DNA of 64,000 bases from Quercus robur (taxonomy: Eukaryota; Streptophyta; Magnoliopsida; Fagales; Fagaceae): positions 5,560,349 through 5,624,348 of the forward strand of contig NC_065537.1 of assembly GCF_932294415.1 (NCBI RefSeq), in the 5' to 3' direction. The notes under the pieces were generated by a model that was given only the letters and a program-made list of their open reading frames with translations, searched no databases and had not been told where the DNA came from. Shown here one piece after another: positions 1 to 64,000 of the stretch (position 1 is its first letter; the number at the start of each line of letters is the position of its first letter). The position numbers were made by a program, and so were the translations under genes.

Positions 1-72
1 ATATAAAAGCTAATGTGAAGATCAAAGCAGTATTGGCTCCCTTGCATACATCTACAACAAAGATTGCTTAAA

Positions 73-110
<38 letters not shown>
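1..110. repeat. Segmental duplication, block A, left part
   Basis: This stretch matches 13293-13385 almost base for base (the run beginning atataaaagctaatgtgaag, then a shared phrase ending in acaacaaagatt) and ends in an AAT microsatellite. It continues after the Helitron at 1942-1978, where a phrase of the form gatggagNgcggta matches 13388-13400. Together with 1979-5100 it forms block A, paired with block B at 13293-20110. The left edge is cut by the window, so the duplication may extend further. No gene is seen here. Confidence 0.8.
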
Positions 111-111
<1 letters not shown>

Positions 112-1941
112 TAGTCGTTAACCCGTGCGATGCACGGAAAAGTTATTTATATAATAAAATCTAAGAAATTTAGAAATAGTAAATTGGGTCAATAATATGC
201 ATATTATAGACATTTTGCTAGTTAGCATTAAAAAAAATATAGATCTGTCATAATTAAATAAAATACAATGGGAAGAAATATTTAACTTCTATATTTTTCT
301 ATAGTTTAGAATTAGAAGTGTTGTCTAACATAGAATGTTATTGGGTTATAAGAGAGATTTTTATAAAATGTTAATACCACATATATATATATATATATAT
401 ATATATGCTTATATTGTCAACATCTCACTGCAGGTGCATAGTTACTGAAACTTACAACATAATTTACATTTCTTAAATTAATAAAGCAAAATTCCCAAAA
501 GTTATATATATATATATATATATATACACACTCAAAACTAATATAAACTACAAAGATATAAACAAATCTTACTTAGTCATAGTAATAACAATATAAAAAA
601 TTCAAAACATAGAACATTATCAAAATTATAACACCTAATTTCATTATCTTTTACATTGAATCCAAACAAATAAGTAATCAGCCAAAAATCATAGCTTTAA
701 TTAAGAAAACAAAAAATCACATGAACCCAAATAAAAATTCTCAATAAAGCAAAAACATATAAGGTAAAGAATTAAGATCAACCTAACAAATAATTAATTG
801 AAATTGATCCAAACAAATAATTAATCAACCAAAAATCATAGCTTTAATTAAGAAAACAAAAAATCACATGAACCCAAATAAAAATTCTCAATAAAGCAAA
901 AACATATAAGGTAAAGAATTAAGATCAACCTACTGAGACGCAAATACCAAAAACCCCAAGACTTAAAGTTTCCACATTTTATAGAATACCCAAATTCTAC
1001 TTCAAAACCAAACAAAACCCTTCAAATTCAAAAAATTCATATATAATATACCAAATAAAAATTTACCACTCCTTGGTTGCAGCTTCGATTTTTCTCCAAA
1101 AAATAGAGATGCTTCATCTGCTATATACAATATAAAATAATTATTAGAAATTTCAACCCAAAAACCAAACCCACAAAAACACTGTCAAAATATAGAGATT
1201 AATCCAAATACTCAAAAGAAAATCAATTCTAAACATAACAAAAGAATAAGATAGAATGAAAATCTCAGGCACATATGAAAGCAAATAAAAAAGAAAGAAC
1301 CTTTTTTTTTTTTTTTTTTTTACATGAGTCTCTCTTCTTCATCTTCTTTTAATCTTAAAGTGAAGTTTTTTTTTTTTGAGAAACATCTTAAAGTGAAGTT
1401 AAGTTTAGGGTCTTGAGATGGTAATTGCTAGGGGTTTAAGGAGAGAAGAGAGAGTCCTACCAGGAGTCTCTCTCTTTTTTCTTAGTCCTAAAGTTTTTTT
1501 TTTTTTTTTTTTTTCTTTGGAAACCTAAAGTGAGTCCTTTAAAAAAAAAAAAAAAAAAAAAAAAATTCTAACGTGTTATGTGAGTTTTTTTTTTTTTTTT
1601 AACCTAATTAAAGTGAGTCATTTTTTTTTTCAATTCTAACGTGAGGTATCTTAAAAAATTATAATTAATTTTTAATCTTCCATTTTATATTATATATAGA
1701 TAACAATAATAATGTGATAAGCTCTGAAAAGGTCAAAAAAATATATCTAATAGAGTTTTACTTAAACTAAACTATTGTAACACTGAAAAGATAATTACAC
1801 GTTGAAAAGAAATAATAAATATATAAAATATAAAACCTAGAATAAAAAGAATCTAGAATAAAAAAGAAAAAGAAAATAGTGGTGACGTGGAAAATTGTGG
1901 GAGTTTCAAAGGCTTCAGTTATATATATATATATATATAGA
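111..1941 (-). mobile_element. Helitron, non-autonomous, copy 1
   Basis: Read on the minus strand the element starts TCTATATATA at 1941 and ends with a hairpin (palindrome cccgtgcgatgcacgg at 122-137) followed by a short spacer and CTAG at 111-114. It sits between A and T, the standard Helitron target. Its first 90 or so bases (a GAAGCCTTTGAA-type phrase, then a phrase around CACGTCACCAC) are shared with the Helitrons at 23857 and 11364. The paralogous block at about 13380 lacks the insertion, which confirms both ends. It is 1831 bp long, AT-rich and has no RepHel-type coding region, so it would need an enzyme supplied in trans. Confidence 0.85.
661..954. repeat. 147-bp tandem duplication inside Helitron 1
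   Basis: Two near-identical units follow each other with a period of 147 bases. The phrase atagctttaattaagaaaac occurs at 691 and again at 838, and the downstream parts through gtaaagaattaagatcaacc match throughout. Copies 2 and 3 of the Helitron family do not show the duplication, so it looks private to this insertion. Confidence 0.8.
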
Positions 1942-1978
1942 TAATAAAGATGGAGTGCGGTACGATGAGCAGTGCGGT

Positions 1979-2740
1979 ACATCTTATTAGTTTTGCTTCA
2001 AAACGATTTAGCAATAAAAGCATAATTAAGGGTTCTAAATATTTGCTAAGGTTACTATAGCATCTTTCAAGAATTATCCATAAATACTTCTGAGCTTCAG
2101 CAAAATCCTCTAAAACAATGGCTGCAAAATTGCATTCTGTCCAAGCAGATAATGATTGAGGACATGATGCACTTCATGCAAGTGGTCTTTACAACTCAGT
2201 GGAGCCTCCACCAAAACCAAATAATCCATGAAGGGAAAGAGGCAAGCCCAATTGAAGCCTTACTAACCTCAAAACATTTGATATGCAGGTACCAAATAGC
2301 ATATGTAACAGGACAAAGGGAAAAACCAAATAGGCCCACCAACACATAAGTGTGCAGGCCTGGCAACTCCATATCAAAGCTGATGGAGTCAGACATAAAT
2401 GGCGTACAAGAAGTGGAATTTCCTTTGAAGCCATAAGCAGGGAGGGAAGTAGAATTTTGGAAGCCTATGACACCACTAAAACCTGGTCCACATTCATAGC
2501 CAAGCAGACTGACATACAAAGTGCAGTCATAAAAGCTACATAGTTGGGGTTCACAAGCACTACCATCATCACTCACAGTGAAGGAAGAGAACAGAGGTGG
2601 AAGCAAAACAAGGAATTCCATTGGTATAGCAGGGCACCATTTGCAGACATCCAACACTTAAGCCAGCAAGGAATAAAACTCATAGTCCAAGCTGTTCCCC
2701 ATACATTCTCTTTGGTTGAACCAACTCTTTTGTAATAGCT
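1979..2740 (+). pseudogene. LINE 3' fragment (RNase H end), copy A
   Basis: This is the C-terminal end of a plant LINE ORF2. Around 2152-2349 the reading resembles the linker after the zf-RVT domain (WSLHQNQIIHEGK, the usual W.-RN..-H.GK pattern). At 2352-2735 there is an RNase H-like stretch (KADG, then SGISFEAISREGSRILEAYD, then THSEGREQRWK). Several in-frame stops interrupt it. The same sequence continues further 5' in copy B (from about 16545), showing that block A begins inside the LINE. It is a dead fragment. Confidence 0.65.
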
Positions 2741-2844
2741 GTATTAGCTAAAGACTTCCTGTGCTTGGTACATTCCCGACCTGGTATCAAAAAAAAAAAA
2801 AAAGGGAATTCAGTATAGAACTAAAGATCCATATATTTTAAAGG

Positions 2845-3170
2845 GCACCTTGTTGGGATCAAACAACTCTTCTAGCAAAGAAGTATTCCTAAGGCATCAT
2901 TCTGAATATACATTGCATAAACACGGTCCTGGCTAATTCATCAGCAAGCTTATTGACCATTGCTAAAGTATCATAACCATAGCCACAACTGGCACCAATC
3001 ACTGTATCCCCTTTCAGAGCAACATGTTTCCAAACCCTGGTAAAAATAGTCAATATCAACTATTTGATGCTTGGATACATTTGCCTGAAATAATTGGCAA
3101 AATAGGAACAAAAATGTCTCAATTTAGAGATGGAATTGGGCAAAAAAATGCATTAATAGGAGCCTGTAGT
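2845..3170 (-). pseudogene. Broken SAM-dependent methyltransferase, copy A
   Basis: Read on the minus strand, a phrase like FTRVWKHVALKGDTVIGASC, then GYGYDTLAMVNKLADELA, recalls the plant rRNA-methylase-like SAM methyltransferases (Arabidopsis At1g16445 type), where motif I reads DATCGNGNDTLAM. Copy B keeps [10 protein letters not shown] but here the motif has decayed to GASCGYGYDT. Downstream residues that should give MDIQ..L.NTSSLLEE are only recoverable in another frame, so the reading frame is lost. Family assignment is from memory of the motif. That it is a relic is seen directly. Confidence 0.55.
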
Positions 3171-4540
3171 AGGTCATTCCAGTATAGCATCAAACAAGGT
3201 CCATAAAACAAAGTCATTTCGTTGACCCACCAAGCAAAAGTAGCATTAAGCTCATAAACTTAAGTACCAAGATGTGTGTGTGTGTGTGTGTTTATGGTTA
3301 ATTATGAAAGAGTTTGGCGATCATCTGTACCAATGTATAAAAAGGCATTTTAAAGATCACCAAAAAATCTAGATTGTGGTATAGTTTCCTAGAAAGGAGC
3401 AGTTAATCATAAATGGTAGAGTGATCTGGTACAATTCATTCTGTTTAAGGATGAGCAGATCACTTGCAATATAGAAAGTGAAGTAAGCATGGGATATGTA
3501 TAGCAAGCATATTATCATTGAGTATGCCATTGAAGTGTCAATAAAAGACATCTTGGGACCTTAAATCAATTGCTAATTGATCGAAAAGATAAGAAAATTG
3601 TAGAGAGTAATCCAACATGCGTGTTCCAATTTGTGCTCATATCAAACAAAGATTTATAAAAACTTTATCCACACATACACATGCAAGCACACAAAACCCC
3701 AAAAACTAAAACTTGCATCAGGTGCTTCAATTGTTCTAAGAACTTATTCTCTGCTGTAGAGCGCATTTTCAAATTTTACTTTGTTTTCTCCTATTGTTCC
3801 CACTATATATAATGCCAAAAGACGCGGTGAAGCGAATTTTTCTGTTGCCTTCTAATCCGAACTAGCAAAGATTAAAATCTTTGAAAAGAATCAAAATAGC
3901 AAACCAAATAAACAATTACATAAAATCAATATTTCAAGGAATCCAGTCGTTAAGTACACATACATACCTACAAAAAACAATTTAAGTTTAGAGAAATTAA
4001 CCTACAAGTTTAAAGCAATTAAGCTTCAGTCCAATGAAAAGCTATAAAATTTACAACAAAACCCAGATTTTTGTAAGTATAGTTTCTCAAAGGAATCCAT
4101 CAGCATAGAAGCAAATATTGAATTTTAGCATATAACCCGAATGGCTAACCGCTACTAGTACTCTGTTTTCTTATGAAAAAGAAAATATTTTTATAAGAAG
4201 TGAAAGAGGGAAAAGGGGTACCAAAAAGAGAAGAATCAAGTGGAATAAGATTTTCAGAAGAAGCGAGAGTCCATTCTCTAGAGTTACAAAGGAATGTGAA
4301 GAAGAACGAAGTCAAAGCGTAACATGTTCGAGAAAATAGAGGGAAAAAAAAAAAAAAAAACAGTAACAATTGAAATAAATAACAAACACAATCCTAAAAT
4401 ATCCCACATTGATAAAATACAAGTAAATTTTTTTATTTATAAATTGTTGCTATAACCTTGTTAATTGCCGAGCTTAGTAACGTTAGCTTGTAATCAAGTT
4501 GGGGCATTAAAGTGGTTGAATGTATGTTGAGACCACCTAG

Positions 4541-4642
4541 GTGAGATGTGGTTAATATGTTGATTTGTCCAATATATGGAGTCCATATTCTGTGAGATGT
4601 GGTTAATATGTTGATTTGTCCAATATATGGAGTCCATATTCT
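4541..4642. repeat. 51-bp tandem duplication
   Basis: The units 4541-4591 and 4592-4642 are identical or nearly so (gtgagatgtggttaatatgt, then a gatttgtccaatatatggag phrase). Block B has one unit at about 19612-19660, so either A gained one or B lost one after the duplication. Confidence 0.85.
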
Positions 4643-5100
4643 GCATGCCCCTTGCCCTTGGGTTAAAGGACACCCCCACCCACAATGGATGGATAGCACA
4701 CATCTCAAATTGAATGGTTTGTTAAGGATTGGGGTGCCCCCACAAATCAACACACAACAACCCTCCCAGCATGCTATCTAGTTCTTCTCAATACAAACAA
4801 CCACTTTTTTTAATTTTTAATTTTTTACATTTATTTGTTGTCAATCTGTGTAAAAATCCATATTTTTTAGATGAGCTTTACCAATCTATTTTCAATTTTT
4901 TTTATACAATTATTTTCTTGTCAATCTTGGTATTTTTTTAATAAGTTGAATGGCCATTCAAACAACTACTTTTTACCATTACTAATATAAGAAAAAAAAT
5001 CGTTTTTTTTTTTTTTTTAAATGACCATTATCAATCTGTTTTCAATTTTTTTTCCCTTTTAAGTACTTTCCTATCTAATCTTGAAAAAAAAGGATTTTTT

Positions 5101-5255
5101 TTTCCTTTTTAATATGTTAAAATTAAAAAAAAAAAAAAAGCCAAATAGGACTAGAATTGATAACTTGCTATATATACCCTTCATTGATAACTTACTATAT
5201 CCTAAATAATTTGAAAATTTTTAAAAGAACCTTTTGGCCCTCCATACTCGGTAAT

Positions 5256-5304
<49 letters not shown>

Positions 5305-6225
5305 AGAAAGTCTAAAAATAAGCATAACATTCATTTAAATAGAGGAATAATGCTAGAAATACAAATTATTTTACAAAAAATATTATAAATTGTTGATGTG
5401 GTAAGTGATTATTGGTAAATGAAAAAATGATATTAATGGTGAGTCTAAATAAAAGTCAATAAGAGGTTGGTCACATTAACATTTTGTAAAAATATTGTAA
5501 AATCGAATATAATCCATAAAATATTACAATAATTAAACATTCAGCATCTTTAAAATGAACACATGGGTATTTTAACAATTATCTCAACAAATAAAAGGGA
5601 AAAAAAATTCTAAGTTTCATCCTAACACATTTAGGGCTTACTTGTATCACAGGAGTAGAAAAATTGAAAGGTTAGCAGCTTTGTTGATTCGTCACACCAC
5701 CAAGTCCCCCACACAATTGTAGAAAAAATTGCTAACAGTGTTCTTATAGGTGACTCTCTCTCTCTCTCTCCGTTGGCATTTGCCTTCTTCTTCTTCTTTT
5801 TTATAATCTTTTCAGTTCTTTCATTTTTCCCATTGTTGCTGCAGTTTTGTGTTTACAATATAAAAGTAAAAGTTCTGTGTGACTAGACTAGACAAGAAAG
5901 AGTGAAAGATAAGCTTGAAGCTTCCATTGGCCCCTCAACCCTGTACAATTCTCTTGTGTTACTTTACTTTTCATTTGCTTTCTTTTTTATTTTCCTTATA
6001 ATATATTATAATAATCAATATATTATATACCATATGGCTTTATAATTTATAAATGTACTTGATTAGTTTGATTAAAATATACAATATATACTACTATATT
6101 AACATGTGTTTATCACTTAAAAAAAAAATTTAACATGTATTTAATTGTTGTTTATAGCACATATTGAGTTATGAAGTATTGTACATTACTATTCTAGATT
6201 TCATACACACAAAAAATTTTTATAC
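5101..6225. other. Non-genic AT-rich DNA with a TA microsatellite
   Basis: No coding region is supported. The stretch holds a TA/TACA microsatellite at about 5258-5300, a short CT run near 5755-5770 and a hairpin-forming MITE candidate (listed separately). Confidence 0.6.
5345..5512. mobile_element. Candidate hairpin MITE
   Basis: The left flank (ataatgctagaaatacaaat, then attttacaaaaaatattata) is roughly the reverse complement of the right flank (ggtcacattaacattttgta, then aaaatattgtaaaat), leaving a central loop. The structure and length fit a small non-autonomous TIR element. Exact ends and a target duplication could not be fixed by eye. Confidence 0.4.
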
Positions 6226-6260
6226 ATGGCCCCCCAAAGAAATTCCTAGCTCCATCACTG
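6226..6260 (+). mobile_element. Possible hAT terminus relic
   Basis: The string catggccccccaaagaaattc followed by ctagctccatcactg resembles the 3' end of hAT elements whose inverted repeat reads CAGGGACGGAGC in reverse. I found no matching left end or 8-bp duplication, so this is only a remnant or a chance match. Confidence 0.3.
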
Positions 6261-6261
6261 C

Positions 6262-6561
6262 CTATCTGCATGTAGAAAACGATTTGTCCTTGCATCTAAG
6301 AGACTTGGTCATAGCCTCGTGGTCATCCTCTAGTATGGTAGAGGAGAAACCACAATCACCAGCAAATCTAAGAGATTGAACAACCACCATGCATTTCACA
6401 GTATTGAGCAAAGAAGGGAGAGCAAACTTGTCCGACATAGAGGCGAGAAGAAGTCCCAAGTGGTTTCTGATAACTACCCTAACACCTACTTCATTCGAGT
6501 CTTGAAAGAAAGCATTGTCATTGCAATGTTCATGTGTTTTGGTATTGTTAAACAATGCCAA
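6262..6561 (-). pseudogene. LINE-derived RNase H fragment
   Basis: The minus-strand reading has the plant LINE RNase H pattern: VGVRVVIRNHLGLLLASMS (the G.V.RD..G.. strand), then a helix with A..FA.D.G, then STILEDDHEAMTKSL (the E.D...V...L step), then KDKSF. The D-E-D core is partly visible. Only this domain is present, without the adjacent reverse transcriptase or zinc-binding domain, so it is a detached scrap with no expected function. Confidence 0.6.
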
Positions 6562-6599
6562 ATTATGTGTCTTTTATTGAGTTTTAATGTGTCTTAAAG

Positions 6600-7060
6600 T
6601 TGTAATTGAGGATCATGTTGAAAACACAAAGTTTGCTCAAGAAAAACTTTAAAAAAGTGCATTTTCAACATGTGCCTTAACAGCAACCTCGATATCTTTT
6701 CAATCTATCGGGACCCTTCTTGGTACCACCACGATCTATCGAGCCCCTTTAGGCCACTTTTGTTTCCTTGATAATTGGCTCGATACCTCTCGATCTATCA
6801 AGCTTCGCATTTCAGCAAAAATCAGCAATGTGAAAAAGCTTATAACTTGTTCATTTGAATTGAAACTCAAATTGAGATCTGTTTGAATCGGTATTTAAAG
6901 GACATTATAAGTCATCTATTAGAAGGCTTTTAGAGAGAAAAACACTCTGTTTTGTGTGGCTAGGTCTGTTAAGGTTGAATTTGTTGCATATACATGTAAA
7001 TCCGTGAGAGTGAAGTCCTAATATTGTAGAGCTACTATCAATGTAACCATATTATTAAAA
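6600..7060. repeat. LTR-like remnant with internal TCGATCTATCGA motifs
   Basis: The stretch carries repeated tcgatctatcgag-type motifs (6695-6800) and a leader-like tail, patterns I associate with Copia LTRs. No clean TG..CA ends or 5-bp duplication were found, so family and boundaries are uncertain. Confidence 0.3.
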
Positions 7061-7370
7061 ATTAATTGGTGTCTTGGTTTGATGATAAAAAGATATCGTC
7101 AAGAGCGGATGTCATAGATTAAAACTCTCTAAAAAAAATTACTACTACTATTTTGTTTCTTTTGATTTTTAAAGAAGAATGTGTCTCTTTATTTATTTAT
7201 TTATTTTTTTTGAGAAACATGTGTCTCTTGATTAAATTGCCGCATAATAGCATATTTATAATATGCTAGGTCGGCTACGGTTGAAGGGTTGAATTTGCTG
7301 CACATATATTTATGTCGGCAAGAGTGAAGTCCTAATATTGTAGAGTTATTATTAATGTAACCAAGTTAGA
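6957..7370. repeat. Direct repeat of about 95 bp
   Basis: A phrase of the form ctaggtcNgNtNaggttgaa, followed by gagtgaagtcctaatattgt and agag and aatgtaacca, occurs at 6957-7050 and again at 7265-7365. It is a diverged direct duplication separated by about 210 bp, including a TTTA-rich stretch. No coding content is seen. Confidence 0.65.
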
Positions 7371-10007
7371 GCTAACATGCATAAAATATAGATGCGAGTG
7401 CGAACAGGGTACAAAACTTAAATGATAAATCAAAATTTATTTATTCTAAATGTTGTAGCATTTGTGGTTAAATATGCTTACATGGATTTTATTTATTTGT
7501 TTATTTTTTATTTTTTATCTTGTTGCTAGGTAAGTTTTTATGCAGGGGCTACAACCCCTGAGCTTAAAGTCACTTAGTTGACTAGATACCACTTGGGCCG
7601 GCAGGCCCAGTGGTATGCTTACATCGGTTTTGTGTGACCACGTGAGGTAAGTCTCATAAGTATATTGAAATGCTAAAATTTCAATCAATTGTACAACAAA
7701 ACACTTACAAATTAATGTATCAATAAATGTGATTTGTACTATTTTAACAATATAATAAATAGAAAATAAATAAATGTATATCTAATTTTTTTTTTTGTGT
7801 GATTAATTATGTCATGGCCCAAAATTATCTACATAAATTTGAGCATGTGACTAACAAATCGATACCTAACAAGAATGTCAGGGTTATTTTCTGTTGGCCT
7901 TACTTGAAGGGTCTTGAACATTCAGCACAAAATAAAATAAAATAAAATAAAATAAAATACTTGAAGGGTCTTGAATGATGGCACAAAGTGACAAAGGTCA
8001 TACCTAGCTATTAAATCTAACAACTTAACCTCTGTTAGCCAAGGCCATACCTAGCTATCACATCTCTTCAATGATGGCACAAAGGTCAATAATATTTATT
8101 ATCTCAAGTACAATTTTGCACATGCATCATACAAATCATATTCAAAATTTAAAGAAATATTTTTGGTCCCTCTGTTGATGACAATCATGTTTAAGTGGTG
8201 ACAACAAATCTACAACCTTGCATCTTTAGAGAACAAAAATGTGTTTGAATGAATATAAGGATCCTGGAACTTATAGGCAAACATGCACCAACGGGAATAG
8301 ACATACTTAATCCAAAAGTTACAACCTAATCCAAAATCGCTTCTTCTCTAACGAATACAACGTTGCGCCAAGTAATACCCACAGGCAGCTCTACGTTTAG
8401 TTTATGGTGGTCACAGATCACTCTGACCTGAAAAAAATAAAAATAAAAAATAAAAAATAAAAAATGAAAAATTATTATATATAAATTTTAAAAATTTATG
8501 ATTTTTTAATTCTTAAAAAATATTTGTGACCATCTTAAATTTTTTTAGGCCAACCATAATTAAATTTTGAATAAAATTTAGTAACAAACTTGGTTGTAAA
8601 TTATGAGTATAACTCTACTCAATAATATATTTTTTATTATACGTGAATTTTGACAAATCTACAAATAGATTACAGTTTCTTCTTATTTAATGAGAGTTGT
8701 AGCCTTAGGATACAATTAAGTTTGTAATCAAATTTTGTTCTTAAACTTTAGACCCCTTAACGAAAAGAAAAATCTCAAGAAAATTTTTATCTAACTAAAA
8801 TTTTGATAGAGATGTAACTTGCAACATTGGTAATAAGACTATTATGCAAAAATTTCAAAATAAAAAAATTGTAAGACTTTTTGTATTTGTGTGTGTGTGG
8901 TTTTTTTTTTTTTTTTTGGATCAATATATTAAGTTCTCTTTTAATTAAATTTTGTATAATTTAAGTTTCTTAATAACCACCTTAAAAAATATTCCTCGAG
9001 CTGCCACTGGTAATACCTTGATCAAGTGGGGGCTATTACATATGTCAGCATGCTCCATATTATGATGTGGTCACCTATCACAATTATATAAACTAACATC
9101 TCCCACTTGATCGCACCATAACTAATGGTATGGCTCCAATCTACATGCATTATGGTTGTTATTATTGATTAGTTTTTTGTTGTAATTATATGTTTATTAC
9201 TATATTTATGGTTGTAATTGTATTTCAATTTTAGATATATAGGAATTGATAACATGTTTCGTATAACCTATTATTAATCAAGCAGGTTATTAAACAAGTT
9301 ATTTGTATTGACCTTTACATGACTTGTTAATTAAAAGGGTTAAATGTGCTAGGCCGGGTCAATCTGTTTAATAAACAAGTCATGTTAAGTCATGTTAGGG
9401 TTGAGAATTTTTGACATGTTTACAAAATAGGTTAGGTTTGGGTCAATCTATATAGACGAATACTCATGGGTCGACACCACACGAACCCGATCCGCGAACA
9501 TAAATTGCGACCCTTGGTTTTGACCCATGCCAACTTTGTTTTATGATACCAATAGATTAACATTAGTGTGAACTTGGGCAATTCATGTACACATTTTCAT
9601 CACCTCACACTGATCTCACCACTTATCATACACTAGTTTGGATAACTTTTGATTCACCATCTTTCGAGTGAATGACAACGGTACCAAGATTAGCTCAGAT
9701 CCCATAGTTTATGATACAGCCAACGCCCATATATATTGAGATTGAAGAATTTAGTCGTACACACCAAACCATGAGTCAACTTGCGTTGAAATTTTCACCC
9801 ATATATACTTCTTCTAAGCTACAATTCCTAAAGGTTTTGTTGAATTCCCAAATTTGTCGACATTTCTTGAAATTTTTGTTCTATACATCCTTCAATCCCG
9901 AATTCCTAAAGGTTTTCCTGAATTAAGACTTGCTATTGGGACGGCATTTTTATTGAATTCACGAAACAATTTCGTGGTGTAAAGTTGTGATTTACAAATT
10001 TGTATTT
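7371..10007. other. Non-genic, repeat-derived DNA
   Basis: I see no supported gene. The stretch contains a pentanucleotide run (AAAAT, about 7926-7959), a short local duplication (two catacctagctat phrases at about 7999 and 8047, two cttgaagggtcttgaa phrases near 7901 and 7960), and at 9240-9540 a degenerate block rich in gggtcaat and cgacccg-like words typical of an old dispersed plant repeat. At 9830-9930 a gaattcctaaaggttttN-type phrase is repeated. Confidence 0.55.
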
Positions 10008-11030
10008 TGTTGGCTTTTATTCGGTGTCAAATTTGATTGTAATTATATTCAATCTTGTGTACCCTGTATTTATTGTGGGTTGTGATTGTAAGGGTTGTGT
10101 GTTAGAGAGAGAGAGTGTGAAGACTTAAGCAAGTGAAGCCAGAAGACTTCTTGCGGGTGTCTCGCGACTAAGCTTCCCGCGAAGTGAAGCATGTGTCTTG
10201 CACATGACTGGAATGAGAAGAGTCTGTACAGATGGAGACAAATGTGTCTCGCGAGTATCTCGCGATAAGGCCTTTCTGCGAGACACCCGCGAGACATTCA
10301 GTTCTGCCAGTCTGTACTGTCTGATACACACTTTCTGTACCCTCACTATATATATCCATATTACCCACAAATGTGAAAGAGAGCTTCTGAGAGAAAACCC
10401 TAGCTAAAACACTTGAGAGTTAGAAATTGTTATACCAACAATTCTCTACACATTTGTTTGTGGAATTTCCTCATCTCCTACCTCTCCATTTCCATACCAT
10501 TGAGAGGTCAATAGCCCAAACACTTACCACACCTTTTGAGAGTGTCCATTGGGGTTTTAGTGCTGCTAGGAAACATTGGAAGAAGCCAAGGATGACAGAT
10601 GCAACATGGAGCTTGTTGCGGGATCCGGAGAGCTAGACAAGACACAGTTCTGAGAAGCCTTGTTGGAGTAGGAGCTTGGAAGGCTTAGGTACAGCGGGTA
10701 GATTAGGCTTGGAAGGTCTCTTGCTTACCCATGTATCCCAACTGATTGACTAGTGGATCGATTACCGCTTGGAGGGCGGCGGAGAGGTTTTTCGCCGAGT
10801 TCTACGGTTTCCTCTTCGATAACACGTCTTGGTGTTATTTGTGTTTGCATCTCCCTTCCCTACTCTTATTCATTTCATTTTACTGTTGTGTTGCTTTAAA
10901 TATGGATTAGAGTAGCTCTCGTGTTTGTATGCTTGTGTTTACACTATTTTGCACTTAGTATTAAGTTAGTGTAAAATCAACCAAGCCATAATTTGAATTG
11001 GGGGTCTAAACAGGCTCTTGTGTTTTCACA
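10008..11030 (+). mobile_element. Solo LTR, probably Copia
   Basis: The segment starts TGTTGGC and ends TTTTCACA, with flanking pentamers tattt (10003-10007) and cattt (11031-11035), a 4/5 target duplication. It contains a TATA-like run (ctatatatatcc, about 10344) and a cluster of tctcgcgag and cgcgagac words common in plant Copia LTRs. No internal coding region or second LTR lies nearby, so it reads as a solo LTR left by recombination. Its size, about 1.0 kb, fits. Copia rather than Gypsy is inference. Confidence 0.6.
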
Positions 11031-11363
11031 CATTTCGAGCTTTCATGTGCTTTTCAACATATCCCAATTTCCTCCCTTCTAGCTCACAATATCACCACAT
11101 ACATGAAGATAGTACCATGATTTGGAAGTTAGTAATAGCTCAACCAAATTTCGGGCCTAAGCTGAAAACTTTAAAACGGAGTTTTTTCGTATATTTAAAT
11201 ATTAATTAAATAATATTTATATTTAATTATTGGTATATTTATCTATTTAAAATCTTTTTTTTTTCCTTTTTAGATACATAATTACTAATTAAGTTTAGGT
11301 CTGTAAGTTCAACTAATATTTATAAAATAGTTAATCCACTTAATCTTTCTTATTATATAGATA
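11031..11363. other. Non-genic DNA between solo LTR and Helitron 2
   Basis: AT-rich sequence with no supported gene, regulatory site or repeat that I recognise. Confidence 0.5.
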
Positions 11364-11609
11364 CTAGTCACTAACCTGGATTTTACCTATTTATGAGATA
11401 GACTAAAATAATTTTATAAAATCTTAAATTGATTAAGAAACTACACAATTGCATGATTTGCTATTGTATGATTTCAATTTGTGTTAAAATTTGATGAAGA
11501 AGCCATTGCTTGAACGTGCAATGGCTTATTCAAAATTTTAGATATTAAAACTTCTGAAAGACCAAAAAAAATTAAAGAATCAGATGATATACTACTTAGA
11601 AATTATTAA

Positions 11610-11649
<40 letters not shown>

Positions 11650-12968
11650 CTAAACAATAGAGAAATATAAGAGAAAAATAAGTTACATTCAAAAGAATAA
11701 TTTATGGTTATAACTATGGAAAGGAATCAAAAGATTCAGAACCTACAAATTAAAGATAATATATATATGTGTGTGTGTGTGTGCCGTGTGTGTGACTACA
11801 CAATGAAGAAATATAAGAGAAAGATGTGTTACTATCAATAGAATAATTCAAATATTAAAACTCTTGAAAGACTAAAAAATATTAAAGAATCATAAGATTT
11901 ACTTCCTATAAATTTTTGAAACAAAACAAAATGTATATAATTACACAATAGAGAAATATAAAAGAAAAATTGATTACCTTCAAAAGAATAATACATCATA
12001 TAGTCATTGAAATCAGCTAAACATGTTCAAATATTACAAAAACTAACACAAATTCAGATGTTAAAACTTCCAAAATGCCAAAAAAGATATATAATTAAAG
12101 AATAAGTTATTGAAACAATTCAAAAAATATATGATTATTCAAAAGAGAAATATAAGAAAAAGAAAAAAGTACATGAACCCATAAAACAATAAGTTTTAAA
12201 TTTTAACGGGTCTAAATTTTAAACGATGAAAAAAAAAATCATCAATTCTATAATTATTTAAACAATAAAATTGTAATCTTAAAAGAAAAAAAATGCAAAT
12301 TACAATAATACCTATCACACTTTGTACGGTCCTTTTTATTTTAATTTTTTTCAACCCTTTTTAATTGGCCGGTTCAATATTTTTCAAATAATTCAAGTTA
12401 AATAAAAACAAAAAAGTCAAAAACAAGAAAAGTATTGGAAAAGGAAATACTCTATTTGGCCAAGAATCACACCGCCTTTCCTCTTGTGTACATAGTTTAT
12501 TCATCGGAACAGAGGAAGACAAAACTCCTACTCCTATAAGAACTCTATTTTGATTTTGTGCTGACTCCGCCATAATTTTTTATTTATTTATTTTTAACAA
12601 AGTAGATGGGAAGAAAATAATATAAGAAGAGCTTATACCTCTACATAGCTTTAAAAAAAAAAAAATTGGGGCTTGCTTTGCTTTTATAGTGTTCATAATT
12701 AACCTCGCAAATTTGGAGATAAATTATCAATGTTTGAGTTTGAGTTTAAGTTGGACTTGTTAGAGAGATGATTAAACAAAAATAATTTTGTTTTAAAAAA
12801 ATTATAATGATGAGTTTGAGTTTAAGTTGGACTTGTTAGAGTGATAGATTTTCATTCATTATTAAGTTTGGACACTTTATTTAAATAAAATTATAATTTT
12901 ATTTAAATATTGTGATAACGTGCAAAATTGTGGGAGCTCTAGAGGCTTCGGTTATATATATATATAGA
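11364..12968 (-). mobile_element. Helitron, non-autonomous, copy 2 (decayed 3' end)
   Basis: On the minus strand it begins TCTATATATA at 12968 and shares the family's opening words (accgaagcctctagagctcc, then cacaattttgcacgt). It ends at CTAG (11364-11367) preceded on that strand by ggttagtga, matching the tail of the other two copies but with the hairpin degraded. It is flanked by A and T. Length is 1605 bp. It contains TA and TG microsatellites and, at 12361-12573 (minus), a short open stretch beginning MAESAQNQNR that could be captured host DNA. I do not recognise it. Confidence 0.6.
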
Positions 12969-13862
12969 TGATTTTATTAATGAGGGAGAAGCATTGGAAA
13001 TGTGGAGAATAAGAAAAGGCAAAGGAAATCTAGTGATAAGGTATAACTCTAAACGGGTTGATCAAAGCAGATAATGAAGAAATTAAGGATAATGTGTAGG
13101 GTGCAGTAGTGTAAATAAGTTTGAGTCTTTGAGAGAAAATAAATAAACTTAAAAAAAAAAAAAAAAGGAGAGAAAGCTAACAACAAAAGTAGAGAAATCC
13201 AACAATAACAAAAGAGTGAGTCTATTCTCTATGCAACTAAAGGAAGCATCGCATCAAGATTATAAGATGAAGAAAAAAGAGAAAGGGAGAGTATATAAAA
13301 GCTAATGTGAAGATCAAAGCAGTATTGGCTCCCTTGCCTTGCATACATCTACAACAAAGATTTCTTAATAATAATAATAATAATCAAGATGGAGAGCGGT
13401 ATGATCATGGATGGAACTAGGATTTGAACTTGGGGGGGCCAAAGCATGAACCAAAAAAATTTCAGGTGGTTTATTAAAAAAAAAAAAAAAATCATTGCAG
13501 ACAAAAAATTGCACTTTATTACCTAAATATTTAAGTCAAGAAGGATATAATATGAACCAAAAAAGTTAAAAGTTACAACATGATATTCTAACCTTTTTCG
13601 AAGAAGAGGATTTCAGATCTCCAGATTTTGGGTAATTGGAATTAATATGTTGATTTTATCATGTTGACCAATTCACCAATATGATAATCCCATACTTTTG
13701 AATGCAACTAAAAATCACACTAATGAAGTTTTTCAAAACTTTGTTTGAGGATTTTAAAAAATTGGGATATCAATATTAAGAGTTGGCAATGCTATGTCGT
13801 CAATATTGGCTTCTAAAAGAATTTTGGCATTTTATCTTTTGAAAAAAAAATATAAATGTTGT

Positions 13863-14296
13863 TGTGGGTACCCTGGAGCACCACACACCGCAAGAGATTT
13901 GTCCGCTTTGGGGAGCCAGTCCCTCACGGTTTTGTCCTCGTCCCCGAGTATGGAACCCCAGGATTTTTGCCTTTGAAGTGATCAACACCTAGGCTCACCC
14001 GAATCCCACATCGGTTAGAGAACCCTCCCACTCAAGGTTTATAAGCTTCTGGAGCGACCAAGAGTGTACCACTACTACATGTAGTAGTGGTACACTCTTG
14101 GTCGCTCCAGAAGCTTATAAACCTTGAGTGGGAGGGTTCTCTAACCGATGTGGGATTCGGGTGAGCCTAGGTGTCGATCACTTCAAAGGCAAAAATCCTG
14201 GGGTTCCATACTCGGGGACGAGGACAAAACCGTGAGGGACTGGCTCCCCAAAGCGGACAAATCTCTTGCGGTGTGTGGTGCTCCAGGGTACCCACA
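13863..14296. mobile_element. Palindromic pair of short LTRs, head to head
   Basis: Two 217-bp arms (13863-14079 and 14080-14296) are reverse complements with only about one visible mismatch. Each arm begins TG and ends CA, as LTRs do, and the whole is flanked by the pentamer gttgt (13858-13862 and 14297-14301), the LTR-element duplication length. Each arm contains cccacatcgg followed by tttataagctt, a TATA-bearing layout seen in short plant TRIM-type LTRs. I read it as two inverted LTRs of a TRIM-like element inserted as a unit. A foldback DNA element is the alternative. No coding capacity. Confidence 0.65.
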
Positions 14297-14488
14297 GTTG
14301 TAATTTACTTTCCCATAGTTTATAAATCAATTAAAAAAGTCATATAAATTGTTGTAACCCCGGTAAGGGAATTTTTTTTTCTATGAGATTTTTTTTGTTA
14401 TGAATTATTGAATTATGATATTGGTGAATTGGGGATTTTTTGTTCATTCTATATAGTATATACTATTTAAAATTTTCAAAAAAATTTT

Positions 14489-14504
14489 GGGGGGGGGGGG
14501 GGGG
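14489..14504 (+). repeat. 16-base G tract
   Basis: An uninterrupted run of about 16 G occurs just inside the right end of the hAT element. It could form a G-quadruplex and is also a likely place for sequencing length error. Confidence 0.7.
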
Positions 14505-14538
14505 TGCGCTCCTTAGTGGGTCCGTCCCTGGGTATGAT

Positions 14539-14763
14539 GAGCAGTGAGGAAAAAAAAAGATTTAATTTCTTTAAGGATTGACATTTTAAAATTTATACCC
14601 TTGGATTAAACATTCTTGTTCTTCCTAACATGCATGCCAAATTTCATATTTTAGCCAATATTATTTACTATTCGATTTATAACTTCTTATAAATAATTTT
14701 ATTATACAGAAACTTGAAATTTAAACATTTTATAATTGAGATCATTATTAATCTTGAAAGATC

Positions 14764-14809
<46 letters not shown>

Positions 14810-16544
14810 TTCATAACTATATCTTGAGATTAAATGTAACAGAGTAAACATCAAAATAATCACGGCAGTGGATAATTGAGATTCTACAAACTATACATAG
14901 ACTGACTCTTTAGGTTAATCTCACATTGGAAAATGAGTGTGAGTTAAAGAGGTTTAAAACTTGTGCTGTGTATCCAAGAGTTAGGCCCTTTTGGAGATAC
15001 AAGTTTCTTCAAAAATCTTCTCCCCCCTCCCCTTGTGTGTGTGTTACAAATACTTAGTATTCAACTTTTCTTATTTGATTAGTCCCACATCTTCAATTGC
15101 ACCTATACAACAAGATAGATTTGCATTATTGATCAAATTCGTTATTTTTTCAGTTATATCGAATTAAAGTATAATGATTTCAAAGGCAATAAAGAAAATA
15201 CCAATGCAATCCTCAACTTTTTCCTTTCCTTGTGGTGTATAACTAATAATTTCTTCATAAAATTTCGTTAAATTGAATTGAGAAAGTAACAAATTAGGAG
15301 TATTTGCTAATTTTTCAAACATAAAGGAGGAAATTGATTGGTTTCAAAGATAAAGGGGGAAATTGTGAAATACTATAAATATGAATGGGAGGAAATGTTT
15401 TTTCCCTTTTGTTTTTAAAAAAAAAAATAAAAAAAATTGGGTTGCTTTAGACTTTTGAGGTGCCGAGTTTGGTAACGTATGCTTGTAACCTGCTAAGGGA
15501 ATTAAAGTGGTTGAATGTATGGTCTAATTGCCAGGGTGGAATAAGAGGTTAATTGTTGGTTTGTCCACGTTTTGTAGAGATCATTAGGGTGCCACTTGTC
15601 CCTTGGATGATATAAGTCACCAATCTATGGAAATTGTATAATCTCAGCAATGTAAGTCTTTCACACCTAGAATATACTAGTTCCTAGTTGAAACATGTTC
15701 CACCATAATTAACAGAGCCTTGCAAAACAAAAATGAACCGTTTATCATTCAAATAAGATACTTACAGCTCAGAATAAGTTGATCCCAAATGCATGACACC
15801 ATTTAAAAAAAATCACCCTTTTTTTAATCACTCAAACGAGATTAATATTCCAAATAAAACACAATTGAGTAAAAAACAACAACATTGTTTTCAACAAAAG
15901 AATGTTTCAAAATGCACCAATCAATAAAATTAGAACAGAATGGCTTTGACCCACTAAATCTAACCTTACTTAAACCAGATCAAACCCATTAACAAGCACA
16001 AAAATGATGAGACACGCACATAGAAATACAGACACTTATTCTTGTGAAGGTTGATAGTGTGCTCTCTGGTGACAACCTCTTCCTTTGCTGCCCTTGTCTA
16101 CCATTATAAAAACAAAATCCTTTTTTTTTTTTTTTTTTTTTAACTTGTATAATTCTAGGCATTAAAAAATATGAATGAAGACGATTTAAACTCATGGCCA
16201 ATAAATAATTTGAGCAAAAATATTCTGATCTGAAATCAGAAAATTTCTAGCTCTGGCACTCATTCACTATCATGCACTACGGAATAAAGTTAGACAGCAC
16301 TAGGAATTCAGTTTAGAACACATCCCCATCAACCACCCAGTGTGGCACAATCACAAACCACGATTGACCCCATGGCCATGACAGTAACTGATCTCATTGA
16401 TCATTCCACTTGCTTATTGAAACCAGACTTGGTTAGTGTGAGCAAATCCTATTCTAAAACCCCCACACAACCACCACCCCCGCGTCCCTCCCAAGACCAA
16501 TAGTTTACAAGACTCCATAGTGTGGCCTTTCTCTAACTCGGGAG
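14539..16544. other. Block B-specific non-genic DNA
   Basis: There is no supported gene. A TA microsatellite lies at 14768-14806. At about 15460-15610 there is a third, more diverged copy of the sequence found at 4440-4560 and 19510-19620 (words gccgagtttggtaacgt, attaaagtggttgaatgtat, ggtttgtcca), so that motif was present in the region before the block duplication or was copied separately. Confidence 0.55.
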
Positions 16545-17740
16545 AGTAGCAAGTGAAACAAGTCTACCAATTAATACATGTTCTGTCCCAGGAGAAAAGG
16601 AATGAAGACAATGCAGCCAAAATCGTCTCCAAGGATACATGGAACCAAATTTGGAAGATTAAATTTCCCCAGAAAATCCAAACCTTTATGTGGAACATTT
16701 TCCATGACGCCTTCCCAATTAGAACAATCCTCTGTCAAAGAGGACTACAGATCCCAAGCCATAGTCCTTTTTGCCATGAGGGGGAGGAAATTATATCACA
16801 TATCTTTCTGTATTGCAACTTTGCAGTATCCCAAGCCATAGTCCTTTTACCTTATTTCCATATTGCTTTATATTTGATATGTCTTGTTTAGCCTAGCTCT
16901 TGGTATATGGAAATTAGTTAATCACTTACACTTGAACTAATCTTATTAGTTTTGCTTCAAAGTGATTTAGCAATAAAAGCATAATTAAGGGTTCTAAATA
17001 TTTGCTAAGGTTGCGATAGCATCTTTCAAGAATTATCCATAAATACTTCTGAGCTTCAGCAAAATCCTCTAAAACAATGGCTGCAAAATTGCATTCTGTC
17101 CAAGCAGATAATGATTGAGGACATGATGCACTTCATGCAAGTGGTCTTTACAACTCAGTGGAGCCTCTGGCTCCACCAAAACCAAATAATCCATGAAAGG
17201 AAAGAGGCAAGCCCAATTGAAGCCTTACTAACCTCAAAACATTTGATATGCAGGTACCAAATAGAATATGTAACAGGACAAGGGGGAAAACCAAATAGGC
17301 CCACCAACACATAAGTCAGACATAAACGGCGTACAAGAAGTGGAATTTCCTTTGAAGCCATAAGCAGGGAGGGAAGTAGAAATTTGGAAGCCTATGACAC
17401 CGCTAAAACCTGGTCCACATTCATAGCCAAGCAGATTGACATACAAAGTGCAGTCATAAAAGCTACACAGTTGGGGTTCATAAGCATTATCATCATCACT
17501 CACAGTGAAGGAAGAGAACAGAGGTGGAAGCAAAACAAGGAATTCCATTGGTATAGCAGGGCACCGTTTGCAGACATCCAACACTTAAGCCATCAAGGAA
17601 TCAAGCTCATAGTCCAAGCTGTTCCTGGCCTCATTTCGCAGGGAATTACCTCAAGATCAAGATGTTCATTAAGTCCCCCATACATTGTCTCTGGTTGGAC
17701 CAAATCTTTTGCAATAGCCGTATTAGCTAAAGACTTCCTG
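16545..17740 (+). pseudogene. LINE 3' fragment (zf-RVT and RNase H), copy B
   Basis: At about 16620-16890 the reading has a clear plant zf-RVT domain: TWNQIWKIKFPQKIQTFMWN, then FHDAFPIRTILCQRG, then CHEGEEIISHIFLYC. Downstream, W.-HQNQIIHERKEASP (17160-17210) and an RNase H-like stretch (17384-17700, with THSEGREQRW) continue the usual ORF2 C-terminus. Stops interrupt the order. The part from 16941 on is duplicated in block A. The fragment lacks endonuclease and reverse transcriptase and is dead. Confidence 0.7.
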
Positions 17741-17939
17741 TGTTTTGTACCTTCCGGACCTGGAATCAAAAATAAGAAAACTAAAAGGAATTCAATTTAG
17801 AACTAAGGATACATATATGTTAAAAGTGAAAATGGATTACTTTAGAAGCTTCATTATCCAAAATTAGTAGGCGACATCCCAAAAATAGCAACTGTATAGT
17901 TTTCTGCTTTCCTTAGCAGACATAGTTAAAAAAAATAAA

Positions 17940-18254
17940 TGGAACTGTGAGAAAAGGGCACCTCGTTTGGATCGAGCAACTCTTCTAGCAAAGAAGAAGT
18001 ATTCTCTAGAGAATCATTCTGAATATCCATTGCATAAATACAACCCTGGCTAATTCATCAGCAAGCATATTGACCATTACTAAAGTATCATAACCATTGC
18101 CACAAGTGGCATCAATCACTGTATCCCCTTTCTGGACAACATGTTTCCTAACCCTGGTAAAAATAGTCAATACAACTATTTGATGCCTGGATACAACTGC
18201 CTGAAATAATAGGCAGGAACGTAAATGTCTCAATCTAGAGGTGGAATTGGACAA
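17940..18254 (-). pseudogene. Broken SAM-dependent methyltransferase, copy B
   Basis: The minus-strand reading [37 protein letters not shown] matches motif I and surroundings of plant At1g16445-type rRNA-methylase-like proteins (DATCGNG binds SAM). About 40 residues on, the expected [20 protein letters not shown] can be read only after a one-base shift, so the copy has a frameshift near 18045. It is less decayed than copy A, where motif I itself is lost. Other exons of the gene were not firmly located. Whether any product is made is doubtful. Confidence 0.6.
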
Positions 18255-20360
18255 AAAAATGCCTTAACAGGAGACTGTAGAAGGTCATTCCAATATAGAA
18301 TTAAACAAGGTCCATAAAACAAACTCATTTCGTTGACCCACCAAGCAAAAGTAGCATTCAGCTCATAAACTTAAGTACCAAGATGAGTGTGTGTGTGTTT
18401 ATGGTTAATTATGAAAGAGTTTGGCAATCATCTGCACCAATGTATAAAAAGGTATTTTAAAGATCACCGCCAAATCTTAGATTGTGATACAATTTCCTAG
18501 AAAGGAGCAGTTAATCATAAATGGCAGCATGATCTGGTGCAATTCATAAATGGCAGCAGATCACTTGCAACATAGGAAGTGCAGTAAGCGTGGAATATGT
18601 ATGGCAAGCATGTTATCATTGCAGTGTCAATAAAAGACATCTTGGGACCTTAAATCAATTGCTGATTGATCAAAAAGATAAGAAAATTGTAGTGAGTAAT
18701 CCAACATGCCTAGTGTTCCAATTTGTGCTCATATCAAACAAAGATTTATAAAAACTTTATCCACACATGCACATGCAAGCACACAAAACCCCAAAAACTA
18801 AAATTTGCATCAGGTGCTTCAGTTGTTCTAAGAACTTATTCTCTGCTGTAGAGTGCATTTTCAAATTCTACTTTGTTTTCTCCTATTGTTCCCACTATAT
18901 ATAATGCCAAAAGACATGGTGAAGCGAATTTTCCTTTCATACTTACACAACTAAATTTGGATTAAATTAAATCGAATCGAATCTAATCTAATCACATACA
19001 TACCTACAAAAAAAATTTTAAGTTTAGAGAAATTAACCTACAAGTTTAAAGCAATTAAGCTTCAGTTCAATGAAAAGGTATAAAATTTACAACAAAACCC
19101 AAATTTTTGTAAGTATAGTTTCTCAAAGAAATTCATCGGCATAGAAGCAAATATTGAATTTTAGCATATAACCCAAATGGCCAACCACTACTAGTACTTT
19201 GTTTTCTTATGTCGCACAAGGAAAAAGAAAATAATTTTATAAGAAGTGAAAGAGGGAAAAGGGGTACCAAAAAGAGGAGAATCAAGTGGAATAAGATTTT
19301 CAGAAGATGCGAGAGTCCATTTGGCTCAATGGCTTTCACGCAGACGTGAGTCCATTCTCTAGAGTTACAGAGGAATGTGAAGAAGAACAAAGTCTAAGCG
19401 TAACATGTTCGAGAAAATAGAGGAAAAAAAAAAACAGTAACACTTGAAATAAATAGCACAATCCTAAAATATCCCACATTGATAAAATATAAGTAAATTG
19501 TTTTATTTATAAATTGTTGTTATAACTTTGTTAATTGCCGAGCTTAGTAATGTAAGCTTGTAACCAAGTTGGAGCATTAAAGTTGTTGAATGTATGTTGA
19601 GATTGCCTAGGTGGGATGTGGTTAGTATGTTGATTTGTCCAACATAAAGTCAATATTCAGCATGCCCCTTGCCCTTGGGTTAAAGGGCACCCCCACCCTC
19701 AATGGATGGGTAGCCCACACATTTCAAATTGAATGGTTTGTTAAGGATTGGGGTATTCCCACAAATCAACACACAACCCCTCCCAGCATGCTATCTAGTT
19801 CTTCTCAATACAAACAACCACTTTTTTTAATTTAAAAATTTTTACATTTATTTCTTGTCAATCTGTGTAAAAATCCATATTTTTTAGATGAGCTTTAGCA
19901 TTCTATTTTCATTTTTTTTATACAATTATTTTCTTGTCAATCTTGGTATTTTTTAATAAGTTGAACGGCCATTCAAACAACCACTTTTTTCCTTTACTAA
20001 TATAAGAAAGAAAAAAATCGTTTTTTTTTTTTTAAATGACCATTATCAATCTGTTTTCAATTTTTTTTTTCTTCCCTTTTAAGTACTTTCCTATCTAATC
20101 TTGAAAAAAAAAAAAAAATTTCTATAACCTGATAAAATCTAATCACTCGTTTCAAAAGAGTGAATAGTATTTTAGAAAATCTATAGTCTAGTTCCTTAAA
20201 CCTCTAGAGGATCATAATTTGGTAAAGCTTTACAAGGTCCTAAATCATAAGTAGAAATTTTTTCAGGATCAGAGAGTGAAGGTTCTTGATGAGAGCATTA
20301 CACACAAGGTGTATATTTAAGTGTATTGGTTTGATTAAAATAAAGGATAGATGGTTGATG

Positions 20361-20985
20361 GGGGAATCTGGGCAAATGCCCTTTTCGAGCAAATTATACA
20401 GCCTTCTGTCCCGTTTCCCAAACTAATTAGGGAAATACCCTTCTTTTGTAACTCGATTTTTTCAAAATCGAGTATGGGGCGATCAAACTAAAAAAAAAAA
20501 AAAGTTGCATGGAACTCGAGTTCCATAAAAAATGCCACTATAGGCCTCCATGAAACGTAGCTATAGGTAAAACTAAAAAAAAAAAAAAAATTGCATGGAA
20601 CTCGAGTTCCATAAAAAACGCCACTATAGGTATTTAAAACACTACTATAGGGCTCCCTAATGGAGCGATCAAGTTTAAGAAAAAAACTTGCATGTTAAAA
20701 CGCCATTATAGGGCTTTAAAATGCCACTATAGGATTTAAAAACGCCACTAGAGGGCTTTAAAAAATTACATGGAACTCGAGTTCATGGAGTTCAAGTTCC
20801 AGGATTTTTTTTTTATTTATTTATAATTTTCAGTTTGTTATAACTCGATTGTCCAAAAATTGAATTTTAAGTTGAAACTCGATTTTTAGAAAATCGAATT
20901 ACAAAAGAAAGGCATTTCCCTAATTAGTTTGGGAAAGGGGTAGAAGGTATAATTTACACAAAAAGGGCATTTGCCCATTTTGGCT
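20361..20985. mobile_element. MULE-type MITE with 10-bp target duplication
   Basis: Terminal inverted repeats of about 110 bp (left: gggcaaatgccctttt, cccaaactaattagggaaat, cttttgtaactcgatttt; right: the reverse complement) are flanked by the perfect decamer atggttgatg (20351-20360 and 20986-20995), which fits Mutator-like insertion. The centre contains about three imperfect repeats of an actcgagttcc word followed by cgccactatagg. There is no coding capacity. The arms would fold into a long hairpin if transcribed. Confidence 0.8.
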
Positions 20986-20995
20986 ATGGTTGATG

Positions 20996-22339
20996 CTATG
21001 CAATAACCTAAACAACTTGGATTTGCGGTTGTGGGTGATTCCTGTGATAATATACAGTGGATTGTGTACTGTGAAAAGATGTGTGTGATGAAAATATGTA
21101 GAGAAAAAAATGACCCATGGCTAGGGATGTTGCTGAGTAAATTAGTGCTCTAAAGGCTCTCTAATATACCGTAAACAAAAATTTGGACCTCTTTTCTGTT
21201 GAAACTTGAGACACTTTAATTCTTGCATTTATAGAGATAGCTATTTTCCTTATTTTTAAGGCTACGAGGCCAAAAATTGGGTGGAATTACTGGTGTAGTA
21301 GTGTTCATACTTCCGATTTGTTCTAAATTAATTTTACTTATTTTTAAGAGATAATTCAGCCTATTTAGCAAATTCGGACTCTCTCATGATTCTTTTATTC
21401 CATCATTCAAACCTTAATTCATTAATTTAAATAAATGTATTATTTGATATTAAAAATACAAAAATTTAAAATTAATAAAAAATATATAATATTATTGATA
21501 TGGAATTTTTGATTGCTTGCAAGTCTACCATAGTTAAAATTATGAAACAATAGGATCTTATATCAATTAATCATTTTATGGACCAATTAAAATTAATCTA
21601 GGATAATCCTATGTACGCATTTGTATAATATGATCATGAATCAACCAATCAGATTTAAGCATTCAATAAAAATGGTTAGGTTAATGTTTCACATAGAAAA
21701 ATACCAATTTACTCTTAATTGCTCTATAACCACTAAGGATCAGGGTCATTTACGAATTTTTCTCTTACATAAAACTATCACATTACAACTTGTTCTAATA
21801 AAGGGTAGCAAAATATGGTGTTAACAATTGTAACCCTATGAAACCAGCCACAAATCATGAGAACTCATTAGGAAACTATGAACAGATTAAACTCATTTGA
21901 GAGAGTTTTATAAAAAAAACAACACAGTGATTTGGGGAGAGAGAGAGAGAGTATATTTTACTCTTGAAAAATAATGTTGCATTTAGAGTTTTGGGAATTT
22001 AATCATCTATGTAACGAAATTGTCTTAGCATGCGTGATGCGAGGCAAAAACTTGGAAGTGTCTTTTTGTTTTAAATATATAATAACAAATGGTAGTGGAT
22101 TTTAATCTCCACATTTTATTTAGTTAGTGGATGATATGACAGTTTCTCATTAATAGTTATTACTACAAGTCTTTAATTATTATTTTTTTTCTTTTAAAAA
22201 AAATATTAAAATGCTGGGTATGCTAAAAGACATGAAGAACAGAGAAATGTGTGGTGTAAACTTAGACAATTAATAAGAGATTAATGAGATAACAGTAAAA
22301 TAAGTTAATGTGAACTTTTGAGTAACAGTAAAAAAAACT
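20996..22339. other. Non-genic AT-rich DNA
   Basis: No supported gene, RNA gene or recognisable repeat. A short GA run lies at about 21937-21950. Confidence 0.5.
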
Positions 22340-23770
22340 TAATGAAAAAGGTAAAAAAAAAAAAAATGACTAAATGCAAAATTAGTACACCACTTGGCAC
22401 GATCTCATGTACTTCCGCACGAGGTCTCCACTTTTACATAGAAATCATATATATATGACAAAATTTTAAGATAATATATAAGGTTTTTAAAAGTAATGGC
22501 CTTTTTATAATACCTTTCATTGTTTTTAGGGTACGATACCCACGGCGAAGCTAGTCTTTAATGTTATACGAGCTGCTAGTAAATATGACAAAGTTACCAT
22601 TACATCATATATGTGATTATTTTGCCTTTCCAAATAACAAAAAATTTGGAAAAAAGGAAAGCTCAGGTTATCATGTGATGTAGTAGAATCTATCATTGTA
22701 TTTGATATTGATTACCTATGATAAAATAAAATGAAAAATAAAAATATTATTTTTTTTTTGAGAAAAAATAACAATTATACTTTTTTTTTTTTTTTTAGAA
22801 AAAAATAACAATTATACTTGAATACTATGGAGTTACCAATGAGGGATTGGGGAGGAGGGCCATGGCCCTGGGTTTTCCAATTTCTTCCCCTCACCTTACT
22901 TTCTTAAAAAATAAAAATTACAAACGGTCAATTAAATAGTAATGTCGCTCCTTCTCAAAAAAATAAAAATAGTAATGTCTCTTTTTTTTATTAATATTCA
23001 TATTTTTTTTTGCCACATATAACTCATTAACTTTAGGAACATTTAAAGAATATATTAAACATCTTATAAAAAAAGCATATGTTAAAAGAATATATAAGTA
23101 AATCTATTTAGAAAAAATATTTTTCTTTTCCAAAAAAAACACCTTTAATCATTTTCATTTTGCATTTAGAGAATTAAGGATATACAATTTGTTCTTACAT
23201 GGACACAACAAAATCTCACAACAATTGTTAAGATTTTTCCATTCATTAAATTGAAAAATGGTACGATTTTTATGGTTAGAACTTTGGTACAAATCTACTT
23301 TGTAATCCATAAACAAAAGATATTTTTTTCATTTAGTTTTATAATTTTATATTACTCTGATATAACATTATATATATGTAAAGGCATATAATTTAGTTTG
23401 TTTAGTTTTATAATTTTTTTTACTTCTCTTTTGTGTGTGTGTTATTTTGTGGATTTAAAAATGTATTTATATATTTAGCATGGCCTCACCGAATTTTTTA
23501 ATTTTTTTTTGCCTCTGGCATTGCGTGAAAAATATAATATCATATATAATCTTATTACCATAATAGGTTCCCTATATACTGACAAAAAATTTTGAGTATA
23601 GTAGAATTTCCGAAAAAATCATTGTGTTTGTTCTTCTCAAATACGGCCAAATTTGGACGTGGTGATGCAATGAACATTAAGGTAAGACTTAGATAATAAA
23701 TCAAAATTTATTGATTCCAAGAAACTCCAGTATTCTAAATATCCGTACATCCATGTTATGGGACTAGTAG
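22340..23770. repeat. Dispersed duplication, partner of 60095-61088
   Basis: 22345-22455 (aaatgcaaaattagtacacc, then cttttacatagaaatcatat) matches 60125-60210, and 23170-23770 (ggatatacaatttgttctta through tccatgttatgggactagta) matches 60487-61088, in the same orientation. The middle parts differ. The copy here is uninterrupted past gggactagtag, where the partner has a LINE. A further AT-rich run leads to the Helitron at 23857. No gene is seen. Confidence 0.75.
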
Positions 23771-24264
23771 TTATTTTAATGAATCAATAATAAGCATAAA
23801 TATGCGCTTAAAAATAGAAACAAAAAAATAAGCATAAATATAAAGTTGAAGACTCATCTATATATATATATATATATATATATAACCGAAGCCTTTGAAG
23901 TTTCCACAATTTTCCACGTCACCACTATTTTAATTTTCTTTTTATTTTAGGTTTTATATCTTATATATTTATTATTTTTTTAAACAAAACTACTCTATAT
24001 AAAACCCTACTACAAGATCATACGCGGTAAAACCTGTCTACAAGACCATACGCAAGAAACCTAAAAACTGAAAACCCTAGACCATTTGTGGTTCAGTTTC
24101 TTCCTTCTCTACTCTGGTCTCTATCTTTACACTTTGCTTCTATAGTCAATACCATCTGAGACTTGGCTTTAAGTTGCAAATGGTTTGTGTTTGCGTCTAA
24201 ATTGTGGTTTGTTAAGGCTTGAGTTTAACTTGATCTAATATTTCTTTCATCTTTGAAATTTCAG

Positions 24265-24566
24265 AATATATCAAAAAATCCAGAAGGGAATTTGACTAGA
24301 GTGGGAATTATCTTAGAAAGCCACGTAAGGAAGAGGAAGTCAGCGAGAAGAAAAGGTAAGGCATGGGGCTTCTTTGGGAAGTTTGTTTACTCACAGCCTC
24401 CTTTTATTTGACTTATAAGTTATAATCCTACGTTTAGAAAGAGAAAAACAAAACTCTAAACCGGAAAAGCTAAAAAAAATTTCAGCAATTTAATTTGAGA
24501 TTTTTTGATTTGCAGGTGGTTGCAAACCATTATGGAGTGAGCCAAGCTTCTTAGAGAGCAACCTTA
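24265..24566 (+). pseudogene. Captured host exon pair inside Helitron 3
   Basis: A first exon-like block at 24265-24355 sits between tttcag and gtaagg. A second begins at 24516 after tttgatttgcag. In one phase the first reads NISKNPEGNLTRVGIILES, HVRKRKSARRK and the second reads on in phase as GCKPLWSEPSFLESNL without a stop. The second exon is interrupted at 24567 by the Copia element, and its last bases (ctgcaagactgaag before a gtgata donor) lie after 29607. I do not recognise the protein. The splice signals and open phase suggest genuine gene capture. It is a fragment without a start or end. Confidence 0.5.
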
Positions 24567-25055
24567 TGTAGGGAATTTAACCAAAATTCCCAACCTGTGA
24601 GAAACAAAACAAATAGAGAAAACACACGCCAAAGAAAATAATCACACGCACAAGACAATATTTACGTGGTTCGGCAATTTGCCTACGTCCACGAAGTTGC
24701 AGGGATTTCACTATTATCAGGGAAAATACAATAATGCACAAGAACACTCTCAAGAAACCCAAATCCCAATTACACCCTAGCACTCTCTCACAGAAAAAAT
24801 AAGAATAGAAGTTGGCTGCCTCTCTTTTCTCTATTTTCTCTCATGCGGCTGCTCACTAGGTTAATTGGAATTACTCTCTATATATATTCTCACGGCTGCA
24901 CTTGCTTCTAAAAAACTTAATATATATATTTATATATTAAGGTCAAAGCCGGCTGTTTAGGAATTGCTATTCCTAGTTACATTCGGTCAATAGTGACCGA
25001 CTTAAAGTGGACGTGGGCTTGTGGCAATTCAAGCCACACATGGCCCACTTCAACA
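24567..25055 (-). repeat. Copia 3' LTR
   Basis: The 489-bp repeat starts tgtagggaatttaacc and ends cccacttcaaca on the plus strand. The adjoining sequence at 25056-25070 reads on the element's strand as a purine run (aaggtggagatt), the expected polypurine tract. It differs from the other LTR mainly by a 23-base segment near 24955. Confidence 0.9.
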
Positions 25056-28000
25056 AATCTCCACCTTGGCTTGAATTGATCAAGCTACACAAGCAAACTC
25101 CTCCATCAGCTCCACCTTAGCCCTTAAGGGCTCACAAGCTGCAAACATCAGCCACAATCCTCCATAACACAATCCCTCATCCCTGCAACTCATCCTTCTA
25201 TCCTCAAGCTAGAAGACCAATTGAAGCTTCGCATAGCTTCAACTTCTCAATAGTGACACCCTTAGTCAACATGTCTGCCGGGTTCTTAGATCCACAAATC
25301 TTCTCAAGCATTACCAGCTTATCTTCAACAAGGTAACGGATAAAGTGGTATTTTGTCTGTATGTGCTTCGACTTTGAATGAAAAGCCGAATTCTTGGCAA
25401 GAAAGATTGCACTCTGACTGTCACTGTGTAGAATGCCCATCTCCTGCTTCTTACCCAATTCATCTAAGAAACCATGTAGCCAAATCATCTCCTTTCCAGC
25501 TTCAGTTGCTGCAACATACTTAGCTTCTGTACTAGACAAAGTAACAATCTTCTGTAGATTTGAAGCCCATGATATAGCTGTACCACCCAGAGTAAAAACA
25601 AACCCTATAGTACTCTTTCTACTATCAATATCACCAGCAAAATCAGCATCTACATAACCCTGCAGTTTCAAACTTGCACCTGTGAAGCAAAGACATGTAT
25701 TTGATGAACCTTTCAGATATCTTAGAATCCACTTGACTGCCTCCCAATACTGCTTTCCAGGCCTACTCATGAATCTACTCACAACTCCCACTGCATGTGC
25801 AATGTCTGGCCTTGTACACACCATAGCATACATCAAGCTGCCAATAGCTTAGGCATAGGGCACCTTGCTCATATGGTCCCTTTCTTCTTCTATCTTCGGT
25901 GATTGTTCTTTGCTTAGTTTGAAATGACTACCCAAGGGTGTGCTCACTGGTTTAGCTTCATTCATGTTGAACCTACTTAGAACTTTCTTCACATACTCTG
26001 ACTGTGAAAACTTCAATGTACCATTAGCCTTGTCTCTAATGATTCTCATACCAAGGATTTGCTTTACAGCTCCCAAATCCTTTATTGCAAACTGTTTGGA
26101 CAATTGCTTCTTCAGATTATTAATCTCCTCAATGCTAAACCCTGCAATAAGCATATCATCCACATACAACAGTAATATGATGTAAGAATTGTCAAAAGAC
26201 TTAACATAGCAACAGTGATCAACTTCACATCTCTTGAACCCAATTCTATGCATAAAACTGTCAAATTTCTTGTACCACTGTCTAGGAGCTTGTTTTAGGC
26301 CATACAAGCACTTTCTCAGTTTGCAGACTAAATTCTCTTGTCCTTGAGCAATAAACCCTTCTGGCTGAATCATGTAAAGGTCTTCCTCCAAGTCACCATG
26401 AAGGAATGCTGTCTTCACATCTAACTGTTCAAGATGTAAGTTTTCTGTAGCCACCATTCCCAGTACTAGTCTGATTGTTGACATCTTCACAACTGGAGAA
26501 AACATCTCTGTGTAGTCAATGCCTTCCTTCTGCTGGAACCCTTTAACAACTAATCTGGCCTTGTAACGTTTGCTACCATCATGCTCATTCTTTATTCTGT
26601 ATACCCACTTGTTGTGCAAAGCCTTCTTTCCTACTGGCAATTCAGTCAGTTCCCATGTCTGATTCCCCAACAAGGAATCCATCTCATCCTTCATGGCTAA
26701 CTCCCACTTGCTTGAATTCTCATCTTGCAAGGCTTCCTCATAACACTCTGGCTCACCACCATCAGTCAACAGGAGATAATTTAGAGTGGGTGAATAACGC
26801 TGTGGAGGTCTAATGTTTCTGGAAGATCTGCGGACTTCAGCTACAGGTGTACTTAGATCTACTTGTGAATTTACATTCTCCTTATCTTCTTCACCCCTTT
26901 TCTGGACAGTACCTTCAGTCAATTCATCTAAGTTGACAAACTCAGATTTCTTTTGATCTATCCCTGTAACATCTGACACTACAGTTGACCTGTCCTTGTA
27001 CATAACCTGTTCATTAAATATCACATTTCTACTTCTGATGATTTTCCTGTTTTGTTCATCCCAAAACCTATAGCCAAATTTCTCATCACCATAGCCAATG
27101 AAAAAACATATTTTAGACTTTGCATCAAGTTTATTACGAGCATCAGAATCAATATGAACATAAGAAACATAATCAAAAACTTTTAAGTGTGAAAACTTTA
27201 CATCTTTATCGCTCCAAACCTCCTCAGGAAGTCTGAACTCCATGGGAACTGAAGGTCCTCGGTTTATCAGGTAAGCTGCAGTGCTAACAGCATCAGCCTA
27301 AAAAGTTTTTGGTAGTCCAGCATGCAACCTCATACTCCTAGCACGCTCATTGAGAGTTCTGTTCATGCGTTCAGCCACACCATTCTGTTGTGGTGTCCTA
27401 GGAATGGTCTTCTCCATCCTAATTCCCTGTGCAGCATAATACTCACTGAACCCTCCATCTATGTACTCTCCTCCATTATCTGACCTTAAACATTTTACTT
27501 TTAAACTTGTTTCTGTTTCAACCATGGCCTTCCACTTCTTAAAGGTTTCAAATACATCAGATTTATTTTTCAGAAAATAAACCCATACCTTTTTGCTTGA
27601 GTCATCAATAAAAGTGATGTAGTACCTTGAACCTCCAAGGGATGCAACCAGAGAAGGCCCCCACAAATCAGTGTGTATTAACTCCAATTTTTGCCAGCCT
27701 TCGGTGTCCTGCCAGTTTTCAAGAAGTTCACTTTTTTCTGCTTTCCTAAGATGCAACTTTCACATATGTCAAAATCAATGGACTTCAATTCTGGTAGTTT
27801 TCCTTTTGACAGCAGCATCTTCATCCCTTTCTCACTCATGTGACCAAGTCTGCGGTGCCATAGGCTTGTATCAGTACTTGCATCAGCAACTGCAATTGTG
27901 TCTCTTGGACTTGAGGTCATGTATAGAGTACCAGTTTTCTTTCCACGAGCCAATACCCTAGCTCCCTTTGTAACCTTCCAAGTACCACCAACAAATAGTA

Positions 28001-29136
28001 TTGCATGCCCTTCATCATCAAGTTGTCCAACAGAAATCAGATTTCTCCTTAGGTCAGGAATATGTCGAACCTTCTCCAGTAACCAAACAGACCCATTGGG
28101 CAACAATATCCGAACATCTCCTATACCCACAATATCCAAGGCTGAACCATCAGCCAAATACACCTTACCAAAATCACTGCAACATAATTCTGTATGATTT
28201 CTCGGTGTGGAGTGGTATGAAACGAAGCTCCTGAATCCAAAACCCAATCATCAAGTGGACTGTCTACTGCAAGAAGTAATGCATTCTGTACCTCTTCTGT
28301 TACAGCATTAGCAGAATCATCTTCATTCTTCTTCTTAGGACTTTTGCATTGATTCCTAAAGTGACCTGTTTTCCCACAATTCCAGCATTGTACTTGTTGG
28401 CCTGATCTAGATTTACTTCTGTTCCGATTAGAATTTCTGAATTTTGATCTGCCCCGATTTGAATTTCTGTTATTACCTCTGCCTCTTGTCTCAAGGTTTA
28501 GGGCAGAACCAGATCCTGAGGTTTCGCCTGCATCTCTTCGGCGAATCTCCTCAACCAGAATTAAATCTCGTATATCATTGTACTTGAGCTTTTCTTTTCC
28601 TGTAGAATTACTTACTGTCATCCTCATTGCCTCCCAACTATTTGGCAAAGAAGCCAAGACGATCAGAGTACGAATCTCATCATCAAAATCAATTTCTACA
28701 GATGACAATTGATTTGTGATAGTGTTAAATTCATTCAGATGTTGTGTTACTAATGCATTCTCTGCCATCTTCAGATTGAACAATTTCTTCATCAAGTGCA
28801 CTTTGTTGTTTGCTGACGGCTTTTCATACATACCAGACAAAGCCTTCATCAGATCTGCTGTGGTCTTCTGCTTTACAACATTGTGTGCAACAGACCTAGA
28901 CAGAGTTAACCTAATTACTCCCAATATCTGTCTGTCAAGAAGAGCCCATTCCTCAGCCTTCATAGTCTCAGGTTTTTCCCCTAGAAGCGGTAGATGCAAC
29001 TTCCTCCCATAAAGGTAATCCTCGATTTGCATCCTCCAAAATCCAAAGTCTGTGCCATCTTTTCTATTCCAGACGCCTTTCCTGCTTCCTCTACCATTGC
29101 TCTCACTTAAACCTAACCCTAGGCTCTGATACTAGT

Positions 29137-29602
29137 TGTAGGGAATTTAACCAAAATTCCCAACCTGTGAGAAACAAAACAAATAGAGAAAACACACGCC
29201 AAAGAAAATAATCACACGCACAAGACAATATTTACGTGGTTCGGCAATTTGCCTACGTCCACGGAGTTGCAGGGATTTCACTATTATCAGGGAAAATACA
29301 ATAGTGCACAAGAACACTCTCAAGAAACCCAAATCCCAATTACACCCTAACACTCTCTCACAGAAAAAATAAGAATAGAAGTTGGCTGCCTCTCTTTTCT
29401 CTATTTTCTCTCATGCGGCTGCTCACTAGGTTAATTGGAATTACTCTCTATATATATTCTCACGGCTGCACTTGCTTCTAAAAAACTTAATATATATATT
29501 TATATATTAAGGTCAAAGCCGGCTTACATTCGGTCAATAGTGACCGACTTAAAGTGGACGTGGGCTTGTGGCAATTCAAGCCACACATGGCCCACTTCAA
29601 CA
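29137..29602 (-). repeat. Copia 5' LTR and primer site
   Basis: The 466-bp repeat is nearly identical to the LTR at 24567-25055. Just outside it (29117-29136), the element's strand reads agtatcagagcc, matching the initiator-Met tRNA primer site usual in plant Copia elements (tggtatcagagc) apart from its first bases. Confidence 0.9.
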
Positions 29603-31044
29603 CCTTACTGCAAGACTGAAGGTGATAAAATTTTTTGACCCTTTTGTTTTTTTTTAATACTTTTTTTTAATCGGTTTTCCCTACTCTCTTGCATTTCGGG
29701 GTTTATTGCATTGATTAGCAATGTTGATGATTTTTATTAAGGGAATGCCTCAATGAAGATATATAGAGAGAAAGAGATTAAAGATTGGGGAGCTGTAGTT
29801 TATTTTTGCCTTCACCACTAATTTGAAAAGGAAATAAAATCTTTTGAATATTTTTTTTGTTAGTTTATTTGTTTTTCATGATTTCAAATCCTGATGAGAA
29901 TCACTTTTGCTATGGAATACTAGACATATTTCACCATTAATCTATTACGAATATATTTATATTTTAGCGTTCATATACAATGATGCTAGGTGTAATCAAG
30001 AAACAATAATAATTTATAATAAAAAAACTAACACATAAAACAATTGTAAACTTTGATTTATAACTTTGTTTTATTTTTTTTATTGTTGGTATGTAAAGAA
30101 AAGGTCGGCTAGAGTCATGAAATACATCTTTATAGATTTGAATTTGAATTTAAATTATGAAATATGTTATTAGTAGCTCATCTTCAGCTTGAATTTAATG
30201 TCTCACCCTTTTTTTCATATATATGATCAATTTATATTTTTACTCGATTAATGCTCTTTTTTGCCATTCAATTGGTACGTTTTCTTCTTTTTTACGTTCA
30301 TATATTTCAACATCTATTCTTTCCAAATTTGTGTGATGAGGGTTTGTTTTGTTTAATGGCTTACAAGTGTCCAAAGCAAATTTTTTTTTTTTAAATAGTT
30401 CTACTATTTAAGCCAGATGACCAAAGTAATCTTTACTCAAAATTTGGTACATTTATTTGTCTTTGCTTCCTAATAATGTCATTTTATTCATCTAAAGGTT
30501 GAGACTATACAACATTATTGGTGTTAGAGTTTCACTTTTGGTCTTAGTATTTTATTTTTCCTCTTAAGTTGTAACTTTTATAAGTGAAAATTTACAACTT
30601 TTGTTCGACTCTTCCGTGCAATTTATTTTAGCAATTGTGTAAATTGGCATTATGTTTCCTTTTCAATCCCATTGAGGTCTAGCATCTTTGTTTACTGACA
30701 ATATTAGAATTTAGATACATCTTGAATATCAAGAATGATTAATGTAATTTATGAAAGATATTTGATTGAATGAGGATGGAATTAACTATATTTGTGTAAT
30801 TAATTGTATTGGAGTGTACTTATATTAGTTATATATTTTCTAAATATTATCTCAAGCTCTTGGTTATCACGATATCTCATTGTATGTAATAGATTTTATT
30901 ACTTTGTAAGTGATAGATTTTATTGGTTTGGTATATAATTTATACCATGATCTTAAATTTTTTTTTTTATTTTTTTTTTATTTTTTTTTTATATTGGGAA
31001 AGTTATCAATAGCTTTCCTGTGCATCGCACGGGTTAGCGACTAG

Positions 31045-31180
31045 TATATATATATAAATATATATATAAGCATTCAATTTTATTGCAAAAAACTTATAAA
31101 TTGATATGACAATGAACATGGTAGTAATATTTTAACAACACAACAATCAAATGTATGAATTAATTTTTGTGAATGGTAAC
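31045..31180. other. Short AT-rich spacer
   Basis: TA-rich sequence between Helitron 3 and the solo LTR. Nothing recognisable. Confidence 0.5.
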
Positions 31181-31962
31181 TGTAGGGGCAAAGGCCCAAT
31201 ATCACACAAGGGGCCTTGGGTTCCGTAGGAAAATTTGACCATGTCCGAGGAGAAGGCATAGGAGCCAAAAGGGCTCCCGGCCCAATTCTTATGGGCCTAA
31301 AGATGTTTAAAAGGCGGTTTGAGGAGAAATGTCTCCTTGGATGTACCAAATATGACTCAAACATGCACTCTGCCTGCTGGAATGATCCACCCCTACGAGC
31401 ATTAGTAGCAAGGACGAGTCCCACAAGCCCGTAAGAAGGAAGAAAGCGTAGTATGCCAAGGGAGAGGCTGCAGCTGCCACATTAAATGCATGACAGCTAC
31501 TTTTCTAGCCGCATTAATGTGGAGAGGACTTGTGAGCAGTGTTGCCTTGGCTACCACAACTCACAGAAAGGAGGGGGGGCTGTCTGATGGGACAGACACT
31601 CAAGTGAAGGTCCAGATGATCAACAACTGTAGGGCCCTAATGGCTTCAGGAGGGCTATATAAGGGAAGGAAGTCCCCATGAAGAGGGGGACAAAAAAGAG
31701 GAATTGAGAACAGAAGAACAGGGTGAGAACCATAGCCTTTGAGCAGGGACAGAGATACATCCTCCACGTCTCCTCGGACCGTATATCTAATGGACATGAA
31801 TGATATTTTCTTATTTTCAATTGTTGTATGGTTCAATGTTAACTAGTATACACTTCGTTAAGGCCTAGTTCTGTAACCCACTCTCTATAAATTCATTGTT
31901 TCGGGCTCCTTGGACCAGAACCCCATACCTGTTAGGCCTGGACCCTGAATTGTGACCCTACA
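31181..31962 (+). mobile_element. Solo LTR, 782 bp, perfect 5-bp duplication
   Basis: It starts TGTAGGGGC and ends GACCCTACA, a 7-base terminal inversion, and is flanked by gtaac at 31176-31180 and 31963-31967. A TATA-like word (gggctatataaggg) lies at about 31655. GC content is clearly higher than the flanks. No internal region remains, so it is a solo LTR. Gypsy is more likely than Copia by style, but this is inference. Confidence 0.85.
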
Positions 31963-31999
31963 GTAACATATCAATTATCAGTATGCCTCAATACATATA

Positions 32000-32175
32000 A
32001 ACGATATTAGGGATATTATAAATTCTATACATAAGACTTATTAATTGATATGTCATCAATCATAAAAAATTGGTAATCCAAACTGTTATTTATTATATTG
32101 TTGAAGTAATACTAATTACATTCATTATCATATTAATTTAAAATCATATTTATTATGTCATGTCACCAACTCAAT
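32000..32175. other. 3' flank of the P450 gene, shared with 50,400-50,566
   Basis: The words gatattagggat and tataaatt recur near 50,440 downstream of the broken P450 copy, so the gene duplication included the 3' flank. No separate gene. Confidence 0.5.
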
Positions 32176-34891
32176 CTAATCTTTATGATTATGAGGCTTA
32201 AGGTAAATGGGAAAACCATCAACTAGAATAGGTGATAGTTTGCAAGTAATCTTTTCATCCGAAATTGCTTTCTCCCACTTGAATCTTGTCACCACATTAT
32301 GCATAAAAACTAGTATTTCTAATCGAGCATACTCCCTCCCAGGGCAAATTCTAGGTCCTCCTCCAAATGGTACAAATGTGTAAGGTGCTGGACCATTACT
32401 TTCAAATCTTGAAGGATCAAATTTCTCAGGATTGGGAAAGTATTTAGGATTTTTGTGTGTTGAATGTGGAGTCCAATATGCCTACACCAAAAACATGGAA
32501 TCGGGACATTAATAATCATTATTAAAACACAGAGAATTTCTATATAATTAATTTGGCTCATGTACTGGTACGTGTCACATACCTTCCACCCTTTAGGAAT
32601 AGTAAATCCTGCATAAGTGAAGTCCGTTATAGCCTCTCTAAATGTTCCTGAAGAAGGAGGTATTAGCCTCATTGCCTCACGCGCCACATTCCACGAGTAC
32701 TTCATTTTCTTAATGTCATCCCAATTCAACAAATCATTCGGACCCTTAGATCTTGCAATTTCCATTTGCTCTGTTTGACAATATGACCTCATTTTCGTTA
32801 GATTAATCTTTCAAAATCGCATTTATGAGATATGTCACGTGTCAAGAGCTACATACAGTATATTAAATGGATTTTTTTTGAATTTTTCTTAATTACTAGC
32901 TACAGGTGGCCGCAAAAAGATTGGGCCACTCTAGTTGATTGTGCACGCGCTTGTGTATTGATAATGTTACACACTTCCCTTTTTAATAATGCTAACGAGT
33001 GCCTTAAGGGCACTTGTTAAAAATCTATTTTAAAAAATTTTTGACATCACTTTTATAGAAAATGAAAAAAACTATCAAAATATTAATTGTTTTTTTTTTC
33101 TTTTCCCATAAAAACTTTCTATTTAGTTTCCATACTTGCAAAACTCATTATCATCATAAATCAATAATTATCTTATTTACAATAATTTAGAATTCTAAGT
33201 CATTGTAATTTAAAATTATCCACAAAACTTGAGATATAGGGTCCGTTTAGATACAACTTATTTTGCTGAAAACTGAAAACACTGTAACAAAATAATTTTT
33301 AAATGTGTGAATAGTGCTGTGAGACTCATTTTTAATGAAAAAGTTGCTAAAAATGAAGTTTATGGGTCTCATGAATAGTGCACGGGACCCATTGATATGC
33401 ACACGGGAGAAAAGTCCAACAACTGTGGCTAAAAAAAAAAAAAAAAAAAAAGAGGAAAACGTTGAAAAGTGAAAACGCAGACACGCAAACGTGAATCCAA
33501 ACACTAACATAGATCGAATAGTAAATAATATTTGTTCTCTAAATTGAAATTGATGTTAATCTAGGATATACTATATTAAATGGTAGATACGCTTATGATG
33601 AAGATCTTTTAAAGCGAAAGAAGTCTAGCCTAATAGTGTTTTAACGGAAAGAAGACATAGGGTTTGTTTGAATTCAGTTTATTTTATTGAAATTGAAAAC
33701 TGAAAAAACTATAACAAAATAATTTTTAAATGGGTGAATAGTATTGTGGGACTCATTTTTAATGAAAAAGTTGTTAAAAAATGAAATTTGTGGGTCCGTA
33801 AACAGTGCACAGGTGAAGTGAAAAAGTCAACAAATGCATGCTAAAAAAAAAAAAAAAAAAAAGAGAGAAGGAAAACGCCGAAATGCACAGACGCTGAAAC
33901 CAACACATAGGCCCATAATAGGTCGAGAAGAAGTACCTTTTAAGACCTCATTGTAAACATGAGGGAAGTCTGCTAGATACTTCAACACGAATGTGATAGC
34001 AGAACTAGTGGTATCATGTCCAGCAAGAAGTAAGCCCACAATGTTGCTAGAAATTAACAAGTCGTTCATAACTGATCTGCCGTTCTCATCTAATGCAAGA
34101 AGCGTGTGAGTTATAAAGTCACGAGCAACCGTCGCATTATTCTCTGATAGCAGATCTTTCTTCCTCTGTTGGATTACTTCTAAAAGCTCCTGGTGAATAA
34201 CTTTGCCTGCTTTAATGGCGCGGTTAAAGTTTGTGCCTGGGATATTTATAGGCACAGACGTTAAACCATCTACGATAAGGGCAAAGGGATCAGCAAATGT
34301 TGTCACATGGTTGGGATCTGTGATACTCATAAACAACCTACAAGCCAGTGCAAAGGTATACTTCATTGAAAGTGGCAAAACCTTGACTTGTTTGTATGGA
34401 GACCAATCTGTCTCCAAGTGTTTCTTTGCCATGGAGTCCATGATAGGTATGAAATATTGAAGAGTTTCCGGCATGAGAAATTCAACCACAGCCTTCCTTA
34501 TTTTAATAGAATCTTCAGGGGAAATGTTTTCAAGAGATTCTGGAAGGGTAACTTTTAGCAAGAAAGGCGGCAACCAAGAGATGACATGTTTGTTCTCATT
34601 GGAGAACAGAAACTTGTTTCCTGAAGCACCACAAAACACAGCCATGTTCTCACCAAACAGTGAGGTTTTGAAGAGATCCTGCGAGTATTTGCTCATTCTG
34701 TTGTTAATGAACATCTCTGGTGTGCCTCTTTTCCCAGCCATGCCAAATTCCAGTGTTTCCCCAATCACAGGCCATCCCTTTTTACCTGGTGGAAACTTGG
34801 CACGAGTTGATTTTTGTTTATAGATGAGAAAGATGAGTGAGAAGGAAATACAAAGGAGTACAAGGTGCAGCAGGTTTGAAAAGAAATCCAT
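32176..34891 (-). CDS. CYP716: Cytochrome P450, CYP716 family, intact, three exons
   Basis: Exons on the minus strand are 34891-33937, 32770-32583 and 32481-32176, with GT-AG introns at both junctions (1166 and 101 bp). The phases agree, giving 482 residues with no stop. CYP716 enzymes are ER-anchored haem monooxygenases, many of which oxidise triterpenes such as beta-amyrin (family knowledge; the substrate here is unknown). Seen: an N-terminal membrane segment (residues 5-24), proline hinge [12 protein letters not shown] (34-45), I-helix AGHDTT (290-295), ExxR as EAMR (350-353), DPSRFE, and the haem loop [10 protein letters not shown] with Cys427. Length is normal for the family. The start chosen is ATG at 34891, since the codon further 5' in frame is GTG. 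Two MITEs lie in intron 1. Broken relatives lie at 50567-51160 and 59021-60015. Confidence 0.9.
33239..33508 (+). mobile_element. Tourist-like MITE in P450 intron 1, copy 1
   Basis: Begins gggtccgtttagatacaact and ends gtgaatccaaacac, with the diagnostic interior (gtgaatagtgctgtgagact, a poly-A run, aaaacgcagacacgcaaacg). About 270 bp and related to the copies at 33660 and 35311. Terminal gtttgg-type inverted repeats fit PIF/Harbinger MITEs. Confidence 0.75.
33660..33908 (+). mobile_element. Tourist-like MITE in P450 intron 1, copy 2
   Basis: A diverged relative of copy 1 (gggtttgtttgaattcagtt start, gtgaatagtattgtgggact interior, poly-A then aaaacgccgaaatgcacaga near the end). It lies only about 30 bp from the end of exon 1, inside the intron. 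Confidence 0.7.
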
Positions 34892-35310
34892 ACCAACTTC
34901 CACACCCTCTTACCTGCAAAAATGAGCAAGACCTAATTCTCCAAGTTCCAATTGAGGTTAGCTAGAGCTTGAACAATATCAAGTAAACCTATCACAATAA
35001 GTATAAAACTTAAAATTTTATCTAGTTACAAAGTAGGAATAGCCTCAAATAATATTTTCCACTTCCAAAATTTTCCAACCAATTCATTCACAAGGCGTAG
35101 GCTCCAATTTATAAAATTAATCCATTCAATATCATCTCCTTAATACTAAAATCTTAACAATTTATGAGTAGCTTCTATAAGATTTACACAACATCGTACA
35201 GAGACCCATGAAACCAAAATCACAATATTCTCCAACACAAATCATTTAAATATTTTACTAGCTCCAAATAACTCAATAAAAATTATATTCACCATCTATT
35301 TCACATTAAG
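34892..35310. other. 5' flank of the P450 gene
   Basis: The upstream region of the P450 has no clear TATA box or known operator that I can fix. The first 40 bp (ttgctcat.., then gtggaagttggtatgg on the gene's strand) resemble the corresponding stretch upstream of the broken copy at 59021, marking a shared 5' leader. Confidence 0.45.
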
Positions 35311-35572
35311 TGCTTGTTTGGATCCACGTTATTACGCTTCTGCGTTTCACAATTCGCATTTCCTTCTTTTTTTTTTTTTTTTAAGCCACAGTTGTTGACT
35401 TTTCTCTTGTGAACAGTGCACGGATGCACTGTTCACAGGACCCACAAAATTCATTTTTCAGTAATTTTTTCATTAAAAATGGGTCTTACAACACTATTCA
35501 CACATTTAAAAATTATTTTATTACTATGTTTTCAGTTTTCAACAAAAATAAGTTGTATCCAAACGGACCCTA
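35311..35572 (-). mobile_element. Tourist-like MITE upstream of the P450, copy 3
   Basis: This is an inverted copy of the family in intron 1: gtgcttgtttggatccacgt at the left, gtatccaaacggaccc at the right, with TAA on both sides, the PIF/Harbinger target duplication. It lies about 420-680 bp upstream of the P450 start and could affect its promoter. Confidence 0.8.
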
Positions 35573-36580
35573 AAAAGCCCAAACCCCAAAATCTTCACCA
35601 CTTAGATAACCACCATTGTAAAAACTATAAACTCACACATCAAATAATTCCACCAACACAAAACTCATACATATAAACACATAAATATCACTTCTGAAAC
35701 TCATAAATCACATGGATATCATTACCAAAGCTTAGATAAATAAATTAAAAAAAAAAAAAAAAGCCTCTAGCAAAGCATATAAACCCACCAAAAATATTGG
35801 AAATTTTTACCTCAAATGGTAAAGATGAGTGAACCTTATCTTTTTCTTATGAAATTTTTCGGAATCTTGCTGGAAAAAAAATGGTTGTGGTTGTGGAAGT
35901 GCTGAGGAGACTGTGAGAGAGGAGAGTGTGAGAGAGGAGTGTATGTGAGGAAATGAAATGGAAAGGAAAGAAAAGAAAAGAAAGATGTAAAAGACCCTTG
36001 ATTGACCGGCCAAATATGGAAAGGTATTTGTGAGTGCGTGCTGAGGAGATAGGAGGTAGGTGGCTCCTTAAAAATCTGATCCCTTTGTTTGTTTGTTTGA
36101 TTTTATTTTATTTTTATTTTTTTGCTTTACATAAGTAATATATTATTGGATTTTATTAATGTGTGTCATTAAAGTGCACATTAATTTTTATTTTTGAAAG
36201 AAAAATTTCAAAAATTAAAAAAGTAATGACAACTTTTTCAATTCTAGAAAAAATATTTCTAAAAATTAAAAGTTTAAAATGTATCCTAAAGACAATCATT
36301 AACCCAACCCTATATTATTTTCTACTCAAGGAATAAGTTGACCCTGTTGTTTTCCCTTGTAATTATATTACAAGCCGACAGGCAAAATGGAAATAAACTA
36401 TTTTCCATGTGTGTCGGCAGCTTTGATTGTCACCTAACCCAAAAACAATTGTGATTTGACGTCAAAAAAAAAAAATTTGTGATTTTTAAAATTTTAAAGC
36501 AAGGATGCATGTATGTATCATTATTATTATTTTTTATTCTACGTACTTTGCAATTTGCATAGTTGCCGCATTATGTGAGT
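35573..36580. other. Non-genic DNA, P450 upstream region
   Basis: No supported gene. A purine-rich tract lies at about 35900-35985 (gagagaggagagtg-type). The rest is AT-rich. Confidence 0.5.
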
Positions 36581-36618
36581 GAACATGTAACGTCCCAGTC
36601 ACCAAAATAAAAAAATAA

Positions 36619-36824
36619 GGGTAAATTCCAGATAACTACCCTGAGGTTTGGGAAAATACCAAACACATCTAAGACAATTGAAAAACAACCATTTTAGTCC
36701 TTAAAGATGAACACCGTTAGCATGCCGTTTGTTCACTCCACCCAAAACAAAGTTCACTCCACCCAAAACAAAAGCTGCACAGCTTTTTCTCCATTTTCAA
36801 GAATGAATGTTTAGGTATCCCAAA
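36619..36824 (+). repeat. MULE left terminal inverted repeat
   Basis: 206 bp, matching the reverse complement of 42438-42621. It is longer by one internal 21-bp tandem duplication (gttcactccacccaaaacaaa at 36731 and 36752), which the right repeat has only once. Several substitutions separate the arms. Confidence 0.85.
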
Positions 36825-37907
36825 CTCATTTGTTCCCGCCAGCCTTAATGCATTTTGCAAATGCAAATGCTTTCTAGTTTTAGTCCATTTTAGTCTAGCT
36901 ATGGGACCCATTGTTTGATAATAAATAAATGCAATTTCATTCCAAACAAACTCAATTAAAATGCAAATAGTCCAGCAAATCACTTGTGAATGAATCAATT
37001 GAATATATACAAGAGTCCGTAATTCTATATAAATCATAAAGCAGACTTCTATTTCATGGGATTACATATGTATATGAGAGATTTAAGGAAATATGTTTTC
37101 CTTTGATGAAGTTGTTCTAAACATGTGTACTATATTTCCTTGATAGTGGTAATTTATGCAATTGATTAGCCGTGGACTTTGTGTGAGAAGAGGATTCTTC
37201 AATCAATCCCATGATATTTGCATAGCCTTTAATATTTGAAATATTTTTGTTACCGGATATATCAACACTCCTAATGTGGGAAATTTCTTTGATCTAGGAA
37301 TTTTCCTTAACACCAACACTTCTTACATATAGATAAGATAATTCATGATTGTACAACCATGTCAATTGGTTAAATAATGTTATGCATAAGATAATCCACT
37401 TTCACATTCTTATGATGAAAACATTAAAAAAAAAAAAAAAAACAAACAAATCTGTTCTCACAAAATTAATAAGTAACAAGTATAGACAAGTAAGTTCAAA
37501 TTTGCATTTGCATTCCCATTAAGTTCATAATAAATATTCATTGACAGCATTGTCAAAGTCATATATATCATTAGTTACATTCACAGCATTGTACTATCTA
37601 TTACTTACAAAAACTTACACTAATAACCATCAGTCTAAGTTAATAAATGACATGAAAAGGAAACCAAAAAGGCAAAAGCTGTCCAAGACCCACCGGGTCC
37701 ATCATGTATGTAAGCTGTTCACATTATGTCCACTATGCTGTGCTTCACTTAACAAAAACTATCTGCACAAAGTTGTCTGCTATGCTGTCTATTATGCTGT
37801 CAATTTGCTTTGCAAAAAAAGAAAACACACCATCCAAACCAACACTGACAGCCACCAAAACAACAACAAAAATAATTGTCCAAAAATGGTTCCAAATTCC
37901 ATCAACT

Positions 37908-40900
37908 TCAAAATGCAGCATAATCACTTCCACTAGGCTCATCATTAGCCAATGGAGTAGACTCGTTCACACCAGTAGCAGCAACATTTACACTTTGTTG
38001 TGTAGTAGCATCCAAACCATCCTCAACAACATTATTCATCACATTAGCACATGCTCCTACACTAGAGCTTTCTCCAGTCCTTGTTTCCTACAAAATTAAG
38101 AGAGAATTAGAAACTCAAATACTAAAACACATGCAATTACAATTAAAAGAAATAAAATTATTATTTACAACCTTGGTACCCCTTATACTGCCAACAGTTG
38201 AATCTCTTTGACAGGTGCGTTTGTTATGACCAAACCTTTTACAAGTTTGACATTTTATAGTATTTGACCTCCTAGCAACATTCAAACCTATTGGTTGCTC
38301 TCCTGGCTCTCTCCTCCTATTTTTCCTTGGTCTACCAGGCAACCTACGAAGGATAGGAGGCTCCACTTCTTCATCAGCATTAATATCATTCAAATTAGGT
38401 AAGGGATGAATGATTTCACCATATGCTTTCAGGTAGGTGAAACTTGTCAAGTATTCATCACAATAAATTTCTACATTTGCCCTTTTATGCATAATACATG
38501 CTGCTGCATGCTTGCATGGCAGCCCACTTATCTTCCAATAACCACAAGCACATGTCTTCACAATCAAATTCACTACAAATGTAGTAAAACCATCAACAAC
38601 CTGGTACTCATCATCACCAGCTGCTATTACCTTGTAGAACCTCGAATCTTGTTGGATCAAGTCCAACGTTTTCTTGATCTTGGGAGTAACCAAAGAATCT
38701 AATGTATTGGCCTTCTCAAACCTTTTATTTAGTCTTCCCATAATCTTGATCCGGATTCCATCTAACATGGTAAGAGCTAGTTTAGCTCTAAGGTCTCCAA
38801 CCCATTGATTAAATGATTCTGTCATGTTATTAGTTACATGATCGATCTTAATTCTTGGATCATATGCATGTCTAGCCCACATTTCCTTGGGCTTACTCAT
38901 CAACCAATCATAGGCTGCCTCATTGTTCACTCTTATACGATGCATAGCGTTGTTAAACAAAAACTCATTATACGCTTTTGCAGCAGTCCAAAAATTTATC
39001 TTAAGCATGAGGCCTGGAAATTTAACCTTGAAATTACTATATATGTGCCTACAACATAGCCTATGACTTGCTCCAGGGAAAACTTGAGCTACTGCATCAA
39101 TTAAACCCTAAGAAACCATAATGACAATGAAATGATTAACAACTTAACTTTGAAAAAGGCAATTCTTAGAAATAGAATATGTTCATAGCACAAACATACA
39201 ATGTATATCTAAAAATACTAACTCTTAAAAAATAAAACAGCTTTACAAAATAACATCTAACTAGATTACCATGTGGCAAATGCTAGCATTAAATTATGAT
39301 AGAATAAACAAAGGAAAAAAAAAAAGAAAAAAGAAAAGAAAGACTATATCAAATAAGATCAAAATTATCAATGTTCAAATCACTATATAAAATAAAGACT
39401 ATACCAAATAAACACTTCTAGCATATTTGATACATTTGACGTCCTCAAATAGCACAAAAAAAAAAAAAGAAAAAAAAAAAGAAAAAAAAAAAACTTAAGG
39501 ATTTAAAAATTGACACATTAAATTAAAGTATTAAAATAATCAATCTACATACCTTTTGTTGATCAGACATAATACAAAGTGGCTTATCAATCATGCTAAC
39601 CAATGCAGCATCTAAATGGTGCAAGAAAAATAGCCAACTATCCTTGCATTCAACCTCTACAATGGCAATTGCAACTGGAAATAAGCCATTGTTGCCATCA
39701 AGAGAAATGGCAGCAAGTAGAACACCCCCAAATGGCCCCTTGAGGTGGCAACCATCAATTCCTAAGAATGGCCTACAACCATTGATAAAGCCTTTCTTCA
39801 TAGCATCAAAGCATAAAAAGAACCTCTTCAAGGTAGAATTCATTGCAATGTCAGGTCTCTCATACTGAATTTTTGCTATACTGCCAGGGTTGGTTTCCAA
39901 GACCAAATTAGCATATGCTGGTATTTTCTTATAAGACCTAGCATGGTTGCCATAATCCTCTTCTCTAGCTTTTCTCTTTGCTCGATATAACCTCCTTTGG
40001 CTTACTTGAACTCCAAACTTCTCAAGCAGATCTTGTTGCATACTAGAATACCTCAAGTCAGGGTCTGCATAAAGTTTGCTCCTTAATTTCCTAGCAATCC
40101 AAGTGGAGGTTGCATTTGAATTTTTTGAGGTCCTAATACATGTGTGCTGTGAAACATAGGTTTTGATCCTAAATGTAATCTCATCAGGTGTTATAGTAGC
40201 ATGAATCCGCCATGGACATCCATCACAGGCACAATTTGCAGTCACTCTAGCTTTATCATTCTTCACTCTAACAAGTTCAAACCCTTCTTGAATTGCAAAA
40301 TCCCTTAACGCTTCCCTAAACTCATTCACATTAGTAAATACCATGCCATTTTCTAGCCTTATTGAACCTTCTTCTGCAATGAACCTTCTTCCTTGAATAG
40401 CCCTATCCACATGAATTTGCTCTATATCAACATCAGAATTAGGCCCATCCTCATGAACTTCTTCAGAGCCATAGTCTGAGAGGCCATCATCCTCACCTTC
40501 AGAATTTTTCTCAACTATAGACCCATCTACTTCATACTCACTATCACTGTCAATTTCTTCTTCACTTCCGACTTGCCACTCTTCATCAGAAGCATTAATA
40601 TGTAATTCTTCTTCAGGATATTCAAAGTCTACACCCATTGGAGCAAGAATATCAAAATCCCCAGGAACACTAGCCAATGCCAATAACATTTCATTAGTAA
40701 CCTCTTTCCCCTTACTGGCATTAATGTCATGACTAAAATTCATAGCAGCCCCAGCCAAAAGATCATTGCCAAAGTCACTAAAATCAGGATCTTCAGATAA
40801 AGAAGTCATACCAACTATGGCTTGTTCTTGACTGGGTTGAGAAGTAATGCACTGAGGATCATGAAGCCCAAATGAAACATGAATGTGAATTTTACGACAC

Positions 40901-41163
40901 CCTTCATCTTCATATGCATCAAACATACGTAGCATATCAATATCATTATTCACATTCATGATGTCCATTGAATTTGGTATTTCACACTTGATGTTGATGT
41001 CTGCACTTATGTTTGCAAGCAAGTCCACAAGCACAGTCTCTAATACATCTTGACACAAATCCATATATAAATACCGATTCCTATCAACATCATGAATGAC
41101 CGATGTCGTTGGACCATGATGGACAAGCAAAGAAAACAGAGTTGGTGTTGCTGTTGCTGCCAT
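37908..41163 (-). CDS. MULE transposase, intact, three exons
   Basis: Exons on the minus strand are 41163-39553 (537 codons), 39107-38172 (312 codons) and 38087-37908 (60 codons including the stop). All introns start GT and end AG and fall between codons, giving 908 residues. The enzyme cuts and joins the element's terminal repeats in the nucleus. Seen in order: an N-terminal half with a long acidic run (about 150-250), a C/H-rich DNA-binding region (about 275-345, with CACDGCPWRIHAT), the MULE DDE core (first Asp in FLGIDGCHLKG, second in IMSDQQKG, Glu634 in NNMTESFN), a SWIM zinc finger (C-A-C then PCKH, about 723-740) and a CCHC knuckle (CQTCKRFGHNKRTC, about 823-836). Length is normal for plant MuDR-type transposases. 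The second intron has a GTTG donor, weaker than usual. Confidence 0.85.
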
Positions 41164-42437
41164 TGATATCTATAAAACAAAGTTTGAAAAAAAAAATCAA
41201 TAACTAAGATACAAATTGGCCTTGAACACACTGGGTTTCTTGGCATAAATTAAACTTAAAAAGGAAAAAAAATAAAAGAAAAGAAAACAATAAAAGACTC
41301 TATAGCTGTTACGTCCATAGCATGTAAATGTGCATAGCATTTAGATATTTTGCGTAATTTAGGATCATAATAATTTGTTGCATGATATTAGGATTTATTG
41401 CATTTGTATTTGCATTTTAGTAGAATAAGGGAATATGTTAGTCATTTGATTGTATTTATTGAGGATATGTGAGAATCAAATTTATTGACCAATAATCAAG
41501 CACACGTGAATCAAAGGATCCATAAATCAAGCAACTACACCAAGCCTAGCAGCCAAAGTCAAATATGTGCTTGATAAAAGAAATACTTGAATGATACCAT
41601 TCAGAATATCATTTCATCTAAATGGTATTCATGATGAATAAACTTTGATTCCGAAATATCCTCAATAGGATTGTAACGGCTAGCAGAGATCTTTGATTTT
41701 TTATGAAGATAAGTTGTTCCTAAAATGCAGGGGTTATCTTGTACAAAAGTAGTAGTAATTTATTGGAATAAAATCATTAGAAAAACCATTTATGTAAAAA
41801 AATCTGTTAAGGTCAAGGATTCCTTAGTTGATTCTAATTTATTTTTAGTGTTTATCCTTTAATTTCCATAAAGATCAAGTTCTTTACATACCAAAAACTA
41901 AAACTTAGAAAAAAAAATCCAAGATTACATGTTAGAAGAGTTGAAATTACTAAGCAAAAGAGCCAAGTTGCTAAAAGAAGAACCCACAAAAGAAACCAGG
42001 ACAAAAACAAAAACTAAGTCAACTATTTTTCAAGTAATTAATACTTCTTCCATTACAAGAAGTTTAGCTATATTTTGATATCAAGAACTAATTTGTACCT
42101 TTCTTCAGATTAAAACTTGAACACAAGCCCTCTTTCTCTTTGCTCAGCCCGAAATTTTTTTTTTTTTGAGTAAGAGTTGAAATTCTAGCTCTGATGAAGT
42201 CTCAAAAGAACCATTGAACCAATTGACTTGGGTTACTTTCTTCTGGTTTATATTAAGAGCCCTTTGTTGCTCTTGGGAAGAGCAAGAATGATGAAAACGT
42301 GTTGGACTCAAATGTGATGATTTTGGCCTGGCGGGAATAGATGGTGTGAGGTACATTTTCTGAAGTTGTTGCCTTGGAAATGAAAAAAAAAACTGTACAA
42401 ATTTTGTTTTGTGTAATGAACAAACGGCTTGGGCAGC

Positions 42438-42621
42438 TTTGGGGTACCTGAGCATTCATTCTTGAAAATGGAGAAAAAGCTATGTAGCTTTTGTTTTGGG
42501 TGGAGTGAATAAACGGCATGCTAACGGTGTTTATCTTTGGGACTAAAATGGTTGCTTTTCAATTGTCTTGGATGTGTCTGGTATTTCCCCAAATCTCAGG
42601 GTAGTTATCTGGAATTTACCC
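42438..42621 (-). repeat. MULE right terminal inverted repeat
   Basis: 184 bp, reverse complement of the left repeat over its whole length. It lies upstream of the transposase and, as in other MULEs, could hold its promoter. I do not see a clear TATA box within it. Confidence 0.85.
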
Positions 42622-44116
42622 AAAAAATAAAAAGGGTCAGATATTTTAAGTGTCCCACATGCTCCCACCAACACACTATTCTCCACTACTCATTTCACAC
42701 TATCTCTTTTCTCTCTTTTGGCTGGTCAACAAGGGTCCTCTACTGTTGTTTTCTTTTTCATCTTCTCTCAGATACAAACACTTATCTCACACTCCCTCAC
42801 ACTCTCCCACCGGTACCTCCATGCCACCATCTCCACCATCTTTTTCCGGCAATGTTATCGGAAAATCCTTGAGAACCTCTAAGCATCTTCATCTTTTATT
42901 TGAGGTAAATATTTCTAATCTTTTTTGTGGGCTTATATGTTTTTTCATGAGGTTCTTTAGTCTAAGCTTTGATAATAATATCTATGTGATTTATGAACAT
43001 TGGAAGTGATGTTTATGTGTTTATATGTATGGATTTTGTATTGGTGGAATTATTTGATGAGTGGGTTTATGGTTTGTGCTAATGATGACTACCTAAGGTT
43101 TATATATGGTGGAAAATTTAAGGGTTTTGAGTTATAACATGTGATGGTTGGTAAATCTAATTTTTCCAATGCTATTGGGTTTATTTGAAATTAGTTGAAA
43201 TTCTAAATTTCTTGTCTTGGGGGATATTTTGATTTTGCTTTCATGGGTCTCTTGATGATGTAGTGTAAATCTTATGGAAGCTAGTCATAATGTTGGAGAC
43301 GATATTAAATGAGTTAACTTTATAATTGGAGTTTATGCCTTGTGAATTAATATGTTGAGAAACTTTGAAAGTGGAATGTATTATTATTGACGAGGTTAAA
43401 TATTAGGCTTGCCTAATTAAGTGTTTATTTGGCAATTTCTAAACTCTAGCTAGATACAATTTTAAGTTTTATGCTTATTGTGTTAGGTTTGCTTGATATT
43501 GTTGAAGTTTTAGCTAATCTCCTTTGGAGCTTGGAAAATTAGGCTTTTTGCGGGTTGTAAGGTAAGTAGCTTTTTAATGGGATTTTTTGAAAATAATCAT
43601 GTTTTATAAATGTTGATTTTGGGTTAAACACATTTTGGAAAATTATATATGGACATATGTTTTCTTAAAAGTATTGTATTGTAACCCTATTATATATTAT
43701 TATATATGAAAAATACATCATATTTGATATTGCATTTGGGGAAGTACATGAATTATTGATATGGAAAAAATGAGCATCTTTTATTTAATCTTTGATAAGG
43801 AAATCTTAGATTTTATGATATATTAGAAAATTTAAAGATGCTTATATTGTCTTGTTATGTGGGAAATTGTTAGAAAATCTTTTGACAATAATGAAATTGA
43901 AAACCTTACAAACTTTGTGGAAATTAGATTATTTAAGGTTTTTCTGAAACTACCTGGTTATAAACTATGTATTTGAAAGGAAAGGTATACCTGTGAGCTT
44001 TATGGGGTTTTAACACCATGCCATGTGTAATTTCCCCGTGGTCACCCGATTTAGTCTCCATAGTCTTTGTGACAATGGAATCAAATCCAGGTCAGTGCCC
44101 TTTCACTTTGGATGAT

Positions 44117-44330
44117 GCGTTCTTCCCTGTTGCCCATGGGGAGAAGAGGTTCCTTGATTGTGTGTGGGTGAGGCTGCTGCCCATGGGGCCAAGAGACCAC
44201 ATGCAAGAGAGGTCCTATTTGACGCGCTCTCTCTATTGCCCATGGGGAGAGAGAAAAACCTTGAGGGTATGGGTGAGGCTACTATCCATGGGGCCAAAAG
44301 TCTGCATACTAGAGAGTACAATATCATGCC
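44117..44330. repeat. Two diverged direct repeats of about 100 bp
   Basis: The words ttgcccatggggagaga, gtgggtgaggct or atgggtgaggct, ccatggggccaa occur twice in order, first at about 44128-44215 and again at 44238-44325. They lie in the candidate long LTR and give short open frames that I regard as chance. Confidence 0.65.
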
Positions 44331-45162
44331 AATTGTGGATGAGTGGATCCCCTGACCGGTCTAAGTGGTAGTGTGGTATCTTTGTGATAAAATTACAGTA
44401 TGTTAGATTTTATGGCCTTGGAAATTATATTGTTAGTGCTCACAAATTATGGTATATAGTTTCATGGTGTTATTTTGTGAAACTTTGTGTTTCATCATTT
44501 AATCATTCTTGTTATATTATTATTGAAAATGATATTGCAGTATTCAGCTAGCAATTTCTCAAACTAAAACATGTTTTGTAAACTATTCATTATCATGAAA
44601 CTTGCATTTCCCCCACCCCCATTAATTATACTACTTACTGGGCATTAGCTCATCCCACCCTCTAACAGTTTTTTAGATTTATTAGCTTTACCTTGGGTAG
44701 GGAGCTTACTTCCTTGGTGATGATTAGAGTGCTATGTTAAATTTGGAAACTCTTGCTGTAAATGGTTGGTGACTCGATATTGCTATGTTCATCGAGACCT
44801 TAATTAATTCTACTGGAGATTGGACACTTAAGGTTTGTTAACCTTAGGCATGGTAGGCATAGACTCGATATTGATATTCCTTATTCTTGATAAAATTGTG
44901 ACTTTGTGTAATCCAAGAGTTTTGTAATATATATTTATGTATTATGTGGAGGCACATGATTTTTAGTTATTGTTTGTAAATGTGTTATAGAGTTTTGACT
45001 TGTAATGTGGAGATTTATGGTTATATATTCTTATCCTATGGAAATGAAAGGAAAACAAAGATCTCCTATAGTTTGGTTTTCCAAAAAGGAAAAATTTACA
45101 GGTACCTTTGGGGCGTATTTCTCATGTTTTGGACCCCTTTGGGTTTAGCGCGTGACAGAATA

Positions 45163-45400
45163 TGTATATATTGTGTGAATATGCTCAAAAGGTCTAATAA
45201 CTGACTTTTTTACTTATTTTATTTATCTATTTACGTTCTTTCCAAACTTATGGTAGAGGTTAAGCAGAAATTACCTGCTGCACCGTATTCATTTTTCTTA
45301 TAATTAAAAGCCAAATGGTTTTTTATTATTTTATATTTCATAAAGACAAGTTTGTATCTTTTACACCTGATTATTGCAATATCTTTTCTTCCATTAAAAA

Positions 45401-45449
<49 letters not shown>

Positions 45450-46645
45450 TATAGAATACAGACACAAATTTCACACTCAAGAGAATTATTAGTGATATAC
45501 CAAAAAGTGGTGTCATTGGTAGACTCAAATATTGTAAAAGATGTTGCAAAATTTTGTGTCTATAACATTAGTTAAAAAAAAAAAAAAATTATAGCATAAA
45601 TATTATCCATCATATTCAACCATTGCATGCCTTTGAAGCTCGCTCCTTAGTAATTTTTTTTTTTTTCCTTTTAAATTACAAATTACGCCCAGAATTTTAG
45701 GGTAATTTTGATTTTATTCCTTAAAATTTCAAAATTTTAATTCACTTTCCTAACATTATCTATTGTTTTGATTGGGAATTCTTCTAGCCATGCTCATGCT
45801 AAGATGGACATTAAATGTTAGCCTAGCCCAAAACAATGTAGTTTTAAAGGGATAATAGTAGTTGTTTTTCCATGTCAATAAAAAAATTATTTGATACTTT
45901 ATGTAGTTCTTATTATTTTTCCAGTTTCTTTTTCTATCAATTATTCATTTTCTATTTGATTTTCTTAGGAAACAAACATAAATACAACAATCTTTCCTGC
46001 CTTCTCTTGTTATCTAAATAGGAATCCAACAATCTCACGTACTGTTTTTTAATAATCCAACAAACTTACATATAAAAATTACATAAATAAATATATTCAA
46101 ATCACAAGGGGATATTCTATGTATACAAAAATTCAACCACAAAAATTTATATGAGAGTGAGAATGCTTAAGAAAATGATAAAGAGATATCGTCAAGAGTT
46201 GAGTGGATTAAGTGACTCTTCTTTGCTCATCCTTTACAAGGATATTAATTTGCACCTGATCATGCTGTCATTTATGACTAACTACTCCTTTCTAGGAAAT
46301 AATACCACATTCTAGATTTAGTGGTGAACTTTAAAATATCTTTTTATAGACTGGTACAGATGATTGCAGAACTCTTTTGCAATTAAAATGTCTTTATACT
46401 TAAGTTTATCATCTGAATGTTGCTTGTGCTTTGGTGGGTCCATGAAATGAGCTTGTTTTATGGACTTTGTTTGACTCTGTTTACAATGAGCTTCTACAGG
46501 CTCCTGATGAGCCATTTCCAATTTGGGCTCGGGCTTGAGCTATTAAAAAACCCATTGATATTTAGTCTCCGAGCAATATTTGTTTGTGACTGATAACTGA
46601 ATTAAATATTGTCCAATTCGTTCTGTGACATTTCTGGATTGGGGC
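45163..46645. other. Non-genic DNA with a GA microsatellite
   Basis: No supported gene. A perfect GA run of about 44 bases lies at 45404-45447. Otherwise AT-rich. Confidence 0.6.
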
Positions 46646-46655
46646 ATTTACATCT

Positions 46656-47529
46656 GGGATGCACGCACGCGTCAAAACACCCGCTGCACCCGTATCCGAC
46701 GCGGCAACGCGCGAGGGACGCCGCTGCCTGCGCATTGGTGCTGTGTCCAGTTTTTTTTTTTTTTTTTTTCTTTTTTCTCATTCCACTACGCTGGCCGACT
46801 CGCGCCGATGCGCGTTGAATTGGGCTAATTCATGCCAACTCAGGCCGTATCGGTCCATATCGGGTGAAACCGCCGAAACGCCGAAATTCAAAAAAAAAAA
46901 GTGCAAAATCTTCTTCTCTTTCTCTCTCTGTCTTGGTTTCCTACCTCTACTCAGTCTAGATGTTGCATAAACTGGTTTAGGAATACTAAAGAAAGGTTAA
47001 AAAAAGAAAAGGCATGAATTGGGAAGGGGAGTGAGTAGAAGACGAAAGTTAAGAAGATGAAAGAAGAAAAAATATGTAGAAGTAAAAGGCTGACTTGGTG
47101 TAGATTTTTTTTATATATATAAATTAAAAGGTGGGGAGTAGATTAAGCTTTGGAAAATGGAAGCCTTGAAAAAAAAAAAGGTAAAGTTGATATTTTGACG
47201 AGACCAAACATGATGTGTTGTGGACTTGTTGGCACTGGAGTGGCAGGTGAATGGAGAGAATAAAAAGAAAAAGATTTTAATATTGTGGGTTGTATTTAAT
47301 TTATGATCATCATGTCTTAGTTATTATTTACTATTGTTTTAAATTTGGTATATATTTATATTATGTGAAAAAGTATGCTTAGCAATATATTAAAAAATAT
47401 AAATAAAAATATTTTTAATAATTTTTTAATTGCCAAGTCTCGTCACACCAGCACCCACCTTTTTCCAAAATTGTCGAGTCTCGCACCCACACCTGCACCC
47501 AAGTCCCGAAACGCACCCGTGCTTCATAG
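46656..47529. mobile_element. MULE-like non-autonomous element, GC-rich end
   Basis: The flanks atttacatct (46646-46655) and atttacattt (47530-47539) form a 9/10 duplication. The ends gggatgcacgcacgcg and the reverse complement of gcacccgtgcttcatag are imperfect inverted repeats. The first 250 bp are strongly GC-rich (gcgtcaaaacacccgctgca, gacgccgctgcctgcgc), unlike everything around. No transposase is encoded. Class is inferred from the duplication length. Confidence 0.55.
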
Positions 47530-47539
47530 ATTTACATTT

Positions 47540-48793
47540 GTATTTTGCATATTATTTCAGGCAAATGTGACCAGGCATCAAATATTTTCTATTGCCTATG
47601 TTTACCAGGGTTTGGAAACAAGTAGTCCAGACAAAATTAAAAAATTCAATACAAATTTCAAAATATATATGGCTATATATAAATCGTCATACTATTTTTG
47701 TCCCTAAACTTTATTAAAAATTTGTATTTTAGTTTTAAATTTTTGAAAGTATATTTTTCGGCCCTAAACTATTGAAAATGTTTTATTTTTATACTTAAAA
47801 GTTAAAAAAAAAAAAACCACTAAACTATTAAAAAAATGCTCTTTTTTCATTTATATTTTTTCCCCTAAACTATAAAAAAATCTATTTACAAAACTTAGGG
47901 ATGAAAAATGAAGTTTTTAAAGTTGAGAGATGAAAAACAAACTTTTGGTAAAATTTAAGGATTAAAATAGTATTTTAGTTTATATGAAAGTGATTGTCCA
48001 CTACTCATATTCGACCAATTCATCAAGCATTCCTAATAAGTTGAAACTATCTCTAAAAAAAAAACTTTTTTGTTTTTGTTTTTGTTTTTTTAAAAACAAA
48101 AAACACTCACTCACACACAATGAAGATGAAATGAGGTTCTAACGTAGGCACAAATATTTGAGTGAACACATTGCTCATAATATATTTCATAGTTGTCGAA
48201 GTGATAAAGTTTTTAATAGCAAACAATAAACTAGTGTCAATGAGCTCACAGAAGATTCAATAATAATTTACCAACTCAATTGTTGTAAACCAATATTTTG
48301 TGCCTAATATTAGAGACATTGCTCACATTCTTTTAGAGGCATGAGTGATTTCTATATTAAAAAAGAAGTTTTGAAATCAAATGTTTCAACTTTCAACCTA
48401 CCGTTTGATTTAATTGTGAAGAATTTTATGGCATAGTGTTTATACGTTTTCCAATTCAAAAAATCTGAAGTTTCAAAATTTTAATTTGTAGGGTTTCGAA
48501 GGGTAAATGGAAACAAGATTAAGGTTATAAACATTTCAAAATTCCATAAACTAATTTTTAAAATAGGATAGTATTTCAAATTTATTGCATCTATTCTATA
48601 ATAATTGTTTTTTATTATTAAACCAAGACATCAATTGGATTTCAGTGTAGGCAATGACTGAACCATATATCTCTTATTCAACAATAAAATATTTTATCCA
48701 TTAAGTTAGCTAGAACCTACAAAATATTTTACCAGTTGGATGTGCATTATTGCGGCTGAATTGAATTCTATGTAACATGTTATCTTTTTGCAG
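47540..48793. other. Non-genic AT-rich DNA
   Basis: No supported gene. Homopolymer runs and a TTTTTG run at 48065-48090 only. Confidence 0.5.
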
Positions 48794-49382
48794 ATGCATC
48801 CAGCATCCATAATGAAGGATGAATGTACACATGTATACTTTGTAGGCAAAGGTTGCAAGCGGAATCTGGTGTGACATTTGGGCAAATTCACAAGGTAATC
48901 TTCTTTGAGATTACTATTTTAGCTGCATATATAATGGAAGACAATATCAATAATTCTAAAATTTTCAATTTTCAAGTTATCGTCCACTTCCAATGAACTG
49001 TGACCTGTCATTCATGACGTAATAATGATCTCTTAATAAGAAATAAATTTTAAAAATGATGTAAACCAACTTTGAACTTATAAATTAATCCATTCCTATT
49101 CAAGAATAATAGTAGCATAAGTATAGTGATGATCTTTTTTTCTTTCTTCTTTTTTCTTTTTTTTCAAATGGTAATTAGTTTAAGCTTGAACATTATTTAC
49201 AGGGAGTCAAGCTTCAGAATAACAGAATTGTCAGATTGAGAAATGAAGACATTAAAAATTTATTACACCGTAAGAAGTTTTACTTGGTTCTTGATTTAAA
49301 TCACACACTGCTAAATTCTACTAAGCATAGAGATATGACATCAGAAGAAGAAAATTTAAAGAGCCAAATAGATTCTTTGCAA
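48794..49382 (+). pseudogene. CPL4: CPL4-type RNA polymerase II CTD phosphatase fragment
   Basis: Two exon-like blocks, 48794-48894 (after ttttgcag, before gtaatc) and 49203-49382 (after atttacag), read ..TCILCRQRLQAESGVTFGQI.. and RLRNEDIKNLLHRKKFYLVL, DLNHTLLNSTKHRDMTSEEE. This matches the start of the FCP1 domain of plant CTD phosphatase-like 4, which dephosphorylates the polymerase II tail in the nucleus. The first block has stops 5' of the CxxC. The catalytic motif DLDHT is changed to DLNHT, losing the second Asp. The exons that should follow are absent, and 49383-50566 holds nothing similar. It is a truncated, non-functional copy that kept its intron, so it was copied at DNA level. Confidence 0.8.
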
Positions 49383-50140
49383 GTTATTTTTTTCACCTTT
49401 ATATTTGATTATTCTTTGAAAGTGTACTCAGCTTTTCATTTATCAATGTTTTCAGGAACCATGGTAGCATTGCTTCTTTGTTTGTATGATGATCTCGAAT
49501 AAGCTTGACTAGATACTATTGTAACGTCATCATGTTGTAGAACTTTTGGAAATGCACATGAATGATTATTGTTTGATTCATAATATAGTTTATTGCTCAT
49601 CCAGTCTTATGTTGTTAAACCGCCATTAAATAAAGTTTTAAGGAATTTGCTGGCGGAATATTTTGATTTTCCTGCAGAATGTTGTGGCCCTGAAGCCTTT
49701 TCCTTTTCACTTGCTGCACCTTTTTTTTTTTCCCCTACTTTTAAAGAAAGATTAGCAGGGTTTATATTCTATGCTTAAGGCAAGCTTAAATACTATGAAA
49801 ATTAAAAAAAAAAAAAAAAAAAAAAGGGCAAGCTTAAATACTGTCTTTATTTGTAATATCCCAAAAGATCTTTTTTGTTCTGTAAGGCATGAGGCGAACT
49901 GTAGATAAGAAAGTTTTGGTAGTTATAGGGAAAAATTCCTATCAGATTCATTTTGCATGGATATGTGGTAAAAACATAAAGCATTAATGGCACCCAACAA
50001 TTAAAAAGCAAATTTATTAAAAAAAAAAAAAAAAAAAAAAAAGGCTTCCACGCTGCTTGGGTCCTTGTCCCTTATAGGCCTTGTAAAACTAATAACAGAA
50101 AATATAAAGAAAGTGCTTAGTTACTGTCAACTTTATAAAC

Positions 50141-50171
<31 letters not shown>

Positions 50172-50566
50172 CACAAATTGATGTAATAATGAATGTAATT
50201 AACCACATTAATTAAAAAAAAAATGCTAAAATTACTATAAATTTTACTACATATATCTTCCAATATGATTGACTTCAAGAGCAAATTAAATAAATGAATG
50301 TCACAATAACTTTTATTTAATTGATGTCATATCAATTTGTAAAACTTCTATAGTTGTAGCTTTGCTAGCATTGCACATAATTAAATGCCTGAATTAGTTT
50401 TTATGATTTATGATACACTGTAAGCTTATACAAAAAAGTGATATTAGGGATACTATAAATTTTATTACATGAGCCTTTAAACTTTTGTAGTAAAATTAAT
50501 AATAAATTTAGTATTTTCCTATATTTCAAATATAGAGATAGTTATCACTAGAGGTTTTAACTCAAT
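49383..50566. other. Non-genic DNA with long poly-A runs
   Basis: Poly-A runs at about 49804-49825, 50020-50042 and 50140-50168. No gene supported. From about 50,400 the sequence parallels the 3' flank of the intact P450. Confidence 0.5.
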
Positions 50567-51160
50567 CTAAAATTTATGAGGTTTAAGGATAACGGGAAGA
50601 CCGTTAACTGGAATGGATGATAGTTGGTAAGTAATCTTTTCATCTGGAATTTGCTTTCTCCCACTTGAATCTTGTCACCACATTATGCATATACACTAGT
50701 GTTTGTAAACGAGCATACTCCCCTCCAGCGCACATTCGAGGTCCTCCTCCAAATGGTACAAAAGTGTAAGGTGCTGGGCCATTCCCTTCAAATCTTGAAG
50801 GATCAAATTTCTCAGGATCTGGAAAGTATTTAGGATTTTTGTGTGTCGAATGTACAGTCCAAAATGTCTGCAAAAATATGGCTTCAGAACTCTAAGCATT
50901 ACCATTAAAATATGGATTCAGATCTCATTACACTAAGTATAATTTGGCTAATGTATTGTTAATGAAACATACCTTCCACCCTTCAGGGATAGTAAAACCT
51001 TTGTAAGTAAAGTCATGTATAACCTCTCTGAATGCTCCTTGAGCAGGCGATAATAGCCTCATCGACTCACATGCTACATTCCAAGAGTACTTCATCTTTT
51101 TAATGTCATCCCAATTCAACAAATCCTTTGGACCTTTGGATCTTGCAATCTCCACTTGCT
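50567..51160 (-). pseudogene. CYP716: Broken CYP716 copy, exons 2 and 3 only
   Basis: Exon 2 (51160-50973) and exon 3 (50867-50567) have the same lengths and splice sites as the intact gene at 32176-34891. Exon 2 reads [20 protein letters not shown], with ExxR kept as ESMR. Exon 3 keeps DPSRFE and a haem loop [15 protein letters not shown], where PGRE has become AGGE. One extra base in the codon run after FKWEKA shifts the frame, so the C-terminal 30 residues are lost. Exon 1 is missing: intron-1 sequence shared with the intact gene continues to about 51330 and then stops. A promoterless relic. Confidence 0.85.
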
Positions 51161-52110
51161 CTGCTTAACAATATACCCCGCTTTTTCATTAGATTAATCT
51201 TTCCAAATAGCACCATGTGTCGCTTGTGCAGAGAGCTACATGCAGCATACTAAATAAAGTTTTTGAATTTCTTATTATTAGCTAGTGTATGGCCACTAAA
51301 AGATTGGGGCATCATAGTCGATTAACCTCACCCAGCAATTATAAGGCCTCTGTGATGAAGTTAAGATTTTTGTTTGGAGACAAACTATGAATTAAAAAAA
51401 TTCTTAATTACAAACTTAAAACACAAACAAAGACACATTGAAACACATACTTTTTGCTTGTTAGAGGTAGTAGGTTTATGTGTGTAGGCCCAAGAAGCCC
51501 AATTCTATTGTAAGCCCAGGTATACCTAACCCAAACTATCTCTCCCTACATAAACCCAACTTAAGTAAGTAGAGAAATCTAGCATTTGAAAATTCACATA
51601 AATAATAAATCATGAGTTATTAATTTTTTAAAAATTTTTTTTTTACAAGATAGAAATTCTACTCTACCCTAATTTATGTATATATGTGTGTGAAACTTCC
51701 TCTTGGAGACTTGAACTCCGGTTCTTACCCCTCACACTTTACAAATACTTATATTTGTAGAGTAACCATCGCACCAAAGGTGCGCGGTGGTGAGTTATTA
51801 AATCATTTAAACAAGGAATGTGATGTATTAAATTGGTCTTGTGACTTCCTTTAAAAAAAAAAATTGGTCATATGAAAAAATACATATAAATGATCGTTTG
51901 AATTGTCATGTTGTGAGTTTGAGGGTAAATGATAGAGCTTGAAGGTAAACTCTATCATTTTTCCCATATACATTCTATCCTTGCAAAATTTCAAAATTAT
52001 CAAAATTAATAATTATCCATAAAATGTGTTATGAATTGAATAGTAAATAGAATATAATTAGTACAAAATTTAGCACTTATGTTTTAAGAAGATCCAAAAT
52101 GTTTAATCTA
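51161..52110. other. Intron-1 remnant and non-genic DNA
   Basis: 51161-51330 parallels intron 1 of the intact P450 (agagctacat, actaaa, ggccNcNaaaagattggg words). The rest has no gene. A tgtaggcccaagaagcccaa phrase near 51490 is repeat-like. Confidence 0.5.
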
Positions 52111-52243
52111 GGTTGGGTTTGGAAATAGATTATAAAGCCAGCTTATGTTATTATTTTATTTTTGCTACTATTCATAGGTCTCACTACACTTTTTGATACT
52201 ATTATTAGGTTTCACTGTACTATTTCAGCTAACTTTTACATTT
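52111..52243 (+). mobile_element. Truncated MITE
   Basis: The left half of a MITE family (ggttgggtttggaaatagat, then repeated catNggtctcactN-type words, ending gctaacttttacattta). It breaks off at the Gypsy fragment. No right end was found beyond the composite. Confidence 0.4.
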
Positions 52244-53310
52244 ATCGTCTCCAAGTGGTAGGTTCCTTTCCTTTGCCATGACGTAACTCGGTAAGGTCCT
52301 TCCCAATTGGGGCCGAGCTTTCCCTGTGTAGGGTCTCTAGTTGCACCCATGACCTTCCTGAGTACGAGGTCTCCTACTTGGAAGTCTTTGTGTCGGACCC
52401 GAGAGTTGTAGTGTCTGGCCATGCAATCCTGGTATCTAGCGAGCCTTTGTTCCGCTGCCGACCTAATCTCGTCTATCAGGTCCAGCTGTAGCCGCATTGC
52501 TTCGTCATTCCTGCTCTCGTCATGGTTATGAACCCTGTAACTTGTGAGCCCAACTTCAGCCGGGATGACCGCCTCGCTCCCGTACGTAAGTCGGAATGGT
52601 GTCTCTCCTGTTGGGGTCCTCGCCGTTGTCCTGTATGCCCATAGTATGCTCAGCAATTCTTCAGGCCATATGCCCTTTGCCCCCTCGAGCCGAGTCTTGA
52701 TAAATTTAATCAGGGATCGGTTCGTGACTTCAACCTGGCCATTAGCCTGAGGATGGGCGGGGGATGAGTAGTGGTTCTTTATCCCTAGCTGTGAGCAAAA
52801 ATCCCGGAAGTTGTCGTTGTTGAACTGCCTCCCGTTATCTGAGACAAGGACTCTAGGAATACCAAACCTGCATATGATGCACCTCTAGACAAAACTTCTA
52901 ATGTTCTTCTCCATAATGGTGGCCAAAGCTTCCGCTTCTACCTATTTTGTAAAGTAGTCAATACCCACTACCAAGAACTTCAACTGTCGTACCGCTATTG
53001 GGAAAGGTCCCATAATGTCTAGTCCCCACTGAGCGAACGGCCATGGAGCCGTCATCGGGGTCAGTTCTTCGGTTGGCTGTCTGATAATATTGCTGAATCT
53101 TTGACATTTGTCACAGCTTTTAACGTAAGTCTCGGCATCCTTCTGCATGGTTGGCCAGTAATACCCAGCTCGTACCAGTTTGTGCACCAACAACCTCGAT
53201 CCAGAATGGTTCCCGCAGATTCCTTTGTGTACCTCCCTCATGACGTAGTCTGCCTCTTCGGCACCTAGGCTCCGCTTTCGCCCGTACACGATCCAGGGCC
53301 GTCTCATGGC
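52225..53310 (-). mobile_element. Ty3/Gypsy integrase region fragment
   Basis: A fossil pol piece on the minus strand. It shows the integrase zinc-binding and core region (GYYWPTMQKDAETYVK, CDKCQRF, WGLDIMGPFP, about 52940-53250) and the integrase C-terminal end (LWAYRTTARTPTGETPFRLT, PNWEGPYRV, about 52245-52656). The style fits the Tat/Ogre branch. Gag, protease, reverse transcriptase and RNase H are not present here. The fragment is broken, with about three breaks, and lacks its own adjacent LTR. Confidence 0.8.
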
Positions 53311-53339
53311 TGAGGCACCATCCCATCAGCCCCTTCATC

Positions 53340-54968
53340 ATGACCATTGCCTAAAAAATAATAATAATGGTAGTTATGAAACGAAGTGTGGGCAAAAAGG
53401 GAAATAATTAGCATTGGTAAAGTAGACGGGCTGTCTTACTTGTGTAATAGCAAAAAGGCCCGTCTCACCCATGGCCTCCGTCGAATGGTTGCCTAAGTCT
53501 TCGTAATCCTCCGCCGACATAATGGAGGAAATCTGTTCTAAGGCATGCTTAGAATCCTCCTGAAGAAGGACGAGCGGCTTCTCTTGATCCTTCGATGGCC
53601 CTTTCATGAGGCCCTTGCCGACCCCGTGCTTGATTAGAGTGGCCGGCTTCGGAGGCTCCGCCAGAAGTCCCACGACGGGTTCCAAGGATACTTTGGCCTT
53701 CTTGGCCTGACGATCCCCTTTGGGCTGCGTTTTCCTCTTGACGAACGGATTGCTTGGGCCCGTCACAGGGGGAGCAACATCGCCGGTCTTCTTAGCGGCT
53801 TTGGATCTAATCAAAGCTCTCCTCTTGGCGTCGTCCATTTCTGAAACATGGACGGGAATATTAGTTATCAAAATAAGATACGTAACTTATCAAGAATAGG
53901 GTGACGGACTTACGCCTTCTAATCTGTTCCTCGTACTTGACGGCAGCTGGTGTTGGTTCTGGTCCGTCACAATACCAATGAATGGTCTTAAGTGACACCA
54001 ACTTCGCCCAAGTCCTTTCCTCCGGCTGGGTCTTTGAGAAGATTTTTTCAAGGAAGGCGAACTCCTTAATGTCGACTTGGGGGCGTCGTCTAATTGCAAA
54101 GGAGGAAGAACGGTTAAATTGTTTTAAAACATACATAATGAAATAAAGTTAAATTTTTAGGACGGTCCATACTAGACGGGTGTAATATGCCCCAAGTGGT
54201 GTCAACGGGCATGTAATCCGTGTCCCCTGGACGACACATCCAACTGTCACCCTCTAGGAAGAAGTAACGGCTCTTCCAATCCCTATTTGAGTCTGGCGTG
54301 TCATAGATGACCTTCAATAGCAGACTCCTGGGGACGAAGCTATATATTCCCCTAGACCTATCAATTTCGTCCGGACGGTAGCAATGAAGGAACTCCCTAA
54401 CCGTCAGCCTCTTGGTGCCGTCGGACATTGCGCCGTACAGAATCTCCATCGCTATGAAGACCCTCCAGGCATTAGGGGAAATCTGGTTCACGGATAATCC
54501 CAAATATCGGAGGAGCTCACGGTGAAGCGAACTCAATGGGAACCTGAGTCCGGCATTCAACATTTGCTCATATACCCCGACACCCTCTACCCCTTCATAA
54601 TAACATCTCTTTGATTTATGGGGTAGACAGATGGAAATATTGTCTGGAATTTGATAGTTATCCCTAAATGTTTTGAAGTGCTTTTCTTTGATAACAGACG
54701 AGAAGTAATTCACCGTCCACTCTGGTAGCATGACGAACTCCCTGAGCCCATCAGCACCGACAACGGATCTAACAATTTGTTCCTCACCATCAACAAAGCC
54801 CTCGTCTTGTTCAACCACCTCCGTATCCTCATATGTTGAGGACGAGGAGGAGGAGGACAGACTCCTATCATCACCAAGACTATCTTGTTCTTTATGACCG
54901 GACGGATATACTTCCTCGTAATCCAGCCCGTCACAAACAACCGACTGATTACTGGACGCACTAGACAT
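53340..54968 (-). mobile_element. Gypsy-associated accessory ORF (Transposase_28-like), split
   Basis: A minus-strand coding-like region in several parts. The longest (54114-54968) has a serine- and acid-rich start (SSSSSS) and the pattern LPEWTVNYFSS, CYYEGVEGVGVYEQML, LRFPLSSLHRELLRYLGLS, typical of the plant family annotated as putative gypsy-type transposon (PF04195-like, from memory). Smaller parts at about 53860-54110 and 53375-53870 follow, with splice-like boundaries such as this family is known to use. It lies directly before the integrase fragment in the same orientation, fitting one internally deleted Tat-type element. Function of the family is unknown. Treated as a broken element part. 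Confidence 0.6.
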
Positions 54969-55224
54969 TTCCTACACGAAACGACAAAAACCTAAGACTC
55001 TGACGGGTCTATATGTTCATAACGGGTGTGGATAGTAAGGTAAATTAAAACAAGATTGGTCTTGAAAAGAACACTTACCAATTTTATGAGTGAAAGGAGG
55101 AAGTACAGCGCTGACGATTGAAGCAACTAGACGGTTCAGCCTCTGACAAAATATGATGGATAAGTTCTAACAGGTGTGATGGGTGAGCTCTGACAGGTTA
55201 ATTTTTGCTGAAATTGGAGAAATG

Positions 55225-55262
55225 AGAAGGAAGACTCCCTTATTTATAAGGGAGATGCAGGG
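55225..55262 (-). promoter_or_regulatory. TATA box upstream of the accessory ORF
   Basis: On the minus strand the sequence reads ctcccttataaataaggg (around 55236-55253), about 270 bp upstream of the accessory ORF start. A gtaagtg donor-like site (about 55070) and a gtgtaggaaatg acceptor-like site at the start codon suggest a leader intron. Inferred from position and motif only. Confidence 0.45.
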
Positions 55263-55562
55263 ATGCCGAAGCGATGCTTCGACCCGAGATAAAACACAAT
55301 CAAATTACGATGCGTGTCATCATCATTAATGACTTTCTTACAGCTTGTCAGTAGTTGGTATGGTCGACGGTTTCCTCGCTTGCACCGTCATCCTAGCTTG
55401 CATCAATTCGTCAACCCATTGTAACTGTAACCTAAAAACTTCTTTAAGTCTCATTGGTCTCATTCCGTCATAAAAAATTATCCATCACGCCTTTACCTTA
55501 GGGTCGTCACCCCATGGTTCCTTTGTTCTAAAATGACGGACCCTTAGGGTGAAGGGGGCAAC

Positions 55563-55959
55563 TGAAGAGGATAAAATATAAGCCTGACGGGCCTATGGTA
55601 ATGGGCCTGCCAGATTGGAATTGTTGGGCCGATATAGAGATGATCCAACACTCATTGAAAGCCCATTGCTGAAGGACACAGTAAGGGCCCTTGATCTAAG
55701 GTCTCTATCGCTCATTGCCTAAAACGCCCTAGAATCCCAATATGGAAATCCGAGCACAAGGGTGATTCTAGAAGATACGCACAATTTCTCGAAAGCTCAT
55801 ACTTTCCAACATTGTTGGAGCTCTCTTCTGACTTAACCTTCGGAGGGTCTTTGGCCGGTACCACACCGGTACTCTTTGTAAGGTCTTTTTCTGTATTGGG
55901 CAGGTCTGGTATCGAGCGTGTTGGAACCGTGTGGCTCACTGGTGATTTTTTCGGCATCA
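55563..55959 (+). repeat. Gypsy LTR arm, plus orientation, internally reduced
   Basis: Starts tgaagaggataaaatataag and runs to tcggcatca. It matches the minus-strand LTR at 57335-57883 but is shorter. Just before it, gggtgaagggggcaac is purine-rich, like a polypurine tract. After it the sequence passes into a short piece of Gypsy integrase DNA (about 55975-56035, minus). A broken fossil LTR. Confidence 0.6.
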
Positions 55960-56040
55960 CCGGTGATCCAGAATGGTTCCCGCAGATTCCTTCGTGTACC
56001 TCCCTCATTACGTAGTCTGCCTCGGTGAACATCGCACGCT

Positions 56041-56517
56041 CCTACCAGCACCGGAAAACTACTGTTGATGTCATTTGACGTCACCAAATGACATCATCAC
56101 TCCACGTCAGCAGCCATGCAAGCACCTCCACATCAGCCCTAGTCCACGTCAGCGACACGTCATCAGCCACGTCTCGTCAGCACCACGTCACCTAGCTGAC
56201 CGTTGACCCGGACCACCCGAATCTGACCCGTGAGCACTTTGACTGTTGACTTTGACTCTGGACCAGTTGACTTTGACTTTTTGTGTTGACCTTTGACCAA
56301 AAGTCAAAATTTCCAAAAGGGCCTATCTTGCTCAGTTTTTCGCGTAGATTCCGATTTTGGGCTCCGTTTCTGCATTTGAGACTACGAAATTAGTCAATTG
56401 GCACATTCTTCATTATGGTTTCTTCAAAGGCATTCTTCAAGGCATCTCGAAGTGATCTTTTCATGTTTATCCAACCTCAAGCCTTCATTGAGCTTCTGCC
56501 TTGAGTTTGAGGGAGGG
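56041..56517. mobile_element. Copia internal remnant before an LTR
   Basis: The stretch has repeated cacgtcagc and gttgactttgac words and ends in ttgagtttgagggaggg, a polypurine tract abutting the LTR at 56518. No coding domain is recognisable. It is the 3' non-coding tail of a Copia-type fossil. Confidence 0.45.
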
Positions 56518-56820
56518 TGTTAGAGATATATATTAGACATATATTAGTCCAATGTAATAGGCCCAAGCCCAGTCCTGCTTGTACTAGTAGTCTAGGGTTT
56601 AGTCGCCTATATATACTCATGTTATGGCCCATTATAACACAGGTTATTGTACTATACTCTTACACAATAAAGATGTAGCCCTTAAGGGATTCCTCCGTGG
56701 ATGTAGGCCGTCAAGGCTGAACCACGTAACCCTCGTGTTCTTGATGTTCCTATTTTATACTTCCTCTTCCGCATCCATTCTAGCATATACAATATGGTGT
56801 ATCAATGCTAATATTTAACA
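56518..56820 (+). repeat. Copia LTR with polypurine tract before and primer site after
   Basis: A 303-bp LTR starting tgttagagatatatattaga and ending tgctaatatttaaca. It contains a TATA-like tatatatactcatg (about 56610) and a polyadenylation-like acaataaag (about 56665). The next bases are tggtatcagagcc, the initiator-Met tRNA primer site, and the preceding bases are a purine tract. It is thus a 3' LTR for the left side and a 5' LTR for the right side. Confidence 0.8.
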
Positions 56821-57334
56821 TGGTATCAGAGCCAAACTCCGTTCTTGGCATCAAACAAACATCTCTAGCAAGCAAAGAAGATTCTCATGTGCACACCACC
56901 ATCAAAATTTATATGCTTGTCGGCTGGATCTAGACTCCACGGCATCTCGCAGCCGCTATGGCTCTCACTGCTATGTCCAGAGCTTCAAACCCAAGCAATC
57001 AGTGTCTCTCCCTATCAAATCTGTGCACATCAAGCCTTTGCCTGATGAAACCAACAAGACATACGTGCTCCACAGCGTATCGCGACCAAAACCCAGAAAC
57101 CCGACCTCCAACGGCAGCCGCACGCGCCACCACGCGCGACCAATGGCTCTTGGAACTCTCACACGCGCCGCCGAAGATTCTCGACTCCCAGCTCGGATCT
57201 CAGTCACACGCGCCGCCAAGCCGGTCTTGTCGTCCACCGATCCACTTGGCCTGAGAATCTGGTAATCATACGAGGTCTCATGCGCCAACACACGCCGCCT
57301 GCGTTTCTGGATCTTTCCCACAGACGGCGCCAAC
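56821..57334. mobile_element. Leader sequence between Copia LTR and Gypsy LTR
   Basis: Starts with the primer site and continues with a GC-rich leader (cgcacgcgccaccacgcgcg). Its right end (57316-57334) reads on the minus strand gttggcgccgtctgtgggaa, the conserved primer-site region of Tat/Ogre-type Gypsy elements. No domain can be recognised, and the junction between the two elements is not clear. Confidence 0.5.
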
Positions 57335-57883
57335 TGATGATGCCGAAAATATCACCAATAGGTCACACAGCACTCGCGACTCAAAGTGAACCTGCACAAC
57401 AAAATAACCGAAGACCTTAGAGAGCACCGGTGTGGTGCCAGCCAAATACTCTCCGAAGGTCAAGTTAGAATTATTCTCACAACTCTAGAATGCTAGAGAG
57501 GGTAAATTATGCGTACCTTCTTTTGCGAGGGTATTGAGGATTTTATAGTAGATGATCGGCTATTCTTCCTTGGTGTGGAACTCTTTTCCTTATAGAACTC
57601 TACTTGAATATTTCCGAGCGTGGTGAGCAAGGTTTTTCCTTGTAGAGGAGATCTACTTTCAGTGTGCATATCTTCTAGAATCACCCTTATGCTTGGATTT
57701 CCATATTGAGATTCTAGGGCGTTTTAGGCAATGAGCGATAGAGACCTTAGATCAAGGGCCCTTATTGTGTGCTTCAGCGATGGGCTTTCAATGAGTGTTG
57801 GATCATCTCTATATCGGCCCAACAATTCCAATCTGGCAAGCCCATTACCACAGGTCCGTCAGGCTTATATTTTATCCTCTTCA
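57335..57883 (-). repeat. Gypsy LTR, minus orientation
   Basis: A 549-bp LTR reading on the minus strand from tgaagaggataaaatataag to ttttcggcatcatca, followed by the primer region ttggcgccgtctg. Its first 230 bp match 55563-55790 closely in inverted orientation. A broken composite lies between the two arms. Confidence 0.75.
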
Positions 57884-58980
57884 GTTCCGATGGCATAATG
57901 GTGGTGGAAGGCCGAGCAAACGGCAGTGGGACCCTAAAAATTGTCTCTCTCTGCACTACGGTTCTTGAAATTTTACTGTTTTTAAATTTTATTTGAAGGA
58001 AAAGAACCAAAGAAAATCATTATTGGTGTTGATGATAATAAGAAATTAAATAAAAAAAGGAGTTGGGATTTTTCAATGAAATTCAAATAATGAAATCGTT
58101 GGACAAGCAAAATGAAAGGAAATAGAGAGACAGAGAGAGTCAAGTTTGGGTTGAGTTGGTAGGGTTAAAAGTGATGATATGACATGACATATAAGAGGGG
58201 TATGAAAATGTGTGTAAATAGATTTTTTTTAATTTTTCTATTCAAGTAACAGTTTATTAGATTAGAATTAAAATTTTTTCTTGAAAGTGTAAATGAAAAA
58301 ATGAAAAAATAAACTAAATAGTAAAATAAATTTTATGAATAATATTAAAAAATATAATAAAACTTATAAATAATTTTGTGTGGTGGCAGCGTCGCGGCAT
58401 GGGCAGCGGCAAGATTTCAAGCTCTCACATCTCAGTTTCTTTCTGTGACGTTTTGGTGGCTTCCCGGCGTGGGTAGCGACAAGGTCTTTCTCAATCTCTC
58501 GCCTCTCACTCCCTTTGTCTTGCCTCTTAGTTTTTATTTTCTTTTTTTCTTTTGTTTTTCCGTTTGGAGTCTGTAGTCTTTGAACTGCTGGGTTTACACT
58601 TTCAGACTTACCTTTTTTTTTTTTTTTTTTAAGATTTACATGTGGGCTGGCCGGCTGGGTTACTGGTTCACAATTTTGGAGAAGGCTCAAGCTACAAAGT
58701 AAGGGGGGCCAATTCTTTTTTTTTGGAGTTGAAAATTAACTTAAAAAAAAAAAAAATTGGTCCAGGGGGGCCCAGGCCCCCACCTGTGTTCGTCCCTGGG
58801 TGAGAATGAAGATAGAGAATCGTGATAATTCCCTATCTTTTCTATTTATCGGTGGCAAGATATAGTAATATAATTGTTATCTCTATTAAGAAGAGGAAAA
58901 AGAATATTCTATTTCTTGCATCGTGCCTCTTGTGCTCCTATACATATCCTAACTGAACTTGCCAGTTCTTGTCCATCGCC
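57884..58980. other. Non-genic DNA with a hAT end and a short tandem repeat
   Basis: No supported gene. At 58385-58500 two diverged units (gtcgcggcatgggcagcggc, then cggcgtgggtagcgac) occur. At 58680-58799 ggggggccaattc to ccacctgtgttcgtccctg resembles the right end of a hAT element, without an identifiable left end or duplication. 58900-59020 is the former 5' flank of the P450 copy. Confidence 0.45.
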
Positions 58981-59020
58981 TTTTCTCTTCTTGCTCATTC
59001 GTATTATTGTGGAAGGTGAT

Positions 59021-60015
59021 ATGGATTTCTTCCCAAACCTGTTTCACCATGTATTCCTTTGTATTTCGTTCTCACTCATCTTCCTCATATTTAAATAAAA
59101 ATCAACTCGTGCCAAGTTGCCACCTGGTAAAACAGGATGGCCTGTCATTGGGGAAACATTGGAATTTGCCATGGCTGGAACCCCAGAGACGTTCATTAAG
59201 GAAAGAATGAGCAAATACTCGCGATATCTCTTCAAAACCTCAATGTTTGGAGAGAACATGGCTGTGTTTTGTGGAGCTTCCGGAAACAAGTTTCTGTTCA
59301 CCAACGAGAAAAAATATGTCATCTCTTGGTGGCCACGTTCCGTGGAAAAAGTTATGTTTTCTCCTGAAACTCTTGAAAACTTTGTCCCAGAAGATTATAT
59401 TACAATACGGAGAGCCATAGTTGAATTTCTCAAGCTAGAAGCTCTTCAACATTTCATACCTATCATGGACTCCATGGCAAAGGAACACTTGGAGACAAAT
59501 TGGTCTCCTTACGGACAAGTCAAGGTTTAGCCGCTTTCAATGAAGTATACCTTTGCATTCGGTTGTAGGTTGTTTATGAGTATCACAGATCGCAACTATG
59601 TGGCAATATTGGCTGATCCCTTTGCGCAGATCAAAGATGCAGGTTTAATGTCTCTGCCTATAAATATCCCTGGCACATCCTTTAACCGTGCATTTAAAGC
59701 AGGCAAAGTTATTCACCAGAAGCTTTTAGAAGTTATCCAACAGAGGAAGAAGGAGAACAGAGAATAATGTGACAGTTGCTCTTGACTTTATAACTCACGC
59801 GCTTCTTGAATTAGAAGAGAACAGCAGATCAGTTATGAACGACATTTTGATTGCTAGCAACATTATGGGCTTACTTTTTGCTGGCCATGATACCGCTAGT
59901 TCTGCTATTACATTCGTGTTGAAGTATCTAGCAGAGTTCCCTAATGTTTACAATGAAGTCTTAAAAGAAATTTCTTCTCAACAGTACTATAAGCATATGT
60001 CTTCTTTCAATTAAG
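59021..60015 (+). pseudogene. CYP716: Broken CYP716 copy, exon 1 only
   Basis: Starting at ATG 59021 this parallels exon 1 of the intact gene: a membrane segment ([20 protein letters not shown]), [38 protein letters not shown], and I-helix LLFAGHDTASSA (Thr changed to Ala). It is interrupted by a stop at codon 26 (FK, stop, KS), another after GQVKV near 59528, and a frameshift in QRKKENRE near 59755. At the position of the exon 1 donor the AAAAG/GT is lost. Exons 2 and 3 do not follow. It is on the opposite strand from the other broken copy at 50567-51160, which has exons 2 and 3. Confidence 0.9.
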
Positions 60016-60199
60016 GATAATTATGCTATAATTCTTTCCATTTAAAAGATTTTCATCAATTGCAGTTGGGGGGTGATCAACAACAATTTTAATTGAAAGA
60101 GGTAAAAAAAAGAAAAAAAAAAGGTTAAATGCAAAATTAAAGCGCCACTTGACAAGATCTCATGTACTCCTACATGAGGTCTTTACTTTTACATAGAAA

Positions 60200-60235
<36 letters not shown>

Positions 60236-60238
<3 letters not shown>

Positions 60239-60432
60239 AGAGGAACAAATCTATCCCCAATCAAGTATTGTCCTCTTTAGGATGGGTAGGATCGACCCTT
60301 ATTCCCACCCGCACGGATTTGCTCAATCCCACATCGGGGAGAGACGCCTCCCACCCTTGCCTTATAAGCACTTGCCCTAAGGAATGGTGTACTATAGTGT
60401 GTGTGATCATGGGAGGAATGAATCTATCCCCA
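60236..60432 (+). mobile_element. Short TRIM-like or LTR-like remnant
   Basis: Contains aatcccacatcggggaga then ccttataagcacttgccc, the same CCCACATCGG plus TATAAG layout as the palindromic LTR arms at 13863-14296, and is bordered by a diverged direct repeat (aaatctatcccca, about 60246 and 60419). Ends are not fixed. Confidence 0.4.
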
Positions 60433-60487
60433 TTTATGAGTATCACAAATCGCAACTATCCCTTTGCCCAGATCAAAGATGGTTTAA
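60433..60487 (+). pseudogene. P450 exon 1 scrap
   Basis: tttatgagtatcacaaatcg followed by caactatccctttgcccaga and tcaaagatgg is a shortened copy of 59573-59645 in the P450 relic, read as FMSITNRNYPFAQIKDG. A separate local duplication of P450 DNA about 860 bp downstream of its source. Confidence 0.75.
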
Positions 60488-61088
60488 GGATATACAATGT
60501 GTTCTTATACGGACGCAACAAAATCTCACAACAATTGTTAAGATTTTTCCATTCATAAGATTGAAAAATGGTACGGTTTTTATGGTTACAACTTTGGGAC
60601 ATATCTACTTTGTAATCCATAAACAAAAGATATTTTTTTCATTTAGTTTTATAATTTTATACTACTCTTATATAACATTATATATATGTAAAGGCATATA
60701 ATTTAGTTTGTTTAGTTTTATAATTTTTTTTACTTCTCTTTTGTGGATTTAAAAATGTATTTATATATTTAGCATGGCTTCGCTGAATTTTTTTAATTTT
60801 TTTTGCCTCTGGCATTGCGTGAAAAATATAATATCATATATAATCTTATTACCATATATAATAGGTTCCCTATATACTGACAACAAATTTTGAGTATAGT
60901 AGAATTTTCGAAAAAATCAATGTGTTTGTTCTTCTCAAATACGGCCAAATTTGGACGTGGTGATGCAATGAACATTAAGGTAAGACAATGAACATTAAGG
61001 TAAGACTTGGATAATAAATCGAAATTTATTGATTCCAAGAAACTCCAGTATTCTAAATATCCGTACATCCATGTTATGGGACTAGTAG

Positions 61089-64000
61089 TAGATGTCAAAC
61101 GGTGGAGGTTGCGGTGCAGTCCCGCCGAGAACAATGAAAATCCTAATCTGGAACAGCCGGGGGCTTGGGAACCAACGTGCAGTAGATGTCCTCTCTCACC
61201 TTGTGAAGGAAAAAGCTCCCAAAATTTTGTGTCTCATGGAAACAAAACAATCAGTTGATGAGATGCGAAAAATTCAAGCAGACTTACCATACCGGTGTAT
61301 GCTAGCGGTTCCAAGTATTCATAGAAGCGGTGGGTTAGCCCTATTTTGGATGGAGGAGATAGACTTGCATATCCAAACTTTCACTCTTCATCACATTGAT
61401 GCTCTCATATTCAATGGCCTAAATATCTCATGGAGATTGACAGGTTTCTATGGTTGGCTGGATGGACAAAGTAAACATGAGTCATGGCAGTTACTCAAGC
61501 ACCTTCACACTAGAAGTTCAGCTCCTTGGATTTGTGTTGGGGATTATAATGAGATCATGGCATCAAACGAGAAGCAAGGAGGATTTCCAAAACAATTGAA
61601 CCCGATGCAGGTTTTTTGAGCTACACTCCTACATTGCGGACTGGTGGACTTGGGCTTTCAAGGTAATATATTTACTTGGAATAATGGTAGACCTAGAGAT
61701 GCATTTGTGCAAGAAAGGCTTGATAGAGCATGTGCCACGGTTGAGTGGAAGGAAATCTTTCCAGTAGCTTGTGTGACTCACCTTTAATCATCTTATTATG
61801 ACCATGTGCCAGCCGAATAGGAGGAGAAAGATACCAAAATGATTTGAAGAAAAGTGGCCCACCAAATCGAATTGTGAGAGAGTAATTCAAGAAGCATGGA
61901 TTATTGAAGTGGGGCATGGCAGCCCTGTGTCAATTCTTTTTGAGAGAGAGAAAAAACAAAAAAAAAACAAAAAAATCCCAGATTTGCTTTGGTTAACTGG
62001 AGCCGTGCAGCATTTGATAGCTCAAAAACAGTAATTCAGGAAAAACAAAAACAATTGGAGGCCCTATGCTCCCTCAATAATGCTGATCAATTACTTGCAA
62101 TTAAGGGATTAAAATTCGAGATAAGTGATTTGCTGCATTAGGAGGAATTAGCATGGTGCCAATGGTCCCGATCCATTTGGCTACTGGTTGGTGACAAAAA
62201 TACGAAGTTCTTTCATCAAAGGGCTAGTCACCGAAGACGCAAAAACCAGATCATGGGGAATTTTTATGAAGAAGGTAACTGGAATACTACGGAGGGGAGC
62301 ATAGCCCAAACTGCAGAACACTATTTTCAACACCTCTTCACCACTTCCAACCCATAAGACATTGAAGGAGTCCTAAATTCGATGGACAGATGGGTCTCCC
62401 AAAGTATGAATGCCTCTCTTCTTCAACGGTATACTCCAGAGGAGGTTAGAGAGGCCCTATTCCAAATGCACCCATCCAAGTCACCATGCCCCGATGGTCT
62501 GTCTCCATTCTTTTTTCAAAAGTTTTGGCACATTGTAGGGCATGATGTCACAACAGCTGTACTGTCAGTGTTAAACTCTGGCCATATGTTGAGAAAAATG
62601 AACCATACACATATAGTGTTAATTCCAAAGAAAAATGACCCTACACACATGGTGGATTATAGACCCATTAGCTTAGCCAATGTAATATCCTGAATCATAT
62701 CAGAGGTTATTGTTAATTGTTTGAAGTTTATTTTGCCGAATGTGATTTCTAATGCCCAAAGTGCTTTTGTACCAGACCGTCTAATCACTGACAATACCAC
62801 TGTAGCATATGAGTTACTTCATAGGCTGCGAAACAGGAGGAAGGGAAAGAAGGGGCAGATGGCAGTGAAGCTGGACATTAGCAAAGTCTATAATAGGGTG
62901 GAATGGGTCTTCTTACAACAAATGATGATGAAATTGGGCTTTGCTCCTTCTTGGGTCCAATTGGCAATGGAGACAGTGACCACAGCTTCGTACTCAGTTC
63001 TAATAAATGGAGAGCCAAAGGGTTTTATCACTTCTACTAGGGGGATACGACAAGGTGACCCTCTCTCACCATATCTATTCCTCATGTGTGTGGATGGCCT
63101 TTTAGCCCTAGTGAGAAAAGCAGGGAAGACAGGAGGGTTAAAAGGAATCAAATATAGCCAAAATGGAGTATGGGTATCTCACCTCCTCTTCGCTGACGAT
63201 AGCCTTTTATTTTGTCAAGCAACAATGGAGGAAAGCCAAAAACTATTACAGTTGTTGGCACAATATGAGGCTGCATCTGGTCAAGCAATCAATAGACAAA
63301 AGACTTCCCTCTTTTTTAGCAAGAACACGAAGCCGGAGGTAAAAGAGCAAATAAAACAACTATTTGGGGCAAGAGTTATGACAGAATGTGAAAGATATCT
63401 TGGGTTGCCAAAGGCCACAAGTAAATCAAAGGTTAACACCTTTAAAGACTTACAAGAAAAAATCACCAAGAGAGTCATGGGATGGAAAGAAAAAACTATT
63501 TCAAACGCAGGAAGAGAAGTTCTTATCAAAACTGTGGCCCAAGCGATACCTACATACTCCATGAGTCTATTCAAACTACCATCTTCCATTTGCGACAACA
63601 TCAATTCCATGATGGCCAAATACTGGTGGGGTCAAAACCAAGATGAACGGAGGATACACTGGATCAATTGGACAAAACTGTGCACTGCAAAGAAGGAAGG
63701 AGGACTGGGTTTCCGTGATCTTCATGCTTTTAGCCTATCTATGTTGGCAAAGCAAGCGTGGAGATTAATCGAGGAAAATCATTCTTTAATTTACAGAGTG
63801 TACAAGGCACGTTATTTCCCAAACTCATCTTTCATGATGGCTGAGCTAGGGAATAACCCCTCCTTTGTGTGGCGCAGTCTATTATCAGCAAGGGATGTCA
63901 TTAAGGAAGGCACTAGGTGGAAAGTGGGAGATGGCCGTAGAATTGGAGTATTCACACACTCATGGCTATCACGCACCCCTGTAACACGAATTGAAGTACC
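61089..64000 (+). mobile_element. LINE (L1-type), 5' end present, cut by window end
   Basis: The insertion starts in gggactagtag, where 23,765 shows the empty site. An endonuclease domain opens MKILIWNSRGLGNQRAVDVL (from 61134) with METKQS and WICVGDYNEI. A TGA at 61617 interrupts it, and further stops follow to about 62360. From 62382 the reverse transcriptase reads [70 protein letters not shown] and the catalytic [10 protein letters not shown]. One TGA lies at about 62692, after which the frame is open to 64000, entering the region before zf-RVT ([20 protein letters not shown]). Catalytic YADD is FADD, as in many plant LINEs. It is degraded but only moderately. Confidence 0.85.

Follow-up and report, generated by a model that had tools for sequence, protein, structure and literature searches.

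A family of small palindromic elements with LTR-like arms and predicted U6-type promoters in Quercus robur

The palindrome and its surroundings

The window analysed here is a stretch of 64,000 nucleotides of Quercus robur (NC_065537.1, positions 5,560,349 to 5,624,348), located on a contig of 86.5 Mb. It contains copia gag/RT, MULE transposase and P450 sequences as well as weaker gypsy matches. The cytochrome P450 frame (Pfam) lies at 33827-34909; this segment and 59008-60003 form an inverted stretch which is 85% alike over 1 kb, and the frame at 59099-59530 within the latter has no match in Pfam. At 13863-14296 lies a 434-bp palindrome, described in a sequence-only reading as two LTR-like arms of 217 bp fused head to head. 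These coordinates are exact, and the arms abut without a spacer. The features of the palindrome, and of a distant relative in the same window, are the following:

13858..13862, no strand: left target-site duplication GTTGT (window sequence)
13863..14079, plus strand: left arm, an LTR-like unit with outer end TGTGGGTAC and inner end CTACTACA (self-comparison, family comparison)
14003..14013, plus strand: snRNA-type upstream sequence element (USE) ATCCCACATCG of the left arm (motif scan, family conservation)
14040..14045, plus strand: TATA box TATAAG of the left arm, 26 bp past the USE (motif scan, family conservation)
14068..14070, plus strand: predicted transcription start of the left arm, about 30 bp past the TATA box and firing across the centre (from U6-type spacing)
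14072..14087, no strand: centre CTACTACA/TGTAGTAG (window sequence)
14080..14296, minus strand: right arm, the reverse complement of the left arm with one mismatch (self-comparison)
14114..14119, minus strand: TATA box of the right arm (mirror of 14040-14045)
14146..14156, minus strand: USE of the right arm (minus-strand motif match)
14297..14301, no strand: right target-site duplication GTTGT (window sequence)
60236..60410, plus strand: distant single-arm relative, approximate outer bounds (USE and TATA with a 26-bp gap)

As had been claimed, the arm starts with TG and ends with CA, and GTTGT on both sides bears out that the pair was inserted as a unit, with 5 bp duplicated. The expected difference of about one site between the arms is exactly one mismatch in 217 positions, involving A at 13984 and C at 14175 (G when read on the opposite strand). 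This is a CpG-type transition, and CA in the left arm against CG in the right arm fits a decayed methylated C. With a plant substitution rate of 1.3e-8 per site and year, the difference of 1/217 (0.46%) gives an age near 0.2 million years, with very broad uncertainty, a value which is untrustworthy if the arms undergo conversion.

The palindrome is far above chance level. Its longest mismatch-free arm at the centre measures 95 bp, and the best in the rest of the window 19 bp. Folded as RNA, the whole palindrome reaches -466 kcal/mol (shuffle mean -146), and the fold of a single arm is unremarkable (z -0.08). The G+C content is 53% in the element and 28-29% in its flanks.

Several trivial origins were considered. 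An assembly fold-over artefact is ruled out by the unique flanks, the 5-bp duplication and the many copies at other sites, and two unrelated nested LTR insertions by a centre without duplication. A miRNA gene was likewise rejected: the low-threshold Rfam matches to mir models are hairpin matches under the gathering score, and at gathering thresholds no Rfam family is found in the window.

Family copies and their layouts

The palindrome belongs to a large family of very small mobile elements. Searching the genome with the window arm gave 74 matches (best 40 of 334 candidates scored), and two further queries, which extended to more divergent groups, gave 71 (best 40 of 261) and 67 (best 40 of 113). 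Since the best 40 candidates were scored per query, copy numbers are lower bounds and the sample is biased towards well-kept copies. Besides the window, 87 loci were read: 68 from the first two queries and 19 places of group C. They sit on 12 contigs totalling about 784 Mb of the 785.7-Mb assembly, which makes a chromosome number of n = 12 likely.

Plain pairs of arm and inverted arm account for 35 of the 68 loci, single arms for 19 and other patterns for 14. The head-to-head pair is therefore the commonest layout in the sample, and the proposal that it is an unusual product finds no support. The suggested search for further palindromic pairs was productive, with dozens of copies at different sites and with different duplications. 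The inserted units are bounded by outer ends of the TGTGRGKACA type, and at least five outer modules occur in the family. The terminal arms are inverted and lack coding capacity (short copies; reading frames were examined in L013). One arm of a pair is often truncated with the perfect duplication still present; the second arm of L074 is reduced to about 12 bp and its duplication is still perfect.

The centres vary. The arrangement CTACTACA-CATG-TGTAGTAG, in some cases with a slightly worn arm end, occurs in 13 of 34 family centres compared, and the central CATG (4 bp) is missing from the window copy. The commonest centre is CTACTACACA/TGTGTAGTAG, and many pairs join at CACA/TGTG. A 9-bp inverted repeat within the arm forms an alternative hairpin centre in L047, L058, L068 and L065/L066/L073, copies which carry four different outer modules. 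In L009, arm positions 167-219 are duplicated and mirrored at 100% in both arms; its flanking 5-mers are unmatched. Pattern scans for the arm in collections of viral contigs and of genome contigs found none, and a search of PMC full text for the arm letters returned unrelated papers only.

Target-site duplications and single arms

Counting the window copy, 57 two-ended elements were compared, and 41 of them carry a perfect 5-bp duplication (5/5); five more match at 4/5. When flanks of different copies were cross-paired as a control, 5/5 matches arose in 0.78%. Together with the TG...CA termini, these duplications are what is expected of TRIM or other LTR elements. A few of the 5/5 duplications are of low complexity (e.g. 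TATAT). One-ended, truncated and complex loci were left out of the count (among others L046, L069, L070, L079-L082, L086, L087, L089, L094, L096 and L097), and L056, L061, L065, L066 and L073 were counted despite a doubtful second end, which lowers the duplication rate. The 16 of 57 elements without a perfect duplication include the complex loci L056, L065, L066, L073 and L084, and also the perfectly palindromic L009 and L020.

Two of the copies that fail the duplication count account for one another: L029 is flanked by ACTGT and CTTAT, and L028, 58 kb away, by ACAGT and ATAAG. These swapped and inverted 5-mers suggest the footprint of a 58-kb inversion between the two copies, with ACTGT and ATAAG as the duplications. 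The copies lie at C35:37.05 and 36.99 Mb, and the footprint is read from the flanking 5-mers. If so, the family can reshape the genome.

A duplication of the solo-LTR type was found in none of the 11 single arms that are complete to the inner end (L003, L019, L026, L030, L035, L045, L046 and L070; in group C L081, L089 and L094, by eye). According to the sequence-only reading, a lack of single-arm LTRs would indicate a foldback family. This is largely what we observe, within the limited power of 11 arms, and it points to a foldback family. Among 22 one-ended loci, an exact search for a second end with duplication proved L074 to be two-ended. A possible second end in L069 consists of CACA followed by TAATT (against GAATT, 4/5), and in L057 a CA with a 5-mer about 10 bp beyond the truncated arm is at chance level; the other 19 yielded no second end with duplication. 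The inner end of the arm is kept in only 8 of the 22. For three of the complete single arms, read over 8 kb inward as L098-L100, no partner arm was found.

The two identities originally offered, a pair of LTRs or a foldback imitating an LTR, each hold in part. Ends, duplications and direct forms are LTR-like; solo arms without duplication speak for a foldback. The arms are LTR-like, yet a unit apparently requires a pair of outer ends in inverted orientation, in the manner of foldbacks.

Some single arms have noteworthy neighbours. The one-armed copy at L003:1392-1715, 97% like the window arm, ends at a T run beside a tRNA-Arg(CCT) gene (ARAGORN). The group-C arms of L089, L096 and L097 lie at separate sites, and all three have TCAGTTGGCGCC(A/G)TC as their left flank, as though they travelled within a bigger repeat, close to a motif resembling a primer site. 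Finally, the one-armed copy at L099:11-211 lies about 170 bp upstream of a reading frame at 382-3486 which, by eye, looks like an LRR receptor kinase.

Likeness of the two arms

The near-identity of the arms noted at the window copy extends to most full palindromes. Of the 35 two-armed copies, 25 have stems with 98% identity or more, and the other 10 have stems with 94-98% (best-matching stem only; L011 has no such stem). Identity is 100% over the full arm in L009, L010, L015, L020, L029 and L032. The outer 20 nucleotides of the two ends differ by at most one mismatch in 37 of 40 copies and in 132 of 780 pairs of different copies; this comparison covers 40 of the 46 two-ended copies, doubtful ends being left out. 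Such likeness suggests that at some step one arm is made as a copy of the other.

Among 23 palindromes compared (loops included), 13 have arms that are closer to each other than to any foreign arm, and three are ties. In seven of the 23 (L024, L039, L047, L049, L054, L058 and L063), an arm of another copy is nearer; the nearest foreign arm is 0-9.5% away. Mismatches between left and right arms recur in more than one copy in 12 of 99 distinct cases, and eight of these 12 involve L024 or L054. L054, L011, L023 and L088 pair arms of different groups: the arms of L054 are 17% apart, and in L088 the 5′ and 3′ arms come from different groups.

The predicted promoter

Each arm of the window copy harbors one ATCCCACATCG, a perfect plant snRNA upstream sequence element, pointing to the centre. 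Promoter conservation was measured over 44 near-complete arms chosen from the loci read and the window. It reaches 0.975 at the USE and 0.96 in the TATA region against a mean of 0.795, and the best-kept segments also include TTTGTCCGCTTTGGGG and the inner end. The gap between USE and TATA is 26 bp in 41 of the 44 arms; the exceptions are L075 (25 bp), L063 (without TATAA) and L070 (no match to the USE pattern). The distance from the USE to the outer end varies between 118 and 158 bp (the 187 bp of L087R include flank), so spacing elsewhere in the arm varies and the gap stays constant.

In the accessible part of PMC9845283, type 3 Pol III promoters of the U6 kind are defined by the USE RTCCCACATCG and a TATA box at the shorter spacing. 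Both are found in the family arms, whose spacing resembles that of a U6 promoter; a Pol III promoter is thus predicted. Arabidopsis U6-26 likewise has a gap of 26 bp.

The single arm at 60236-60410 is 80% identical to the window arm over 45 bp in its core, and no inverted partner of it is seen in the window. Two more USE-like stretches, TCTCACATTGG and AGTCCCACATCTTC, were noticed by eye at 14890-15110 and belong perhaps to another repeat with an snRNA-type promoter.

Long double-stranded RNA made from the element's own promoters was considered and rejected. The predicted starts are located about 12-13 nucleotides from the centre, so the element's own transcripts would contain just a short stem, and the full hairpin would require read-through from outside.

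Long forms and their spacers

Nine two-ended long copies have the order arm, spacer, arm, inverted arm, each with a perfect 5-bp duplication: L012 (ACAAG), L013 (GTTTT), L014 (GGTAT), L023 (ATATA) and L027 (ATAAT), and in group C L076 (GATTA), L077 (CTATT), L078 (GCTTC) and L088, read in extended form (ACTCT). The sequence-only reading had suggested looking for the same arms around a TRIM-like interior: arm-interior-arm is present in these nine copies, all of which end in a further inverted arm. Direct arm pieces also occur in L046, L056, L060, L065/L066/L073, L069, L079, L080, L084 and L087. L044 has a partial direct arm and a 5/5 duplication, and L046 a tandem duplication of flank plus arm. 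Beyond the nine long forms, loci with direct pieces mostly lack a perfect duplication or a readable second end. Subfamily t2 comprises at least nine two-armed copies, and its longer forms in the sample are only L013 and partly L044.

The group-C spacer measures 130-164 bp (L076, L077, L078, L079 and L088) and resembles an inverted arm without the promoter. Its first bases are TGTGTAGTAGTGGTA, or a variant of it, complementary to the last 15 nucleotides of the arm; in L076, L077, L078 and L088 this start is complementary or near-complementary. Its end, GCGCCTTTT, precedes TGTGGG and creates a T5 run at the junction of spacer and arm. Inspection of the group-C spacers by eye (start TGTGTAGTAGTGG, end GCGCCTTTT) revealed neither a primer site of the tRNA type nor a purine tract. 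The group-C start is missing in L012-L014, L023 and L027, whose spacers are either very short or of foreign sequence. The first 53 nucleotides or so of the group-C spacer gave 38 matches at about 30 places (32 of 32 candidates scored). Inverted pairs of its first 50 or so nucleotides, i.e. promoterless palindromes, occur at C2:27170180, C5:7553881, C40:1486460 and C4:23807437.

The predicted L077 RNA, comprising the arm end and the spacer, would form a 5′ hairpin, followed by a closing stem ahead of the U run; its fold is only modestly better than that of shuffled sequences (z -1.8; 9 of 200 shuffles folded equally well). At the centre of L078 the sequence stutters back and forth. In L013 (1481-2964) the spacer is about 1 kb long and the whole copy is flanked by GTTTT. 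By eye, this spacer looks like an antisense fragment of a pararetrovirus protease/RT; two pieces of it, searched apart in Pfam, gave no match.

How the inverted arm may arise

We consider, with middling confidence, that these elements constitute a small non-coding, LTR-like foldback family whose inverted arm is made by hairpin-primed copying. We infer the copying, the transcription and the enzymes from element structure. The transcript would start about 13 nucleotides before the end of the arm, with a self-complementary 5′ end. The 3′ end of the DNA copy could then snap back and prime synthesis of the opposite arm, which would restore the promoter and supply the second outer end. A borrowed enzyme of the integrase type would insert the product with a 5-bp stagger; the 5-bp duplication and the TG/CA ends point to an integrase of the LTR type provided in trans. 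Simple palindromes, the window copy among them, might arise directly by snap-back copying, or from a long form by recombination of its direct arms in the manner of solo LTRs.

Hairpin priming is attractive because the predicted start, about 30 bp past the TATA box, lies about 13 nucleotides before the arm end, because the alternative centre sits on the 9-bp inverted repeat in copies with four outer modules, and because of the central stutter in L078. However, any inverted repeat within an arm recurs in direct orientation in the other half of the palindrome, so slippage deletions would explain the truncated and alternative-centre forms equally well. The chimeric L054, L011, L023 and L088 would need an extra template switch or recombination. 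Against hairpin-primed copying we also count the 16 of 57 elements without a perfect duplication, the seven of 23 palindromes with a nearer foreign arm and the 12 of 99 left/right mismatches that recur between copies. An ordinary Pol III-driven LTR cycle would fail, since the T5 run between spacer and arm would stop Pol III.

A bolder version, which we think rather unlikely, is that of a palindromic retroelement with an external U6-type Pol III promoter in which the palindrome is the replication strategy itself. Retroelements normally lose external promoters. Here, the promoter would lie upstream of the transcript and be lost in each round of reverse transcription; the opposite arm would hold a copy, and hairpin self-priming of the DNA copy would rebuild the missing half. 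If true, restoring the promoter by arm copying would be a new solution to this loss, and one open to direct testing. The family is also a source of numerous long palindromes that are nearly perfect and carry predicted promoters.

Other explanations have to be weighed against hairpin-primed copying. The elements may be DNA transposons of the foldback or MITE type, with long terminal inverted repeats, moved by a transposase that leaves 5-bp duplications; the arms would be kept alike by gene conversion through hairpins, and the long forms would be nested or partly duplicated foldbacks. We regard this as a tentative possibility. It accommodates the inverted outer ends of the perfectly duplicated copies, a second arm shrunk to about 12 bp beside a perfect duplication (L074) and the complete single arms without duplications (0/11), and the common asymmetric shape of L047, L058 and L068, with different duplications, suggests foldbacks moving as such. 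It sits less well with 5-bp duplications and TG/CA ends, which fit LTR integrases. This combination of termini and duplication length is not known from any plant DNA-transposon superfamily. Moreover, a cut-and-paste element has no evident need for a conserved USE and TATA at a 26-bp gap, and ten stems differ by 2-6%, which means that gene conversion would not be continuous. Should the DNA-transposon reading win, there would have to be a transposase making 5-bp duplications.

The palindrome may instead never move, every copy being what is left of an arm-interior-arm-inverted arm element once its direct arms have recombined. This idea fits the nine perfectly duplicated long forms, which come from several subfamilies, and the excess of two-armed over long forms in the sample, which solo LTRs often show as well. 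We nevertheless hold it to be improbable: one and the same hairpin-centred asymmetric shape recurs beside different duplications at several sites, which suggests that foldbacks without a spacer do move, and for the nine or more two-armed copies of t2 the sample contains no longer forms other than L013 and, partially, L044. Still more remote is a one-off event in which an aberrant cDNA reaction fused two TRIM LTRs head to head and the product inserted a single time. The ends and the duplication do look like those of an LTR element, and PMC4717578 reports a maize case of two inverted TRIMs with a 5-bp duplication; yet a singular event is already refuted by dozens of palindromic family copies at different sites with different duplications.

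Relation to known systems

In LTR retrotransposons of the self-primed Tf1 type, the RNA's own 5′ end pairs just downstream of the LTR and serves as primer. The primer would be self-supplied in the Quercus family as well, which differs in having no coding region and in that priming is deduced only from complementarity. The foldback element Galileo has long inverted arms, as does the Quercus family. In the accessible part of PMC4168063, recombination between Galileo copies makes inversions, comparable to L028/L029. The Quercus family differs in its LTR-type ends, its 5-bp duplication and its conserved promoter.

Cuscuta MIRNA loci have U6-like USE promoters near RNA-hairpin loci and features of Pol III transcription (PMC10226582). 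The proximity of a USE to an RNA-hairpin locus is shared, but the Quercus unit is a repeated mobile element with a predicted start inside the hairpin, and its predicted transcript would hold only a stem of about 12-13 bp at the 5′ end. Cassandra TRIMs carry 5S rRNA in their LTR according to the portions consulted of PMC7215508 and PMC4717578. They share with the Quercus family tandem arrays and an LTR with a Pol III-type promoter, a predicted one in Quercus; as far as these portions go, the Quercus family is set apart by a predicted external U6-type promoter (USE and TATA) in place of 5S and by head-to-head pairs.

The closest parallels are TRIMs such as Zma-SMART, which occur in tandem and inverted arrangements. 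In the sections consulted of Gao et al. 2016 (PMC4717578), they are small and non-coding, with TG/CA ends, 5-bp duplications, the arm-interior-arm order and arrays, and one maize copy consists of two inverted TRIMs with a 5-bp duplication. Inverted LTR-type pairs are thus not new as such. In contrast to TRIMs, inverted pairs are the most frequent form in the Quercus sample, complete single arms have no duplication, the arms carry a predicted U6-type promoter, and the spacers inspected by eye showed neither a tRNA primer site nor a purine tract. We do not file the family as a TRIM because duplicated solo arms were looked for and none was seen. Among the open-access papers listed in topic searches, with subscription papers mostly outside their reach, none describes such a family by its title or abstract opening. 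What seems new here is the inverted pair as the standard form, with arms that carry predicted U6-type promoters, whereas the inverted LTR-type pair itself was already known.
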